Origin: Saprospiraceae bacterium
GTDB taxonomy: Bacteria; Bacteroidota; Bacteroidia; Chitinophagales; Saprospiraceae
DNA length: 64,000 nt
Reading direction: 5' to 3'
NCBI GenBank assembly: GCA_020628095.1
Contig: JAHDFP010000014.1
Span: 1-64,000 of the forward strand
Below are positions 1-64,000 of the stretch, piece after piece. Both the position numbers and the translations under genes were made by a program. Under the pieces are notes generated by a model. The model saw only the letters and a list, made by a program, of their open reading frames with translations. It was not told where the DNA came from and did no database searches. Position 1 is the first letter of the stretch; each line of letters begins with the position of its first letter.

Positions 1-10
1 AAGTCTTCAC

Positions 11-280
11 CTAAAGGTGAGGGATTTTCTCCCATTCCCCGATGGTGACATTAATTTCGGTGAGCTTGATGCCTGATGCTAAAGTCGAAGAAGGTGCATC
101 AATACTTCTTTGCTCTTTAAAATAATCAGCTAATCGACCACCTTCAAATGGAATTTGAAAGATTAGTTCTGATTCATTTCTAGATAAGCCCTTTATTAAT
201 GAATATATATACTCATTTCCAGAAATCGAATATCTTGTTTTGAATACACCCTTCTTCCCTTTTGAAGAATTATAATCCAT
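11..280 (-). CDS. Hypothetical protein, 89 aa
   Basis: I do not recognise this protein. It begins with a Lys/Ser-rich stretch (MDYNSSKGKKG) and continues as a mixed alpha/beta-like sequence without signal peptide or membrane segment. It lies in an AT-rich minus-strand block with the next three genes. The ATG at 280 is the only good start. It is short, so false prediction cannot be excluded, but its composition is protein-like. Confidence 0.45.
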   Translation of the reverse strand: MDYNSSKGKKGVFKTRYSISGNEYIYSLIKGLSRNESELIFQIPFEGGRLADYFKEQRSIDAPSSTLASGIKLTEINVTIGEWEKIPHL

Positions 281-352
281 GCAAATACAATTCAGCTCAT
301 CGTCTCGTAATTTAAGTCCATCAAGTTTTAATTGATCGTGATAGAATATTAT

Positions 353-691
353 CTAGGATTTTATTTGATTATTATTTAATCGCTCACTTAGCTCCTTTCT
401 CATCTTTTCTATTACTTCTTCAGCCGACATATTGTAATTCACATCAGATGCAAGATAAATTTGACCAGTTATTTCGCCATTTAAATACTCGAGTGCCGCG
501 ATAGGCGAAAAATTTCCTTCGCCCTGATTTAGACGATGTATCTTGAAATAATTCGAATATTTTTTCAAAAAAGCATAATTCTCGGAAAATGGTTCTTCCA
601 TTAATGGAGTAGCTGGATTCTCTTCTGGATTTCTTTGCGATTGGTATTCTCCTTTAGATTTTCCCTTTTTAAAAAAATTGAATAGTCCCAT
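353..691 (-). CDS. Hypothetical protein, 112 aa
   Basis: Unrecognised. The protein opens with MGLFNFFKKGKSKGE, an amphipathic and basic start of the kind seen in small cytosolic or membrane-associated Bacteroidota proteins, then a Pro/Glu-rich linker and a charged helical C-terminus (EEVIEKMRKELSERL). No signal peptide. It is AT-rich like its neighbours, and a long near-perfect inverted repeat (727-768) lies just upstream, separating it from the next gene. Confidence 0.5.
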   Translation of the reverse strand: MGLFNFFKKGKSKGEYQSQRNPEENPATPLMEEPFSENYAFLKKYSNYFKIHRLNQGEGNFSPIAALEYLNGEITGQIYLASDVNYNMSAEEVIEKMRKELSERLNNNQIKS

Positions 692-726
692 AATTTTTTG
701 TTTTTATGTTATCCGTAACGTATGCT

Positions 727-768
727 TATATGTCGGAGGTCATCCCGAAGGGTGACTTCCGACATATA
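727..768. repeat. Long near-perfect inverted repeat
   Basis: The arms ATATGTCGGAGGTCA (728-742) and TGACTTCCGACATAT (753-767) pair over 15 positions with one G-T, and the middle CCC-GAA-GGG extends the stem almost to the tip. It lies between two minus-strand genes. It has no T-run on either side, so it may be an mRNA-stabilising hairpin or a REP-like element rather than a terminator. Confidence 0.6.
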
Positions 769-782
769 ATTGTTACAGGCAG

Positions 783-1187
783 TTACTTAAACTTCCCCTT
801 TAAGGTTTTCCAAAATTTCAAATTACTTCTTATAGTCTTCTTATCATACTTTTCTGATTTCTTCATGGTTGAATGATGAAATATCTGATAGTCACATACT
901 TTTCTTATAGAAGCTTTGGCAATTTTACCATTCGCCACTATCGCTTCTCCAAATAATGACCAATCTTTCTTGCTTATTGAATATGCTTGTTTTAGACTTG
1001 GACCAGTTCCAAATATTGAATAGAAAACACCAATACCTAAGAATATATCCGCCGACTCTTTTGCTTGTATTTTTAATTTAATTTCTTCAAGTCCTTGTTT
1101 TGAGTTTTCTGTTAATTTGAAATCTTGACTAAAACAAATATTTGTAGATGCTAAAGTCAAAGTGATGTATAAAATTATATTCTTCAT
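783..1187 (-). CDS. Hypothetical secreted protein, 134 aa
   Basis: A clear signal peptide (MKNIILYITLTLASTNICFSQ) with cleavage expected after Ser-Gln near residue 21 sends this protein out of the cytoplasm. The mature part is about 113 residues, basic, with no domain I recognise. It lies 18 bp downstream of the H-type lectin gene on the same strand and may be co-transcribed with it. AT-rich. Confidence 0.55.
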   Translation of the reverse strand: MKNIILYITLTLASTNICFSQDFKLTENSKQGLEEIKLKIQAKESADIFLGIGVFYSIFGTGPSLKQAYSISKKDWSLFGEAIVANGKIAKASIRKVCDYQIFHHSTMKKSEKYDKKTIRSNLKFWKTLKGKFK

Positions 1188-1205
1188 GTTTGTAATTATT
1201 TGAAT

Positions 1206-2309
1206 TTAGTAATTAGTATAGGCAATATAATTGGCCATAATATTATGTACATATGTTCTACCCCATGTTCTAACATTTAATGTGAATCCCGTTTTAGATA
1301 TTCCAGTTGCATATACTTCAATTCTCGTGTTATCGTTATGGTCAATATCAAGTAATCGATAATTACAAATAACTTTCGGTTCTTTTTCAAATGTATTTTT
1401 TGGAAAATTTATCTTTTTTGAATAAGTCTTATTTGTAGAACTGCCACGTTTCCATCTATCACTTTTCACACCAGGTTTTAAATGACCAGAGTAAATTTTA
1501 ATATCATCAATTCGATTTTTAAATTTCTCCAACTCATCAAATCCAGCATTAGTTGAGGAACTTAAAGATTCAATCTTATTACTTAATTGGCTTAAAGAAG
1601 AATCTACTTGATGTAGCCATTCATGATTTGGTTTTATTCGCGAAGGTATTCTCATAGTAAATACGCCTTCACTTGTTGGAACAATAAATTCTATAGAAGA
1701 ATATTCAATCCCAGATTCTTTTTGGACACCTATTCTTTTGCATGTTATATTGAAGGCTGTCGGATCATCAATTGTATAAGTGGTATTCTCGTCAACAACT
1801 TCAGGGGTAGTGCCATTTACCCTTGCAGAACATTCACAATTTTTAGGATTATAATTTACACCTTCTATAATTACATCTCTACTTTCCCTGATAAAATCAA
1901 TAGTAAACGATTCGTCCAAAACTTGTGGCCGAATTATTACTCCATTATTTGATAATCGTTTACATTCAAGCCAAGCATCAATTGCTTCTCGGACAATTAT
2001 TGAGCTCTTTTGGTCGTTAATTATGTCTTTTGTTAAGTCATTTATATTTGTGGAACTAATATTCTCTATATCGTTTTTACTGAAACTACCACTAAATCCA
2101 ATTTTATCAATACCAGCAGAAGCTTCAGCTGAACTTGAATATTGACTTGACTTCATTTCGTAAATCATTTGAGCAACTGCAGCTTTTTGCTTGGATGATT
2201 CTACATCCCTTGAAGCTAATAGTAATACTTGGACGCAATTATCTTGAGAATGCACCTTTAAACTAACAGCAATAAGTGCAATTAAAAAGTAACTAATTTT
2301 TGTTTTCAT
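1206..2309 (-). CDS. Secreted protein with C-terminal H-type lectin domain
   Basis: I place the start at 2309 because the sequence from there is a classic signal peptide (MKTKISYFLIALIAVSLKVHSQ); the longer frame to 2375 adds 22 residues of unlikely leader. The 367-aa product has a central region with a heptad-like segment (residues about 230-265). Its last ~95 residues match the H-type (Helix pomatia agglutinin-like) lectin pattern: a 'SGHLKPG' opening, a beta strand before 'KEPKVICNYRLLD', and 'GFTLNVRTW' near the end. Such domains bind GalNAc-type sugars. The likely role is extracellular glycan binding. The central part is unrecognised. Confidence 0.65.
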   Translation of the reverse strand: MKTKISYFLIALIAVSLKVHSQDNCVQVLLLASRDVESSKQKAAVAQMIYEMKSSQYSSSAEASAGIDKIGFSGSFSKNDIENISSTNINDLTKDIINDQKSSIIVREAIDAWLECKRLSNNGVIIRPQVLDESFTIDFIRESRDVIIEGVNYNPKNCECSARVNGTTPEVVDENTTYTIDDPTAFNITCKRIGVQKESGIEYSSIEFIVPTSEGVFTMRIPSRIKPNHEWLHQVDSSLSQLSNKIESLSSSTNAGFDELEKFKNRIDDIKIYSGHLKPGVKSDRWKRGSSTNKTYSKKINFPKNTFEKEPKVICNYRLLDIDHNDNTRIEVYATGISKTGFTLNVRTWGRTYVHNIMANYIAYTNY

Positions 2310-2759
2310 TTTATTGTTGATTTTGTTATTAATTCTAATTACCTGTAACGCCTCGGGGGATATGTGGAGTTTCAAGATAAAAAATCCGAAGGACGTTCGC
2401 GACGAAGCCGCGATTTTTTATTTTGGAATTCCATCATTATCCCCTGTTCTGTGACTGTCCCATCGAAGGGAGGATTACTCAGGACTACTCTATAACAAGA
2501 CACACTTCCCAAAATGTCGATTTTATATTGACTCTCAAGTCACCTACTTGAGTCATAGATTTTGATATTTCTTTTATAGTATAGCCTAGGTGACTTAAAC
2601 TAATAGTTCCTTCTATTAATCGCCTAGCCCACCAGTATCTATACATTAGTGGCAGGAAGACTAGTCATGTTACCCCCAGCTGCCATTTATTCTTTCCTTA
2701 TTCTATTATCCTACATAACTACGATAGAAAAGAAACCTATGTAGGTCACCAGAAAATCA
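2310..2759. other. Gene-free stretch with inverted repeats
   Basis: No convincing gene here. Two hairpins are visible: TGACTCTCAAGT (2529-2540) with ACTTGAGTCA (2546-2555), a 10-bp stem with a 2-nt bulge, and CCTACATA (2710-2717) with TATGTAGG (2738-2745). The rest is unassigned. Confidence 0.5.
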
Positions 2760-3059
2760 TCATCCCTTAATCCATTTAATTAATTCGTCCATATCAACGA
2801 TACTCCAGCTATGCGGATTTCTTTCTCCATTAGACCGATATCCCATTTCTTTTGTTTCTATGAGTTCTATGTTTTGCCATCCTAAGTCGTCCTTAAGATG
2901 TTGTGCGGTCTTTTGGATAATATAGGCATTAGTCTGTTCAAAAGGTATCTCTCTGTTTTTGAGATACAATGCTGTATCTGGCTCTATGTAGAATCTGGTC
3001 TTGATGTCATTGAGAGCGCTTTTTCTACTATATTGAACTCGGTTCTTATAAATACACAA
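2760..3059 (-). CDS. Hypothetical protein, 99 aa
   Basis: Unrecognised. The C-terminal half (residues 45-99) is rich in Trp, Asn and Glu and looks protein-like (a segment ending DMDELIKWIKG). The N-terminus is less convincing and an internal start is possible. A shorter plus-strand frame overlaps it and is probably a shadow. No signal peptide or membrane helix. Confidence 0.4.
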   Translation of the reverse strand: MCIYKNRVQYSRKSALNDIKTRFYIEPDTALYLKNREIPFEQTNAYIIQKTAQHLKDDLGWQNIELIETKEMGYRSNGERNPHSWSIVDMDELIKWIKG

Positions 3060-3282
3060 GTTCTGCCGATTAAATTACAAAGCAGTTCTAGACAAGTCCC
3101 GTATCATGATTAACCACACAAAAAGAGAAAAGAAACCCCATACATCAGATTATCAATTATAACATGTATTCCTCTTGTCATATTAGCTAGCTTATCCCTC
3201 CTCACAAATAAGGTACAGGCTTACTATAAACGCATTATTTTGGCTATATTGATACTATAGAATAATATCATTTAATTACACA

Positions 3283-5367
3283 ATGAAAGCACCTTGGCTC
3301 ATACTATTCTTGGTAGTAATCGCAGACAACTGCATTGCGCAAGATATTCCACGGGCCATTACGGAACAGATAGAGCTACTCATAGACGAAGAAAGCGAAG
3401 AGATCGACATCGCTAATTTGTATGATCGACTATATCACTACTACGATCATCCATTAGATATTAATTCAGCGAGTGTGGAGGAGTTAACCGATACTCAGTT
3501 ATTTACAGATATACAGATCAATGATCTGCAGCAGCACCTGACACAGTTAGGGCCGCTATTACACATTGCAGAGTTACAGGCCATACCCTCGTTCTCCACA
3601 GAAGACGTTAGGCTGATTAGTCATTTTGCATCCGTGGAAAATAGTCAGACCGATGCATCTGATCTACTGGATATGATAAAGAATAGCCGTCACGAGCTAC
3701 TCATAAAAGGAGGACAAATATTAGAAACAAAAAAAGGATATATAGAGAACGCGGATGGCGAAACAAAGTATCTCGGTGATCCCTATGCACTGCAGATGCG
3801 ATGGAGAACAACCTATGGTAATAAACTAAGAATAGGTCTTATTGCGGAGAAAGATGCCGGTGAGCCCTTGTTCGCTGAAGGGCAGACCATCGACTATCTA
3901 TCTGGCCATATACAGCTGTATGACTATTCTCGGATGATCAAAAACATCATCGTCGGTGATTATACCGTCAGCATGGGGCAAGGACTGATATCACATAACA
4001 GTTTCATACGAGGTAAGAGTGCACTGGTGACGCGGACTAAAAAAGGAGGTCGGACCTTAAGACCATATAATTCTGTCTTAGAGAATAATCTGAATAGAGG
4101 TGCGGCTGCAACTTTTCGGATTCGTGACAATATAGATTTGACTTTTTTTTATAGTCATCTTAAGTTAGACGGTAATGAGATAACGGATGGAATAGACGAA
4201 GAGAATATCGAAGGCACATTTTCTTCGCTACAGCGGAGTGGCTTGCATAGAACCTCTTCTGAGCTAGAAGACAAAGACGCCATCACTAACACATCAAGCG
4301 GCTTCTCCGCCAAATACAAATCAAGAAATACACAAGTCGCGCTCAATGGGATCAGCCACCGCTTTGCAGGTAATATTACGAGAAGCGACCGATTATATAA
4401 TAAGTACGCATTTTCTGGAAACACCTTATCCAATCTCAGCATAGATTTTTCTCATAGAGTCAAAAATATAACCTTATTCTCAGAGACATCGTATTCCAGT
4501 ACTGGAGGAATGGCTAATCTGACAGGTGTACTCATAGGCTTAGATAAGTCACTCAGTGCATCCTTACTCTACCGCTATTATGACAAAAAGTATAACGCAC
4601 TACTACCTAATGCATTCGGGGAGTCTGCATCGGTGCAGAATGAGACAGGAATCTACATGGGTATACAATACGATATATCCAAAAAGTGGCGACTCAGAGT
4701 CTATGCCGATCATTGGCGACACCCTTGGGTCAAGTACAGAATCAGCCGACCATCCTCAGGCAAAGAATATCTCATACGTCTCGATTATTACAAAAGAAAG
4801 AGAATAAACATCTACACGCAATATCTATACGAAAATAAGGAAGCCGATTATACCGATCCCTTCACAAAAATAGTCCTCACAGGAAACCAAATCCGACACC
4901 GCATACGTCTGCACTGCAACAATAAAGTCAGCAATACTATCGAACTAAGAACAAGAATAGAATACAGCCACTTTGCTAATTCCATCACTCAAGAAAACGG
5001 TCTTATCCTGTATCAGGATTTGATGTATAGACCCAAGTTTTCTCCTCTATCCTTGACGAGTCGGTTTATGGTTTTTGATACTGATGGATATGACAGTCGG
5101 ATTTATACTTATGAAAATGCCTTGCTCTATGAGTTTTTGATTCCGGCTTATTTTCATCAAGGGATACGCTATTATCTTAATCTCAACTATAGACTAAATA
5201 AAAGTCTCACCGCAGAAATAAGAATCACACAAACCAAATACGCCAAAGCCGATCAAATCAAAGACCCGCTCACCAACCGCTACCGCATCGCCATCGGTAG
5301 CGGCAACGAACAAATCATCGGAAACAGCAGGACTGAACTAAAAGTACAACTGCGCTATAGATTATAG
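3283..5367 (+). CDS. Helix-hairpin-helix protein with outer-membrane beta-barrel-like body
   Basis: The 694-aa product starts with a signal peptide (MKAPWLILFLVVIADNCIAQ). Residues about 55-115 hold a ComEA-like helix-hairpin-helix motif (HPLDINSASVEELTD followed by an 'LLHIAELQAIP' segment). The remaining ~550 residues are alternating-hydrophobicity strands rich in Tyr, Arg and Ser, ending in an aromatic strand (LKVQLRYRL), as expected for an outer-membrane barrel. This architecture recurs in Bacteroidota; its function is not established. Monocistronic, convergent with the WYL gene. Confidence 0.75.
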   Translation: MKAPWLILFLVVIADNCIAQDIPRAITEQIELLIDEESEEIDIANLYDRLYHYYDHPLDINSASVEELTDTQLFTDIQINDLQQHLTQLGPLLHIAELQAIPSFSTEDVRLISHFASVENSQTDASDLLDMIKNSRHELLIKGGQILETKKGYIENADGETKYLGDPYALQMRWRTTYGNKLRIGLIAEKDAGEPLFAEGQTIDYLSGHIQLYDYSRMIKNIIVGDYTVSMGQGLISHNSFIRGKSALVTRTKKGGRTLRPYNSVLENNLNRGAAATFRIRDNIDLTFFYSHLKLDGNEITDGIDEENIEGTFSSLQRSGLHRTSSELEDKDAITNTSSGFSAKYKSRNTQVALNGISHRFAGNITRSDRLYNKYAFSGNTLSNLSIDFSHRVKNITLFSETSYSSTGGMANLTGVLIGLDKSLSASLLYRYYDKKYNALLPNAFGESASVQNETGIYMGIQYDISKKWRLRVYADHWRHPWVKYRISRPSSGKEYLIRLDYYKRKRINIYTQYLYENKEADYTDPFTKIVLTGNQIRHRIRLHCNNKVSNTIELRTRIEYSHFANSITQENGLILYQDLMYRPKFSPLSLTSRFMVFDTDGYDSRIYTYENALLYEFLIPAYFHQGIRYYLNLNYRLNKSLTAEIRITQTKYAKADQIKDPLTNRYRIAIGSGNEQIIGNSRTELKVQLRYRL

Positions 5368-5420
5368 GTTTCTTTTTTCATATCACATCTTTGCTTAGGG
5401 CTTAGGACATTGCATTGAAG

Positions 5421-6440
5421 TCAATCTGTTTCGAAATAATTATGATAAGTCTCTTTGACCAGTTTTTGTATTTTTTGCTTTAGACGTCTTGGTTTGAGTA
5501 TGGTGATGGCAGGACCAAAACCCAATAGAAGTCTCTCCAATTCGAAATTATGATGGACACGCAATCCGACAAGGATAGAACCATCCGCATACTCCCCTAG
5601 CATCTCTTGAGAACTGTGAAAAGGCTTAGTCATCACATAGGGCGCATTGTACTTATCCACTTTCATTTCTATATTAATAATGTCTCTATCTGACAGCACA
5701 GATACGCCGATGGTATCTTTGTAATAGTCATCAGGATCAAAATTATGGTTCTCATAAGGGACAGAAAGATTAAACTCTAAATCTATGATACGATCCAGCG
5801 CAAAAGTTATCGTCGCTACCCTATCCTCTTTCTTCCCTACGACAAACCATCTATTATTGAACTCTTTGAGGATGTATGGCGTAAAAGTCACCACAGATGG
5901 TTTTCTTGCCTTGAATGATTGATAGTTGATATCCAGCACCATCTTTTTGACGATGGCCTGATATATGGTGTCCAGATGCTCTATACCCTGCAGTTGGTCG
6001 TTTTTATCGAGATGTATTATAGGAGATTGTTCTTTCGTTTCTCGATAGACTTTATCCTCCAGTTTTTGTATCACACCATTGAGCTCTGAGAAAAGAGAGA
6101 AATTTTTGAACTGTCTGAGCATCTCCATGGACTCTTGTAAGATATCTATGTCTATTTCCGTGATCGGTATATCAGTGATAGAATAGTTAGGCACTTCGTA
6201 TTTATAATATTTCCTATTATAGACAACTATAGGCGCATTGTAGCCCAGCTTGTTACTGCGCATATTTTGTATGTCTAACTGTACCGTTCTCTTACTCACA
6301 TAAGAATCCTTTCCTTCGTATTCATAGAGCGCATCTGAGCAAGCGTCGATAAGATCGTCTAGTGTCCATCTTTTCTGATGATTCTGTAGACACTTATCTA
6401 TAGCAAGGTATCTTATGAGAGCATTCTTATTAGTAGCCAT
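5421..6440 (-). CDS. WYL-domain transcriptional regulator of the RtcB island
   Basis: The start is placed at 6440 (MATNKNALIRYLAIDKCL); the frame open to 6485 adds 15 unlikely residues. The 339-aa protein has an N-terminal winged HTH (about 1-75, with a predicted recognition helix in 'YVSKRTVQLDIQNMR'), a WYL domain (about 155-230, signature degenerate as 'NRWFVVGK') and a C-terminal WCX-like part. WYL domains are thought to bind nucleic-acid ligands. It is transcribed divergently from rtcB across an 85-bp gap that holds a perfect inverted repeat, so it is the likely local regulator. WYL regulators beside RtcB are known from RNA-repair loci. Confidence 0.85.
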   Translation of the reverse strand: MATNKNALIRYLAIDKCLQNHQKRWTLDDLIDACSDALYEYEGKDSYVSKRTVQLDIQNMRSNKLGYNAPIVVYNRKYYKYEVPNYSITDIPITEIDIDILQESMEMLRQFKNFSLFSELNGVIQKLEDKVYRETKEQSPIIHLDKNDQLQGIEHLDTIYQAIVKKMVLDINYQSFKARKPSVVTFTPYILKEFNNRWFVVGKKEDRVATITFALDRIIDLEFNLSVPYENHNFDPDDYYKDTIGVSVLSDRDIINIEMKVDKYNAPYVMTKPFHSSQEMLGEYADGSILVGLRVHHNFELERLLLGFGPAITILKPRRLKQKIQKLVKETYHNYFETD

Positions 6441-6478
6441 AAGTAGAGAAATTACTTTTTTTGGAGAACACTCTAATC

Positions 6479-6497
6479 TACGCAAATATATTGCGTA
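6479..6497. promoter_or_regulatory. Perfect inverted-repeat operator between WYL gene and rtcB
   Basis: TACGCAA-ATATA-TTGCGTA is a perfect 7-bp inverted repeat with a 5-bp spacer. A shorter second element, GTGCA-TATAT-TGCGT, follows at 6503-6517. Together they fill most of the gap between the two divergent starts. A 17/19 match recurs at 9792-9810. The likely binder is the WYL protein; this is inference from position. Confidence 0.75.
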
Positions 6498-6525
6498 GCA
6501 ATGTGCATATATTGCGTTAAATTAA

Positions 6526-7905
<1,380 letters not shown>

Positions 7906-7929
7906 CTTTGCACTGTTATGATATTAGTA

Positions 7930-8096
7930 ATACGTCATATTAACTATTTATTTCTGGAGGATAGTCCATGTAAAAAAGTGGAGCAATCTGTGACCAGAGG
8001 ACGTCAGCGGCGTGAAAAACTGTGATGATACATTAGGTAAAATCACAACTAAAATAAAGCGAAGCGTCCGAATTAATTTTTGGACGCTTTTTTTTT
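7930..8096 (+). ncRNA. Candidate small RNA downstream of rtcB
   Basis: This segment has no ORF but has paired elements: TGTGAT (8021-8026) with ATCACA (8042-8047), and a terminal hairpin. It ends in a strong intrinsic terminator (8062-8096). It could be the rtcB 3' UTR or an independent RNA. No family recognised; the 5' boundary is approximate. Confidence 0.4.
8062..8096 (+). terminator. Rho-independent terminator
   Basis: AAGCGTCC (8062-8069) pairs with GGACGCTT (8082-8089), followed by a run of T. It ends the rtcB/small-RNA transcript. Confidence 0.85.
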
Positions 8097-8224
8097 GAAA
8101 AAATTTTAAATCTTATGAACAAATAATTTTTGACTCCAAATAAGAATGATTGAAACATAAACAATTGGGAGACAGACTATTGGAATAATGTGCGATTAGC
8201 CGCGTGATGCGGCCTGGATTTTCT

Positions 8225-8362
8225 ATGCCCTATATCAAACATAAACAACTGATTATCAATAAATTAAATCGAAAAAATATTTGGAAAATTAAAACGGATG
8301 ACTATACCTTTGTCGTCGAAATCGAAATAAAAAATGAGAACAAAGACAGACATATTTTTTAG
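8225..8362 (+). CDS. Candidate small protein, 45 aa
   Basis: An ATG-TAG frame coding 45 residues (starts MPYIKHKQLIINKL, contains a 'TFVVEIEIKNENK' segment), preceded by a GCCGC-GTGAT-GCGGC hairpin at 8199-8213. It is lysine- and isoleucine-rich and has no recognised domain. It lies in the otherwise unexplained gap between rtcB and the first tRNA. It may be a real small protein or a chance frame in a non-coding RNA. Confidence 0.3.
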   Translation: MPYIKHKQLIINKLNRKNIWKIKTDDYTFVVEIEIKNENKDRHIF

Positions 8363-8372
8363 TAATAAAACA

Positions 8373-8489
8373 ATGCAACAGAAGGACATACATAGACAAC
8401 CCGTGATACAAGAATCATTATGTCTAAGTGAGGTAGATCGCGAACTAGGAATATGTCCGTTGTCCAGAGCAAGATGGCTTATAAGATAG
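8373..8489 (+). CDS. Candidate small protein, 38 aa
   Basis: A 38-residue frame (starts MQQKDIHRQPVIQESL, ends RARWLIR) beginning 10 bp after the previous small frame and ending 23 bp before an intrinsic terminator, so the two could be one transcript. The middle 'LSEVDRELGI' is helix-like. No family recognised. Confidence 0.3.
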   Translation: MQQKDIHRQPVIQESLCLSEVDRELGICPLSRARWLIR

Positions 8490-8512
8490 ATTAGATAACG
8501 ATCTAAGATATA

Positions 8513-8553
8513 AAAGCACTTCTCTGGAAAATCAGAGAGGTGCTTTTTTTTTT
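8513..8553 (+). terminator. Rho-independent terminator before the tRNA array
   Basis: AAGCACTTCTCTG pairs with CAGAGAGGTGCTT around the loop GAAAAT (one G-T pair), followed by nine or more T. It separates upstream transcription from the first tRNA, so the array either has its own promoter or depends on read-through. Confidence 0.9.
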
Positions 8554-8569
8554 GGAATCAAAGCAATAC

Positions 8570-8641
8570 GGTATTGTAACTCAACGGTAGAGTGCCCGAC
8601 TGTCTCTCGGGTGGTTGCGAGTTCGATCCTCGTCAATACCG
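8570..8641 (+). tRNA. tRNA-Asp (GUC), divergent
   Basis: A full cloverleaf can be drawn: acceptor GGTATTG/CAATACC, D-stem ACTC/GAGT, anticodon stem CCCGA/TCGGG with loop CTGTCTC, and T-arm GCGAG-TTCGATC-CTCGT. Discriminator G73 fits Asp. Position 37 is U, where a purine is the rule, so this differs from a standard tRNA-Asp. No encoded CCA. First gene of the island. Confidence 0.85.
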
Positions 8642-8652
8642 CAATAGATTAG

Positions 8653-8724
8653 CTGAGGAGATAACGGTGGTTGTTTACTCGCCTTGGACGCGAGGGGTCG
8701 TAGGATAGTATCCTACTCCTCAGA
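8653..8724 (+). tRNA. tRNA-like RNA with Pro (UGG) anticodon and non-canonical T-loop
   Basis: Acceptor CTGAGGA/TCCTCAG (7 bp), anticodon stem CTCGC/GCGAG with loop CTTGGAC, 5-nt variable loop, and T-stem GTAGG/CCTAC are all perfect. The T-loop is ATAGTAT instead of TTCRANY, and the D-arm is reduced to TAAC-GGTG-GTTG with a tetraloop. The elbow contacts of a normal tRNA could therefore not form. It lies 11 nt after tRNA-Asp. It may be a mimic rather than a translating tRNA. Confidence 0.6.
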
Positions 8725-8729
8725 CTTAG

Positions 8730-8801
8730 GCTCCGTTAGTACAATGGTTAGTACACCTAACTTTCTATTAGGGAATATGAGTTCGATTCTCATACGGAGT
8801 A
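8730..8801 (+). tRNA. tRNA-Glu (UUC), divergent
   Basis: Acceptor GCTCCGT/ACGGAGT (G1-U72 wobble), D-stem GTAC/GTAC, anticodon stem CCTAA/TTAGG with loop CTTTCTA, 4-nt variable loop, T-arm ATGAG-TTCGATT-CTCAT. Like the Asp gene it has U37. It starts 5 nt after the preceding tRNA-like gene, so the array is probably one transcript. Confidence 0.85.
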
Positions 8802-8812
8802 CATATTATGAT

Positions 8813-8883
8813 TATCCTGTAGTGTAAGGGTAGCACACGAGTCTTTGATTCTCGTAGTATAGGTTCGATTCCTATTGGGATAA
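8813..8883 (+). tRNA. tRNA-Gln (UUG)
   Basis: The acceptor TATCCTG/TGGGATA starts with U as usual for tRNA-Gln. D-stem GTGT/GCAC, anticodon stem CGAGT/TCTCG with a U-U mismatch at 31:39, loop CTTTGAT, and T-arm ATAGG-TTCGATT-CCTAT. The same 31:39 U-U mismatch occurs in the island tRNA-Gly. Confidence 0.85.
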
Positions 8884-8896
8884 CTACAAGACATAA

Positions 8897-8969
8897 GCGG
8901 AGATGGCGGAACGGCAGACGCACCTGGCTTAGACCCAGGTTATTGAGAGTTCGAATCTCTCTCTCCGTA
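8897..8969 (+). tRNA. tRNA-Leu (UAG) lacking the long variable arm
   Basis: Acceptor GCGGAGA/TCTCCGT, a Leu-type D-arm (3-bp stem GCG/CGC, loop GAACGGCAGA), anticodon stem CCTGG/CCAGG with loop CTTAGAC, and T-arm GAGAG-TTCGAAT-CTCTC. The region between anticodon and T stems is only 5 nt (TTATT), so the type-II variable arm typical of tRNA-Leu is absent although the rest is Leu-like. Confidence 0.8.
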
Positions 8970-9116
8970 CAAAGTGAATAGAAGCGAAATAATTATTAAC
9001 CAAAAAAGAAATAAATATATGAACAGAAAAATACATCCGATTATAACAACCTAAGATGTGAGGTGAGCAACGGCTTGTCTCCTAGTATTTTGAAAGATTT
9101 AAAAAAATAATAGAAA

Positions 9117-9641
9117 ATGGAATTATCAACAGCAGATCAATATTATCTCAAAGCTCTTGATTACTATCCATACAATCTTGAGTGCGCTGTAGAAAATCTT
9201 AACTACGCACTCAGCTCTGAAGACAAGCATGCACAGACTAATTGCCTCCTGGGTAAAATATATATGTATTACCTCAAGGATTATGATCGCGCAGGACAGT
9301 GTTTTTATAATGCGCTGGTCGGCGATGCCAATTATCCAGATACTTATAAGCACTATAGCCTACTGAGAATCTGGGAAAGAGAGTATGACAGAGCACTCAA
9401 GATTATAGCACGTGGCATGACTATCACAGGGATGGACATCAGCATATTGCTGATGCACAAGTCTCTTATCCACGAGTGGAAAATGGAGTTATCGGAAGCA
9501 AAGAAATTATTGAAACAAGCCAGGCTTATTTCTACTAACGAAAAAAGACTGGGCAAAATCGATGGAGATCTGAAAAGACTGAAAAAGAAAATAAGTAAGC
9601 TCCGCATCGATAAAAAGAGCAAGAAAAAAAGTCAGAGATGA
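9117..9641 (+). CDS. TPR protein of the RtcB/tRNA island
   Basis: The 174-aa protein contains about three tetratricopeptide-like helical hairpins (residues 5-130; e.g. 'LLGKIYMYYLKDYDRAGQCFYNAL') and a very basic C-terminal tail (KRLKKKISKLRIDKKSKKK) that could contact RNA. No signal peptide, so it is cytosolic. It sits inside the tRNA array, between tRNA-Leu and tRNA-His, and is probably co-transcribed with it. The 12-codon frame at 9020-9055 upstream (MNRKIHPIITT) could be a leader peptide but is unsupported. A scaffold role in RNA repair is a guess from context. Confidence 0.7.
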   Translation: MELSTADQYYLKALDYYPYNLECAVENLNYALSSEDKHAQTNCLLGKIYMYYLKDYDRAGQCFYNALVGDANYPDTYKHYSLLRIWEREYDRALKIIARGMTITGMDISILLMHKSLIHEWKMELSEAKKLLKQARLISTNEKRLGKIDGDLKRLKKKISKLRIDKKSKKKSQR

Positions 9642-9673
9642 TAAATAGAACTATGACAGATTTCTTCTCATCA

Positions 9674-9745
9674 GGTGTCTTTAGTTTAACTGGCAAAATA
9701 ACTCTTTGTGACAGAGTAGAACAGGGTTCGAGTCCCGAAGACACC
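9674..9745 (+). tRNA. tRNA-His (GUG), second copy, divergent
   Basis: The His hallmark G-1:C73 is present: an 8-bp helix GGTGTCTT/AAGACACC counts G9674 as G-1. The anticodon stem is ACTCT/AGAGT with loop TTGTGAC, and the D-stem is weak (GTTT/AAAT). The T-arm is irregular, with a bulged A on the 5' side of the stem before the GGG-TTCGAGT-CCC core. It lies 32 bp after the TPR gene. A more canonical tRNA-His is at 53729. Confidence 0.75.
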
Positions 9746-9791
9746 CTTCATTTTTTAATATAAAAATTAAAAAATAGAAATATACCTTATC

Positions 9792-9810
9792 TGCGCATAT
9801 ATATTGCGTA
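9792..9810. promoter_or_regulatory. Second copy of the rtcB/WYL operator
   Basis: TGCGCAT-ATATA-TTGCGTA matches the rtcB operator (6479-6497) at 17 of 19 positions, and both are flanked by C on the left and G on the right. It lies about 200 bp upstream of the permuted tRNA units. A putative TTGACC element starts at 9818. This suggests that the WYL protein also controls the permuted-tRNA/slipin transcript. Confidence 0.7.
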
Positions 9811-10013
9811 GTTAGTATTGACCTTTATATTATCAATCAAAGGATTGGTAAAAAAACAATTGAAATAAGAACTAAAGAAATATCACGTAGCGTGATGAAA
9901 GAGGGTCTTCTGACATGACCTTAGACACCTGACGAGGGTTTCTGTATAGCCCCGTGTAACCAAAGTTATTAACTTTTGGTTTGACTATCTAAGCCAGTCA
10001 GACTACTTCCATT
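9811..10013 (+). ncRNA. Structured leader upstream of permuted tRNA units
   Basis: No ORF is visible. Hairpins: ATCACG-TAG-CGTGAT (9882-9896), GGGTC (9903-9907) with GACCT (9917-9921), ACGAGGG with CCCCGT (about 9932-9955), and AACCAAAGTTA with TAACTTTTGGTT (about 9958-9981, one extra T). The function is unknown; it may be the 5' leader of the permuted-tRNA transcript. Confidence 0.4.
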
Positions 10014-10086
10014 ATCAATGGGTCGTGGGTTCGATTCCCACTTATACATTTTGCGTATAATAGCTCAGACGGTTAGAGCAATTGAT
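10014..10086 (+). tRNA. Circularly permuted tRNA-Lys-like gene (unit A)
   Basis: Read in order the DNA holds: anticodon 3' strand ATCAAT (10014-10019), variable loop GGGTC, T-arm GTGGG-TTCGATT-CCCAC (10025-10041), acceptor 3' strand TTATAC (10042-10047), a 7-nt linker, acceptor 5' strand GTATAA (10055-10060), TA, D-arm GCTC/GAGC (10063-10079), A26, and anticodon 5' strand ATTGAT (10081-10086). Acceptor strands pair over 6 bp and anticodon strands over 6 bp. The stem and variable loop match usual tRNA-Lys sequences, and the T-run after 10087 would supply UUU. The break falls in the anticodon loop. Read linearly, no cloverleaf forms. Processing by RtcB is inference. Confidence 0.75.
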
Positions 10087-10095
10087 CTTTTTTTT

Positions 10096-10181
10096 ATTGA
10101 AATGCAGGTTCGAGTCCTGCCAAGACTACCTTGTCTTGTGGCGGAATTGGTCTACGCGGTAGATTAAGATTCTACTTCAAT
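10096..10181 (+). tRNA. Circularly permuted tRNA-Leu-like gene (AAG) (unit B)
   Basis: Order: variable-arm 3' strand ATTGAA (10096-10101), T-arm GCAGG-TTCGAGT-CCTGC (10104-10120), acceptor 3' strand CAAGAC (10121-10126), 6-nt linker, acceptor 5' strand GTCTTG (10133-10138), TG, Leu-type D-arm GCG/CGC (10141-10157), anticodon arm GTAGA-TTAAGAT-TCTAC (10159-10175), and variable-arm 5' strand TTCAAT (10176-10181). The acceptor pairs over 6 bp and the variable arm over 6 bp, giving the type-II arm expected for tRNA-Leu. The break falls in the variable-arm loop. The anticodon AAG with A34 is rare in bacterial tRNA-Leu. It starts 9 nt after unit A. Confidence 0.75.
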
Positions 10182-10224
10182 TACACAGAGAGCTGATCAC
10201 TCTACAAAAAAAATGATCCCCGGT

Positions 10225-10483
10225 AGCGCTGTGTTATATAACTCGTATCTGAGTTATCCTCCGATGTCCTTATACGCTAAGGTCATCATAAGGTATAACT
10301 CTGGATAATCAGAACTAAGATCTGAATGAGGCTGGATACCGTAAGGACCAGATGATACCACATTATTGTCAAGTGAAAACTCTCTACAGCTTGGGGATAA
10401 TCCTGACTTATATAAGGTATCAGAGAATCATTACTAAAAGCAACATCCATCTAAGGTCTGATGAGTCAATGTAATACAGCGCT
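10225..10483 (+). ncRNA. 259-nt structured RNA domain closed by a 12-bp helix
   Basis: AGCGCTGTGTTA (10225-10236) pairs with TAATACAGCGCT (10472-10483) over 12 bp with one G-U. Inside are ATAACTC-GTATCT-GAGTTAT (10238-10257), GATGTCCTTA-TACGC-TAAGGTCATC (10263-10287, one U-U), TCAGA-ACTAAGA-TCTGA (10309-10325), CTGG..CC-GTAA-GG..CCAG (10332-10351) with a GNRA-type tetraloop, and TGATACC (10353-10359) with GGTATCA (10416-10422). No ORF and no T-loop motif, and it matches no RNA family I can recall. It lies between the permuted tRNAs and the slipin gene. Confidence 0.65.
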
Positions 10484-10536
10484 CCACTTTTTATTTGGAA
10501 AAGAAAATATTATTAACAACATAAATCAATAGGACT

Positions 10537-11649
10537 ATGTTACTTATGAATTTATTCAGAAAGAGAGTACAGGCTTACGAAAAAGCACTTGTATTCCAGC
10601 ATGGCAAACTTATCGACGTACTAGAACCAGGCTTACACTGGGTGAGTCCGTTTGTCAAAGTCATTAAGTATGATGTAACAGAATTGTTCTATCATGCGAC
10701 GGATCTGGACTTGCTACTTGATGACTATCCCTTATCAGAAAAACTGGACATCATAGAGGTCAGTGATAACCAGATCGCCATCGAATATAAAAACGGAAAT
10801 TTCAGAAAAGTGCTGGAAGCAGGACGATATACTTACTGGAAAGACGGCCTAGATCTTACGCATCAGATCATAGATCTTAATGCTATAGAAGTAGATAAGA
10901 ACATAAGCAGGAAAATACTACATCGACCAGAGGTCGCCAGGTATCTGACTGTCCATATCATAGAAAGCTATGAGCGAGGCATCCTGCATGTAGAAGGTCA
11001 ACTGACTAAGCAACTGGAGCCAGGGGTATACTACTTTTGGAAAGGAGAGCAGAATGCTATCATAAGCAAAGTCGATACTCGTAAGCAACAAGTCGAGGTA
11101 AGTGGTCAAGAATTATTGACAGCTGATAAGGCTTCTGTACGGATGAGTCTATTCGCATACTATCAGGTTACGGATATCATGAAAGCTCTCATAGAGACTA
11201 AGGACTATTACAGACAGTTGTATGTCATACTACAATTAGGTCTCAGAGAGTATGTAGGTCAGTATAAGCTGGACGAATTACTAGATAACAAGGCCGACAT
11301 AGGACCTTACATCATGGACTACGCACGTAAGAGAGTAACTACATTAGGTGTAAACCTTATGGACTGCGGACTGCGAGACATCATCCTACCAGGTGATATC
11401 AAAGAAATCATGAATCAGGTATTACTGGCTGAGAAAAAAGCACAGGCTAACCTGATCATGAGAAGAGAAGAAACGGCCTCCACAAGAAGCCTGCTCAATA
11501 CAGCCAAACTCATGAGCGATAACGACATGTTATTCAAACTCAAAGAGATGGAATACATGGAGAAATTCGCAGACAGGGTCGGACAGATCACCGTCAATGG
11601 TGGTGGTCGTGTAATCGATCAGCTCAGAGAGTTAGTAGGAAGTAAGTAA
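10537..11649 (+). CDS. Slipin / SPFH (band 7) family protein
   Basis: The 370-aa product has three N-terminal repeats of a short beta motif (ALVFQHGKLIDVLEPG; YKNGNFRKVLEAG; HVEGQLTKQLEPG; residues 17-175), then a prohibitin-homology/SPFH core (about 180-285, 'VRMSLFAYYQVTD', 'VTTLGVNLMDCGLRDI'), and a C-terminal coiled coil. There is no hydrophobic N-terminal anchor, so it may be cytosolic or peripheral. ATG 10546 is an alternative start. Slipin-like genes are reported next to RtcB in RNA-repair loci; their role there is unclear. Here it sits between two tRNA blocks. Confidence 0.85.
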   Translation: MLLMNLFRKRVQAYEKALVFQHGKLIDVLEPGLHWVSPFVKVIKYDVTELFYHATDLDLLLDDYPLSEKLDIIEVSDNQIAIEYKNGNFRKVLEAGRYTYWKDGLDLTHQIIDLNAIEVDKNISRKILHRPEVARYLTVHIIESYERGILHVEGQLTKQLEPGVYYFWKGEQNAIISKVDTRKQQVEVSGQELLTADKASVRMSLFAYYQVTDIMKALIETKDYYRQLYVILQLGLREYVGQYKLDELLDNKADIGPYIMDYARKRVTTLGVNLMDCGLRDIILPGDIKEIMNQVLLAEKKAQANLIMRREETASTRSLLNTAKLMSDNDMLFKLKEMEYMEKFADRVGQITVNGGGRVIDQLRELVGSK

Positions 11650-11686
11650 AGTTGATTAGTTCTTTTTTTTATTAAGAACCAGTGTT

Positions 11687-11803
11687 ACGAGACTAACCAG
11701 CAATCAAAAGTGGTTGCTGGTGGCTCGTCAGAGAATAGCTCTGACAAAAGTAAATATCATGTACAATCAAAGCACCTGCTCTGACTAGGAACGGGCAGGT
11801 GCT
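11687..11803 (+). ncRNA. Hairpin-rich region downstream of slipin
   Basis: Consecutive hairpins: ACCAGCAA with TTGCTGGT (11696-11721), nested in ACGAG (11687-11691) with CTCGT (11724-11728); GTCAGAG-AATAG-CTCTGAC (11727-11745); and AGCACCTGC with GCAGGTGCT (11771-11803). No long T-run follows. It may be a 3' UTR structure or a separate RNA. Confidence 0.4.
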
Positions 11804-11878
11804 ATATCAATAACCAAAAACTAATAATAAGCTCATAAGGGTTTTACAAAATTTAAAAAGAAAAAGAAATTATGCGAG

Positions 11879-12005
11879 TACGCAATATGATACGTAAAAA
11901 TAGAAAGGTGGTTTTTATAACCGACTATGCGAAGGCATGACGATAAGCGTCATCATCTGATGATATGATAAGCCTTTGCGATAGTGTTGTTGCAAAGGCT
12001 TTTTT
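11879..12005 (+). ncRNA. Candidate small RNA ahead of the second tRNA block
   Basis: It begins with one arm of the island operator (TACGCAA, 11879-11885; the other arm is degenerate). A chain of small hairpins follows: GGTT-TTTAT-AACC, ATGC-GAAG-GCAT (11927-11938), TGACG-ATAAG-CGTCA (11938-11952), and a strong terminator. No ORF. The boundaries are approximate. Confidence 0.4.
11970..12005 (+). terminator. Rho-independent terminator
   Basis: AAGCCTTTGC (11970-11979) pairs with GCAAAGGCTT (11992-12001), followed by five more T. It lies 10 bp before the next tRNA gene. Confidence 0.9.
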
Positions 12006-12015
12006 AATTCCACTT

Positions 12016-12089
12016 GGTAACGTAGCTCATTTTGGTAGAGCGTCTGTGTGAAGAACAGAAGGCCGTTGGTTCGATTCCAACCGTTACCA
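12016..12089 (+). tRNA. tRNA-Phe (GAA), divergent
   Basis: Acceptor GGTAACG/CGTTACC, D-stem GCTC/GAGC, anticodon stem TCTGT/ACAGA, and T-arm GTTGG-TTCGATT-CCAAC are all perfect. The loop GTGAAGA gives anticodon GAA with U33 but has G at 32 and G at 37, unlike the usual Phe loop (A37). First gene of the second block. Confidence 0.8.
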
Positions 12090-12095
12090 CACTCC

Positions 12096-12169
12096 GCCCT
12101 CTTAGGTTCAATTGGTTAGACTACTTGACTTTTAATCTTGGGGTATTGGTTCGAGTCCAATAGGGGGCA
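12096..12169 (+). tRNA. tRNA-Lys (UUU) with mismatched anticodon stem
   Basis: Acceptor GCCCTCT/AGGGGGC, loop CTTTTAA (anticodon UUU), T-arm ATTGG-TTCGAGT-CCAAT. The anticodon stem CTTGA/TCTTG carries two adjacent U-U mismatches (28:42, 29:41), where an ordinary tRNA-Lys would have TCAAG. This is a second Lys-type RNA beside permuted unit A. Confidence 0.75.
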
Positions 12170-12208
12170 CTTTTTAGACTTTGTCGCATAGAGATCGGCA
12201 AGTACTAT

Positions 12209-12281
12209 TGACCAGAAGCTATATTGGCCTAGCGGCGGCTTGTTAAGCCGAGGACAGTGAGTTCGATTCTCACCTGGTCAG
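12209..12281 (+). tRNA. tRNA-Asn (GUU)
   Basis: Acceptor TGACCAG/CTGGTCA perfect, D-stem GCTA/TAGC, anticodon stem GCGGC/GCCGA with a G-A mismatch at 27:43, loop TTGTTAA, T-arm GTGAG-TTCGATT-CTCAC, discriminator G73 as expected for Asn. Confidence 0.85.
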
Positions 12282-12288
12282 CAGAGTC

Positions 12289-12321
12289 AAGATAAGGCAG
12301 ATATATCAGCCTTCATCTTTT
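12289..12321 (+). terminator. Terminator-like hairpin between tRNA-Asn and tRNA-Gly
   Basis: AAGAT-A-AGGC at 12289-12298 pairs with GCCT and ATCTT at 12309-12319 with small internal mismatches, followed by a short T/A run. It may end or attenuate the tRNA transcript. Confidence 0.5.
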
Positions 12322-12336
12322 ATAATTATATAATTA

Positions 12337-12408
12337 GTGGGTAAAGCATTATCGGTGATGTGCCAGTCTTCCAATCTGGAGAATAGAGTTCGATTCTCTA
12401 TACCCACT
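12337..12408 (+). tRNA. tRNA-Gly (UCC)
   Basis: Acceptor GTGGGTA/TACCCAC perfect (8 bp if A12336 is counted), D-stem GCAT/ATGT, anticodon stem CCAGT/TCTGG with a U-U mismatch at 31:39, loop CTTCCAA, T-arm TAGAG-TTCGATT-CTCTA. Confidence 0.85.
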
Positions 12409-12427
12409 CTAGGTTAGTTTTTTTTTT

Positions 12428-12492
12428 TGCCCTTAGTGGATCACTTAGGTCTTCGAAACCAAAAGTGAAAAGTTCGAATCTTTGGAGGGCAG
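12428..12492 (+). tRNA. tRNA-Arg (UCG) with truncated D-arm
   Basis: Acceptor TGCCCTT/GAGGGCA (7 bp), anticodon loop CTTCGAA on a stem TAGGT/ACCAA (A-A mismatch at 28:42), T-arm core AAAG-TTCGAAT-CTTT. Only nine nucleotides (TGGATCACT) lie where the 16-17-nt D-arm should be, so the RNA is about 65 nt. An 11-nt T-run directly precedes it. Confidence 0.6.
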
Positions 12493-12501
12493 CGATTAGC
12501 G

Positions 12502-12575
12502 GGACTTGTAGCTCAATCAGGTAGAGCAGCGCACTCATACTGCGCAGGTTAGGAGTTCGATTCTCTTCAAGTCCA
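12502..12575 (+). tRNA. tRNA-Met (CAU)
   Basis: Acceptor GGACTTG/CAAGTCC, D-stem GCTC/GAGC, anticodon stem GCGCA/TGCGC with loop CTCATAC, T-arm AGGAG-TTCGATT-CTCTT, A73. The paired G1-C72 argues against an initiator. It could be elongator Met, or Ile2 if C34 is lysidinylated. Confidence 0.85.
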
Positions 12576-12584
12576 CAACGTGAC

Positions 12585-12656
12585 ATCCGCATAGTTTAAT
12601 GGGAAGAATAAGGGATTTCTACTCCTTTGGTACTGGTTCGAGTCCAGTTGCGGATT
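12585..12656 (+). tRNA. tRNA-Arg (UCU)
   Basis: Acceptor ATCCGCA/TGCGGAT perfect, weak D-stem GTTT/GAAT, anticodon stem AGGGA/TCCTT with loop TTTCTAC, T-arm ACTGG-TTCGAGT-CCAGT. Confidence 0.85.
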
Positions 12657-12662
12657 CTATAG

Positions 12663-12736
12663 ACTCACTTGGCAGAGCGGTTATATGCACTTGCCTTACA
12701 AGCAAGACGAGCCAGGTTCGACTCCTGGAGTGAGTA
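12663..12736 (+). tRNA. tRNA-Val (UAC) with type-II-like D-arm
   Basis: Acceptor ACTCACT/AGTGAGT, anticodon stem CTTGC/GCAAG with loop CTTACAA, T-arm CCAGG-TTCGACT-CCTGG, A73. The D-arm (GCA/TGC with an 11-nt loop) resembles that of Ser/Leu tRNAs, but the variable loop has only 5 nt. A T-run follows at 12738-12743. Last gene of the island. Confidence 0.8.
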
Positions 12737-12771
12737 CTTTTTTCTTATCAACTAAGAATAGCAAATTGCTA

Positions 12772-13965
12772 TCAATCATACAAAAGATACTTAGAACGTA
12801 CAGCCTTGAACTGATCTAGATCTGCCATCCAGCTACTTCTTATCTCTTTTTCGGACTTACCCTCGATAATAGATTTTTTCAGCTGATCTGTACCTGCCAA
12901 TAGATCAAAAAATGCTCCCTCATTAAAAAACGGCAAATCCAAGTCCTTAGCCGTATCATAAAAATAGATGAGGTAAGAAAGATCTATCTTATCAGGTCGC
13001 GGCTTTTTACTTTTGAGGTCCATGCCGTGGCAGAGTTTGTTTTGATGCTTGGGGTATTTGGCGCCAGATTTTGAGATAGGGGTAAACTCATAATTCATAT
13101 CTATAAAATCCGGGTGACCGATTACCTGAAAAGGGTGGTCTGTCCCCCGCCCTACACTCACCGAGGTCCCCTCAAAAAAACAAATACTCGGATAATGCGC
13201 AATGGACAAGGCATTGGGCAGATTAGGGGATGGTTTGATCGGTAAGACATATTGGGTATTGTGGTCATAGTTGAGACAAGGGATGACCTTGAGTCGGCAC
13301 TGTATGCCATCGGATAACCAGCCTTCGCCATTGATCATCATCGCATATTCGCCTATGGTCATACCGTACACGACAGGCACGCGATGCATACCGACGAAAC
13401 TACTGAATGCCGACTCCAGCACTGGACCGTCTATATAGTGTCCGTTAGGATTAGGTCTGTCCAGTACCAGTACTTGGATATTGTTTTCCGCCGCCGCCTC
13501 CATCACATAATGCAGCGTCGAGATATAGGTATAAAATCTGACCCCCACATCCTGTATATCAAATATCAATATGTCTATATCCTTAAGGTCTTCTTTGCGT
13601 GGTTTCTTGAGATCGCCATAGAGAGAGACGACTTCTATGCCCGTCTTGGGGTCTATATTATCCGCCACCTTCTCCCCAGCATCCGCCTCTCCACGGAATC
13701 CATGCTCTGGAGAAAATATCTTCTCTACTTGTATACCCAAGGGCAGCAACACATCCACGATATGACGATGACCGATCATACTGCTATGATTGACCACCAG
13801 CCCGACTTTCTTAAAAGTTATATCCTCTATATAATCCCCTACTCTCTCAGCCCCCACGATTATCCGCCCATCCTGCTGATCTGACGCCGCCGATGAGCTG
13901 ACCGCAGGCTCAGACTTACAAGAACTGACAACTAATAAGATAATAAGGGTATATACAAGTTTCAT
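12772..13965 (-). CDS. namZ: DUF1343 / NamZ-type exo-beta-N-acetylmuramidase, lipoprotein
   Basis: The 397-aa protein starts with a lipoprotein signal (MKLVYTLIILLVVSSC). It carries the DUF1343 fold: an N-terminal Rossmann-like part with 'KVGLVVNHSSM', 'IFSPEHGFRG' and 'ILIFDIQDVGVRFYTY', and a C-terminal part with 'SVGRGTDHPFQVIG'. Members characterised as NamZ remove MurNAc from peptidoglycan fragments. Lipid anchoring suggests a periplasmic place for wall recycling. It is convergent with the tRNA array and separate from the ROCO cassette. Confidence 0.85.
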   Translation of the reverse strand: MKLVYTLIILLVVSSCKSEPAVSSSAASDQQDGRIIVGAERVGDYIEDITFKKVGLVVNHSSMIGHRHIVDVLLPLGIQVEKIFSPEHGFRGEADAGEKVADNIDPKTGIEVVSLYGDLKKPRKEDLKDIDILIFDIQDVGVRFYTYISTLHYVMEAAAENNIQVLVLDRPNPNGHYIDGPVLESAFSSFVGMHRVPVVYGMTIGEYAMMINGEGWLSDGIQCRLKVIPCLNYDHNTQYVLPIKPSPNLPNALSIAHYPSICFFEGTSVSVGRGTDHPFQVIGHPDFIDMNYEFTPISKSGAKYPKHQNKLCHGMDLKSKKPRPDKIDLSYLIYFYDTAKDLDLPFFNEGAFFDLLAGTDQLKKSIIEGKSEKEIRSSWMADLDQFKAVRSKYLLYD

Positions 13966-14156
13966 TATTCTGACTTATACGGCTTCAAGATACATAGATA
14001 TCTTATATGTATTCTATAATTATGCCATATAGGCGAGCCTCTATTATTACAATAGTAGTCATCAGGGGGTCACAATAATTACTTATCTTACTCTTATGGA
14101 TAGTGTACTAGATCATGAGCAGTGCATAAAATCATAAAAGTTTAAAATAATTAGAG

Positions 14157-16823
14157 ATGAGTTATCAAGAAGCCTTAAGGAGGATAGAAAAAGAAAAAGA
14201 AACGAGAACGAGAAAGTTAGACCTAAGTCATCTAAACCTTTATGAAATTCCAAAAGCGCTTGTGCAGTGTGACCATATCCATTATTTAAATTTAAGTGGA
14301 AACGAACTTTCTAATATATCTCTCTTAGAAGAGTTATCTAATGTTCTTGCATTATCCCTTTCCTCAAACAAGATTTCTGATATTTCTACATTACATAAAA
14401 TGTACAGTCTTCAAAAATTAAATCTTTCTTATAATCAAATCATCGATATTTCATCTATCAAAAGCTTGTCTAACATTCAAATCTTATATCTTCCTAGCAA
14501 CTTGATATTCAACATTTCGTCGATAATAAATTTATCTAACATTGAAGAATTATATCTATCAGAAAATAATATTTTAGATATTTCTGGGCTCAAAAATCTA
14601 AATCAACTTCGTAAATTGCACCTATACCGAAACCAAATTTCTGACATATCTGCTCTTCAGGGCTTGTCGAACATTGAAGAATTACATCTCTATCAAAACA
14701 AAATTTCTGACATCTCGGCAATTCAGAATTTATCTAATATTCGGAAATTGTATCTTTCCGATAATCAAATTTCTGATATTTCAGCGATTCAAAACTTATC
14801 CAACATTGAAAAGTTAGAACTTTCAGACAACCAAATTTCTGACATCTCGGCAATTCAGAATTTATCTAATATTCAAAAACTAGAACTTTCAAACAATCAA
14901 ATTTCTGATATTTCAGCGATTCAGAATTTACTCAAAATTAAAGAATTATATCTATCAGAAAATCTATTAGAGAAGTTACCAGAGTGGTTACTAAATTGCC
15001 AAATTGAGATCAAATATCAGAAATATCGTTCTGGGAGAGCAATTTATATAGGTGATAACCCAATAAAATCCCCACCCATAGAGATCATAGAGCGAGGTAA
15101 TGATGCTATCGCCAAATACTTCAAAGAACTCGAAGAACAAGGCAAAGACTATCTATACGAAGCCAAACTACTTATCGTCGGCGATGGTGGTGCTGGCAAG
15201 ACCAGTCTTGCAGGAAAAATAAAAAGTCTGGACACCCCCATGCCCAAAGAAGGTGCAGATCGCACCAAGGGCATTGACATACAAGCGATGCCCATACCTA
15301 ATCTAAAGCTCTCAAAACCGTCATTCCTGATGAATGTATGGGATTTTGGAGGACAGGGATACTATCACAGCACGCACCAGTTTTTTCTGACCAAGCGTTC
15401 TTTATACGTCCTACTTAACAATACGCGCATTAACAAAACAGATTTCAATGATTGGTTGCAGACCATATCTATGTTCAGTGATGACAGTCCGGTGATCCTT
15501 ATAGAGAATGAGGTAGGTGGCGTCAAATCAAATCTGGACCTCAGAGGATTGCAACAGCACTTCAGCAACATACTTTATGTGAGGACGGCCGATATATCAG
15601 ATCCGTTAGACTCCAATCTGACTCAGCTGATAGAGGATATAAAGATGGAAATACAACGACTCCCACACATAGGCACCGAGTTACCTCAGCAATGGGTCGC
15701 TATCAGAAAGGATATCAAAGAAAAAGCGAAAGAAAACGCCTATATATCTGATACGGATTTTTATCAGATATGTCGTGACAATAAGATCGAGGATGATGAT
15801 GCCATTCGTCGTTTGGGAGATTTGTTTCATGATCTCGGTATATTCCTGCATTTCCGTGATGACCGTGTGCTCAAGCGGATCGTCATACTACAAAATGCCT
15901 GGGCGACTAAGGGGGTATACACCATACTGGATGATACGATGGTGCGGGATAACAATGGAAAATTTACCGCTGAAGAGGCCGAAAAAATCTGGCAGCATAC
16001 ACCCTTCGCAGGGATGCAAGACGAACTCATCAGCCTGATGGAAAAATTCAAATTATGCTATCGCATTCCCTTCTCCGCACCTACCGCCTACATCTCACCT
16101 AATCTATTACCTGTAGAGCATCCAGACACACAGTGGGATTATAACCAAAATCTGGTCATCTATTATGATTACGATTATATGCCTAAGGGGATACTGGGTA
16201 TGCTGATCGTCGAGCTGCATCGCTATGTCAAAGACATAAGGAATCTCGCCTGGCGCTCGGGGTGTATATTCCATCATCAGAATACAGATGCGCAAGTCGT
16301 AGAGACCTATGGCAAAAAGAAACTGGAAATCCGTATCAAAGGACCGCATTGCGTGGTACTCTCCAGCATAATAATCAGCGAAGTCGATAAGCTCAATGAT
16401 TCCTTCCCGCGTATAAAGGTCAAAAAACTTATCCCCTGCCCGTGCAGCGATTGCGCCAAATCCACAGAACCGCCTAAATATTATGAGTACCCCGATCTTA
16501 TGCGCAGAAAAGAAAGAGGCAAGGCAACCGCAGAGTGCCCACTCACATATAAGGACGTCAGCATCTCCGATATACTAGAGGCCACGTATGACGAAAGACA
16601 CCTGATCCATCGGACTATACCAGAACTGATCAAAGAAGGCAAAACCAAAGAGGCCATAGAAGCTCTGGAAGAAAATAATTCTGAGCAAGGTATTCTGCTT
16701 ATGGCTCGCTATAATGATATAAATAGGCAATATTCAAATGGCGCAATGACGGAGGAAGTACGATCTGCGAAAATGCAGCAAATAAATGATAGTATCATGA
16801 CTCAGTACAATATGGAGTCCTAA
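14157..16823 (+). CDS. LRR-ROCO (Roc-COR) GTPase with C-terminal effector-associated domain
   Basis: 888 aa. Residues about 20-300 are some 11 leucine-rich repeats of 22 residues with the core NQISDISAIQNL, several nearly identical at DNA level. A Roc GTPase follows (P-loop VGDGGAGKTS near 340, DFGGQ near 397), then COR (about 480-755) and a Cys cluster PCPCSDC near 760. The last ~70 residues (ELIKEGKTKEAIEAL ... LLMARYNDINRQY) resemble the EAD11 adaptor of bacterial NLR-like conflict systems. The LRR part is AT-rich, the rest near 45% GC. Followed by the nuclease and EAD-CHAT genes; a sensor/switch role is likely but inferred. Confidence 0.88.
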   Translation: MSYQEALRRIEKEKETRTRKLDLSHLNLYEIPKALVQCDHIHYLNLSGNELSNISLLEELSNVLALSLSSNKISDISTLHKMYSLQKLNLSYNQIIDISSIKSLSNIQILYLPSNLIFNISSIINLSNIEELYLSENNILDISGLKNLNQLRKLHLYRNQISDISALQGLSNIEELHLYQNKISDISAIQNLSNIRKLYLSDNQISDISAIQNLSNIEKLELSDNQISDISAIQNLSNIQKLELSNNQISDISAIQNLLKIKELYLSENLLEKLPEWLLNCQIEIKYQKYRSGRAIYIGDNPIKSPPIEIIERGNDAIAKYFKELEEQGKDYLYEAKLLIVGDGGAGKTSLAGKIKSLDTPMPKEGADRTKGIDIQAMPIPNLKLSKPSFLMNVWDFGGQGYYHSTHQFFLTKRSLYVLLNNTRINKTDFNDWLQTISMFSDDSPVILIENEVGGVKSNLDLRGLQQHFSNILYVRTADISDPLDSNLTQLIEDIKMEIQRLPHIGTELPQQWVAIRKDIKEKAKENAYISDTDFYQICRDNKIEDDDAIRRLGDLFHDLGIFLHFRDDRVLKRIVILQNAWATKGVYTILDDTMVRDNNGKFTAEEAEKIWQHTPFAGMQDELISLMEKFKLCYRIPFSAPTAYISPNLLPVEHPDTQWDYNQNLVIYYDYDYMPKGILGMLIVELHRYVKDIRNLAWRSGCIFHHQNTDAQVVETYGKKKLEIRIKGPHCVVLSSIIISEVDKLNDSFPRIKVKKLIPCPCSDCAKSTEPPKYYEYPDLMRRKERGKATAECPLTYKDVSISDILEATYDERHLIHRTIPELIKEGKTKEAIEALEENNSEQGILLMARYNDINRQYSNGAMTEEVRSAKMQQINDSIMTQYNMES

Positions 16824-16905
16824 CTCAAATTATTACCGACAAGAACAAAAAGTAACATTCTTTACAATTAGAACGTTATTCTATTACATCATAAAAAAAA
16901 CAACT

Positions 16906-17010
16906 ATGGCTAAAACAACAAAAAGAAGCAAAACGGGTAAAAACTTACCGAGCAAAAAGTATGGCAAAAAGTCAGGCAGGGGAAGAGATAATTTCAAACC
17001 CAAGAAATAG
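16906..17010 (+). CDS. Small highly basic protein, 34 aa
   Basis: An ATG-TAG frame of 34 residues starting MAKTTKRSKTGKNL, with about 15 Lys/Arg and several Gly. It begins 82 bp after the ROCO gene and precedes a 529-bp gap. It could bind nucleic acid. It resembles small basic Bacteroidota proteins but I cannot name it; chance coding is possible. Confidence 0.45.
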   Translation: MAKTTKRSKTGKNLPSKKYGKKSGRGRDNFKPKK

Positions 17011-17539
17011 CTAATCTCTGAGCTATAAATTACATACTGACTAAAAGAGATTTCTTCATACTTCGCTTTCGTTGATTATTTCTGTCGGAAAAAAACGAAC
17101 TAAAGCTACCTAGCTGACCGTAAGCCCTACAGGAAATGCTCATCAAAAACAACGCCGATGTCGAACAGATTTTTGACAGGCCAAAGCTACTATTTATTTT
17201 TTCACTTTGAGCTTGTCTAAAAATCTTAAGTATTCAGGAATAATACCTCAAGGTCACTCCACAAAGCTGAGATAAAAATATAACAAGAAGACTATCCAAG
17301 TCGAAGGATTCTAAGCAACTTGTGGATATGCTCCAAAAAAAATAGAAAGCGGGGGGTAACACTTCTCTTCCGCCCCACTCTACTAAACTGTAGGCACCTT
17401 ATGACATTATCTAAAAAAGTGAGAAACGATAAAAATTAAATACTAATAAGAAAAAAGAATAACAAATAAGCTAAATTAGAAACGGAAAGAATCTGTTTCA
17501 CCTTTAGCTGAGAATGCTGATTAATATAACGACCCTATA
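17011..17539. other. Gene-free gap within the conflict cassette, holds a dispersed repeat
   Basis: No gene is visible. It contains a copy of a dispersed palindromic repeat (17166-17290) and a G-run (17351-17356). The promoter of the nuclease/CHAT pair probably lies near the right end (17400-17530), but no clear Bacteroidota -33/-7 pair could be fixed. Confidence 0.5.
17166..17290 (+). repeat. Dispersed repeat, copy 1
   Basis: Shares CAGATTTTTGACA, a TTTGAGC-TGTC segment, AAAAATCTTAAGTATT and a GAGAT-type end with the copy at 53885-54016; inverted relatives are at 29970-30052 and 55414-55495. The family has the look of an imperfect palindromic intergenic element. Confidence 0.7.
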
Positions 17540-18502
17540 ATGCCCGCAACCTATAACGGATATCAAGCAAATTTTCTGGCGGACTCTGGTATGGACGTCT
17601 GCATGCCCGCCCTATCATCTTATGATGTCACTAAGTTAGCCAGGATAGATTCCGACCCAGATGATTATATTATCAAATATCAGAACTATAGCGTCATTCA
17701 ACATATAGAGAGGAAGTTTCCTCTGGTGACAGCTTGTAATATAAGTGGACCATTATTTATAAAAATAGATAGAAAAGAGGTCGGTGACAACTGGGACAAG
17801 GAGGATCGCATCCAGAAAGATTACCAGTGGGGTCAGGAACTCTATGATGCGGAGATGTCTGATTTTGATCGAGGTCATATGACCAAAAGAGAAGATGTCC
17901 AATGGGGCCATGACAAAGCGCAAGCCATGGATGCTGCTCGTAGCACCTATTTTTTTACTAACGCTGTACCACAACACGCCCGACTTAATCGGGGGGTATG
18001 GAAAAGTCTGGAGCACTATATACTCAAAACAGAAACACTCAAAAATCAAGATAAGATATGTCTTTTTACAGGTCCCGTGCTGGCACAGGATGATCCTACT
18101 TTTGTGACGCTAGTGGATGGGCAAGAGGTGCAGTTGCCTGTTTTGTTTTGGAAGGTGGTGTATTTTATCAATAGGCAATCCCAGCTATCCAGAGTAGCAT
18201 TCCTGACTAACCAGCGCCAAATATTAGAAAAAAAAGGTATCACAAAACCTGTCGTCCACAGTCGCTCCACTGAGAGAAGTGCAAAATATATGAACTACAA
18301 AAACGCTGACATCTACCAATGTAAGGTCGACACCATAGAAGAGCTAACCGATATGAAATTTGCCCCTGCCATAGATTCTTACCAAGACGATAGACCGACA
18401 CGTCTGATCATCCGCGAGGTCAATGTCAGAAAAGTAAACGGTGAGCTAGAGAAAAATGAAAACGACTTTCCAGTTATAACAATTAATAATATAATCCTAT
18501 AA
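17540..18502 (+). CDS. DNA/RNA non-specific endonuclease (NUC1 / EndoG type)
   Basis: 320 aa. The betabetaalpha-metal motif 'DFDRGHMTKREDVQWG' (catalytic His near residue 111) and the downstream 'TNAVPQHARLNRGVW' block (Mg-binding Asn) are typical of the NUC1/Endonuclease G family. The N-terminal ~80 residues carry no signal peptide, so the enzyme is probably intracellular and would be toxic unless restrained. It is 13 bp upstream of the EAD11-CHAT protease gene. It is a plausible effector of the ROCO cassette; activation by proteolysis is inference. Confidence 0.85.
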   Translation: MPATYNGYQANFLADSGMDVCMPALSSYDVTKLARIDSDPDDYIIKYQNYSVIQHIERKFPLVTACNISGPLFIKIDRKEVGDNWDKEDRIQKDYQWGQELYDAEMSDFDRGHMTKREDVQWGHDKAQAMDAARSTYFFTNAVPQHARLNRGVWKSLEHYILKTETLKNQDKICLFTGPVLAQDDPTFVTLVDGQEVQLPVLFWKVVYFINRQSQLSRVAFLTNQRQILEKKGITKPVVHSRSTERSAKYMNYKNADIYQCKVDTIEELTDMKFAPAIDSYQDDRPTRLIIREVNVRKVNGELEKNENDFPVITINNIIL

Positions 18503-18515
18503 ATCTTTTGTCCCG

Positions 18516-19877
18516 ATGATCAATAAAAATTCCATACAGCAACACCTCAGACAAGGCGAACTACAAAAAGCCATAGACGAACTGATAGTCCTCGGCAAAG
18601 AATATGATAGCGATCTGCATAACTTAGCCATCTTACAGTCTGGTCGTCTCGCTTCTCATCGCAAATCTCATAATAGCGGAACGCTCACAAACGATCAGAG
18701 CGAGAGTATTGTAAACCGAATCAGACTCGCTGTCAACTCCACAGTCACAGAATCAGTAGATGAGGATTGGCAAGTCGGTGCACCGCAGGATCATACTGTG
18801 GAGACGGAAGAAGACAACCCAGGCAAATCCATACTTTTTGTAGCCTCTAATCCTAAGGACACTGACCCCCTCAGACTAGGTGAAGAGATCAATCGCATAG
18901 AGAGTAGTCTAGAAAGAAGTAAGCTGAGAGACAACTATAATCTGGAACAGCAGTGGGCTACCAAAATAAAAGATCTGAGACGATCTATGCTCAAGCACAA
19001 TCCAGATATTGTCCATTTTTCTGGTCATGGCTCTGCCGCAGGACGGATTATTCTGGAAGAAGGCGAAGGCTATGGGCAAGAAATAGACCCTGTGGCCCTT
19101 GGTAATTTTTTCGAATTATTCTCTAAAAAAACAATGTGTGTTATACTCAATGCCTGTTACTCAGAAAATCAGGCCATAGAAATAGTCAAACACATACCTA
19201 TAGTCATCGGTATGAATAATGCCATACCAGACGAAGCCGCCATAGAGTTTTCGGAGGCATTCTATGATGCTATCGGTGCAGGCAACTCCTTTTATTTTGC
19301 ATTCAAACTCGGTGTCAATGCCATAGAGAAACATGGTCTGGATGCAGAAGATACACCCATACTCCTAACTCAAGATGACATAAAAAAAGCCTCCAAAAGC
19401 AAGATGGATGAAATCGCTTTTTTTGAGGAACTGCTAGAAGTACTAGAAGTTGGTAAGATCGCCTTCCAAGCACAAAATAATAATGCGCGCAAATTATTGC
19501 ATTCGCTCAAAAATAGATTAGACCTACCAGCATACAACCACATCGCCCATCTCTTTGCCCAATGTCATAATCTCATGACCACGGAAGAGAAAAGACATCA
19601 TAGTGCCATACGTGGATACACGATCAACTTAATCAAATATCAAAATGACCGAACGCTAGAACTACTAGAAGGGCATCCTGAGTATATAGACCGTATCGAT
19701 AGATTAAAATATCTGAAAAACCATATCACGATATGGAAAAGTAAATACCAATCCCTAATCGATGACCCTACGACTTGTCTCATATATATAGGTGTCGACG
19801 AAAAAATAGGATTCCCCAAAAAAATAGAAGACGATATACGAGCGCATATAGACATGCTGATGGGGAATAGTCAATAG
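18516..19877 (+). CDS. EAD11-CHAT (caspase-like) protease
   Basis: 453 aa. Residues 1-80 resemble an EAD11 adaptor (helices 'LRQGELQKAIDELIVL' and 'AILQSGRLASHRK'), matching the C-terminal domain type of the ROCO protein. Residues about 105-290 form a CHAT/caspase-like domain with 'VHFSGHGS' (His172) and 'LNACYS' (Cys215) as the presumed dyad. The C-terminal 160 residues are unassigned and helical. Matching EADs are expected to pair homotypically, so ROCO activation could recruit this protease; the nuclease upstream would be a natural substrate. Confidence 0.85.
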   Translation: MINKNSIQQHLRQGELQKAIDELIVLGKEYDSDLHNLAILQSGRLASHRKSHNSGTLTNDQSESIVNRIRLAVNSTVTESVDEDWQVGAPQDHTVETEEDNPGKSILFVASNPKDTDPLRLGEEINRIESSLERSKLRDNYNLEQQWATKIKDLRRSMLKHNPDIVHFSGHGSAAGRIILEEGEGYGQEIDPVALGNFFELFSKKTMCVILNACYSENQAIEIVKHIPIVIGMNNAIPDEAAIEFSEAFYDAIGAGNSFYFAFKLGVNAIEKHGLDAEDTPILLTQDDIKKASKSKMDEIAFFEELLEVLEVGKIAFQAQNNNARKLLHSLKNRLDLPAYNHIAHLFAQCHNLMTTEEKRHHSAIRGYTINLIKYQNDRTLELLEGHPEYIDRIDRLKYLKNHITIWKSKYQSLIDDPTTCLIYIGVDEKIGFPKKIEDDIRAHIDMLMGNSQ

Positions 19878-19990
19878 CCCATCATAAGCCATACACTTTG
19901 CTTAAAAAAAATAGAAGAAAAGACCATAAGAAACTTTATCCTCTTAATCCCTAATATACTAATCCTCTAAGCTACCAATCCCCAAAACAC

Positions 19991-20407
19991 CTAACCCACC
20001 ACCTGCTCCGCCAGCCAAAAATTAAGATCCGTCAGTCGCTTAGCGTAGTGCATACCAAAATCAGTGAGCTTATACTCGACGCGCGGAGGGACCTCGGGGT
20101 AGACTTTGCGCTGTACCATATTGAGTTTTTCGAGTTTTTTGAGGGTGACGGAGAGCATGCGGGAGGAGATGCCTTTGACCCTTTTTTGTAGGGCGTTATA
20201 GCGCATGACATCATTGTATGCGAGATTATAGAGGACTAGGATACTCCACTTATCGACTGTGGGGGCGAGCACATCCTGTACGGGGCACTGCTTATTATTG
20301 CTGCGGCAGGCTTTGAAAAAAAGATACATTTTTTCGATTCTTTTTTTGAGCCTAACGCGCTGATTATCAGTAAAACTTACCGATCGGTTACTTAGTGGTG
20401 TGGGCAT
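19991..20407 (-). CDS. HxlR-family winged-helix regulator
   Basis: 138 aa. The HxlR core is clear: Cys-rich 'NNKQCPVQDVL', 'DKWSILVLYNL', 'GISSRMLSVTLKKLEKL', and 'VEYKLTDFG'. Divergent from the DinB gene. An inverted repeat ACTTTA-GATTA-TAAAGT (20449-20465) between the two starts is a candidate operator. Confidence 0.9.
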   Translation of the reverse strand: MPTPLSNRSVSFTDNQRVRLKKRIEKMYLFFKACRSNNKQCPVQDVLAPTVDKWSILVLYNLAYNDVMRYNALQKRVKGISSRMLSVTLKKLEKLNMVQRKVYPEVPPRVEYKLTDFGMHYAKRLTDLNFWLAEQVVG

Positions 20408-20448
20408 AACTTCTTGTTTTTGCGTGGGAGACTGTGTACATTGAGCAT

Positions 20449-20465
20449 ACTTTAGATTATAAAGT
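20449..20465. promoter_or_regulatory. Candidate HxlR operator
   Basis: ACTTTA (20449-20454) and TAAAGT (20460-20465) form a perfect inverted repeat with a 5-bp spacer in the 79-bp gap between the divergent hxlR-type and DinB genes. Confidence 0.45.
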
Positions 20466-20486
20466 TACTTACTTAAAATAACTATT

Positions 20487-21011
20487 ATGAATAAAAATGC
20501 ACTCATACAGGATATAGACAAAAGTTTTGCGGAGGTTATAAGCTGGTACGACAGTCATCCGCAAGAAAAATTTGATACCATCGTCAGAGAGGGTAAGTGG
20601 ACGGCAGGTCAGCATCTGGAGCATCTTAATATCACCTGGGACGTCCTCCTTAAGGTAATGAAAATGCCCAAGTTTTTTCTGAGCTATAAGTTTGGCAAAT
20701 GTAATCGTGAGGAAAGAGACGTCGATACCATCGTCGGCAAATACCAGAGCAAGCTACAGGGCTTACCCGCGGTGACGACGAGTCGATTTGAGCCTAAGCC
20801 GATACATCATAATGAGAAGCAGAAGTCTATTGATCATTTCAAAAAAAGCAATCAGCGCATCACCAAAAAATTATCGCGATGGTCAGAATCCCATCTCAGC
20901 ACCTACCTGATACCGCATCCCCTGATAGGGCGTATGACGGTACGTGAGATGATGTCCTGGGCGGCCTATCATAACCGTCATCATCTTAAGACACTGGCGC
21001 GTGATTATTGA
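20487..21011 (+). CDS. DinB-family protein (DinB_2)
   Basis: 174 aa, four-helix-bundle DinB/DfsB-like protein. The metal-binding histidines are visible in 'GQHLEHLNITW' and 'WAAYHNRHHL'. DinB-like proteins often act as thiol-dependent transferases; the substrate is unknown. Divergent from HxlR, which probably controls it. The stop overlaps the alternative start of the next gene. Confidence 0.85.
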   Translation: MNKNALIQDIDKSFAEVISWYDSHPQEKFDTIVREGKWTAGQHLEHLNITWDVLLKVMKMPKFFLSYKFGKCNREERDVDTIVGKYQSKLQGLPAVTTSRFEPKPIHHNEKQKSIDHFKKSNQRITKKLSRWSESHLSTYLIPHPLIGRMTVREMMSWAAYHNRHHLKTLARDY

Positions 21012-22096
21012 GAAAAAAGAATAACCCCGTGAAATACCTAATCATAATCCTGATTGCTCTGATAACTGTCTGCTGCAATACAACAACCCAAACAGAAAAA
21101 GTCCCAGAAAAGTCTAAGACCGACCAACGGACTTCTCACCCTTATGGGACAGGAGACGTGGTCTACATGGGACACTTGGATCGTGATGGTAATATGTGGT
21201 TTGCCACATCACAAGAGGGTATCTACAAGTACGATGGCCACTCATTTACTAACTACAATACAGACCAAGGATTATGTGGTCATGATGTGACATCTATCGT
21301 GGAAGATAGAGACGGGAGTTTCTGGTTAGGTACTGAGAATGGTCTTTGCCGATGGGGTGACACTGTCTCCGAGACGATTCCTCTGCCACATTATCCGAAA
21401 AAAAGTGATTGGCTGGACAGGTATTATCCTATGATCAATCCTAAAGCGGTCAGCCATATCTTACAAGATAAAAGTGGTGATCTCTGGGTGGGATCTGATT
21501 GTGCTGGACTCTATAGATATGATGGACATATTTTCCAATCCTATCTCCAGGAAAAAGGGAATCTAATGCCTGACAGTATGTATCATAATTCTATCTCTGC
21601 CATCGCCGAGGATAATGAGGGCAATATATGGATAGGGTCTTTTTCGCATGGTGGGATAAGTCAGTATGACGGCAAGAAATTTATCCATCACGCACTACCT
21701 GATGGCATCGGGGACGGTATGATCTCATCTATCTACATTGATAGGCAAGAAAGAATATGGGCGGGTACGAGGAATGGAGGAATATATCTATATAATGGCG
21801 AATCATTTTTGCCATACCGCAATATCGCCGGCGATGAAAAAATTGCAATGGCTAAGTTTTTCGAGGATAGTCAGGGTACACTATGGATATCGAGTTATGC
21901 AAGAAAGGGTATTTACCAATTGGTCGGTGGATCGGTTGTCCCGTTTGAGGTGAGCGATAGCGATCGATTGATAGACGTGATGTCTATATCGGAGGACGGG
22001 CAAGGTAATATATGGTTTGGCGGTCGATATGGGCTCTTATGGAGATGGGACGGAAAAGCACTCCGAGATTATACGGCGCTAAAAAGAGTGAAGTAA
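21008..22096 (+). CDS. Two-component-regulator-type beta-propeller lipoprotein
   Basis: About 362 aa. There is no ATG; TTG 21008 overlaps the previous stop, and GTG 21029 gives a neat lipoprotein signal (MKYLIIILIALITVCC). The mature part has about seven 'reg_prop' repeats ('DGNMWFATSQEGIYKYDG', 'SGDLWVGSDCAGLYRYDG', 'EGNIWIGSFSHGGISQYDG'), the sensor propeller of hybrid two-component systems, but no histidine kinase is attached. It is probably a free-standing surface or periplasmic propeller. Confidence 0.8.
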   Translation: MRKKNNPVKYLIIILIALITVCCNTTTQTEKVPEKSKTDQRTSHPYGTGDVVYMGHLDRDGNMWFATSQEGIYKYDGHSFTNYNTDQGLCGHDVTSIVEDRDGSFWLGTENGLCRWGDTVSETIPLPHYPKKSDWLDRYYPMINPKAVSHILQDKSGDLWVGSDCAGLYRYDGHIFQSYLQEKGNLMPDSMYHNSISAIAEDNEGNIWIGSFSHGGISQYDGKKFIHHALPDGIGDGMISSIYIDRQERIWAGTRNGGIYLYNGESFLPYRNIAGDEKIAMAKFFEDSQGTLWISSYARKGIYQLVGGSVVPFEVSDSDRLIDVMSISEDGQGNIWFGGRYGLLWRWDGKALRDYTALKRVK

Positions 22097-22258
22097 TCAC
22101 AACCCTTCATAAACTAGCCCTCATAACCCGTCCTTACTGTCTCTTGAAATAATTTTCACATTTTTTTTTACTAATCTAAAAACAATAATGACACTGTCCT
22201 GTTAATATCAGTAATACTAACATTATTATTAAGTTTACTTAATTTCTTTATAACAGGT

Positions 22259-22552
22259 GTGATTATGAAGTTTACGATTAGGAATCAAGCAAACATTGCT
22301 AATAAGTACATACGCTTTGCCAAGTGGAAAATCAGAAAACTGAGTGGCAAATTTGGTGAGGTCCTCTATTCGGACATTTTTATCAAAAGAGTTACCCAGA
22401 GTCCCGATCATTATGCGGTCACGGTCAAGCTGGGCGTCCCAGGTCCAGATATCGTAATATCTGCCGACTCTGATAATCTCAAGAGCCTCTGGTCAGAGCT
22501 ATCGGCCAAGATAAAAAGGCAACTGAGAAAACATAATGACAAAAATCAATAA
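22259..22552 (+). CDS. HPF/RaiA-like ribosome-associated protein
   Basis: About 97 aa (ATG 22265 also possible). The pattern of a short beta strand, a basic helix, 'LYSDIFIKR', 'AVTVKLGVPGPDIVISADS' and a final basic helix fits the short HPF/RaiA (sigma-54 modulation) family that dimerises or silences ribosomes. It is 21 bp upstream of the ABC transporter gene, an unusual partner; the grouping may be incidental. Confidence 0.65.
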   Translation: MIMKFTIRNQANIANKYIRFAKWKIRKLSGKFGEVLYSDIFIKRVTQSPDHYAVTVKLGVPGPDIVISADSDNLKSLWSELSAKIKRQLRKHNDKNQ

Positions 22553-22573
22553 GAACAAAAGCCGAGCTTTTTT

Positions 22574-24250
22574 ATGTCCGATAAGTTATCGCCGATCCAG
22601 CGGTTTACCCGACTGCTGAGTACCGAGAAGAAAGATATTACGCAGGTCTACATGTATGCCTTCTTTAATGGTATCGTCAATCTGTCACTCCCTCTCGGCA
22701 TACAAGCCATAGTCAATCTGATACAGGGCGGTCAGCTGACGACTTCGTGGTATGTGCTGGTCTCCTTAGTTATCGCGGGTATTGCCCTGACGGGTATACT
22801 CCAGTTACTACAGCTACGGATCGTGGAGAATCTATCTCAGAGGATATTCAGCAATGCGTCCTTTGAGTTTGCATTGCGCATCCCACGCATCAAGTACGAA
22901 GCCTTCCGCAACTATTATGGCCCAGATCTGGCTAATCGTTTTTTTGATACGCTGACGATACAGAAGGGTCTGCCTAAGATATTGATAGATTTTTCTCTGG
23001 GGATATTTCAGGTCATAGTGGGGCTGGTGGTACTGAGTCTGTATCATCCATTCTTTATCATATTTAGCGTGTTGCTTTTGATTATTGTGTATTTTATCAT
23101 TGCCTCGACGGGGCCTAAGGGATTGGACACGAGTATACAAGAGTCTACGCTCAAATATAAAATTGCCTTTTGGCTAGAAGAGATCGCGCGGAGCAAATTG
23201 TCATTTAAGCTCGCCAGCGATAACCGCCTGAGCTTATCGCGGACGGATATGCATGTGGACCAATATCTGGAGGCGCGCGAGAGCCACTTTGGGATAGTCA
23301 TTAGTCAGTCTATATACCTGATTATCTTTAAGGTGCTCGTGGCAGCGGGTTTGCTTATTACGGGGAGTTTTCTTGTATTCAGCGAGCAGATGAATATTGG
23401 TCAGTTTGTCGCTGCCGAGATTATTATCATCCTCATCATCGCCTCTGTAGAAAAAATTATCAAGACGATAGAGTCCATCTACGATGTGCTGACGGCCTTG
23501 GAGAAAATAGGTTTTGTATTTGATAAGCCAATGGATAAGCATGAGGGCATTGAGCTGCGTCAGTCAGATGAGCCATTCGCTATATCGGTGGAGAATCTCT
23601 CTTATAGATATGATAACGCGGCTAAGAGTACGCTGGATGATATATCCTTTGAGATACCGACGACGATGTCTACGATGATCGCAGGACCACCCAGCTCTGG
23701 CAAATCTACACTGCTCAAAATAATCTCTGGTATACTGGAACCATCAGATGGTATCGTCAAGTATAATGGCTTTCCACTGCGCTCACTTAACTTTGACAGG
23801 ATAAAAGAAGAGATGGGCTTCTGTATCAGTAATGGGGAGATTTTTCATGGGACCATCCTGGATAATATATCGTTACACAGAGAGAAGGCAACACCCGAAA
23901 ACATCAATCGCTCCATCAGTATAACGGGGCTATCCTCGTACTTGTCGCAGATGCCGCTGGGATTTAATACCATCATAGATCCCGAAGGCAAAAAAGTCCC
24001 GACTAACATACAGAACAGAATCCTTCTGGCACGTGCCATTGCCACTAATCCCAAGTTGCTCGTCCTAGAGGATCCACTGGATCATGTCAGTCAGCATGAG
24101 AAAAAATCTATTATCGCAGCGCTCACTGATTCTGATAATCGCTGGAAAGTTCTCGTCTCTTCTGTCGATGATATATGGCGGCTCTATGTAGACCATGTCA
24201 TCGAGGTCAATGATGGCAACTTATTATCTGACAAAAACGATAACAACTAA
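22574..24250 (+). CDS. ABC transporter, type I secretion-like, with degenerate ATPase motifs
   Basis: 558 aa. Residues 1-320 are an exporter-type transmembrane domain without a C39 peptidase. The nucleotide-binding domain has a good Walker A (GPPSSGKST, near 373). The Q-loop Gln is missing, the LSGGQ signature is replaced by 'VPTNIQNR', Walker B reads 'LLVLED' with D and E exchanged, and the H-loop His is Ser. It is thus probably a weak or non-canonical ATPase. Together with the HlyD-type adaptor and TolC-type genes downstream it would form a tripartite exporter. Confidence 0.85.
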   Translation: MSDKLSPIQRFTRLLSTEKKDITQVYMYAFFNGIVNLSLPLGIQAIVNLIQGGQLTTSWYVLVSLVIAGIALTGILQLLQLRIVENLSQRIFSNASFEFALRIPRIKYEAFRNYYGPDLANRFFDTLTIQKGLPKILIDFSLGIFQVIVGLVVLSLYHPFFIIFSVLLLIIVYFIIASTGPKGLDTSIQESTLKYKIAFWLEEIARSKLSFKLASDNRLSLSRTDMHVDQYLEARESHFGIVISQSIYLIIFKVLVAAGLLITGSFLVFSEQMNIGQFVAAEIIIILIIASVEKIIKTIESIYDVLTALEKIGFVFDKPMDKHEGIELRQSDEPFAISVENLSYRYDNAAKSTLDDISFEIPTTMSTMIAGPPSSGKSTLLKIISGILEPSDGIVKYNGFPLRSLNFDRIKEEMGFCISNGEIFHGTILDNISLHREKATPENINRSISITGLSSYLSQMPLGFNTIIDPEGKKVPTNIQNRILLARAIATNPKLLVLEDPLDHVSQHEKKSIIAALTDSDNRWKVLVSSVDDIWRLYVDHVIEVNDGNLLSDKNDNN

Positions 24251-24257
24251 ATTAGCC

Positions 24258-25628
24258 ATGCTCAACATCAGTCCGATATCTGTATCACCACTTATAGACA
24301 AGGAAGATTATCAGTCCTATAAAAGTCTGGCTCAGCGCAAGCACTCTAAAAAGTTCTTGCGGATACTCATATTTTTATTCGTTCTGTTTATAGCGTGTAT
24401 GTTCTTACCATGGACGCAGAACATCAGGAGCAACGGCCGCGTCACCACGCTCAATCCCTATGACAAACCCCAAAACATACAGTCCCTGATAGAGGGTCGC
24501 ATAGAGACGTGGCATGTCAAAGAAGGTGACCTGGTCATGGTCGGCGATACCATCCTCACACTGACAGAATCTAAGAGTGAGTACCTCGACCCAGAGCTAT
24601 TATCTAATACCAAAGAACAGCAAAATGCCAAGCTCAATTCTGCCAAAGCCTACGCCAGCAAAATAGAACAACTCAACAAGCAACTCACCGCACTCGATGA
24701 CCTACAGTCTTCTAAGCTGGACCAATTGCAAATCAAAAAAGAACAAGTTGCCCTAGAGATAGAGTCACTACGACAAGAGATCATCGCGGCGCAGACCTAT
24801 GCCGATAACGCTAAGAACCAATTAGACAGAATGGAGCTGATGTATAATAAGGGTATAAAATCTCTTACCGATCTGGAGGCCAAAAAATTATCTTATAGAG
24901 AGTCACAGGCCAAACTACTTTCTGCACAAAACAAACTCGGCAAACTACAAAACGAACTTGTCAGTCTCGATCAGGAAATAAAAGTCACCATCTCTGATTA
25001 CCAGCAGAAAACCGCCAAAACAAAATCAGAGATACGTAGCGCCGACTCTTACAGATATAGTCTACTCGGAGAGTCTAATAAGCTACAATCCAAATACAAT
25101 CAAATCTCACAAAGACAAAACGCCTACGTCATCACCTCACCCATCAATGGACGCATCACCAAGGTGCTAAAAAATGGCATCGGTGAATATATCAAGTCGC
25201 AGGATAATGTGGCGACCATCGTCCCCGACGATTATCAGAAAGCCGTCGAGCTATACATAGCACCCAATGATATGCCTCTGATCAAAGAAGGGAAGTCTGT
25301 CCGCATACAGTTCGATGGATGGCCGGCGATTGTATTTAGTGGGTGGCCTGACAACTCATTTGGGACTTTTGGTGGGGAGGTGTATGCGATAGATAATGAC
25401 ATCAGCGATAACGGCAAGTACCGTATCATCGTCATAGAAGAGGACCCACAAAAGCCATGGCCTGACCTCATCAGAATAGGATCTGGCGCACGTGGTCTCT
25501 TATTACTCAGTGATGTCAAAATATATTACGAAATATGGCGCAAGCTCAATGGTTTTCCGCCAGACTTTTATAACCCCGAGGACTCAAAGAAGATCAAGAA
25601 AAAAGTACCACTCAAAAAAGTGAAGTAA
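24258..25628 (+). CDS. HlyD-family membrane-fusion (adaptor) protein
   Basis: I place the start at ATG 24258 (MLNISPISVSPLIDKEDYQSYK), 7 bp after the ABC gene; the open frame reaches 24195 inside it. 456 aa with a single N-terminal membrane helix (ILIFLFVLFIACMFL, near residue 40), a lipoyl-like half motif 'IEGRIETWHVKEGDLVMVGD', a long coiled-coil hairpin (about 110-280), and the second lipoyl half 'ITSPINGRITKV'. It bridges the inner-membrane ABC and the outer-membrane channel. Confidence 0.88.
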   Translation: MLNISPISVSPLIDKEDYQSYKSLAQRKHSKKFLRILIFLFVLFIACMFLPWTQNIRSNGRVTTLNPYDKPQNIQSLIEGRIETWHVKEGDLVMVGDTILTLTESKSEYLDPELLSNTKEQQNAKLNSAKAYASKIEQLNKQLTALDDLQSSKLDQLQIKKEQVALEIESLRQEIIAAQTYADNAKNQLDRMELMYNKGIKSLTDLEAKKLSYRESQAKLLSAQNKLGKLQNELVSLDQEIKVTISDYQQKTAKTKSEIRSADSYRYSLLGESNKLQSKYNQISQRQNAYVITSPINGRITKVLKNGIGEYIKSQDNVATIVPDDYQKAVELYIAPNDMPLIKEGKSVRIQFDGWPAIVFSGWPDNSFGTFGGEVYAIDNDISDNGKYRIIVIEEDPQKPWPDLIRIGSGARGLLLLSDVKIYYEIWRKLNGFPPDFYNPEDSKKIKKKVPLKKVK

Positions 25629-26012
25629 ATGAAATTTTTTAGCAGAAAACTTATCAAGCCAGGCGACCTCAATGCGCGGAATACCTTATTCGGTGGATCG
25701 CTGCTGAAGTCGATAGATGAAGAAGCCAGTATCTATGCCATGACCAAATTAGATACTAAGAATGTCGTCACTAAGTTTATCTCCGAGATAGATTTTGTCA
25801 GTTCTGCTAAGCAGGGTGATGTCATAGAGATAGGGTTAGCTTTTGACTCTGTCGGTCGGACGAGTATTACCTTCTCGTGCATCGTCCGCAATGTGTTTAC
25901 TAAGAAGGTGATACTGTCTATCGACAAGATGGTTTTTGTCAAAATAGATGATGACGAAAAGCCAACGCCTCATGGTAAGACCATAGATAACCTATCGCTG
26001 GTAGAAAGCTAA
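25629..26012 (+). CDS. Acyl-CoA thioesterase-like hotdog protein
   Basis: 127 aa. The hotdog signature of the YciA/BFIT family is visible ('NARNTLFGGSLLKSIDEEAS', 'ISEIDFVSSAKQGDVIEIG', 'SVGRTSITF'). It hydrolyses or binds acyl-CoA thioesters in the family. It starts directly after the adaptor stop and is 9 bp before the TolC-type gene, so it is locked in the exporter operon. This may hint at a lipid or acyl cargo, which is speculative. Confidence 0.85.
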   Translation: MKFFSRKLIKPGDLNARNTLFGGSLLKSIDEEASIYAMTKLDTKNVVTKFISEIDFVSSAKQGDVIEIGLAFDSVGRTSITFSCIVRNVFTKKVILSIDKMVFVKIDDDEKPTPHGKTIDNLSLVES

Positions 26013-26021
26013 CGCATCGGG

Positions 26022-27413
26022 ATGAGTCGTCTTATCTTCATATCAGCCTTCTTCTTTTCTTTTCTGCATAGTGGAAAGACCGATGGTGCAGATACTCTGG
26101 ATATAGTATCATATCTGGACCTGGTCCTAACTCATCATCCTTTGATACAGAAAGCCCAGCTCTACGATGACATCAGAGACGCCTACTTTCTCAAATCCAA
26201 AGGCGCACTCGATCCTAAGGTTATGTCAGATTATACGCGCAAGTACTTTGATGAAACTGATTATTTTACCATCTGGCAGACAGAGGCTAAGATACCGACA
26301 CGATGGCCTGTGGACTTTTCTATAGGTATGGAACGCAATGACGGAACCTACCTCAATCAAGAAAACACTGTCCCCTCTAACGGATTAATATACGGCAGTA
26401 TCAATCTAAGTCTACTCAGAGGATTGATCTATGATGAGCAGCGATACCATATCCAGATGGCTGAGCTTAATGGTCTCAAAAGTGAAATAGAAAAAGAACT
26501 CCTTGTACGAGAAATCTTACATCAGGCACTATTGACCTATATAGAGTGGACGCAGCGCGATAACGATTATAATACTAACCAAGACTACTATGCTTTAGTC
26601 CAAATCAGACACCAAAAAGTCACGGAGCTATATGATAACGGTGACATACCCGCCATAGATACCATAGAGTCGCGACTTAATCTTAACTCGGCCAACAAAT
26701 TGCTCCTTAAGGCCAACGACCAGCTCATCAAGTCCCTCCAGAAGGTCAGCTTATTCGTATGGGATAACGAGGGCAACCCTATGCAACTCAACCAAAACAT
26801 TACCCCTATGACTATAGAGGCTTTAGTCGCTGAAGTAGAAGAATTATCGACCGTCATAAACCCCAGACTACAGGATGATCCCCTCATCAGAAAAATAGAC
26901 AACCAAACCCAATCACTGGAGCTAAACTACAAACTGGAAAAAGAAAATCTCAAACCTCAATTAGACCTGAAATACAATGCCCTTATCAATCTCGGTAAGG
27001 ATGCATGGAATCCGTCTATCAGTATCAATGATTACAAATATGGCATCTCATTCCTGTATCCGATACTCAATAGAAAAACCAAGGGCGAATTGCGCCTGCA
27101 AGAATCGTTCATAGCTCAAAACGATTATGACAAAAAACAATATCTCGGTAAGCTATCCGCCACCTACCAGAGCCTCCTCCTCAGAAAAACGATTAACCAA
27201 GAGCAACTCCTCATTGCTCAAGAAAAACTATCTAACAGCACCTTGCTCTACCAAGCTGAAGAAATAAAATTTGACCTTGGCGAATCTTCCATCTTCTTAC
27301 TTAACCAGCGCGAACGTAAACTGCTCGAGTCCCGTCTAGAACTAATCAAAAATTATTCTGACCTGTCTAAGGTGTTAGCTGAATTGTATTATATCAGGCT
27401 GGGGCAATTGTGA
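26022..27413 (+). CDS. TolC-family outer-membrane efflux protein
   Basis: 463 aa with signal peptide (MSRLIFISAFFFSFLHSG) and the two-repeat TolC pattern: long helices alternating with strands, 'VSYLDLVLTHHPLIQKAQ' at the start of repeat 1 and a second repeat around 290-460 ending 'KVLAELYYIRLGQL'. Last gene of the exporter operon. Confidence 0.85.
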   Translation: MSRLIFISAFFFSFLHSGKTDGADTLDIVSYLDLVLTHHPLIQKAQLYDDIRDAYFLKSKGALDPKVMSDYTRKYFDETDYFTIWQTEAKIPTRWPVDFSIGMERNDGTYLNQENTVPSNGLIYGSINLSLLRGLIYDEQRYHIQMAELNGLKSEIEKELLVREILHQALLTYIEWTQRDNDYNTNQDYYALVQIRHQKVTELYDNGDIPAIDTIESRLNLNSANKLLLKANDQLIKSLQKVSLFVWDNEGNPMQLNQNITPMTIEALVAEVEELSTVINPRLQDDPLIRKIDNQTQSLELNYKLEKENLKPQLDLKYNALINLGKDAWNPSISINDYKYGISFLYPILNRKTKGELRLQESFIAQNDYDKKQYLGKLSATYQSLLLRKTINQEQLLIAQEKLSNSTLLYQAEEIKFDLGESSIFLLNQRERKLLESRLELIKNYSDLSKVLAELYYIRLGQL

Positions 27414-27730
27414 TACTACAATTTATCTTTTATCTTAGTGTGTATGGTCTTTTTTTGAAAACTGACGTCATGTGATGTCAACTCACAAATAAGTAATAAG
27501 TATTATGAAGTCATTATGTTTTCTTCTATTAGTTTCATAGCCAAATAAAATGATAATAACTTCACGATAAGAGGAGTTGCGCTACCGGAGCAAATGGACA
27601 CCTCCGCGAAACGAAATCTCAAAAAATATTATCCCTTTTTATAAAAGCCTTGTAATCTATTATTTTTAGAAGTTTACAAAATCGAGCGGTGATATATATA
27701 ATTCGCAAATAGTAAATAAATGCAAATCAA
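27414..27730. other. Gene-free stretch
   Basis: No gene seen. It contains two near-identical palindromic octamers, TGACGTCA (27473-27480) and TGATGTCA (27483-27490), which could be a regulatory site. AT-rich toward the right end. Confidence 0.4.
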
Positions 27731-28402
27731 ATGACTTCACTTTATATTTTGGCATTTGCTGCACTTGGAGTTTTGTATGCTGCGTATACTAGGCATAGAA
27801 TAGAATCCAATAGACTAAAGTCATTGCAAAAAAGACTCGAAATACAAAATCCAACTATAGAGTATGACTACAATAGATTCAATACAAAAGACGAACGCGA
27901 AACAACAATTATAATCCAGGAGGATAACACGACACTGATAACGGATATACAAAATATAAGCATTGCCGAAGAAACTCTAGTCGCAAAGATATCTTCGCAA
28001 TACAAAGAAATACCAATAAAACTTGATGTGGTAATTCGACCATTTGAAAAAAATCTATTTGATATTGAGGGATATAAAAACTTCCATCAAGAGGGTCTAT
28101 TAATTATCTGGTCATACGGTGCTCAGACGAAATTACCCATAGAGCAAATGGAAGAACTAATTTTTCTTAAGGACAAAATTCCAATGGACCCGGGTGGGGT
28201 ATACTTAAAACTTGACTCTTTTAAAGTGGACAAGGAAGAAAGTTCTATTATACTTAGTGGTTCTTTTGAAGATAACCAAGAGTTTAACTTATCTATCTAT
28301 TATAGCTCTTATAGATTGAAATTTAGTGCATCGACTAAATCAATTTCTAATTTGAGTAACTTTAAAAATTTTGAAGAGCTGAATGAAAATGAACAACAGT
28401 AG
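27731..28402 (+). CDS. Hypothetical membrane-anchored protein, 223 aa
   Basis: Unrecognised. Residues 2-18 (SLYILAFAALGVLYAAY) form a membrane anchor; the remaining ~200 residues are charged alpha/beta sequence with several predicted strands. It belongs to an AT-rich block with the next gene. Confidence 0.6.
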   Translation: MTSLYILAFAALGVLYAAYTRHRIESNRLKSLQKRLEIQNPTIEYDYNRFNTKDERETTIIIQEDNTTLITDIQNISIAEETLVAKISSQYKEIPIKLDVVIRPFEKNLFDIEGYKNFHQEGLLIIWSYGAQTKLPIEQMEELIFLKDKIPMDPGGVYLKLDSFKVDKEESSIILSGSFEDNQEFNLSIYYSSYRLKFSASTKSISNLSNFKNFEELNENEQQ

Positions 28403-28471
28403 CATGGCATATCTCGTGTAGTTCCACTACAGCCAAACCTTACTTTATTATTAGTAAAAAAAATATCAATT

Positions 28472-29023
28472 ATGGAAAACCTTCAATCCGAATTAAGAGA
28501 ACATTTAGATAGAGATGAAAGTCTGTTATGGACGGGTAAGCCTAAAGCTGGAATAGTATTCAGATCAGAAGATATCTTTTTGATTCCTTTTAGTATTGTA
28601 TGGTGTGGATTCGCAATATCTTGGCTAGTGATAGCTGCGCAAGCAGATGTATTCTTTGCCTTGTTCGGCGTGCCTTTTGTTATCGTTGGACTAATTTTCG
28701 CCTGCGGCAGATTTATTATTGACCCTAAGCATAGAGAAAATACGACTTATGGAATAACCGAAAATCGCATATTGATAAAATCTGGCGTTTTTTCCATAAA
28801 CATAAAATCACTCAACATTAGGACACTAAGTGATATAGAATTAAGTGAAAAGCCTAATGGGACTGGAACAATTTCAATAGGACCCAAAAATCCATTTATG
28901 TTCTGGGGAAGTGGAATAAGTTGGTGGCCAGGAATGAAAATGAACCCTCAGTTACAATTAATTCCTAATGCAAGGAAAGTATATAATAAGATAATCGAGA
29001 TTCAAAATCAAAGGACCAATTAG
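28472..29023 (+). CDS. Membrane protein with bacterial PH-like domain
   Basis: 183 aa. Two adjacent membrane helices (about 38-58 and 62-82) are followed by a bacterial pleckstrin-homology-like segment with 'TTYGITENRILIKSGVFSINIKSLNIRTL', the pattern seen in bPH2/DUF304-type proteins. Function unknown. Confidence 0.65.
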   Translation: MENLQSELREHLDRDESLLWTGKPKAGIVFRSEDIFLIPFSIVWCGFAISWLVIAAQADVFFALFGVPFVIVGLIFACGRFIIDPKHRENTTYGITENRILIKSGVFSINIKSLNIRTLSDIELSEKPNGTGTISIGPKNPFMFWGSGISWWPGMKMNPQLQLIPNARKVYNKIIEIQNQRTN

Positions 29024-29090
29024 AACCAAAAAACAACAAACCAATTTCACCCTATTTCGATTTACCAATTAACCCCATAAAGACTATAAT

Positions 29091-29867
29091 ATGATTAAAT
29101 TTTTTAGAAAAATCAGAAAGCAATTCCTGACTGAAAACAAATTTACTAAGTATCTGCTCTATGCTATCGGAGAAATTGTTCTCGTCGTCATTGGTATCCT
29201 CATTGCGCTACAAATTAATAATGCCAATGAACTAAAAAAGACGAGGAAAAAGGAGGTTCAGTATTTGTCAAATATATCTAAGGACCTACAGCTTAATATA
29301 GCCGAACTGGACAGATACATCGCTAAGCGTGAAACTCAGATATTGTCTGCCAACTCTATTCTTAACCATTACGAAGGAGAGCCGATAACGGATTATGTGC
29401 AGTTCAATAATAACACAATAAATATTTATACCTGGCGCAAATTTTTTCAGAATAATAACACATTTCAGGAATTGGTCAATTCTGGAAATTTGTCACTTAT
29501 CTCTAATCAGGAAATCAAAAATGTGTTGCTGGAGCTAGAGAAGGTATACAAAGTCACCAAGGATGAAGAGGAACACTTCCGTTTTGACTCAGAAGAACTT
29601 TTGTATAAACCTTACTTTGAGAAAATTGATTGCTACCCACTGGTCGAGAATTTTAAGTATCAAATTTCTCAAGGGCAAATCGGAAAGAATATCCCAATCT
29701 CCAAAATAGAGATCAACAAAATGCTTAAGGACCTAACTCAGAAAAATGGCTTTGTGATGGCGGCTTTTGAGTTTGATGCGCTCAGGACACAGTTTCAAAA
29801 CATGAAAAATATATGTAATGACGCCATCTCACTAATAGATGAGGAGATCAATAGTGATGACGCATGA
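29091..29867 (+). CDS. DUF6090-type membrane protein
   Basis: 258 aa. The N-terminal pattern 'FTKYLLYAIGEIVLVVIGILIALQINNANE' (split here by description: a short basic start and one membrane helix at about 20-45) is the hallmark of a Bacteroidota family known as DUF6090. A helical periplasmic domain follows. Function unknown. Confidence 0.75.
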   Translation: MIKFFRKIRKQFLTENKFTKYLLYAIGEIVLVVIGILIALQINNANELKKTRKKEVQYLSNISKDLQLNIAELDRYIAKRETQILSANSILNHYEGEPITDYVQFNNNTINIYTWRKFFQNNNTFQELVNSGNLSLISNQEIKNVLLELEKVYKVTKDEEEHFRFDSEELLYKPYFEKIDCYPLVENFKYQISQGQIGKNIPISKIEINKMLKDLTQKNGFVMAAFEFDALRTQFQNMKNICNDAISLIDEEINSDDA

Positions 29868-29969
29868 TTCAGGCAAAAATCAAATTTTGGTAAGGCTCTG
29901 CGCTGTGTAGCCTTAGCCATCCAAAAACATTAGACATGGCTCGACTTGATTCTAATATGACGCGTACGT

Positions 29970-30052
29970 TTTTATTCTTGACCTTGTGGAGAGGTTTTCT
30001 GATGTGAATTTCCACTGACTTAAGATTTTCCACAAGCTCAAGATGAAAAAAG
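29970..30052 (-). repeat. Dispersed repeat, copy 3 (inverted)
   Basis: Reverse-strand relative of the repeat at 17166 and 53885: shares CTTGACCTTGTGGAGAGG, CTTAAGATTTTC and ACAAGCTCAAGATGAAAAAA. It sits between convergent genes. Confidence 0.7.
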
Positions 30053-30056
30053 AATG

Positions 30057-31415
30057 CTACTGGCAACCTATATCTTCCTTGGACTCATAATCCGCATTGG
30101 GGAAGCAACTGCCTGAAGGAAGGTCTGCAGGGACGTAGCGTTCCAGATTAGAGTCATAGAGAGATAGAAGTATAAAAGCCTCGAGATTATCCAGTTCTTC
30201 GGCATTAAGATCTAAGGGGACAAATTCGTCAGAAAGGTGAGATCTCGGGACACGTGGATTTTCTGGATCAGCGAAGTTTTTATACTCTATGACCTCTCGC
30301 ACACTACTGAAAGAACTGCCATGACCTAAAAAGTCTACCCCATAAAGATTATATAACTGTGGTGTCTTAAACTTGTAATCATCCTCTGTATTACCTGTGA
30401 ATCCACCTCGTCCTTTGATAACATTATCATTGACACCCATAGCCAATACGTCAGATCGCATATCTATATCATGCATACCAAGAGCATGGAAGGTCATACT
30501 ATTGAGTGCTGGTCCTGTATGACAGCTCACGCAGCCTGCGCGTCCAAAAAACAAGATCGCCCCCTGCATCTCCTGCTCTGATAAGAAGCCACTGCCTCTG
30601 AGCCATTTTTGGAAAGGTGCCTGGTTACTTACGATAGATCGCTCATAAGCGGCGATGGCGAGTCCGGCCATCTCGTTAGTATATCGACGCTCTTTAGGTA
30701 TATCATGGAAGACTAGGTCAAAATAGTCCATGTAGCCCAGCTCTGTGAGTACTTCTTCGTTGACCTGTAGACGATGTACGCCCAGCCCTGCGATGGCCTG
30801 TGTCTCTACGCCTTCGTAACCGAGTTTGTTTATAGCTATCGGGGTGTTGTCGGCCCACTTATCTTCTGTACCTATATTGACCGCTGTGGCGCCAAACTGT
30901 CCATTCCATAACATGTTAGTCTGATAGGCCGCATTGAGCACCGATGGTGATCTGATCGGCTGTACATCTATACTGTCCGGATCATAGTCGGCATCTATTC
31001 GCCTCCCTTCTCCATGCATCCCAAATCCCAATCCGCCTTCGCCGATACCCTGCGCGATGCCAGCTTGGAAAGAAGCACCTGCCTGATGACATGAGGCGCA
31101 AGAGTAGGTCTTGATACCTTTCTGCTGCTTGTTGGTCACGCCGATGCCCGTCTCATGGAATAACATCTGTCCTAGTACTATTTTGTTTTTAGTGAGTGGA
31201 TTATTGGGGTCTTGTGGGATGGCAGCGTATCTCGACTCGTCAGGTAACATGAAATAATCCGTGGACCCTGTCTCGGAGGCTTCGCGCAAAAGCTCGCGCA
31301 ACTCTATATCCGCATTGAAACTGGTGTCAAATCCATCACCATCAGAATTACAAGAAAACAACGTCACGAGTACCAGTAGCATGGTAGCGTGGAGACCTTT
31401 AGTAGTGTAAGACAT
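30057..31415 (-). CDS. Di-heme cytochrome c peroxidase (CcP/MauG family)
   Basis: 452 aa. Lipoprotein-type leader (LVLVTLFSC). Two c-type heme motifs are visible, 'CASCH' near residue 106 and 'CVSCH' near 294, with CcP-family context 'NKIVLGQMLFHETGIG' and 'RSPSVLNAAY'. It reduces peroxide in the periplasm or acts as a MauG-like oxidase. Monocistronic. Confidence 0.9.
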   Translation of the reverse strand: MSYTTKGLHATMLLVLVTLFSCNSDGDGFDTSFNADIELRELLREASETGSTDYFMLPDESRYAAIPQDPNNPLTKNKIVLGQMLFHETGIGVTNKQQKGIKTYSCASCHQAGASFQAGIAQGIGEGGLGFGMHGEGRRIDADYDPDSIDVQPIRSPSVLNAAYQTNMLWNGQFGATAVNIGTEDKWADNTPIAINKLGYEGVETQAIAGLGVHRLQVNEEVLTELGYMDYFDLVFHDIPKERRYTNEMAGLAIAAYERSIVSNQAPFQKWLRGSGFLSEQEMQGAILFFGRAGCVSCHTGPALNSMTFHALGMHDIDMRSDVLAMGVNDNVIKGRGGFTGNTEDDYKFKTPQLYNLYGVDFLGHGSSFSSVREVIEYKNFADPENPRVPRSHLSDEFVPLDLNAEELDNLEAFILLSLYDSNLERYVPADLPSGSCFPNADYESKEDIGCQ

Positions 31416-31728
31416 CTGTAAAATTTGTTGAATAAAATGTCTGCCAAAAACATTTGCGCTAAATTAATAAAATTACCTTATATGCTGATAATAAACGGAT
31501 TACACATATCAGTAATATTTAATATTTAACATTTTTGGTCATAAGGAGATAGGAAAACGGCTTATTATACTATAGATAGTTTAAATAGATAACGATGAGC
31601 ACAACGGATATGTCGTCATATAAAGCCGTTAATAATGGTGCCTTAACACTCTATAAGAAGAATCAATCGAGTACTAAATCTTAAGGGTGGATTATACATG
31701 ATGATTTATTTACATTTGTCATTGTCGG
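31416..31728. other. Gene-free stretch between divergent genes
   Basis: AT-rich, no ORF, RNA or clear repeat recognised. It should contain the promoters of the cytochrome peroxidase and the exonuclease genes. Confidence 0.4.
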
Positions 31729-33108
31729 ATGAGTAGAAAATATGCGATAATAGACATAGAAACCACAGGCGGCATCCCTAAAAGGGATAAGATCACCGAG
31801 ATCGCCATCATCACTCATAATGGTCAGAAAATACTGGAAGAATACCAATCCCTAGTCAATCCAGAACGATCCATACCTCCTCAAATTACACGTATAACAG
31901 GCATCACCAATGATATGGTGGCCGATGCCCCAAAATTCTACGAATTAGCTAAGACGATTATAGAAATGACGGAAGGGGCAATTTTTGTGGCTCATAATGT
32001 ACGATTTGACTATCAGTTTATCAAAGAAGAATTTAAGTCTCTCGGATATACTTACACCAAGCGCAATCTATGTTCTGTCCGACTGGCAAGGAAGGCATTC
32101 CCACACCTCAAATCTTACAGCCTGGGCAATCTGATCAAGTACTTTGGTATAGAAGTGGAAAACAGACATCGCGCCTATGATGACGCACTAGCGACGACGA
32201 TACTATTCCAGATGATACTGGACCAACATAACACCAAGAAAGAAGCCAATCTATTCGTCACCTCTACACTCAAACAAACACAACTACCCAAAGGACTACC
32301 TATCAATACTGTAGATAATCTACCCGAAGCATGTGGAGTATATTATTTTACCAATGATGACGGTAAGATAATATACGTGGGTAAAAGCATCAACATAAAA
32401 AAGAGGGCCAAGCAGCATTTCTCTAAGCAAACCAAAAAGGCCAATAAGCTCTTCCAAAGTGTCGTAGATATATCTTATGAGATAACGGGTAGCGAACTGG
32501 CCTCACTGCTCAAAGAATCTTATGAGATCAAACAAATACAGCCAGAAATAAATATCATACAAAAGTCAAGGCATTTTGCTTATGCCATCATAGAGGCCGA
32601 AAATCCAGATGGTTACAAATATTTTGAGATCGTCAAATCCAATAAAACAGAACTAGCCCTCTCCTACTACAACTCTCGTAAAAGCGCACTGAGACATATC
32701 GAACAGATGGGCGAAATCTTTCTGCTTTGCCAAAAGGTCAATAAAGTCGATAAGTCCAAATCCAGTTGCTTTAACTATGGTATAAACAAATGTAATGGCG
32801 CCTGTATACAAGAAGAATCTGTCGATGAGTATAATGAGAGATTCGAAGAAAGTCTGGTTATTGTTAATAAGATATTTGATCAAAACTTTATACTCATAGA
32901 TGTAGGTCGTACTGATAACGAAAAATGCATCTTCCTCGTAGAAGATGGTCATTATCGCGGTTATGGATACACGGATATGGAGTATGTGGCTTACGGCATA
33001 GAAGAGCTCAAAGAATGTATTAAATACGAAAAGATAAATCCCGAAGCCGACTTAATCGTCCGAAACCATGTATGGTCTAATCCAGAGCTGGATATTCACT
33101 ATTTTTGA
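31729..33108 (+). CDS. DEDDh exonuclease fused to GIY-YIG (UvrC/Cho-like) nuclease
   Basis: 459 aa. Residues 1-175 form an epsilon/DnaQ-type 3'-5' exonuclease (motifs 'IIDIETTGG', 'VAHNVRFDYQF', 'HRAYDDALAT'). Residues about 195-285 form a GIY-YIG domain ('CGVYYFTNDDGKIIYVGKS'). The C-terminal ~170 residues have a Cys cluster (CFNYGINKCNGAC) as in UvrC-like proteins. This fusion is a known bacterial repair architecture and would act on damaged DNA. Confidence 0.88.
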   Translation: MSRKYAIIDIETTGGIPKRDKITEIAIITHNGQKILEEYQSLVNPERSIPPQITRITGITNDMVADAPKFYELAKTIIEMTEGAIFVAHNVRFDYQFIKEEFKSLGYTYTKRNLCSVRLARKAFPHLKSYSLGNLIKYFGIEVENRHRAYDDALATTILFQMILDQHNTKKEANLFVTSTLKQTQLPKGLPINTVDNLPEACGVYYFTNDDGKIIYVGKSINIKKRAKQHFSKQTKKANKLFQSVVDISYEITGSELASLLKESYEIKQIQPEINIIQKSRHFAYAIIEAENPDGYKYFEIVKSNKTELALSYYNSRKSALRHIEQMGEIFLLCQKVNKVDKSKSSCFNYGINKCNGACIQEESVDEYNERFEESLVIVNKIFDQNFILIDVGRTDNEKCIFLVEDGHYRGYGYTDMEYVAYGIEELKECIKYEKINPEADLIVRNHVWSNPELDIHYF

Positions 33109-33127
33109 AAACTAAGTATAAAGGAAT

Positions 33128-33748
33128 ATGAAAATTAATTGGTCATTAGTCATAAGTGGTATCATGCTATTATCAAGCTGTGCATACGGACAGAAAAGCA
33201 AAGATATCATGACGATAACGGAAGAATTACCGTATGCGGAGATAGGCGATTACCCAGAGTCCATATCAGAATTATCTATCCTCACTAGACTGATAGATGG
33301 TCTGGGCTATAGATATTACTGGGCGACGGATTCGCTGAGACAAGAAGATCTGGATTATAAAATCAGCGAAGACTCTCGGCCTGCTGGTGAGACCTTAGAT
33401 CATCTATATGGACTATCCGATTTCATACTAAATTTTGCAATGGACAGACCTAATATAAGGCCAAGAGAAGAAGTCGAGATGAGCTGGGAAGAAAAGAGAA
33501 AGGCTACGCTGGAGAATTTCAAAAAATCGAGTGAGCTTATAGGCGCGATGACCAAGGAAGATTTTGCTGCCTTGGAGATTCATTTTCAGCGTGGCGAAAA
33601 TACCTCATCAATGTCCATGTGGCACATAATTAACGGTCCTATATCCGACGCACTATATCATGTCGGTCAGATCGTCACTTACCGACGAGCCTCTGGCAAT
33701 CCGCTCAACCCAAGAGTCAATGTATTTATGGGTAAAAACAGGTCTTAG
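33128..33748 (+). CDS. DinB-like lipoprotein
   Basis: 206 aa with a lipoprotein-type leader (MLLSSCAYGQ near residue 20) and a DinB-like four-helix domain ('LDHLYGLSDFILN', 'ALYHVGQIVTYRRASGNP'). The export signal on a DinB-like protein is uncommon. It starts 19 bp after the exonuclease stop and may share its transcript. Confidence 0.75.
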   Translation: MKINWSLVISGIMLLSSCAYGQKSKDIMTITEELPYAEIGDYPESISELSILTRLIDGLGYRYYWATDSLRQEDLDYKISEDSRPAGETLDHLYGLSDFILNFAMDRPNIRPREEVEMSWEEKRKATLENFKKSSELIGAMTKEDFAALEIHFQRGENTSSMSMWHIINGPISDALYHVGQIVTYRRASGNPLNPRVNVFMGKNRS

Positions 33749-33751
33749 GTA

Positions 33752-34192
33752 CTAAGATCGTTCTACAAAATCTCTGAACTGATCCATCCACTTTTGAGTT
33801 TGCTTTTGGAAGAGTTGCGGTCTGATTTTGGCCATCACTTTCATCATAAAAGAATGGATAGATATATACTCTAACTCAGCATCCCATCGGGTTGTATTTT
33901 CGGATAACTTGGCGAAGGTATTTTTCATAGTATTAGCCCCTTGCTTAAATTCGTATAAGCCAGTGAACTCATAAGGCAGATTTCTTGTCTTGATGGTCTC
34001 CGTCATTTCGAGAGACCCCTTCCCCATCTGGTAGGCGAGCTTGGATTTGGCGCCAGGCTCACCAGGCACACCACTGATATGCTCAAAACTCTGAAAACCA
34101 TCCTGCCACTCCTTAAGGTTATCAGGGTTATCAAATAGGTCTATTACCTTGTCTATAGGTGCATTGATTTCTACAGAACAGTTGAATTTCAT
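33752..34192 (-). CDS. SRPBCC (START-like) family protein
   Basis: 146 aa. A typical polyketide-cyclase/START-like start ('FNCSVEINAPIDKVIDLFDNPDNLKEW') and a long C-terminal helix. It probably binds a hydrophobic ligand; substrate unknown. It overlaps pyrF by 4 bp, last gene of the mrp-nifU-pyrF operon. Confidence 0.85.
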   Translation of the reverse strand: MKFNCSVEINAPIDKVIDLFDNPDNLKEWQDGFQSFEHISGVPGEPGAKSKLAYQMGKGSLEMTETIKTRNLPYEFTGLYEFKQGANTMKNTFAKLSENTTRWDAELEYISIHSFMMKVMAKIRPQLFQKQTQKWMDQFRDFVERS

Positions 34193-35010
34193 AAGAGGTT
34201 ATTTTCCGAGAGTATTGTTTCCATCTGAGCTTGCAACTCCATACACTTTGATCGTGCAGCATCGGCATAATTCTCTCCAGAGCCAGCATAGATAATAGAT
34301 CGAGAAGAATTGATAATCAGTCCGACATCTTGATTAAGTCCATGCTGACATACATTTTGCAGATTACCACCCTGCGCACCCACACCAGGCACTAAAAAAA
34401 AATGATCGGGTACGATCTTTCTGATTTGGCTAATGTAATCCGTCTGCGTCGCTCCGACCACATACATGATATTATCTGCCGTCCCATAAGACGAAGATAT
34501 CTCTATCACCTTTTCATATAACTTTCCTCCATCTGCTAGACTCAGCTGCTGAAAATCCATACTACCACCATTAGATGTCAAGCCCAATATAATCACCCAC
34601 TTATAAGGATACTCCAAAAAAGGACTGACAGAATCACTACCCATATAAGGCGCCACCGTCAGAGCATCGGCCTTATAATAATCAAAAAAACTCTGGGCAT
34701 ACATCCTCGATGTATTACCGATGTCTCCCCTCTTAGCATCTGCAATGACTAAGATATCATCGGGTATATATTCTATGGTTTTTCTAAGGGATTCCATGCC
34801 TTGTGGACCGCGGCTTTCGTAGAAGGCGGTGTTAGGCTTATAGGCAACCACAAGGTCCTTGGTGCGATCAATAATCCCTTTGTTGAACTCAAATATGGGG
34901 TCTTCCTTTGATCTTAGATGCTCTGGGATTTTATTGACATCCGTATCCAGACCGACACACAAGAAACTCCTCTTATGTCTTATCTGTTGGATGAGCGTGG
35001 CTCTATTCAT
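34189..35010 (-). CDS. pyrF: Orotidine-5'-phosphate decarboxylase (group 2)
   Basis: 273 aa. Catalytic motif 'DAKRGDIGNTS' (near residue 87) and 'VVGATQTD' mark the longer group of OMP decarboxylases that form UMP. Lies 2 bp downstream of the NifU-domain gene and overlaps the SRPBCC gene. Confidence 0.95.
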   Translation of the reverse strand: MNRATLIQQIRHKRSFLCVGLDTDVNKIPEHLRSKEDPIFEFNKGIIDRTKDLVVAYKPNTAFYESRGPQGMESLRKTIEYIPDDILVIADAKRGDIGNTSRMYAQSFFDYYKADALTVAPYMGSDSVSPFLEYPYKWVIILGLTSNGGSMDFQQLSLADGGKLYEKVIEISSSYGTADNIMYVVGATQTDYISQIRKIVPDHFFLVPGVGAQGGNLQNVCQHGLNQDVGLIINSSRSIIYAGSGENYADAARSKCMELQAQMETILSENNLL

Positions 35011-35012
35011 AC

Positions 35013-35273
35013 TTAGGGTTGTAGTCCATTGATGGCCTCTACAGCTTGTATCTGAGGATACTTGGATTTGATAGTTTGTTCTACGCCTGCGCGCATGGTC
35101 ATCGCCGACATGGAGCAGTTCTCGCAGTTACCGAGCCACTTTACTTTGACAGTCATATCATCTGTCACATCCACCACCTCTATATTGCCTCCATCTACGG
35201 CGAGATGCGGTCTTATCTCGTCCAGTGTCGCATTAATGCCCTCGATTAATTCTGATTTTACTTCTTCAGACAT
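35013..35273 (-). CDS. NifU C-terminal-domain (Nfu-type) Fe-S carrier
   Basis: 86 aa. The single NifU C-terminal domain with 'VDGGNIEVVDV' and the cluster-binding CxxC in 'GNCENCSMS'. It carries and delivers Fe-S clusters. It sits between mrp and pyrF, and pairing with an Mrp ATPase fits an Fe-S assembly role. Confidence 0.92.
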   Translation of the reverse strand: MSEEVKSELIEGINATLDEIRPHLAVDGGNIEVVDVTDDMTVKVKWLGNCENCSMSAMTMRAGVEQTIKSKYPQIQAVEAINGLQP

Positions 35274-35311
35274 AATACAAATTTACAATTTTTGGCGGAC
35301 GCACGGTTTTG

Positions 35312-36397
35312 TTATTTATTCTGGACATTGACACCAACAATTTGGGTGGGTGGTAGGACTTCGTTACGGACAGCGACCTGCTGTATCGTCTTTTGCACCA
35401 TATCCATATAAGCCACTCGCGCACTATGTTCTTCGTTGAGCACAATAGGTAATCCAGCATCCCCAGCGACCCTGACATCTGTTATCAATGGCAACTGTCC
35501 CAGCAGGACACTGTTAGACGCTTTGGCAAGCTGCTTACCTCCACCTTCTCCGAATATCTTATACTTCCGATCCGGCAAATCATCTGGCACAAACCAAGAC
35601 ATATTCTCCACCACACCTATAATCGGAACATTGATGTTTTGTAATCGGAACATATTCATAGCCTTGATCGCATCCGCGACGGCGACCTCCTGTGGTGTCG
35701 TTACGATAATCGCCCCAGTCAGAGGGATAGTCTGCACCAATGTCAACTGTATATCCCCCGTCCCCGGCGGCAAATCTATAATGAGATAATCCAATTCAGG
35801 CCAGATCACTTCATTGACAAATTGCTTAATGATACCGCCCAATCGTGGACCACGCAACACCACCGCTTGCTCCGGCTCGACAATATTACCGATAGATATG
35901 GTATGCAAGCCATGTGTTTGTATCGGGCTGATACGGTGGCGACCATACATTTGCTTGATCTCTGGCTTTTTGTCCTTGATGCCGAGCATGGTCGGTATAG
36001 AAGGTCCATACAGGTCCGCGTCTATCAGCCCGACCTGACCGCCCATCGCCTTGAGACCGAGAGCCAGATTAGTGGATACTGTAGACTTGCCTACTCCGCC
36101 TTTTCCGCTGGCTACCGCAATGATATTTTTGACCTGAGGTAGCTTCTGCGCAGATCCCGCCGACGCAAAATGGATATCCAACTTTGCCTGAGGATAGATC
36201 CCCATAATAGCCTGCGACAGGGATTCGTGCAGTTTGAACTTTTCCGTCTCTTGCAACCCCTTGATCTTGACGACGAAAGAAATATTATCATCCTTGATCC
36301 TTAGTTGCTCTATCATCCGCATGGTGATCAGATCATTGCCCGACTGCGGATCATGTACTGATCTGAGTAATTCGACTACTTTATTATTGTCTATCAT
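35312..36397 (-). CDS. mrp: Mrp/NBP35-family P-loop ATPase
   Basis: 361 aa. An N-terminal MIP18/DUF59-type domain (residues 1-90), a deviant Walker A 'ASGKGGVGKSTVSTN' (near 100), and the Mrp block 'IIGVVENMSWF'. The CxxC found in many ApbC/Nbp35 proteins after 'ENMS' is absent. It acts in Fe-S cluster loading. First gene of the mrp-nifU-pyrF-SRPBCC operon. Confidence 0.93.
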   Translation of the reverse strand: MIDNNKVVELLRSVHDPQSGNDLITMRMIEQLRIKDDNISFVVKIKGLQETEKFKLHESLSQAIMGIYPQAKLDIHFASAGSAQKLPQVKNIIAVASGKGGVGKSTVSTNLALGLKAMGGQVGLIDADLYGPSIPTMLGIKDKKPEIKQMYGRHRISPIQTHGLHTISIGNIVEPEQAVVLRGPRLGGIIKQFVNEVIWPELDYLIIDLPPGTGDIQLTLVQTIPLTGAIIVTTPQEVAVADAIKAMNMFRLQNINVPIIGVVENMSWFVPDDLPDRKYKIFGEGGGKQLAKASNSVLLGQLPLITDVRVAGDAGLPIVLNEEHSARVAYMDMVQKTIQQVAVRNEVLPPTQIVGVNVQNK

Positions 36398-36553
36398 CTG
36401 GGTATATAACCATTAGGTGTATGTGATGGTTTAAGCATCATCTGATAAGGTACAACATAGTGAATTACTGTAAGTATTGTGAATATTATTTGAGATTTGT
36501 TTGGTTGTGATGATCTATCATGAGGTGAGAAAGAATACCAACAACCTCTATTG

Positions 36554-36982
36554 TTACATCGCGTCTTCCTTGGCTTTTAAATAGCTTTCAGAAGTAAAAA
36601 CTGGCAATTTGGCTTTAGTATAGTCTTTGGTATTGCGAGTTATTATGGCTTCCAGTCCTTTTACATTGAGTGCAGATGAATACTGGACAGAATCTTCATA
36701 ATCTTTAAACTCATTTTTTAGTGCTTGTACTATTTCTTTTTTCGTTGTTCCAATGATTTCACAAATCTCAACCAATTCTTCTATTATTTTAATTGTGTCA
36801 TTGTGCCCAATGTACTTTCGCACTATGTAATAGACATTATTAAGGCTTACTGCTGAAATATAAATTTGAATTTTATCTAATTCATTTAGTTCAAAAATTT
36901 TACTTGCAGGATTGGCAAAAGGCTCTCTATCCGTAAAAAAATCAATTATTACATCCGAATCGACAAATACCTTAGACGCCAT
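36554..36982 (-). CDS. PIN-domain toxin (VapC-like)
   Basis: 142 aa. PIN-family acidic residues are visible in 'FVDSDVIIDFFTDREPF' (Asp8, Asp13) and 'YEDSVQYSSA' (about 97-106). PIN toxins are ribonucleases, often against tRNA. It overlaps the antitoxin gene by 11 bp. AT-rich relative to the core. If it cleaves tRNA it would be a possible source of damage for the RtcB island; that link is speculation. Confidence 0.85.
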   Translation of the reverse strand: MASKVFVDSDVIIDFFTDREPFANPASKIFELNELDKIQIYISAVSLNNVYYIVRKYIGHNDTIKIIEELVEICEIIGTTKKEIVQALKNEFKDYEDSVQYSSALNVKGLEAIITRNTKDYTKAKLPVFTSESYLKAKEDAM

Positions 36983-37226
36983 ATTTTTTACTTAACTCTT
37001 CTGTCAGAGTTTTTTTATAATCAAAATTCTTTTCGACCTTGATTATACCTCTCAAACGTCTGATTCGTGGGGATAATTGATTTGGCTTAATTCGGCGTTT
37101 ATTATTGGTGAGTAGTTTGAAATAGTTTTCGACTAAACCTGAGAGGCTTTCACCCTTGTCTTTCGCATACCGTTTAGCCTCTTCTATTACATCTTTTTCT
37201 ATGGTCAATGTTAATTTAGTATTCAT
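36972..37226 (-). CDS. DUF6364/VapB-like antitoxin
   Basis: 84 aa. A ribbon-helix-helix-like N-terminus 'TLTIEKDVIEEAKRYAKDKGESLSGLVENY' (described in two parts: a beta strand and two helices) followed by a basic tail. Typical partner of PIN toxins in Bacteroidota; it precedes and overlaps the toxin gene. Confidence 0.85.
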   Translation of the reverse strand: MNTKLTLTIEKDVIEEAKRYAKDKGESLSGLVENYFKLLTNNKRRIKPNQLSPRIRRLRGIIKVEKNFDYKKTLTEELSKKYGV

Positions 37227-37508
37227 TTACTTTAGCATCTTTACGGCAAGATACGTGTTAAATCACTTAAATTCAACACGTGTTTCATTTTAGCTCTCAT
37301 GAAAGATAACTTATCTTTGTATACCTATATATTCCGACCATAACATAAACGGAAATATTGTTGGGCATGTTCCGAAAACAAATTGATCTAAACGGAAATT
37401 GGTGAAGAGTTTAGGTCGAAACTTTTTCTTTCCTTGCATTCTTTAAGATACGAAATATCCCTAACGTATCCTAAGTATGAGTCGATAGTTTGTCAACAGC
37501 CTCTATTG

Positions 37509-38135
37509 TTATGCTCGGTTATTTTCATCTAAGTACTTTAAATATTCATTTCTCGCAAAAAAAGGATTTCCTGGGTTAAGTTCCTTTAATCCAAATTTGG
37601 CTACTTCAACTGCCTTCCTTACATCATTGTTCTTTTTCCAAAATTCGAAAATCATCCAAGTTAGTCTGGCTTCTGTTGTCATAGATAAGAAACCGTTTAG
37701 GAGTTTTGAAATTTGTAGATTAATTGATTGGGTTGTATTCAATTCAAGTTTTTCGATAAAATTTGGTTGCTCGGTTAATTTTCTATATATCGGTTCAAAA
37801 ATTGTACTTGTTTCTTTGAGTATTTGATTCGCAGTTGAGACGTTTTGATGTTCAGTATTTGAATATGGCCATTCATTTCCAATTCTTGTTCTTAATTCAC
37901 AATCGTAGTATTTGTACTTTTTGGGGTCAATTTTTTCAGGCTCCAGAAATTTAGGTTGTATTCCAAGTTCTACATAACATTTGTCTCCATAATTACTTCC
38001 TTGAACACCAATTGCGAAATAGTATGCTTCATTTTCATTTCTGTAATGAAATCCAGACCCCTTAAATCCCAATTCTCTAAGTCCCTTTCCAAGAGGTTTT
38101 GATATTTGTTTTTTAAATTCTAAAGAGCTTATCAT
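37509..38135 (-). CDS. DUF4304-type hypothetical protein
   Basis: 208 aa. 'ISKPLGKGLRELGFKGSGFHYR' near the N-terminus and 'AIGVQGSNYGDKCYVELGIQP' are the usual DUF4304 pattern. Function unknown; often found in toxin/immunity neighbourhoods. AT-rich like the adjacent toxin-antitoxin pair. Confidence 0.7.
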   Translation of the reverse strand: MISSLEFKKQISKPLGKGLRELGFKGSGFHYRNENEAYYFAIGVQGSNYGDKCYVELGIQPKFLEPEKIDPKKYKYYDCELRTRIGNEWPYSNTEHQNVSTANQILKETSTIFEPIYRKLTEQPNFIEKLELNTTQSINLQISKLLNGFLSMTTEARLTWMIFEFWKKNNDVRKAVEVAKFGLKELNPGNPFFARNEYLKYLDENNRA

Positions 38136-38560
38136 TTTTTATTTCTTAATCGAGCATAACTAACTTATAACAGGAATTTTTTAACACTTTATTCCTAGAT
38201 AATGACAATTAAGGTAGTTAAAACAGACTTTTTCTATCTCATTATTTCCTAGTTAATTCTTTCAGAAAAACATTAAAATTCAGTTAGATTAGTTATGATA
38301 ACTAAATATTTCGTTTTCAGCCTGCAATAAAATGTCCACTTATATTGGCTATTCTAATAAGAATAACCCCAATGCCTAATATTACCCGCCATCTCAAAAA
38401 AAAAAACATACACATAATCCATGCACTCTATTTCGGTGCTATTAACAGCAAGCACCCAGCCTTTAGGATATGATTAAGAGCAGCAGACACCAGTTACTTA
38501 TAAAAAGGAGGCCTAAGAAATATATTATATGTAATTTTGATATGTGATATGAGATAATAG
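38136..38560. other. Gene-free stretch
   Basis: Low-GC intergenic DNA between divergent genes, with an A-run (38397-38406). I see no gene, RNA or repeat in it. Confidence 0.4.
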
Positions 38561-40525
38561 ATGAAGGTATACCAAGACTTCTCCGATCTTCCTTCTTTTA
38601 GTAATACAATTATAACGATAGGCTCTTTTGATGGTGTCCATGTAGGTCATCAGAAAATCATCAAACGCCTCAAGTATCTCAGCGCAGAGCAAGGCAGAGA
38701 GAATGTCGTCATTACGTTCCACCCCCACCCCCGATCTGTCGTCTTCCCTAAGGATAAATCACTCCGATTGCTCAATGATATAGAAGAGAAAATCGATCTC
38801 TTCCGATCTTTTGGGATCGATCATCTGGCGATCATGCCATTTTCGGTGGAGTTCTCGCAGATATCTTCGGAGGAGTATATATCTAACTTTCTGGTGAGAT
38901 ACTTCCGACCATCTATGATCGTCATCGGGTATGACCATCGTTATGGCAAAAACAGAGCAGGGGACATCACCCTCTTACAGCGCATGGCTAATAAGTACAG
39001 CTATCAAGTAGAAGAGATCAGCAAGCAGGTCATCAGCGAGATAACCATCTCATCCACACAAATCAGGAATGCCCTACTGAGAGGCGACCTATCATCGGCT
39101 AATACTCTGCTGCACCACCCATACCCTATCTCTGGCAAGGTGGTACGCGGTAAGCGCGTCGGCCGGGACATCGGCTACCCTACCGCCAATGTACAACTAT
39201 CCGATCCGCTCAAGCTCATACCCAAAGATGGCATCTATGCCTGCTATATAGATATAGGCGATCAGAGGCATCGCGGTATGTTATACATCGGTCATATACC
39301 GACGCTCAATGAAGAAGAAAGCCCTAAGACGATCGAGGTCAATATTTTTGATTTTGATGAGGATATCTATGATCAGCGGATCAGCCTCAAGGTGATGCAC
39401 TTCCTCAGAGATGACCAAAAATTTGACAACTTAGAATCTCTTAAAAATCAACTGGCGATAGACGAGCAGCAGAGTCTGGAGTACTTTGACGGTCTGTCGG
39501 CGTATCAAAAAAAGGCCACGATTGCCATCCTCAATTATAACACAGCGGATTATCTGGAGCGATTCCTACCCTATGTGCAGAGAAGCAGTACGCAGGAGAC
39601 GGACATTATGATTATAGACAATGCTAGCACGGATGACTCGGTCAAGTACGTCCGTGAGTGGTATCCAGAAATCAATCTTATAGAGCATCAGGAAAATTAT
39701 GGTTTTGCACAGGGTTACAATCTGGGGCTTATCTACGCCGATACAGAATACCTGATTTTGCTCAACTCTGATGTGGAAGTCACCGATGACTGGTTAGATC
39801 CTATCTTGTCTTATATGGATGCGCATCCTGATGTAGGTATTGCCATGCCCAAAATAAGATCGCTGGAGGATAAGTCATCTTACGAATATGCAGGGGCCGC
39901 AGGTGGTCATATAGATTATCTTTATTATCCATTTTGCAGAGGGCGCATATTCGATACCGTTGAGACTGACGAAGGACAGTATAATCAGGTGGAGAATATC
40001 TTCTGGGCCAGTGGTGCGGCCTTCGTTATAAGGAAAGACTTATACGAAAAACTGGGCGGATTGGATAGTGATTATTTTGCACATCAAGAAGAAATAGACC
40101 TCTGCTGGAGAGCTTGGAATACAGGTCATCGCGTTGTCGTGATACCAGAATCTACCGTCTATCATATCGGTGGTGGATCACTCGGATACGATAACCCGCG
40201 CAAGGTCTATCTCAATTTCCGTAACAACCTCAACACTATTATCAAAAACGAAAAAGGAAGCTCTCTCTTATGGAAGCTACCTCTGCGTTACGGTCTGGAT
40301 ACAGTCGCAGCGCTCAAGTATATTTTATCTGGAAAATTTGGTGCGGGGATCAATATATGGAAGGCGCAGTTTGCTGTTCTGTTTTCTATATTTAGTACGC
40401 TCAAAAAACGCAAGAAGATCAAAGCGTCCTCAGCAAAAGCACATCCGCAGTTACCCATATATCAAAAGTCCATACTATTGCAGTATTACTTATCTGGCAA
40501 CAAAAAATATAGCGACCTTCCTTAA
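38561..40525 (+). CDS. ribF: RibF riboflavin kinase/FAD synthetase fused to a GT2 glycosyltransferase
   Basis: 654 aa, about twice a normal RibF. Residues 1-312 are a complete bifunctional RibF: FAD synthetase 'GSFDGVHVGHQKII' and 'HPHP', then riboflavin kinase 'GRDIGYPTANV' and 'GIYACYIDIG'. Residues about 318-600 are a GT-A glycosyltransferase family 2 domain ('IAILNYNTADYLERFLP', 'NYGFAQGYN', 'LLNSDVEV', 'WASGAAFVIRK', 'EIDLCWRAW'). The frame is open throughout. The fusion joins cofactor synthesis with sugar transfer and is unusual. It is 2 bp from the RluA gene. Confidence 0.92.
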   Translation: MKVYQDFSDLPSFSNTIITIGSFDGVHVGHQKIIKRLKYLSAEQGRENVVITFHPHPRSVVFPKDKSLRLLNDIEEKIDLFRSFGIDHLAIMPFSVEFSQISSEEYISNFLVRYFRPSMIVIGYDHRYGKNRAGDITLLQRMANKYSYQVEEISKQVISEITISSTQIRNALLRGDLSSANTLLHHPYPISGKVVRGKRVGRDIGYPTANVQLSDPLKLIPKDGIYACYIDIGDQRHRGMLYIGHIPTLNEEESPKTIEVNIFDFDEDIYDQRISLKVMHFLRDDQKFDNLESLKNQLAIDEQQSLEYFDGLSAYQKKATIAILNYNTADYLERFLPYVQRSSTQETDIMIIDNASTDDSVKYVREWYPEINLIEHQENYGFAQGYNLGLIYADTEYLILLNSDVEVTDDWLDPILSYMDAHPDVGIAMPKIRSLEDKSSYEYAGAAGGHIDYLYYPFCRGRIFDTVETDEGQYNQVENIFWASGAAFVIRKDLYEKLGGLDSDYFAHQEEIDLCWRAWNTGHRVVVIPESTVYHIGGGSLGYDNPRKVYLNFRNNLNTIIKNEKGSSLLWKLPLRYGLDTVAALKYILSGKFGAGINIWKAQFAVLFSIFSTLKKRKKIKASSAKAHPQLPIYQKSILLQYYLSGNKKYSDLP

Positions 40526-40527
40526 TA

Positions 40528-41250
40528 ATGAAAAAGCAAAGATGGACCATAGAGCACGAAGACGACCACCTCCTAGTCATCAGCAAACCGCCTTATCTGC
40601 TATCCGTCCCAGACAGATACGATAAGTCCATACCTAATCTCTATAGCCAATTGCTCACCTATAGAGAATCTATATTCATCAATCATAGAATAGACAAACA
40701 GACCAGCGGCCTTATCCTCTTCTCCAAGACCAAAGAAGCCTATCAAGCCATCTCTACCATGATGGAAGAAAGAAAAATAGAGAAGCTCTACTACGCGATA
40801 TGTCACCATGTCCCTGCCGAAGAAGTCGGACTGATAGATCTCCCACTCGATACAGGCACTAAGAAGGGCAGTCAGGTAGATCAGGATGGCAAGGTCTCCC
40901 TGACCAAATATAGAATCATCCATGCCTATAGAAATTTTGCCTACTGCGAGATCAACTTACTCACAGGCCGACAGCATCAGATCAGAGCACACTTTAAGGC
41001 AATAGGCTGTCCCCTACTCTGTGACGAAAACTACGGCGCACCACCCGACTTTTACCTCTCTACCATCAAAAGAAAATACCGCCGACCCAAAGACAAAGAA
41101 GAACAACCACTTATCTCTCGCGTCGCACTGCACGCGCACGCGCTTAGCTTCGTCCATCCTATGACTGAGCAGCCCCTCGATATAAAGTGCGATATACCTA
41201 AAGACATGAGAGCCGTCCTGAGGCAATTGGATAAGAATAATCCGAGCTAA
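40528..41250 (+). CDS. RluA-family pseudouridine synthase
   Basis: 240 aa. The catalytic motif 'HRIDKQTSGLILF' (Asp in HRxDxxTSG) and the 'INLLTGRQHQIRAHF' block are diagnostic. It isomerises uridine in rRNA or tRNA; specificity cannot be read from sequence. No S4 domain. It starts 2 bp after the RibF-GT2 stop. Confidence 0.92.
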   Translation: MKKQRWTIEHEDDHLLVISKPPYLLSVPDRYDKSIPNLYSQLLTYRESIFINHRIDKQTSGLILFSKTKEAYQAISTMMEERKIEKLYYAICHHVPAEEVGLIDLPLDTGTKKGSQVDQDGKVSLTKYRIIHAYRNFAYCEINLLTGRQHQIRAHFKAIGCPLLCDENYGAPPDFYLSTIKRKYRRPKDKEEQPLISRVALHAHALSFVHPMTEQPLDIKCDIPKDMRAVLRQLDKNNPS

Positions 41251-41448
41251 ACCTGGAGCTTACCTGTTTTAATATTTTCAGCACTTCACTTCATTTATTT
41301 GATAATTTTCATCTATTTGTTAATATAGACTAATAATTTATATCTAAAATTGCATTTTGTTAGATTAACAATGACAATAATATGATAAAGACTCTGTATT
41401 GAGCATCTAACAAAAAGAAACCAATAACTCAATTACAAATCAAACTCC

Positions 41449-42726
41449 ATGGGCAAAAGACTCAACTTTATTTTCCTTTTGATTATCGTGATTATCTGTG
41501 CTTTTTCGGCGAGCGATTATGGCAGCCTAAGTTCCTCTATAGATAGTGGTGATACGGCGTGGATGTTAGTCGCGAGTGCTTTTGTGTTATTGATGACGCC
41601 GGGGTTATCCTTCTTTTATGGAGGGATGATTAATAAGAAAAACATCATCTCGACGATGCTACAGAGTTTTATCGCGTTGGGTGTTGTGAGCGTATTGTGG
41701 GTATTGGTAGGATTTAGTCTGGCTTTTGGTGATAGCATCGGTGGCATTATAGGTAATCCGATGACCTATTTTGCATTTAACCATGTCGGAGCAGAACCTA
41801 ACACGGATTTTTCATCGACGATACCCTTTCTGCTATTTGCCATATTCCAGCTTAAGTTTGCGATTATTACACCTGCACTGATAACGGGCAGTTTTGCAGG
41901 GCGTATCCGATTCAGGAGTTATATTCTGTTTATGGTGCTCTTCAGTTTGCTTATCTATAGTCCGATGGCGCACATGACCTGGCACCCCGATGGCCTGTTT
42001 AGGAACTGGGGTGTTCTGGATTTTGCAGGGGGTACGGTAGTCCACATGTCTGCTGGTTTTGCTGCGCTGGCTGGGGCACTTTTTCTGGGTAAAAGAAAAT
42101 CCACTTTTGAGCATCCCGCCAATGTTCCTTTCGTGATATTAGGTACGGGGCTTTTGTGGTTTGGTTGGTTTGGGTTCAATGCAGGCTCTGCTCTTGGTGC
42201 CAATGCGGATGCCGTGATCGCCTTCGCCAATACTAATATTGCTTCGGCGACCGCGATGATTACCTGGGTATTCTATGAGCGTATGTTGGGTAGAAAAATG
42301 TCCGCTGTCGGCGCATGCATCGGCGGTGTTGTCGGACTTGTTGCCATCACACCAGCCGCTGGTTTTGTCAATATTGGACAATCTATGTTTATCGGTTTTG
42401 TCGCCGCCATCATATCTAACTGGTCCATCCGACTCAAAAACAAATCAGGCATCGATGACACGCTAGATGTTTTTCCGAGTCATGGCGTAGGCGGTATCGT
42501 CGGTATGTTATTGACGGCGGTTTTCGCGTCGGAGGTCGGATTGATATATGGTGAGACCACTACTTTTCTTTATCACCTCTTAGCCTTGCTTATTACGACT
42601 GTGTTCTGCTTTGGTGGAAGTTACCTACTCTTTATGATCGTCAATGCTCTACTAACCATGAGAGTCAGAGAAGATCAGGAAGAGGTCGGACTGGATATGA
42701 GCCAGCATGGGGAGCAGATAGAGTGA
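41449..42726 (+). CDS. amt: Ammonium transporter
   Basis: 425 aa, about 11-12 membrane helices. Amt signatures are '[25 protein letters not shown]' (split across the first mature helix) and the pore-lining histidine context '[10 protein letters not shown]' and '[11 protein letters not shown]'. An N-terminal signal-like helix precedes the Amt core. No glnK lies beside it. Confidence 0.93.
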
Positions 42727-42748
42727 GGGTGATGTGTTGAAAACATTT

Positions 42749-42768
42749 TTGTACAAAATATTGTACAA
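42749..42768. promoter_or_regulatory. YefM-type operator: two TTGTACAA palindromes
   Basis: Two perfect palindromes TTGTACAA (42749-42756, 42761-42768) spaced by AATA, with a half-like TTTGTACT before the ATG. TGTACA is the known core of YefM-YoeB operators. A TATATTTG -7-like element (42779-42786) follows, implying a very short leader. Confidence 0.75.
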
Positions 42769-42790
42769 AAATAAAAACTATATTTGTACT

Positions 42791-43060
42791 ATGAAAGCCA
42801 TCACTATATCAAGCCTAAGATCAAAAATTAAATATTACTTTGATGCAGTCATCAATTCATCCGAGATTCTAATTGTACCTAGGAATAATGACGAAGACGA
42901 AGCTATAGTAATAATGTCATTAAAGGAATACAACTCACTACAAGAAACAAACTATCTACTAGAATCTGATGCAAATAGAATCAGATTAATGGAATCAATA
43001 GAGCAAGCTAAATCTGGTCGAGTTAGAGAAGTAAATATTGAAGATATACCTGAATCATGA
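42791..43060 (+). CDS. yefM: YefM antitoxin
   Basis: 89 aa from ATG 42791 ([16 protein letters not shown]); the open frame to 42734 would run through the operator. The Phd/YefM fold is clear ('[22 protein letters not shown]'). It represses its own promoter and neutralises YoeB. The stop overlaps the toxin start by 4 bp. Confidence 0.9.
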
Positions 43061-43338
43061 AGATCGTCTTTACCGATTTAGCTTGGGATGATCTTACTTA
43101 CTGGATAGAAAACGACATTAACCAAATTAAGAAAATCAAGGAACTTATTAAATCTATAAAAGCGACTCCCTTTAACGGAATTGGCAAACCTGAACCCTTA
43201 AAGCATCAAATGAAAGGCTATTGGTCAAGACGTATAAACCACCAACATAGATTAGTTTACGCTATATCGGGTCAGAAAAGAAAAGATCAAATATGCACTA
43301 TATATCAGTGCAGATATCACTACAGAAAACATTTCTAA
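43057..43338 (+). CDS. yoeB: YoeB mRNA interferase toxin
   Basis: 93 aa. Txe/YoeB signatures are 'AWDDLTYW', '[20 protein letters not shown]' and the terminal 'HYRKHF' with catalytic His; it cleaves mRNA on the ribosome. It overlaps yefM by 4 bp. Confidence 0.92.
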
Positions 43339-43348
43339 TTATATAAGT

Positions 43349-44392
43349 ATGAAAAAAGTATTCTATTCTTGGCAATCAGATACCAATACGAAGGAGAACA
43401 GGTACTTTATTCGGAAAGTTTTAAAAGAGGCCGAAAAGGAACTTAATCATGAAAACGTAAATCTCGAGATTAGAATTGATCATGATACTATAGGCGTACC
43501 AGGTTCACCCGACATCCAAAAGACTATACTCGATAAAATAGAGTCCTCGGACTTTTTCATTGCAGATGTGACAATAATTAATTCAGAATCCGACAAGAAA
43601 AAAACACCTAATCCTAATGTTCTTTTTGAACTAGGTTATGCCGTCTCCAAATTGGGATGGGAACGAATTATATTAATAATGAATGAAAAATATGGCGTTA
43701 AAGGTAAGGCTCCATTTGATATTGCTCAACATCGGATAACAGGCTACAATTCAGAAAGATATAATGAATTACAAAATAAACACTCACTAAAAAAAGACAT
43801 AAAGACAACAATAAGTCAGCTAAGTTCAAGACCATTACACAATCTAATAGACCTAACCTTTACAAACAAGAAAAAGAGTCTTTACAAAAAGTTTCTTTAT
43901 ATAGATCCCATTAACAGTGATAACAGAGAAAGGCTTAAAAAAGAGAAAGAAATCGAAATCTATCCTGCCTCTATGTTTAAATTTGAGCTGTCAAACTATT
44001 CGGACAAAACACTATCAGATTATCATTTAAAAATATGGACGGAAGATGAGGTAGAATATTTTAGTCCATATGATTTAAGTCCTTTCGTAGATATCTCTTC
44101 GGGCCCAAAAGAATTTGCTTTTAAGAGGGAAGACGGCTCAATTAAGTTACCACCTCCAGAAAGAACAATATCACCAAATGACACAATATTTTTTCAGGGT
44201 ATTTATTTCAGACCAAAACTAAAATTAGGGACTTCCCATATGACCATAAATTGGATGATTCTATCAGAGCACAATCATGACAGAGGTGAATTAAATTTTA
44301 AGTATGACTTATTTGAGGAAAATATCGAAACTCTTTTTACATCAGAAAAGTATGATAACAAGGAGTATCTAATCCTGAATAAGAATATGTAA
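43349..44392 (+). CDS. TIR-like nucleotide-binding domain protein
   Basis: 347 aa. Residues 1-160 match a TIR-like family common in defence loci: 'VFYSWQSDTN', 'GVPGSPDIQKTIL', 'FFIADVT', 'NPNVLFELGYA' (likely catalytic Glu), 'ERIILIMN'. Such domains may hydrolyse NAD or bind nucleotides. The C-terminal ~180 residues are beta-rich and unrecognised. It starts 10 bp after yoeB and is AT-rich. Confidence 0.75.
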   Translation: MKKVFYSWQSDTNTKENRYFIRKVLKEAEKELNHENVNLEIRIDHDTIGVPGSPDIQKTILDKIESSDFFIADVTIINSESDKKKTPNPNVLFELGYAVSKLGWERIILIMNEKYGVKGKAPFDIAQHRITGYNSERYNELQNKHSLKKDIKTTISQLSSRPLHNLIDLTFTNKKKSLYKKFLYIDPINSDNRERLKKEKEIEIYPASMFKFELSNYSDKTLSDYHLKIWTEDEVEYFSPYDLSPFVDISSGPKEFAFKREDGSIKLPPPERTISPNDTIFFQGIYFRPKLKLGTSHMTINWMILSEHNHDRGELNFKYDLFEENIETLFTSEKYDNKEYLILNKNM

Positions 44393-44549
44393 TCACAGAA
44401 ATTGTATGGAATGTAGAAAACAAAAGCTACATTTCATATTGGTATTCTATTTACTCCAATATCCACAAATTAACTCCATAACTATCCCCTTCCCCAAAAA
44501 ACATTAACTCCCCATTTTCTTATCTTAGTCATCAGACTACACTACTGAC

Positions 44550-46205
44550 ATGACTATATCATACCTCTACCCCGCGATCATTCTTACACTCCTTACCTTA
44601 AGTTGTCCTCCCAATGACAAATCAAAAACCACCACCGACTCCGACGAAGTTACCCTGGGCGAACTACAACATGGTTTTAATCTAAGTCCATCGACTCAGA
44701 AAAAATTTGACGAGGGATTACTGCTCTTGCACAACTTTGAGTATGATGATGCTCTCGTCACATTCGAAGCCGCGACGGCGATAGACAGTACGGAGATAAT
44801 GACGCATTGGGGAGAGGCGATGTGCCATTATAAGGCCCTGTGGAGATTACAAAATACAGACAAGGGGAAAGCGATATTGGCGCGACTCGGAGATACCAGG
44901 GAAGAGCGATTGGCATCTATCGGTGATCCCGTGGAGAAAGTGATGTGGGAGATCGTAGAGATCATGTATGGTGAGGGAGAGTTTAAGGATCGTAACAAAT
45001 TGATCAGAGACCATCTGGCTGAGTTACACGAGCAATATCCACAGCATCAAGAAATCGCGGCATTCTATGCCCTGTCTTTGATCTGGGCGACAGAAAAGTA
45101 TGGAGATGGTAGTACCGACCTAAGATTGGCTGCAACTATTACTGACAAAATCACCAAAGTCAATCCTCTACACCCTGGCGCGCTTCATTACAAAATACAT
45201 GCTCTGGATGGGCCGACCTCCGCACAAGATGCGCTGGATGCGGCGGATGCTTATGCCAAAGTCGCGGCTGACGCCGCGCACGCCTTGCACATGCCATCAC
45301 ATATCTATCTCGCCCTAGGAGAATGGGATGGCGTCGTCAACTCTAATCAAAAATCCTATGATGCCAGCGTAGAGCGCATGAAAAATCTGGATATGAAAGA
45401 CGGTGCACGCGGGTATCATTCTCTAGCATGGTTACATTATGGTCTCCTACAACAAGGCAAATACACTCAGGCAGAAGCAATCCTTAACGATATGCTTACA
45501 CACGTACCCAAAGACCCAACCAAAGGAGCGCGTGGATACTTACTCGGTATGCAGAGCCGACAACTGGCAGAGAGTGGGACCTTGTCCGCAGAGACCGCTC
45601 TGGACGTCGATGTAGATGTGGACGACATCGGTCTGATGGCGAAATCCGTCCGTAGCTTCCTACGGGCACAATTGGCAACTAAAAAAGAAGATACCGATAG
45701 AATAAAAGAAGAAATGGATTGGCTCTCTAACCAAATATATATCGCCTCCCAGCAAGTAGAAGATGGTGGTCTGGCCATGTGCGCGGCTGGAACAAGTCGA
45801 TATGCACCCACAGAAAACTCCATAAAAATGGCGCAGGTCATCCTTAGTCAAATGGAAGGTATGAAAGTCCTAATAGAGGGAGATGAGAAACAGTTCGAAA
45901 AAATCATGAAAAAGGCTGTCGCCTTAGAGGGAGAAACTAATTTCCCAGCAGGACCACCGACGATAACCATGCCTGCATTCGAGCAATATGGGGAATGGCT
46001 ATTAGAAAAAGGTCAATACGCTGAGGCTGTAAAACAGTTCGATCAAGCGCTTATACGAATGTCCAGAAGGTCCAAATCCCTCATCGGTAAAATGATCGCT
46101 CTGAAAGCTCTTGACCAACAGGAAGAGATCAGAAAGGTCCAGAATGATCTGGAATCTATATTGGCGAATGCAGATTCTGGGGTACGGCGTGTGCTGGATT
46201 ATTAA
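44550..46205 (+). CDS. TPR-repeat lipoprotein
   Basis: 551 aa with a lipoprotein leader (LTLLTLSCPPNDK). Helical repeats run throughout (e.g. 'LLLHNFEYDDALVTFEAATAID', 'LLEKGQYAEAVKQFDQAL') and fit TPR. The central 'PSHIYLALGEW' block is typical of a widespread family of unknown function. Confidence 0.75.
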   Translation: MTISYLYPAIILTLLTLSCPPNDKSKTTTDSDEVTLGELQHGFNLSPSTQKKFDEGLLLLHNFEYDDALVTFEAATAIDSTEIMTHWGEAMCHYKALWRLQNTDKGKAILARLGDTREERLASIGDPVEKVMWEIVEIMYGEGEFKDRNKLIRDHLAELHEQYPQHQEIAAFYALSLIWATEKYGDGSTDLRLAATITDKITKVNPLHPGALHYKIHALDGPTSAQDALDAADAYAKVAADAAHALHMPSHIYLALGEWDGVVNSNQKSYDASVERMKNLDMKDGARGYHSLAWLHYGLLQQGKYTQAEAILNDMLTHVPKDPTKGARGYLLGMQSRQLAESGTLSAETALDVDVDVDDIGLMAKSVRSFLRAQLATKKEDTDRIKEEMDWLSNQIYIASQQVEDGGLAMCAAGTSRYAPTENSIKMAQVILSQMEGMKVLIEGDEKQFEKIMKKAVALEGETNFPAGPPTITMPAFEQYGEWLLEKGQYAEAVKQFDQALIRMSRRSKSLIGKMIALKALDQQEEIRKVQNDLESILANADSGVRRVLDY

Positions 46206-46231
46206 GAAATAAGCGAAAAGATATATAAAAA

Positions 46232-46264
46232 CAAAAAAGCTCATACCATTGAGGTACGAGCTTT
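46232..46264 (-). terminator. Terminator of tRNA-Ser
   Basis: On the minus strand AAAGCTC (complement of 46258-46264) pairs with GAGCTTT (complement of 46236-46242), followed by T residues. It lies just 3' of the tRNA. Confidence 0.75.
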
Positions 46265-46277
46265 CAGTTTTTGTCAG

Positions 46278-46365
46278 CGGAAGAGGAGGGATTCGAACCC
46301 CCGGTACGCGTTAACGCACGCCGGTTTTCAAGACCGGTGCATTCAACCAGCTCTGCCACTCTTCC
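46278..46365 (-). tRNA. tRNA-Ser (UGA)
   Basis: A canonical type-II tRNA of 88 nt: acceptor GGAAGAG/CTCTTCC, anticodon stem CCGGT/ACCGG with loop CTTGAAA, long variable arm (TGCGTTAACGCG), TTCGAAT T-loop, and G73. It contrasts with the irregular island tRNAs. Confidence 0.95.
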
Positions 46366-46453
46366 TTACTCTATAATCACTCGATTGCTGAGTGCGTGCA
46401 AAGCTATAATCTATTTGATTAATATAATAGCACTTAGGCTAAAAAACTTCTTC

Positions 46454-47134
46454 CTATGATAAGTTTTCCATATCACGGATGAGGATACTCTTTCTTTTAA
46501 AGTATATCTGGTTTTGTCTCTTCAGATCATTCAGTACATAAGTCACTGTCTGGCGAGATGTCCCAGTATAATTAGCGATATCCTGCTGCGTAAGGCTATG
46601 CTTGACAAGCATCTCCAGCCCCACCTGTCTGCCGTTCTGCTTCGCATTATCCTTGAGGAAGTCGATGATTCTCTCTCTGGCATCTTTGACCACTAATGAC
46701 TCAAATCTGTCCTCCAGATACATCAGTCTCGTGCCCAACATCTTGATAAACTTCTCTGTCAAGGTCCAGTTGGCCTTAAGATAAGTCTTAAAGTCCTGAG
46801 AATTGATACTCAGACACACGACATCTTTATCGATGGCTTTTGCCGTATTAACTCTCTGATTACCAGAAGAAAGGTACTCTGCACCGAATAGTGACTTAGG
46901 GTGCATGATGGTCTTGATGACCTCTTTGCCCTCTCCTGACTTAGAGATTATTTTTATGGTTCCATTGGATAAGATAAATACATCTTCGGCAGGATCTCCC
47001 ACTCTATATATTATCTGATGTTTGCTATACTTTTTGACAGAAGACAGATCAGCAATATCTAACAGGTCTTCGTCAGGCAAATTTTCAAATAAAGACACCT
47101 CTGACAGGTACTTTATCTTAGTACTTAAATCCAT
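46454..47134 (-). CDS. Crp/Fnr-family transcriptional regulator
   Basis: 226 aa. An N-terminal cyclic-nucleotide-binding domain ('HQIIYRVGDPAEDVFILSNG') and a C-terminal winged helix with 'LTQQDIANYTGTSRQTVTYVLNDLKR'. No Fe-S cysteine pattern, so an effector other than oxygen is likely. Confidence 0.9.
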   Translation of the reverse strand: MDLSTKIKYLSEVSLFENLPDEDLLDIADLSSVKKYSKHQIIYRVGDPAEDVFILSNGTIKIISKSGEGKEVIKTIMHPKSLFGAEYLSSGNQRVNTAKAIDKDVVCLSINSQDFKTYLKANWTLTEKFIKMLGTRLMYLEDRFESLVVKDARERIIDFLKDNAKQNGRQVGLEMLVKHSLTQQDIANYTGTSRQTVTYVLNDLKRQNQIYFKRKSILIRDMENLS

Positions 47135-47260
47135 TATCCAGGTTTTAGATTTTCAACAATTAAATAAATGATAGTACATCCCTGACAAGGTATTCTTGTA
47201 GGATGTAGAGGTGTGTTGTTGAAAGGTATAAAGGGTGAAAATGGATTGCGGACTGCTCTC

Positions 47261-48157
47261 CTACTCGATTTTTATCTTGTGTACATTGACACTTGTCCCA
47301 GCAAACAGACCATAACCTGTCTCAAACTGCGTATAACTCAGTACAGGAATAGTAAATGGACTCCTGTTAGTGAGATTCTGTCGACTTATAGATCTATGAT
47401 ACTGATAGTAATCATAAGTGACAGTCTTTAGCTCAAAGTAAAGATTTTTGTCTGTAAGGGTATTGAGATCAAGGCCAGATAATGATCGAATAGTGAGTGA
47501 TAATTCAATCTCGTCTACAAGACCATCAGTATCAATAAGTATGCCATGCCTATGTGTCAGCAGAAAAGATGTATTATCTTCTTGGTCTACTCTGACGATA
47601 TCCAGATATGTACTGTCAAAGTTACTTGTCTTAAGATAAGGGATCAGGTGATAGTAAGACTCTGGATCAGGCGGTGCCATAACAGAAAACGTGGCATCGA
47701 GCAAAGTATTATTGACAGATTGCTCTGCTACGGTCACGGTGCCACCACCAGCAAACTCTCCTGCTAAAGGAACGGTTGTTTCGCCACTCAATTTTGCTAT
47801 ATCCAGATTTCCTATCTCCGCTTCCAGTCTATAAGTCTCTCCTGCCCTTATAATAAGGTTATCAGGTGTATTAAATTGATCACTTGTCGTTTTTCTGAAT
47901 TCGTAAGGTACCTCAAAACCGTCTTCAGAATTAGTGATAATAATATCATTTCCTACGGCTGGAATCTCTTGAGGAGCTCCATTGATACTAAAGGTGGTGG
48001 AGATGCTCATATTAGGCTTTTTGCCATCCTGCAGTTCTGCAAGGACTACGAGACTGGGCTGAGACTCTTCATACTCGGGTTCGTACGGTTCTACACATCC
48101 CATAAAGGACGCGAAGCATAATACGATTACAGTAAATCTGAGGCTCATTTGTTTCAC
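47261..48157 (-). CDS. DUF4249 family lipoprotein
   Basis: 298 aa, lipoprotein leader (CFASFMGCVEPYEPE). 'EESQPSLVVLAELQDGKKP' and 'VGNDIIITNSEDG' match the DUF4249 pattern. These are usual partners of TonB-dependent receptors in Bacteroidota, here of the receptor immediately upstream. Confidence 0.85.
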   Translation of the reverse strand: MKQMSLRFTVIVLCFASFMGCVEPYEPEYEESQPSLVVLAELQDGKKPNMSISTTFSINGAPQEIPAVGNDIIITNSEDGFEVPYEFRKTTSDQFNTPDNLIIRAGETYRLEAEIGNLDIAKLSGETTVPLAGEFAGGGTVTVAEQSVNNTLLDATFSVMAPPDPESYYHLIPYLKTSNFDSTYLDIVRVDQEDNTSFLLTHRHGILIDTDGLVDEIELSLTIRSLSGLDLNTLTDKNLYFELKTVTYDYYQYHRSISRQNLTNRSPFTIPVLSYTQFETGYGLFAGTSVNVHKIKIE

Positions 48158-48277
48158 ATTATTTTGACGTGAAGTTTACATATTGTCACGTCCGATCAAA
48201 TTTATGATTATCCTCTCTTTATTGCCCTCTAAATGAAGTGTTTTAACATAGATACGACTATAAAAAGTGCCAAAATG

Positions 48278-50977
48278 CTAGAAGCTGACAGCATATCGGA
48301 AAGTCGGCAAGATCGGGATGATCGTCACGTCCTGAAACATAATGTTAGTCAAAGAATTAGGGTCTATCTTGATGTCCCTGTATAGGGGGTTTCTGCGGTC
48401 ATAGGCGTTATATAGACCGAGGGTAAACGTGGATTTGCCCCATTTGTGCTGACTATACATATTGAAACCCAAATCCAAACGATGATAATCTGGCAAGGTG
48501 GCATTATTGATCTCATCAAAGATCAAAACCGTTGTTACTAATCCATCAGGACCTATATCTCTGTAGAATTGGTTATCAGGCAAGGTAATCGGATTACCGC
48601 TACCAAATTCCCAGTTGAGCGAGACATCAAAGTTCTCAGATAGTTTGTACACCGTATTGAAATTGATGATATGGCGTCGATCATATCGGAAAGCAAATTG
48701 CTCTCCCTCATTAATATCATCAAACTGTCTGAAACTCCAGGATAAGGTATAGCCCAGCTTATAATTGAGCTTAGTACTCTGCTTCTCCAGGCTAAGTTCC
48801 ATACCATAAGACTTGCCAGTACCGACAGGTACGAGCGACTCCCAGTCAGAATCTGTTGATATTTCTATAAATCCAGTCTCGCTAAATCGAGTAATGTTAT
48901 TATATCTCTTATAGAAAGCCTCCAGTCCTAGCATACCCACATTCTTCACGCGCTTAAACTGTCCTGCCGTCAGAGTCATAGACGTCTCTGGCGCCAATGC
49001 ATCCGTCGTCGGTAACCAGACATCAATTGGTACTCCGAGACCTGTATTAGTCAATGTATGGAGAAACTGACCCATCCTACCCGCTGATGCCTTAAAATAG
49101 GAATCCGTGCTACCAGAGGTAAACGAGATTCTTGGCTGCGGAATATGGTAAGACTTAGCACCTGTAGATATGATGGTGTGGTTATAACCCAGATTGAGAC
49201 GGCTCTTCTCGCCTAATCTAATCTGATCTTCTACATAGAACTCCAGCTCTGATGACTCCAGAGTCGGATTGACCAAACTCTCTCTTGTATCTTCTATGGT
49301 AAGTACTTGTTCTCTCGGTACGAGTGAGTCACCCACCGTCACACTGGTAAATCCCGGCGTGAACTTGTGTCTCAGATAACCCAGACCAAACTTAAATCGG
49401 TGCTTAGGATTAGGTATAAAATCAAAATTAGTACGCATGCCCACGTCGGTAATGCCTGACACATAATAACCGGCGTCAAAGAATATATCTATGACATCGT
49501 CCCGATTGACCAGATCATAATATTCCATCCTGTCTTGCTCAAAGGATTCGAAGATGTATCGTGATCTATATAGAGAGACATTGAGGAAAGACTTCTGTGA
49601 TACGCGCGTATTCCACCTCATAGACATCAAACTATTGCCAGAATCCCAGTACACCTGATCATAATCCTCTACATAGAATGGTGCCTGATCCTCTGGATCG
49701 AGTATGTCTATATTGAAATTATCCTTGCCCTTATAGTAGCTGAAATACAACTTAGAGTTACGTCCCAACTGATAATTAACCTTGGCATTGAAATCAAGAA
49801 AATATAATGATAAGCTGCCGTTATTATCGAATAATACCCGTGAGGCCGATTTAGTCCATGTGTCGACTATCGTTCTACGGAATGATAATAAGAATGATGA
49901 TTTTTCTTTGATAATCGGACCTTCTAAGGAGGCTGTCGCCGAAATAAGCCCTATCGATACATCTCCCCTAAAATCTCTCACACTACCCTCTCTCGTCCGT
50001 ATATCCAATACAGAAGACAACCTACCAGAATAATGCGCTGGGAATGCGCCTTTGTACAAGGTGGCACTTTTGATCACGCTGCTATTGAATATAGAAAATA
50101 GACCAAAACCATGTTGTGCATTATAGACGGGTATCCCATCAAAAAGGACCAGGTTCTGATTAGTCTCTCCACCTCTCACACTCATCCCACCGAACCCATC
50201 GGCTCCCGTTGTCACACCTGTACCTGAATATGCCAGTCTCATCACATCTGGCTCACCTGCGAGAGGTAGAAAACTGATGATCTTCTCTATAGGCAGTATG
50301 TCGATACTCTCTATGGGAGGCTCGTTCTTATCATCCAGAGGGATCAGGGATTTCTCTGCGATGATGATATCCTTGAGTCGGGTCTTTTGTAGTAGTTCTA
50401 TATCCACGATGGTGTCTCTTGCAAGAGCTACCTCTACTATTCCATCTTCGAATCCCACATAAGATACATTAAGCTCATATAGCCCCCGTGGTAAGGTCAG
50501 ACTATAGAATCCATACTCATTACTACTCGTACCAACTGATTTGTTCTGCCCGAGATAGATGTGTGCATTGACCATCGCCTCTCCTGTCTCTACATCTCTT
50601 ACCGTACCTGAGACAGTGACATAATCACTATCAGATTCTTTTTTCTTTTGGTACTGATCTCGCGTGATAACAATCTGGTTACCGATGATCTTATACTTGA
50701 GCTTATGCGGCTTGATAAGGTAGTCTATAATCTTGCCCAGCCTTTCCTTTCTGATAGATAAACTGACAATGGAGTCTGCGGGTATGATCTGATCCTGAAA
50801 CGCAATAACCACATCCGTCTGCGCACTTAACTCAAAGAGGACATCCCTCAGTGGGGTTTCTTCTGTACTAAAGTTGATTATTTTTTCGTCGGGTATAATG
50901 CGCTGCGAGACAACAGAACTTAGGGCACTGCACATTATACATACTGTAAGAATTAGTAGCCTCGGTCTCAAATGCAT
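48278..50977 (-). CDS. TonB-dependent receptor with STN and carboxypeptidase-like domains
   Basis: 899 aa: signal peptide; STN domain (residues about 28-105, 'FSTEETPLRDVLFELSAQTD'), which contacts FecR; a CarboxypepD_reg-like domain (about 120-200, 'VSGTVRDVETGEAMVNAHIYLG'); a plug ('GADGFGGMSVRGG'); and a 22-strand-type barrel to a terminal aromatic residue. With the FecR and sigma genes it forms a cell-surface signalling unit. Ligand unknown. Confidence 0.93.
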   Translation of the reverse strand: MHLRPRLLILTVCIMCSALSSVVSQRIIPDEKIINFSTEETPLRDVLFELSAQTDVVIAFQDQIIPADSIVSLSIRKERLGKIIDYLIKPHKLKYKIIGNQIVITRDQYQKKKESDSDYVTVSGTVRDVETGEAMVNAHIYLGQNKSVGTSSNEYGFYSLTLPRGLYELNVSYVGFEDGIVEVALARDTIVDIELLQKTRLKDIIIAEKSLIPLDDKNEPPIESIDILPIEKIISFLPLAGEPDVMRLAYSGTGVTTGADGFGGMSVRGGETNQNLVLFDGIPVYNAQHGFGLFSIFNSSVIKSATLYKGAFPAHYSGRLSSVLDIRTREGSVRDFRGDVSIGLISATASLEGPIIKEKSSFLLSFRRTIVDTWTKSASRVLFDNNGSLSLYFLDFNAKVNYQLGRNSKLYFSYYKGKDNFNIDILDPEDQAPFYVEDYDQVYWDSGNSLMSMRWNTRVSQKSFLNVSLYRSRYIFESFEQDRMEYYDLVNRDDVIDIFFDAGYYVSGITDVGMRTNFDFIPNPKHRFKFGLGYLRHKFTPGFTSVTVGDSLVPREQVLTIEDTRESLVNPTLESSELEFYVEDQIRLGEKSRLNLGYNHTIISTGAKSYHIPQPRISFTSGSTDSYFKASAGRMGQFLHTLTNTGLGVPIDVWLPTTDALAPETSMTLTAGQFKRVKNVGMLGLEAFYKRYNNITRFSETGFIEISTDSDWESLVPVGTGKSYGMELSLEKQSTKLNYKLGYTLSWSFRQFDDINEGEQFAFRYDRRHIINFNTVYKLSENFDVSLNWEFGSGNPITLPDNQFYRDIGPDGLVTTVLIFDEINNATLPDYHRLDLGFNMYSQHKWGKSTFTLGLYNAYDRRNPLYRDIKIDPNSLTNIMFQDVTIIPILPTFRYAVSF

Positions 50978-51033
50978 CTCTATGAATACATCTTCAAAAG
51001 TAATTATTTTGGATCAAAATAGATGCAAACTTA

Positions 51034-52110
51034 TTACTCGCCACCGATATTGCTGATTTCTATCTTGCGCTGGCTGGTTCTTACGACATCCATAGGTGCG
51101 ATTCCTTGTACTAATTCCATACAAGCATCTAAGCTACTGGACTTATAATGTGTCGCTGTAAAGTTGATACTATCCGTAGAAGAATGATCTACTATGTCGA
51201 TATCCACTCCGTAGAATCTCTCTATCATAACGAAAGCCTCTGCCAATGGCGTATTATCGAACTCAAGTATACCCTTGACCCACTTGAATGGGCTGACCTT
51301 AGGCAGGTCTACGAGGTTGTATTTTTCTGTTTTCTCATTATATATCAGTCTCTCACCCTCATTGACAGTAATCGTCTCATCACCTGCGACGAATGTCACC
51401 TGACCCGTCTGTACATCGACGATACTAAAGTTATCATCCTCAAAGTTCTGTACATTGAACAGTGCATCCTCACTCACGATGTAGTTATCATTATCGAGGC
51501 CTATCTCTACGGCACTCTGATCTGGATTATTAAGGTCAAAAAAGCCCTGACCTGTGAAATTATTGACTGATTTGTTATATGATATTAAAGAATTATCTGA
51601 TTTGTTATCTGTAAGTGACGTATTGACGTCTTTTGGCACGAAATTGGAATTAGGACTAAGCGTTACAGAACTATTATCTGATATGCCAAATGTTTCCGAA
51701 TCCATCGTACTATTAAGAACCAGATTAGCTGGTCTGTCGTGTGATGTGGTTGATTTATTGAGACCTAAGAAATATGCGCTGATGAATAAGATGAAGGTAA
51801 GTAACAACCCGAGGAAAATCCATCGGGACGTGTTTTTAGAAACTGATGACTTATGACCCACCCTATCCACAGTACTATCACTCTGAGGAATCTCATATTT
51901 GTCAGCGAAGGCTGCAAATGCGGTGTCGGCATTAAAGGAGACATTCTCCTTGTACCTGGCTGTTGTATCCCATGCGGACTTAAACTGGTCTAAAAGGACG
52001 GAATTATCCGAATCCTTAGCCAACCAATGGCTTAAATCCTTGAGCTCTGCCGAGTTAAGCTCGTTACTTAATTTTTTGGAAATCAGCGATATGTAAAATT
52101 CTTTGTTCAT
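51034..52110 (-). CDS. FecR-family anti-sigma regulator
   Basis: 358 aa. A cytoplasmic N-terminal part (residues 1-90), one membrane helix (about 95-115), a FecR domain with 'FDLNNPDQSAVEIGL' and 'VQTGQVTFVAGDETI', and a C-terminal DUF4974-like domain ('GILEFDNTPLAEAFVMIERFYGVDI') that mirrors STN. It lies between the sigma factor and the receptor. Confidence 0.92.
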   Translation of the reverse strand: MNKEFYISLISKKLSNELNSAELKDLSHWLAKDSDNSVLLDQFKSAWDTTARYKENVSFNADTAFAAFADKYEIPQSDSTVDRVGHKSSVSKNTSRWIFLGLLLTFILFISAYFLGLNKSTTSHDRPANLVLNSTMDSETFGISDNSSVTLSPNSNFVPKDVNTSLTDNKSDNSLISYNKSVNNFTGQGFFDLNNPDQSAVEIGLDNDNYIVSEDALFNVQNFEDDNFSIVDVQTGQVTFVAGDETITVNEGERLIYNEKTEKYNLVDLPKVSPFKWVKGILEFDNTPLAEAFVMIERFYGVDIDIVDHSSTDSINFTATHYKSSSLDACMELVQGIAPMDVVRTSQRKIEISNIGGE

Positions 52111-52129
52111 TGCTTACACCCTATAGACA

Positions 52130-52711
52130 CTAATTATTGAATATCCCCCTATCCTCTTCCAAAATATTTTCAAGATATCTGTAATTTTCTAGCTCAGATC
52201 TTAGTATTCTTAGGGCTTTGGACATCTGATTCTCTACTGTTTTGACCGAAATATCGAGCCTTTGGGCGACTTCTTTATAAGATAACTGCTCAAATCTATT
52301 AAGGATGAAAACTAAGCGACATTTTTCGGGTAAAGAATCTATAACCCTATTAATAAATGCCTCCAGCTCCTCATATTCCATTCCTTCCTGTGAATTAGTC
52401 GTTCCATCTGTCAGCTCATAACTTACCTCATCGGCTTCTATATAGTCTTTTCTGTTTTTTACCTTATTTATTGCTCTATTATACACGGCGCGTCTTAGAT
52501 AACCTAATAGTGATTCTATTTTTAGCTTATCTCTTTTCTTATATAACTCGAAGAGTACCTCCTGCACGATATCCTCCGCCTGACTCCTTTCTTTGGTTAT
52601 ACGGATGGCTGACAAACACATGGTTTCATAGTATTGTTTGAAGATTAACTCTATGCCTTTAGAGCCATCCTCGTAAAAAATCTCTAAGAGTTGTTTGTCT
52701 GTTAAAGCCAA
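52130..52711 (-). CDS. ECF-type RNA polymerase sigma-70 factor
   Basis: 193 aa. Sigma region 2 ('AEDIVQEVLFELYKKRDKL') and region 4 ('CRLVFILNRFEQLSYKEVAQRLDISVKTVENQM'; written as one helix-turn-helix segment) are clear. It heads the FecR/receptor/DUF4249 cluster. Confidence 0.93.
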   Translation of the reverse strand: MALTDKQLLEIFYEDGSKGIELIFKQYYETMCLSAIRITKERSQAEDIVQEVLFELYKKRDKLKIESLLGYLRRAVYNRAINKVKNRKDYIEADEVSYELTDGTTNSQEGMEYEELEAFINRVIDSLPEKCRLVFILNRFEQLSYKEVAQRLDISVKTVENQMSKALRILRSELENYRYLENILEEDRGIFNN

Positions 52712-52876
52712 TCGGGTTGGTTGTATTTATATATCAAAAATAAAAGTAATATTTAAAGCCTTCAAAATAAATAAGTTAAAACTTGAAAATCCAAAATTTA
52801 TGCCCAATTTGATGACTTTGATAATTTTAACTTATTTCGTGTAATAATGCCTTATTTTCGTACTCAAATAATTAAA

Positions 52877-53656
52877 ATGAGACAAATATTTGTACTTCTT
52901 GCAGCAATTGCTTTGATTTCTGCATGCAAGAGTGACAGTTCTAAGACAAAAGCGCCGTCAAGCAAGGATTTAGAGGAAAACATCAACACTTTGACCAAGT
53001 TTCCTAAGTCCGTCGCCTACAATGACGCCATGATATCCAATATGAGTTATAAAGATGGTCGATTTTCATTCGATGTGACGGGATCCAACTATGAGCTCGG
53101 CGCTCAGACGCCCGATGCACCGTCTAAGATGTGCGCTAACTCGGCCAAAGGTCAGCATGTACACGTCATAGTAGATAATGATCCTTATGCCGCCAAATAC
53201 ACTTCGGATTTTGAATTTGATATAGCGGATGGTAATCATAATCTATTGGCTTTTCTCAGTAGGTCCTACCACGAAAGTATCAAAACCAAAAAAGCCCATA
53301 TCGTACAGAATATCACGGTCAAAGACGGCAGCATCGTCGATACTGAGAATATCACCAAGCCTGCCCTATTCTACAGTCGCCCTAAGGGGACTTATGTAGG
53401 AAAGGACACAGAGAAGGTCATGCTCGACTTTTACCTCGTCAATGCTAATCTAGGAGAAAAGTACGTCGTAGAAGCCACGATCAACGGTGATAAGTTCCAA
53501 CTCAATACATGGCAGCCATACTTCCTGGAAGAACTCCCGATGGGCGAAAACAAAATCACCCTAAGGCTACTAGAGAACGGCAGACCGCTGAGTGGTCCAC
53601 AGACGGAGGTCACGAGAATATTCACGCTCAGAGAAGACCCGACACCAGGTAATTAA
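52877..53656 (+). CDS. Hypothetical lipoprotein
   Basis: 259 aa from ATG 52877, chosen because MRQIFVLLAAIALISAC is a textbook lipoprotein signal; the frame to 52847 adds 10 residues. The mature protein has 'KGQHVHVIVDNDPY', a His-containing pattern also seen in some secreted copper- or ligand-binding-like domains, but I cannot assign it. Divergent from the sigma factor. Confidence 0.7.
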   Translation: MRQIFVLLAAIALISACKSDSSKTKAPSSKDLEENINTLTKFPKSVAYNDAMISNMSYKDGRFSFDVTGSNYELGAQTPDAPSKMCANSAKGQHVHVIVDNDPYAAKYTSDFEFDIADGNHNLLAFLSRSYHESIKTKKAHIVQNITVKDGSIVDTENITKPALFYSRPKGTYVGKDTEKVMLDFYLVNANLGEKYVVEATINGDKFQLNTWQPYFLEELPMGENKITLRLLENGRPLSGPQTEVTRIFTLREDPTPGN

Positions 53657-53728
53657 GTCCTCCTCAGATGAGGAATAATTATATAACATATTATACTTTT
53701 GTAATGCAGTAACTCGTTTACTGACATG

Positions 53729-53802
53729 GTGGTTGTAGCTCAGTTGGTTAGAGCGCCGGATTGTGGTTCCGGAGGTCGTCGGTTCGAGACCGATCTTCCA
53801 CC
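53729..53802 (+). tRNA. tRNA-His (GUG), main copy
   Basis: D-arm GCTC/GAGC, anticodon stem CCGGA/TCCGG with loop TTGTGGT, T-arm GTCGG-TTCGAGA-CCGAT, and G-1 at 53728 opposite C73. The acceptor GTGGTTG/CTTCCAC has two adjacent U-U mismatches (5:68, 6:67). A terminator follows. Confidence 0.9.
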
Positions 53803-53810
53803 CAGATTAT

Positions 53811-53848
53811 AAGCGAGATAGGTCGGATGACTTGTCTCGCTTTTTTTG
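53811..53848 (+). terminator. Rho-independent terminator of tRNA-His
   Basis: AAGCGAGA (53811-53818) pairs with TCTCGCTT (53835-53842), followed by T residues. Confidence 0.85.
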
Positions 53849-53884
53849 TTTTTGGCGGGAGTATCTATTCACTCTTCCATCGAT

Positions 53885-54016
53885 CAGATTTTTGACAAGC
53901 CAGCCGCCTGTTATCCATTTTTTTTCATTTTGAGCCTGTCGAAAAATCTTAAGTATTTGGAATAACCGTCTGAAGGTCTCTCCGCAAGGTCGAGATGAAA
54001 AAATATAAAAAGAAAG
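53885..54016 (+). repeat. Dispersed repeat, copy 2
   Basis: Same family as 17166-17290, aligned from CAGATTTTTGACA through AAAAATCTTAAGTATT to the GAGAT-A-rich end; better preserved (GAGCCTGTCG, AAGGTCGAGATG). Confidence 0.7.
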
Positions 54017-54103
54017 TCAATGCGTATCCAGTGGGCAGAGGGCGTTTTTAGATAAGTAAACTATTGCATTATTAATTGTGCATTACATCAAAAAGTCAAG
54101 ACA

Positions 54104-54982
54104 ATGAGAAAACAAATTGACTCCGTTTTTCTAAGTCATAACTCAGAGGATAAACCTCTTGTAAGGGAAATAGGAAAGATATTAGAATTACATGGGCTCA
54201 AAGTATGGATAGATGAAGCCGAAATTAAATTTGGAGATTCTCTTATCCAAAAAATTTCCGATGGAATCAATAGTGTGGATTGTCTACTAGCCTTTATTTC
54301 CGAAAATTCAGTATCATCATTCTGGGTTAAAAAGGAACTTGGCCTTGCAGTAACAAAAGAGATAACAACAGCAGAGCTTAAAGTCATTCCAATTATCCTT
54401 GATAATTGTCAAATACCGTTCTTTCTAAGCGACAAACTCTACCTAAAGTATAATGGCTCTGTAGTTCAAACAACAAAAACATTATTGGAATCATTAGGAA
54501 TAGTTTTTAATTCAACTGTTTTTGATGGATCAATTAACAACTTAACTTTAAATGACTCAGTAAAAAAAGCTATTCAATTAGGTTTGAGGATATTAAGCTA
54601 TCCTTATAATAGACCGCATCAATACATAGGGTTATCAACTAAGGAACTAAGTAAAGCACTCAATGCAAATCCAAATAAAAATGGAAACTTTCACATCGAA
54701 AATGAACTTGCAAAATTAAATATTGAAATGGAGGGAGGTTTCGCATCATTCATTGACATTGATTTAAAACAAACAAAACCTCATACAATTAATCAAAAAT
54801 TCGATTCAGAAACTCTATTGGGAACATTAAGTATAAACCCATCAGAATTAGAAAAAGTGAGAGAGCAAATAAATTTTCACAGTTATTACGATCATTCAAG
54901 AAAAATGAAAGTAGCTGTTTACTATAAAAAAGTATATAATCTGATAAGTGTAGCTTTTAGTAAAGCACTTTATGGATCATAA
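54104..54982 (+). CDS. TIR-domain protein
   Basis: 292 aa. Residues 5-135 are a canonical TIR domain ('VFLSHNSEDKPLVREI', 'GLKVWIDEAEIKFGDSLI', 'CLLAFISENSVSSFWVKKELGLAV' with the likely catalytic Glu in 'KKELG'). The C-terminal ~150 residues are unassigned. Bacterial TIR proteins often degrade NAD in antiphage defence. It is followed by an XRE regulator and is AT-rich. Confidence 0.85.
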   Translation: MRKQIDSVFLSHNSEDKPLVREIGKILELHGLKVWIDEAEIKFGDSLIQKISDGINSVDCLLAFISENSVSSFWVKKELGLAVTKEITTAELKVIPIILDNCQIPFFLSDKLYLKYNGSVVQTTKTLLESLGIVFNSTVFDGSINNLTLNDSVKKAIQLGLRILSYPYNRPHQYIGLSTKELSKALNANPNKNGNFHIENELAKLNIEMEGGFASFIDIDLKQTKPHTINQKFDSETLLGTLSINPSELEKVREQINFHSYYDHSRKMKVAVYYKKVYNLISVAFSKALYGS

Positions 54983-55063
54983 TTTTTTTCTTCCAAAAAA
55001 GCACTTCCTTTATGAATTCAGGTTTCCCTTTTGACTATTAAGAAGTAATCTTTATGATAAGCT

Positions 55064-55375
55064 ATGAAATTAACATCTATAGATAAACTGACAGATGAAA
55101 TGGTTGGCAAAAAAGGGACACCAGAACGTGATATATTCGAGTATGATTTGCACATGGATATTGTAGGAACAATGATAAGAAATGCAAGGATCAAACGAAA
55201 TATGACACAGAAAGACTTAGGAGAATTACTTGGAGTGCAAAAATCTCAAATATCTAAACTAGAGAATAACACAAAGGATTTTAGAATAGGAACAATACTT
55301 CGTGCACTAAAAGCACTTGGTGCTAAGGTAAAGCTGAGTGTTGAATTAGAAAAAGAAGAACTTATTGTGTCTTAA
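55064..55375 (+). CDS. XRE-family HTH protein (HigA-like)
   Basis: 103 aa. A Cro/C1-type HTH at about 40-95 ('IKRNMTQKDLGELLGVQKSQISKLE'; two helices). It resembles HigA-type antitoxins, but no HigB toxin precedes it; the upstream gene is the TIR protein, 81 bp away. It may regulate that gene or be an orphan antitoxin. Confidence 0.8.
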   Translation: MKLTSIDKLTDEMVGKKGTPERDIFEYDLHMDIVGTMIRNARIKRNMTQKDLGELLGVQKSQISKLENNTKDFRIGTILRALKALGAKVKLSVELEKEELIVS

Positions 55376-55413
55376 AATTCGTAGAAGACAATAGCAGCAA
55401 TATTACTCCCTCT

Positions 55414-55495
55414 ACATCTCGACCTTGTGGAGAGATCTCCAGATATGTCCTTCCACCCTCTTAAGATTTTTCGACAAGCTCAAAATGAAAAAAAA
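55414..55495 (-). repeat. Dispersed repeat, copy 4 (inverted)
   Basis: Shares CATCTCGACCTTGTGGAGAG, CTTAAGATTTTTCGACAAGC and TCAAAATGAAAAAA with the reverse complement of the 53885 copy. A 15-nt A-run follows at 55521. Confidence 0.7.
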
Positions 55496-55560
55496 GGAGG
55501 AGCCCAAATTTGAGTTATGCAAAAAAAAAAAAAAACGTAAAACTAATGGCTAACACACTA

Positions 55561-56388
55561 TCACCCATTAGCACGCATCGACTTTATCGCCGTTTCTATT
55601 TGCTCCATATATATCTGGTCAAATAACACGTTATAGGGATCAGTCATGCGCGTCCCTTTTTTGTATAACTCTAGCGCGGCAACAATGCTATTGTTAGCTT
55701 TCTCTTCCTTGCCTATAGCACGGTAAGCCAATGCCATATAATAACGGTTTTCCGCTAGATCGTTCTGTTGCATCTGTAGAGCAAGCGCATGGATAGCCCT
55801 GTCATACATTTTCTCTTCTAGGTAGATTACGCCGAGATGTAACTGAGCGTATAGGCCAGTATGATGATTTTGGTCACTTAGCTGTGACTCTATGACTTTT
55901 ATAGCTTCTTGATTTTTTCCCATTGCTTTGAGGCATAATCCTTTCAGGATATTGAGATGATACGTCCCATTAGACGTGTAACCTATATCCTTTCCGTTCA
56001 TCAGTTCTTCCAGTATAGCAATGTCGGCCAAGGTCCCTTTGTAATCGGCAAAGAACTTATATCTCAGTGACGCTCTCACATGGAGGTAATCATGTGGCGC
56101 ATACTCCACCGCCTTATCCATATTCTTCTTCCACTCGACGAAGTTACCTGCTTTGATATAGGGTGCGGCTTTCTCTCGATATGGGTAGGCAAAATATGGA
56201 CATATCGCGATCGCAGTATCCCATACCGCCATCTGCTTCCAATGAAACTGGTAATAATCCTGATTATGCGCTTCTACATACTGACATGCCTGATACTGCA
56301 AGGTATCCTTATTCCACAAAAACACATTGCAGTTAGGTTGTGCCAGAGTATAGATCGGAAAAAGTAGGAGTATGGTGAAGACCTTCAT
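55561..56388 (-). CDS. Secreted TPR-like protein
   Basis: 275 aa with signal peptide (MKVFTILLLFPIYTLAQ). Helical repeats such as 'HLGVIYLEEKMYDRAIHAL' and 'ALAYRAIGKEEKANNSIVAAL' suggest TPR. It is 24 bp downstream of the PorP/SprF gene on the same strand and may be part of that operon. Function unknown. Confidence 0.75.
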   Translation of the reverse strand: MKVFTILLLFPIYTLAQPNCNVFLWNKDTLQYQACQYVEAHNQDYYQFHWKQMAVWDTAIAICPYFAYPYREKAAPYIKAGNFVEWKKNMDKAVEYAPHDYLHVRASLRYKFFADYKGTLADIAILEELMNGKDIGYTSNGTYHLNILKGLCLKAMGKNQEAIKVIESQLSDQNHHTGLYAQLHLGVIYLEEKMYDRAIHALALQMQQNDLAENRYYMALAYRAIGKEEKANNSIVAALELYKKGTRMTDPYNVLFDQIYMEQIETAIKSMRANG

Positions 56389-56412
56389 AGGCGGAAAATA
56401 TTATTGCTATAC

Positions 56413-57366
56413 TTAGTTTCGATCTATTAAGTAAGAGACATTCAGTTCATGTGTACTGCCGAATGAGATTCCGAGAGTCTCTAATGAAGCGTTATAAGCG
56501 TATCCTATCTTTACTCTTTTGTCCAGGTTAGAATTATTAATCACAACGCCCGCCTCCGCATGTAGCAACTTAGTTGTATTGTAGCCTAACCCAAACCATA
56601 CATTATTAGAGAATTTATATCTGTAATTTATATCTGCATTGACGGGGATATCATTGACTTTTTTTACCCACATGGATAATTGCATATACGTTTGCTGGCC
56701 CATTACTAGGTAATAATTAGCATGAGCATAATAGTGCTGTGTCCTTTTTATATCAAAACCGTTATCGGCATTCCTAAGAGATAAATTAAGCCCAAATAAC
56801 TGCGGAACACTAATCCCAAAAGAATAATAATCCCCTCTATCTGTCTGCTTATACATACTCAGTCCTACACCGACGTCTGGAAAAACCTTCCCTGCATCTG
56901 CCAGTAATAAAGATGGATCTGTTTCTGTCGCCAAAAAGTCTGCTAGGTCTGCTCTATACTGGTTAAGACCAAAGTTAAGACCGAGAGAAATTGCACCTTC
57001 CTCAAAAGAGTCCCCTGAAAATCTTATCATGGAGGCTACCCTACCTGTTATTCCGGTTGTCTTAAAAGGTCCCGCCTGATCGTGTATTACATATCCACCA
57101 TATACGAACCCCGCACCACGCTGAGGGGCATGAAAACTTTCTGCACGTATTGCAAACGTACGTGGTCTGTCCGGTACTGCATTCCACTGGTCTCTATAAG
57201 ATGTGCCAAATATAAGATCATATCCATCGCGATAATATGAGTAACTAACTGATGACGGATTAATTATAGCCTGATACTCAGAATACTGAGTAAACAGAGG
57301 TAGTTGCTGACTTGTCAGTTCTACCGATACACAGAACGTACAAATAATGATTAACCAATACCTCAT
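56413..57366 (-). CDS. PorP/SprF-family type IX secretion membrane protein
   Basis: 317 aa. Signal peptide, then 'LPLFTQYSEYQAIINPSSVS' and 'FGTSYRDQWNAVPDRPRTF', the hallmark of the PorP/SprF family, and a beta-barrel body. Family members help secrete or anchor the CHU_C-tagged protein encoded beside them. It starts 2 bp after the giant gene. Confidence 0.92.
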   Translation of the reverse strand: MRYWLIIICTFCVSVELTSQQLPLFTQYSEYQAIINPSSVSYSYYRDGYDLIFGTSYRDQWNAVPDRPRTFAIRAESFHAPQRGAGFVYGGYVIHDQAGPFKTTGITGRVASMIRFSGDSFEEGAISLGLNFGLNQYRADLADFLATETDPSLLLADAGKVFPDVGVGLSMYKQTDRGDYYSFGISVPQLFGLNLSLRNADNGFDIKRTQHYYAHANYYLVMGQQTYMQLSMWVKKVNDIPVNADINYRYKFSNNVWFGLGYNTTKLLHAEAGVVINNSNLDKRVKIGYAYNASLETLGISFGSTHELNVSYLIDRN

Positions 57367-57368
57367 AA

Positions 57369-60300
57369 TTATCTTATAATAGATCGACTGCCTAAAAATG
57401 ATTTGTAATCTTTATCATGCATCTGATAATAATAAATACCTTCTGGTAAAGGACTATCTGGATTACTCATGTAGTTGCCTCTCCAGTCATTTTTATAATT
57501 AGTTGTCTCATAGACTAATTGTCCCCAGCGATTAAAAACAGAAATTTTAGACTCAGGGATGACCTCGTTTTCTTTGTAGCCTGGAATGACCAGGACCTCA
57601 TTGACCCCATCATTATTAGGTGTGAGCACGCCTTTGTCATAATTTTTAGATGTGATAATCTCTATGAGCACCTCAGCCTCACTACATTCGTCATCACAGT
57701 CTTTAGAGCATATTTCGTAATATAATCTGGCCTCTGGTAATGTAATATCTTCTACGTCTATTTCTATAGTGTAATCATCCATTATATCAAAACTCAAAAT
57801 ATTCTCGACACCATATACCTCAATACTCAAAGAACTAATATCCTCATAATTATCATTAACTAATACCTCGATTATAATATAAGGATCATCCTCGACTGTA
57901 TAATAATCGTCTTGTGCTTTTGGCGTCAGTACGGATGATATCATTATATCTACTATACTATCGCAACCATTGGACAGAGGAATAATTTCCTGGCCCTCAG
58001 GGTTATCCTCTTGGTATACGACACCGTTAACCATAACAAACTCATCAGTACACAGCACTGTGTCTATAAGAGCATATACGTCCTCACATGGCATCACTCT
58101 CTGACAAAGGCAATTCTCTGTGATAGCCTCATCAGATGTCTGAGGGTCTCCGTCATCACATGGTGCACCGATCTGATCCTCGCCAGCACAGAACCGATCA
58201 AAGTCACCGCTGAAAGGAAGTTGCGGATTATTAGAAAAATCATATTCCATATTACAAAAACGACTGAAAGTCGCTGGGAAACAACCCGACAATTGATTTT
58301 CATTTAGATGGATCTGTCCTAAGAAAGGAATGTTTCCTATCTCCTCAGGAATCTCTCCAGACAGATTATTGTCAGCTAACGATAAATAACTCAGGTCTAT
58401 ATTATCGGCAAGCTCTTTTGGAATCCGTCCTGTCAGATTGTTAGAATACAAATTCAAATCCGATAACAGTTGCAAACTGCCGATTTCTTTAGGAATCTCT
58501 CCAGTCAGGTTATTATCAGAAAAGTCAATAAGATATAATTCCTCAAGATCTCCTATCCGCGGTGATATCGTTCCTGTCAATTCGTTACCTTGCAAAATGA
58601 TCGCGGTAAGATTTGATAGATTATAAATTTCTATTGGGATTTCTCCTGTGAGATTATTTCGGTCCAACCGTATATCTGTCAGGTTAGCAATCTGTCCTAG
58701 ACTGGGTGGTATCTCCCCTTCTATATTGTTATCGCTAAGGACCAAAATTTCTAAGTTAGTTATCTTACCGAGATCTTCAGGAAGAGTGCCACTGATATTA
58801 TTACTACTCAGATCGATCCATCTCAGTTCTGGCATATCGACTAACGTGGAAGGCAGTTCTCCTGTCAACTGATTGTACTTGATCCAAAGCTCTTCTAAGC
58901 TAATCATATCTGATATTGTGCTAGGAATAGATCCTGTCAACTGATTATTGTCCAGATCTAATTTTACAAGCTGCTCCATCAGACCGATTTCGTCAGGCAA
59001 CTCCCCTATGAGGTTATTACCGAGTCTTTCAATTAATGGGGCCGACGTGCATTGTATCACACCATTGAGATCTAGACAAGTGACACATCCCTGTGCGTCT
59101 GTCTCTACTCCGAACCATTGATCGAGCGGATTACTCGTACCCCAGTTTTCACTATTAGTCCACTCTGGTCCGTTAGTCGCATGATACAGCGCCATAAGGG
59201 CTATAGAGTCTCTGACACGACAATCGGTCAGTACATCTCCTGCGCAACTACAATCAGCTTGTATAACATCATCGAAAGTCCGCGGATTATTATCGTCGCA
59301 GCTTGCACCGATCTCATCCTCACCGAGACATAACCTATCAAAGTCGCCGCTGAATGGAAGTTGTGGATTATTATGAAAATCATGGTCTATATCACAAAGA
59401 CGACTCAGAGATGCAGGAAAGCATCCAGACAGATTATTATCATATAGATGTAGCCTTGCAAAGAAAGGGTTACGACCTATCCCCTCTGGAATCTCGCCAG
59501 TGAGGTTATTCTCAGCTAGTGATATATATGTGAGTTCTGGATGGTCAGCGATTTCTTGAGGAATCTCTCCTGTCAGATTATTAGAGTATAAAAACAAATC
59601 CATTAACCATGGCAAACTACCGATCTCTTTAGGAATCTCTCCTGTAAGATTATTATCAGAAAAATCAATGGTAGCTAATTCCTTAAGATTTCCGATCCGT
59701 GGAGATATAGTTCCTGTCAGCTCGTTGCTTTGCAAAAATATCGTGTAGAGATTTGTTAGATTATAGATTTCTGTTGGGATTTCTCCTGTGAGATTATTAT
59801 AGTCCAGCCATATATCTTTTAGGTTAGTAAGCTGTCCTAGACTGGATGGTATCTCCCCTTCTATATTATTATGACTAAGGACCAGTACGTCTAGACTCGT
59901 TAACTTACCTATGTTATCGGGAATAGTTCCAGTAATATTATTGTAACGCAAATCTATCCGATTAAGTACTGGTAGATCGACTATCGTCACAGGGAGTTCT
60001 CCTGTCAACCGATTGCTTATCATCTTAATCTCCTCCAGGCTTACCATATTAGATATCGTACTAGGAATAGATCCAGTCAACTTATTATAGTCCAGATCTA
60101 ATCTTACAAGCTGCTGCATCAGACCGATCTCATCAGGCAACTCCCCGACGAGGTTATTACCGAGTCTTTCTTCAAAATTAGGAGCGCAATCTTGCACACC
60201 ATTCATATCTAGACAAGTGACACATCCCTGCGCATCTGTCTCTACTCCATGCCATAGATCGAGTGGATTACTCGTACCCCAGTTATCACTATTAGTCCAC

Positions 60301-63300
60301 TCTGATCCATTAGTCGCATTATACAGAGCCATAAGGGCGATAGAATCTCTGACTCGACAGCTGGTCGGTATCTCTCCTCGACAACTACAGTCATCTTGTA
60401 TAACATCATCGACAGTCAGAGGATTATTATCGTCGCATGGCGTACCGACATCTGGATCTGGTATCAGATAACAATACTCTAGATAACACTCAGAAGGCAT
60501 CGATGTATAATCATCTATGACCATGCCATCGATAATCACACAGTAGGTCTGTCCTGGAGTAAGTTCTGCTATTTTGCTATCGGCTACATTAGCATTAGTC
60601 TCTGCGTCGTACCAGTCATAGGTAGCCGAGCTAAGGTCAAAGGTCTTACCATCACGTCTATATATCACAGGCTCTACTTGCACTCCTGCTGGACCACAAC
60701 CCAATATGCTCAGAGAGTCACCCACCTCTATAGGATATACATTAAGTATATAGACACTGTCACACTGGACTCCGCGATCATCTGTCAGATCAGAACGGCT
60801 CATGAGTAATCCGCATACGTTATTATATGACGTATTATCCTGTATGACGACGCCTTCCCATATATAGGATCCGTAAGTCTGACAATCTAGTAGATGGATG
60901 TCTATAATCTCTGTATTGGATTTATTAGCTCCTATGAGGTTGATCCTGATTTTCTGGGTGGTCGGGCATCCGCTGTCATCTTCGTCATCCATGTATTCCA
61001 CATAGCCATCAGGCCCCAGATCATGTGCAGAAATAGCATCACCCTGCCAGTCTACAGAGACGCCATCTATAGTGACCGATGGAGGAAACCAAGAGTCTTC
61101 TTCCATGTACAGACGACAGAGGTCATACTCCCCAAAATCTTGAGTAGGGCTATCCAGTATGCTTAGCTCGATGCAGGCAGGCTCACCCGAGACTGACATA
61201 TCACAATAGGTAGAATATTCCTCCAAGCAGATCACATAGTCACCAAAGGTGGGAAAGTTAAGCAGGATCTCATTGCCTCCATATATTAAATCGTAATCGG
61301 TATTACTTCCATAATCTATAATCGATCCTGTTCCGTTAGTACCAGCATACTTAGTCTCTTGCCATCTGACGTTGTTAGCATCAGGACCAGTTATAGTCCA
61401 TTGCCAATTTGCTTTCAGATTATCTAAATCTATATTATTGCGCAGACCACGGGCAGAGATGAGAACGCCCTCGTTATCGAGGCAAAAGGAATTTTCTGGC
61501 AAAGTAGTATTATCAGTTGTGGTCAGACGAGACTCTATAGTAACATCATCCAGATCTGGTAGCTCGTAATCCCAATCCACATCCGCCGTCACCCTTACAC
61601 CGTAATATATAGACTCACAACAACCATCTATAACCAGGTGATATGTGTCACCGATGACCAGATTATCCACGCTGATGGTTCTTGTGTCGTTACCACACTG
61701 CCATTCTTGATAGAAGCAATTGCCGCCGCAGTCTTCGATTATAGATATATTAAGTCCCAAATCCTGACAAGGTGGATTTTCCCAAGATTCCCAAGTGATG
61801 AAGGCATCGTCTAGATCAACATAAAATGAAGCTGAACTTCCTCCAGCAACAAACGAGTACATCCAAGGGTTATACAGTCGCTCCTGATAACACCCTGACA
61901 AAGGCTGCTCATCTATGGTACCGTTATCTATGGTTGTGTTATTGAGTTCTTGCAGACCACATTGTAGGAATCTGTCACCACAATTGATCTCATAATATCT
62001 GTCTGGTATCTCTCTACAGGAGGTCTCAGAAATGACCATACAGTCATTGTCTAATCTAGCACTTAACCTCAGTGAGACCTGATCATAATTATCCAGACCG
62101 CCTACGAGATAATAGTTCTGGGAAGGAGCCAGCGTTACTCTGGTAACAGGCAATCTATTATTAATTGTATAATTTGCACTCAACTCTTTGATATCGGGAC
62201 TCGTTTCCCACTGGAATAATACTCCACCCGCCTCAGGCTCACATCTAAGGTCTAAGTCATGCCCTGGCATAAATGACAGCGACACATTAACTATACTGTC
62301 ACACCCATTATAATCAGTCAGTGTTTCGCTACCTGTGGGGTTTGCCTCGGAATATATTGTATTACCGACCCTAATATTATCACCCTCACATAGGATCATA
62401 TCTATTTCTGACACCCAAGATTGAAAAAATCGTAGTTCCACATTGACGATGCTATCGCAGCCATCTGCCCCTTGCATTATTTCGGTACCGACGGGATTGC
62501 TCTGATTATAGATGTTGCCATTGACGATTATCTCGTCTTCTGGACATAATTCTTCGCGGAGATCATAAGAAAAAGAGCTGACCTGAGATAGACACAGATC
62601 GACAGTACTCGTGCCACATGCTGTGCTGCCTGTTACAGTAATACACTCCATAAAGTCATGAGCCGTCAGGTCTAGGATAACTTCTGTTCCACTGGCATTG
62701 ATGGAGGTGACTACTGCTCCTGTAGTAGAAACATCCCACACATAGTTATCACCAGAACCAGCCGCACTTGCAATAGAAAACATTTTCTCGTCTAAGTCTG
62801 CCGAGCATATCTCTGTACTTCCGATTATATCGAGAGGAGAGAATCCTTTTGTCTCCAGTAGATAAGGACCAAAGTACTGCACGCAATAATCTGTTTCTTC
62901 TGGAGTACCTACGGGATAATCGTAATTTTTAAAAACCAATTCGGCCTTTATACAATATTGACCTTCTTCTGCGCCAGATATTTCTATTATCGGCTTACGA
63001 TTATTTGTGTTACTTTCCACTATAGCTTGCGAAAAATCATCACATAAGACCCAGTCATAAGATCTACATAGTACCTCGTCTGGCCACTCACTAAAAGAGT
63101 TATCCAGATCTATCATCTCCCAGGAATATTCCGTGCCACTAGGACCGCATCCGCCTTCTATAATTTGCCCTTCTATATCAGTTGTAAATACAGAAACTTC
63201 TATCGGACACTCGCATCGTTTTCCTTCCCAGTCAGTTTGGACATTCTTATCCAAAGGGATTAATTCGTTTTGATAATCTCTATCGATACCTATAACATTA

Positions 63301-64000
63301 CCAGACTCATCATGATACCAGAGATAGCGCTGATACTCCTGATACGCTGTCAGGTCCGCCGCATCATAATCTCTAAACTGACAGTCAAACATATAAAAGG
63401 TGTAGCTCGCGGGAGGTTCCTGATCACCCACCGGAATAATCGTCAGGTTCTGCACCAGCTCGCAGTCACAGTCCGCAGAGATCGTTGTAACACTTATCTG
63501 ATTTTGGTCCAGCACCTGCTGCAGCGTTATATTATCAGATCCTAACCAACCACCACTATCTGGATTTTGGTCAGACCATGCCTCACTCGGATCATATCCC
63601 GATCTCAGATCTTCTGTGCATACCCTTATCTCGGCCAACTCTTCCAGTGTTGGTTTTACGATTATGTCCATGCAGGGGTTGCCAACATAATCAGCAATAG
63701 AACAAAGATTATTTTCACATGGTCCATACACTTTATTTATGCAAATCGTAAATGCCGTCTCCTCAGTAACCGAGGGCAAGCTCAATAAAGGAGTGGCGAA
63801 ACCGCCCTCTTCTATCATATTATAAGTGCCATCCGATTCTCCATCAATGGGTGGATCAAAAAACCACCAAAAACAAATACTAGCCTCATCATCGTAAGTA
63901 TCACCAGGATTATTATGCCCATCACGGAACTCCGTCCACGAGTCCCCATTATGCAATACATTAAATCTCAATTGCTGTCCTGAACAAAAGACAGTAGTTT
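57369..64000 (-). CDS. Giant LRR surface protein with CHU_C type IX sorting domain (partial)
   Basis: At least 2210 aa; the frame is still open at the right edge, so the N-terminus is missing. It has Ig/PKD-like regions with repeats of 'GCDSIVNV', a pair of plant-like leucine-rich-repeat domains ('NNLTGEIPKEIGSL'), and a C-terminal gliding-motility-associated domain ('TPNNDGVNEVLVIPGY', 'ISVFNRWGQLVYE'), the type IX secretion signal. The two LRR domains are a tandem 1140-bp duplication (58161-59300, 59301-60440). Probably a surface adhesin; followed by its PorP/SprF partner. Confidence 0.9.
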   Translation of the reverse strand, partial: TTVFCSGQQLRFNVLHNGDSWTEFRDGHNNPGDTYDDEASICFWWFFDPPIDGESDGTYNMIEEGGFATPLLSLPSVTEETAFTICINKVYGPCENNLCSIADYVGNPCMDIIVKPTLEELAEIRVCTEDLRSGYDPSEAWSDQNPDSGGWLGSDNITLQQVLDQNQISVTTISADCDCELVQNLTIIPVGDQEPPASYTFYMFDCQFRDYDAADLTAYQEYQRYLWYHDESGNVIGIDRDYQNELIPLDKNVQTDWEGKRCECPIEVSVFTTDIEGQIIEGGCGPSGTEYSWEMIDLDNSFSEWPDEVLCRSYDWVLCDDFSQAIVESNTNNRKPIIEISGAEEGQYCIKAELVFKNYDYPVGTPEETDYCVQYFGPYLLETKGFSPLDIIGSTEICSADLDEKMFSIASAAGSGDNYVWDVSTTGAVVTSINASGTEVILDLTAHDFMECITVTGSTACGTSTVDLCLSQVSSFSYDLREELCPEDEIIVNGNIYNQSNPVGTEIMQGADGCDSIVNVELRFFQSWVSEIDMILCEGDNIRVGNTIYSEANPTGSETLTDYNGCDSIVNVSLSFMPGHDLDLRCEPEAGGVLFQWETSPDIKELSANYTINNRLPVTRVTLAPSQNYYLVGGLDNYDQVSLRLSARLDNDCMVISETSCREIPDRYYEINCGDRFLQCGLQELNNTTIDNGTIDEQPLSGCYQERLYNPWMYSFVAGGSSASFYVDLDDAFITWESWENPPCQDLGLNISIIEDCGGNCFYQEWQCGNDTRTISVDNLVIGDTYHLVIDGCCESIYYGVRVTADVDWDYELPDLDDVTIESRLTTTDNTTLPENSFCLDNEGVLISARGLRNNIDLDNLKANWQWTITGPDANNVRWQETKYAGTNGTGSIIDYGSNTDYDLIYGGNEILLNFPTFGDYVICLEEYSTYCDMSVSGEPACIELSILDSPTQDFGEYDLCRLYMEEDSWFPPSVTIDGVSVDWQGDAISAHDLGPDGYVEYMDDEDDSGCPTTQKIRINLIGANKSNTEIIDIHLLDCQTYGSYIWEGVVIQDNTSYNNVCGLLMSRSDLTDDRGVQCDSVYILNVYPIEVGDSLSILGCGPAGVQVEPVIYRRDGKTFDLSSATYDWYDAETNANVADSKIAELTPGQTYCVIIDGMVIDDYTSMPSECYLEYCYLIPDPDVGTPCDDNNPLTVDDVIQDDCSCRGEIPTSCRVRDSIALMALYNATNGSEWTNSDNWGTSNPLDLWHGVETDAQGCVTCLDMNGVQDCAPNFEERLGNNLVGELPDEIGLMQQLVRLDLDYNKLTGSIPSTISNMVSLEEIKMISNRLTGELPVTIVDLPVLNRIDLRYNNITGTIPDNIGKLTSLDVLVLSHNNIEGEIPSSLGQLTNLKDIWLDYNNLTGEIPTEIYNLTNLYTIFLQSNELTGTISPRIGNLKELATIDFSDNNLTGEIPKEIGSLPWLMDLFLYSNNLTGEIPQEIADHPELTYISLAENNLTGEIPEGIGRNPFFARLHLYDNNLSGCFPASLSRLCDIDHDFHNNPQLPFSGDFDRLCLGEDEIGASCDDNNPRTFDDVIQADCSCAGDVLTDCRVRDSIALMALYHATNGPEWTNSENWGTSNPLDQWFGVETDAQGCVTCLDLNGVIQCTSAPLIERLGNNLIGELPDEIGLMEQLVKLDLDNNQLTGSIPSTISDMISLEELWIKYNQLTGELPSTLVDMPELRWIDLSSNNISGTLPEDLGKITNLEILVLSDNNIEGEIPPSLGQIANLTDIRLDRNNLTGEIPIEIYNLSNLTAIILQGNELTGTISPRIGDLEELYLIDFSDNNLTGEIPKEIGSLQLLSDLNLYSNNLTGRIPKELADNIDLSYLSLADNNLSGEIPEEIGNIPFLGQIHLNENQLSGCFPATFSRFCNMEYDFSNNPQLPFSGDFDRFCAGEDQIGAPCDDGDPQTSDEAITENCLCQRVMPCEDVYALIDTVLCTDEFVMVNGVVYQEDNPEGQEIIPLSNGCDSIVDIMISSVLTPKAQDDYYTVEDDPYIIIEVLVNDNYEDISSLSIEVYGVENILSFDIMDDYTIEIDVEDITLPEARLYYEICSKDCDDECSEAEVLIEIITSKNYDKGVLTPNNDGVNEVLVIPGYKENEVIPESKISVFNRWGQLVYETTNYKNDWRGNYMSNPDSPLPEGIYYYQMHDKDYKSFLGSRSIIR
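58161..60440. repeat. Tandem 1140-bp duplication inside the giant gene
   Basis: Landmarks recur at exactly 1140-bp spacing: the GCACCGATCT segment at 58164 and 59304 and its diverged counterpart near 60441. Each unit encodes a 'CRVRDSIALMALY' cap, about ten LRRs and a Cys-rich end, 380 codons, which keeps the frame. Confidence 0.8.

Follow-up and report, generated by a model that had tools for sequence, protein, structure and literature searches.

Circularly permuted tRNA folds and clusters of RNA-repair genes have both been described before. The bacterial Y RNA YrlA (RF02553; PDB 6CU1) is a circularly permuted tRNA mimic (PMC11472068), and its tRNA-like domain has a T-arm, a capped acceptor stem and a D-arm; in some bacteria it is encoded near RtcB (PMC11472068, PMC7790460). 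As a free-standing RNA, YrlA serves to tether proteins (PMC8394870). In Salmonella, damaged tRNAs switch on the RtcB operon (rtcBA with Y RNAs). The authors of that study suggest that the tRNA-like domain of YrlA might competitively inhibit an anticodon nuclease; YrlA itself was not cut by the nuclease studied (PMC7790460). Permuted tRNA genes with the 3' half first and a break in the anticodon loop are reported from algae and one archaeon (PMC3978253). In an Anabaena TrcR mutant, the trn operon (26 tRNA genes), rtcB and the slipin gene alr0740 rise together; a repressor controls the tRNA operon and rtcB, and translational stress relieves this control (PMC10272220).

We analysed a window of 64,000 nucleotides, the first part of contig JAHDFP010000014.1 of a Saprospiraceae bacterium (Bacteroidota), which carries two permuted tRNA-like units, A and B, upstream of a slipin gene. 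The units share with YrlA the permuted domain with its T-arm, capped acceptor stem and D-arm, and an RtcB gene in the vicinity. Unlike YrlA, there are usually two of them, unit B has an intact anticodon arm, and the RNA is longer, with its own 5' and 3' motifs, a slipin partner and no Ro60 gene found in 40 genomes. A first-pass annotation of the locus had listed no permuted tRNA genes as known from bacteria, a statement that calls for the caveat that YrlA is itself a permuted mimic (PMC11472068). The Salmonella rsr-yrlBA-rtcBA cluster likewise places a tRNA-mimic RNA in an RtcB operon, the one induced by damaged tRNAs, but has a Ro60 homologue and RtcA/RtcR in place of a slipin and a WYL regulator (PMC7790460). 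Unit A has the 3' half first and the anticodon-loop break of the algal and archaeal permuted tRNA genes, whereas its acceptor end and that of unit B are mostly capped by short loops and no splicing endonuclease was found in 15 genomes (PMC3978253 for the genes as described there). The Anabaena TrcR regulon combines, as here, a tRNA array, rtcB and a slipin gene; it has another regulator, and the passages of the report that describe it name no tRNA-like noncoding RNA (PMC10272220). Among the literature matches listed, no title or opening of an abstract describes the present RNA, and its novelty is to be understood within the searchable literature.

Permuted units and their gene cluster

Two cloverleaves in circularly permuted order lie on the plus strand at 10014-10181 of the window, unit A (10014-10086) being open at the anticodon loop and unit B (10096-10181), with its anticodon arm intact, at the variable loop. 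Unit A is closed by ATCAAT (10014-10019) and ATTGAT (10081-10086), which enclose the T-arm (10025-10041), an acceptor-like hairpin of 6 bp with a 7-nt loop (10042-10060; TTATAC at 10042-10047 with GTATAA at 10055-10060) and the D-arm (10063-10079). Unit B is closed by ATTGAA (10096-10101) and TTCAAT (10176-10181), with the T-arm at 10104-10120, an acceptor-like hairpin of 6 bp with a 6-nt loop at 10121-10138 (CAAGAC at 10121-10126 with GTCTTG at 10133-10138), the D-arm at 10141-10157 and the anticodon arm at 10159-10175, whose loop TTAAGAT is Leu-like. The first-pass annotation had the permuted order and the tRNA fold right; all the pairings it named are present in the sequence, and in both units 2:71 to 7:66 are paired and 1:72 is not, as it had stated. 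The long variable-arm stem that it gave unit B exists in the window but is not general among homologues, where a general closing stem was rejected (mean score 8.65 versus 8.30 in shuffled data, 35 of 200 shuffles being as high). Single-sequence folding is only modestly better than shuffles for the window, where z is -2.18 and 5 of 200 shuffles do as well, and for a related form in E. coli, discussed below, z is -1.26, with 17 of 200 shuffles as good; these folds being weak, the case rests on comparison.

Neither ARAGORN nor Rfam at its gathering score reports a tRNA at 10014-10181. With the threshold lowered, tRNA is matched at 28.3 bits (gathering 29) by a hybrid of A and B (10054-10128). In the homologues L055, L087, L100, L109 and L112, parts of the two units do pass tRNA thresholds. 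A permuted tmRNA (Rfam RF04321) was considered and rejected, the match being confined to the T-arm and scoring 11.3 bits versus 47.

Units A and B are the centre of what we predict to be one longer conserved structured RNA, extending from approximately 9830-9930 to at least 10341. In 26 hand-picked aligned regions (alignment A3) the units are flanked by conserved blocks. A 5' hairpin at 9935-9952 keeps the loop TTTCTGTATAG while its stem varies in pairs (A3 columns 121:139 and 122:138), and is followed by a second hairpin of variable sequence at 9959-9980. The hairpin AGAGCTGATCACTCT stands 3' of unit B at 10189-10203, with an A-rich stretch (AAAAAT) behind it in many homologues. The motif GGATACCG in the 3' part of the RNA (10334-10341, 153 nt after unit B; all these elements are on the plus strand) is frequent in homologues and also occurs in the more distant loci L120 and L156 (Subdoligranulum).

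The surrounding cluster (window approximately 5.4-12.7 kb) combines genes for a WYL regulator, RtcB, slipin and a 174-aa protein with the permuted units and a tRNA array in two parts. The WYL/WCX protein (5421-6485, minus strand; Pfam WYL and WCX), whose true start is probably downstream of the listed TTG, is the predicted cluster regulator. The RtcB RNA ligase is encoded on the plus strand at 6526-7905 (Pfam RtcB, E 5e-35). The first-pass annotation had placed the units next to rtcB, and the link to RtcB was right in that both belong to one cluster; they are not adjacent, since rtcB ends 2.1 kb upstream and five ARAGORN tRNAs and the gene for the 174-aa protein lie between. That protein (9117-9641, plus strand) has no Pfam match and is present in part of the modules, namely in 3 of 11 loci of a smaller set and in the fetched stretches of 12 of 80 slipin loci. 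The slipin gene itself (SPFH/Band_7; 10537-11649, plus strand; Pfam Band_7) is the partner of the RNA. RtcB (E up to 1e-40) is found in the fetched stretch of 41 of the 80 slipin loci, some of which are on short contigs, and WYL relatives in 26, several contigs again being short.

The first part of the tRNA array (8570-9746, plus strand) comprises Asp, Glu, Gln, Leu and His genes together with a Pro-like unit at approximately 8642-8728; the second (12016-12737, plus strand; ARAGORN) comprises Phe, Lys, Asn, Gly, Arg, Met, Arg and Val. The Pro-like unit has acceptor and anticodon stems and a degenerate T-loop (ATAGTAT) and is not called by ARAGORN; in the arrays of L029 and L030 the program calls a tRNA-Pro. 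Homologous arrays also hold tRNA-like units with long insertions (L029 near 6.0 kb, reverse; L031 at 10.9-11.2 kb; L033 at 7.1-7.3 kb; L044 at 5.3 kb; L053 at 120-315), and the sequence AGTAGGGAAGCGCATTTA.AGCC, located inside the split tRNA-like unit, is common to L033, L044 and L053. In L053 (a Winogradskyella MAG), positions 1-98 match the 3' end of GOLLD RNA below threshold (30.7 bits, gathering 150); they lie at the end of the contig, immediately upstream of its RNA-slipin module. Four related loci gave no GOLLD match at E 0.001. Elsewhere near the cluster, the window encodes an LRR-Roc-COR protein with an effector-associated domain (EAD11) at 14157-16823. RlaP is encoded on the same contig, 2.4 kb past the window end (G000:C23:66432-67166), and this RlaP-family gene and a second partial match together occupy G000:C23:66432-67641.

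A palindrome, CTRCGCA-N7-TGCGYAG, is common to the upstream region of the RNA and the gap between the WYL gene and rtcB. The copy in the gap (CTACGCA-N7-TGCGTAG, 6478-6498) is a predicted operator, and the other (CTGCGCA-N7-TGCGTAG, 9791-9811) a predicted operator or promoter of the RNA; the WYL protein would be the factor that binds them. The pattern, which was written after examples had been seen, is expected 0.06 times per 64 kb in mononucleotide shuffles. Many relatives carry copies before the RNA, WYL or rtcB, yet a copy within 400 nt upstream of the core is present in only 21 of 56 parsed loci. The clustering of tRNA array, rtcB and slipin with a shared palindrome may represent a stress-induced regulon of the Anabaena type, under one regulator.

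Conservation and covariation upstream of slipin genes

Using the slipin protein as a query, we sought relatives in 60 genomes and in GTDB contigs, where the best 80 of 574 relatives were taken. The same two-unit layout recurs before homologous slipin genes across Bacteroidota. A covariance model, R1, has a match of at least 85 bits upstream of slipin in 65 of these 80 GTDB loci; 30 of the 80 had helped to build the model, and outside it 35 of 50 match at this level. Because tandem ordinary tRNAs score nearly as high (84.9 bits for an array match in L104), four loci at 85-88 bits (L077, L083, L087 and L091) were assigned by their place upstream of slipin. The other 15 loci comprise L048, which lacks upstream sequence, L096, which shows no unit, and 13 with single or partial units. 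Some loci lack unit B or have a degenerate one, and three tRNA-like T-arm units stand in tandem in L073 (approximately 5448-5700). Among cultured strains, Chitinophaga filiformis DSM 527 (L042) carries the module with unit A alone, and Flavobacterium hibernum DSM 12611 (L061) carries it too.

The association was also approached from the RNA side. A search of 296 genomes of the phylum with R1 under strict filters gave ten matches above 105 bits, our own included, and then a gap down to 88 bits. A slipin gene adjoins all ten, in a search that favours such RNAs, R1 having been built from slipin-linked sequences, and that could miss diverged copies elsewhere. The genome of the window has a single strong match (114.2 bits, the next being 50.4). 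Some match to R1 at E 0.001 occurs in 289 of the 296 genomes; ordinary tRNAs in tandem likewise score with R1, reaching about 85-88 bits, and the weaker matches are assumed to be mostly of this kind. None of 20 fetched matches of 60-88 bits (L134-L153) has a slipin gene beside it.

Of 87 upstream regions, 56 were parsed as containing two spaced T-arms plus the unit A D-arm and anticodon stem; these parses include at least one artefact (L033). The parser required the T-loop motif, A14, the T-stem, the D-stem and at least four anticodon-stem pairs in unit A, and in choosing the hairpin of unit B it gave extra weight to U33 and a purine at 37. Neither the acceptor stems nor the 15-48 pair were among its requirements. 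From the 56 parsed cores, 37 with a clean two-unit layout were picked for alignment A2, in which figures for the demanded or favoured features (helices, A14, T8, U33 in 35 of 37) are consequently inflated. A set of 97 hits, chosen without acceptor or anticodon pairing, gives those features free of parser bias. The homologous sequences are related to each other, so that counts of pairing and covariation in both sets are not independent events.

In A2, 95.0% of 1481 cells are paired versus 67.6% after shuffling, and pairing falls to 37-47% when the partner strand is slid. Double changes number 444 versus 134, and none of 500 shuffles reaches either the pairing or the double-change figure. RNAalifold recovers nearly the same fold, with 37 pairs, 32 of them with double changes. 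The acceptor stems pair at 86.4% and 91.9%. Among the 97 hits, 454 of 485 cells at five acceptor positions are paired, versus 244 in shuffled data (highest 269); for the A-type anticodon stem, at the best of four offsets and with B-type hits included, the figures are 400 of 485 versus 320 (highest 342). The tertiary Levitt pair 15-48 is present in 37 of 37 A units, as 28 C:G and 9 T:A that switch in step, and in 31 of 35 B units of A2, and both units should therefore form tRNA-like elbows despite their permuted strands. Comparison of sequences thus indicates that the permuted fold is under selection. Covariation in homologous loci was among the tests that the first-pass annotation had named, and it is seen in both A2 and the 97-hit set; its view that the helices are more than chance is borne out by a layout that recurs before homologous slipins and covaries. 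The A2 covariation, the 15-48 pair and the pairing among the 97 hits led us to reject chance or a pseudogene.

Unit B keeps a 7-nt anticodon loop, with U33 in 24 of 27 and a purine at 37 in 27 of 27 loops chosen without preference (two of the 27 being A units). Its anticodons in A2 are those of Lys, Asn, Arg, Leu, His, Ile, Phe, Tyr, Gly, Asp and Pro, and once a stop anticodon. D-arms that we take to be of the Leu/Ser type co-occur with anticodons for Lys, Pro or Arg, and the arms of unit B thus seem to have been exchanged separately; judged by eye, this mismatch makes it doubtful that the unit was copied whole from one tRNA.

Related leaders outside Bacteroidota

In Citrobacter, rtcR is followed by a stretch that contains a T-arm and an acceptor-like hairpin, and then by slipin and RlaP; in E. 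coli a similar T-arm and hairpin stretch precedes slipin and RlaP. Both forms keep the T-arm and hairpin, and the D-arm is not recognisable; as the E. coli form consists of T-arm and hairpin only, an anticodon arm is dispensable. Between E. coli strains, one pair of the T-stem differs on both sides. A query of the E. coli leader, slipin and RlaP has a match in 1,624 of 5,426 complete genomes, in 1,617 of them over at least 80% of its length, and two records show no annotated RNA at the leader. Upstream of it, TGGCACGCTTCTCGC resembles a sigma54 promoter.

In Subdoligranulum, slipin is preceded by two T-arms and GGATACCG. Burkholderia and two IMG/VR contigs, one with GGATACCG, carry before slipin a tRNA-like unit whose strands are in normal order. 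In L120, taken from a 94-kb IMG/VR contig, 36 ARAGORN tRNA genes precede slipin; the last of them is the tRNA-like one in normal order, and GGATACCG follows it. ARAGORN calls a tRNA for the normal-order unit in both Burkholderia and L120. Since these normal-order units may be ordinary tRNA genes, the link across phyla lies mainly with E. coli, Citrobacter and Subdoligranulum.

Identity and possible function of the RNA

Comparison among loci supports the permuted folds, the 15-48 elbow pair, the anticodon arm of unit B, the slipin partner and the RtcB, WYL and tRNA neighbours, and on these features the locus very probably encodes a tRNA-mimic RNA of this RNA-repair cluster. We read it as an undescribed variant of the YrlA kind of tRNA mimic, distinguished by tandem units, an anticodon arm and a slipin partner. 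The best explanation of the whole, to which we assign a probability of roughly 0.5, is that the tRNA-mimic domains belong to one long structured noncoding RNA encoded directly before slipin, with bait or scaffold as its proposed mode of action.

Among the alternatives, the first-pass annotation had put forward permuted tRNA genes, whose transcripts RtcB would seal within the anticodon or the variable loop, while excision of the linker between the acceptor strands would yield working tRNAs. Such genes would account for the permuted order next to an RtcB in the cluster; in both units the 3' half is indeed encoded before the 5' half with matching helices, and the anticodon loops of unit B look functional. 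The acceptor ends speak otherwise. In A2, A units have 4-8 gapless bp in 36 of 37 and loops of 3-7 nt in 33 of 37, and B units 4-9 bp in 33 and such loops in 29 of 37. Of the 37 A units, as of the 37 B units, 10 have a gapless stem of at least 7 bp and 27 do not, the window having 6 and 6 bp. The acceptor segment is too short for 7+1+7 nt in six A and three B units, and three A stems are of 4 bp, one of them (L031) capped by GCAA; some A units (L053, L090, L103 and L104) do have long linkers. No match to the tRNA splicing endonuclease (PF01974) was found in 15 genomes (our own and 14 relatives), with 4 of 14 controls positive, all archaea, and the E. coli and Citrobacter forms lack a recognisable D-arm. 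On this indirect evidence, of acceptor ends that are short capped hairpins and no endonuclease match in the 15 genomes, the units are probably not tRNA genes, and we reject this maturation route, which appears improbable. Membership in the Ro60-binding Y RNAs of the YrlA family is, if anything, slightly less probable still. Unit A (10017-10086) does align to positions 23-88 of the YrlA model at a relaxed threshold (37.6 bits, E 1.6e-6); matches at other loci score 35.9-47 bits in 7 of 7 loci of one set and 34.9-37 bits in 3 of 5 of another, with one locus in both, and four loci (L066, L067, L088 and L107) span the whole model, 1-114. All of these scores, for the window and the loci alike, fall short of the Rfam gathering score of 69, and no Ro60 (TROVE) match was obtained in 40 genomes (our own and 39 relatives; 1 of 14 controls positive), on which grounds the assignment was rejected.

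A cis-acting leader is a different matter: the RNA would be the 5' untranslated region of slipin, and a tRNA enzyme that binds or cuts the units would switch slipin expression. The position directly upstream of slipin in all ten RNA-first matches above 105 bits favours it, as do the finding of no terminator-like site on the plus strand between RNA and slipin in the window and the approximately 320 nt that separate the E. coli sigma54-like site from slipin with no other annotated gene. A strict -7 promoter box, found before the RNA in 4 of 56 loci and before slipin in 3 of 56, is rare on both sides and hardly separates the transcripts; slipin may also have a promoter of its own. YrlA, the nearest known relative of unit A, works by contrast as a separate RNA (PMC8394870), and we consider the leader possible but not probable. 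That the units are decaying tRNA genes of a mobile array, rearranged by chance, could be argued from other array units that are degenerate or carry insertions; against the phylum-wide covariation and conserved flanks, its probability is close to negligible.

The preferred reading, a tRNA-mimic RNA acting in trans, fits best the second option of the first-pass annotation, a decoy or sensor resembling a nicked tRNA. Cleavage of tRNA would switch the cluster on, and the RNA would be made together with slipin, RtcB and spare tRNAs. Unit A would be a look-alike of a tRNA already nicked in the anticodon loop, and unit B of an uncut tRNA whose anticodon varies by species; because the acceptor ends are capped, neither could be charged. 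Enzymes of tRNA cleavage and repair (anticodon nucleases, RtcB, RlaP) might then be bound by the RNA, which would serve as bait or form a scaffold on a slipin membrane platform; we propose this mode of action tentatively and at somewhat less than even odds. More speculative, and rather doubtful, is the extension to a cross-phylum class of RNA-repair RNAs, tRNA mimics in the slipin leader with a form in approximately 30% of complete E. coli genomes. Unit A would there imitate a nicked tRNA and unit B would be bait with an exchangeable anticodon arm, its anticodon changing between species because the nucleases met change; the state of the RNA would report or buffer tRNA damage and steer slipin, RtcB and RlaP.

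The RNA connects scattered facts of RNA repair, namely Y-RNA-like mimics, RtcB, slipins and tRNA arrays. Permuted tRNA folds of bacteria, known from YrlA, appear here in a more elaborate form, in tandem and with an anticodon arm. The locus offers a concrete RNA with which the role of these slipins, and the way cells sense and resist tRNA-cutting enzymes, can be tested, and the E. coli slipin-RlaP locus with its T-arm leader makes ordinary genetics possible.
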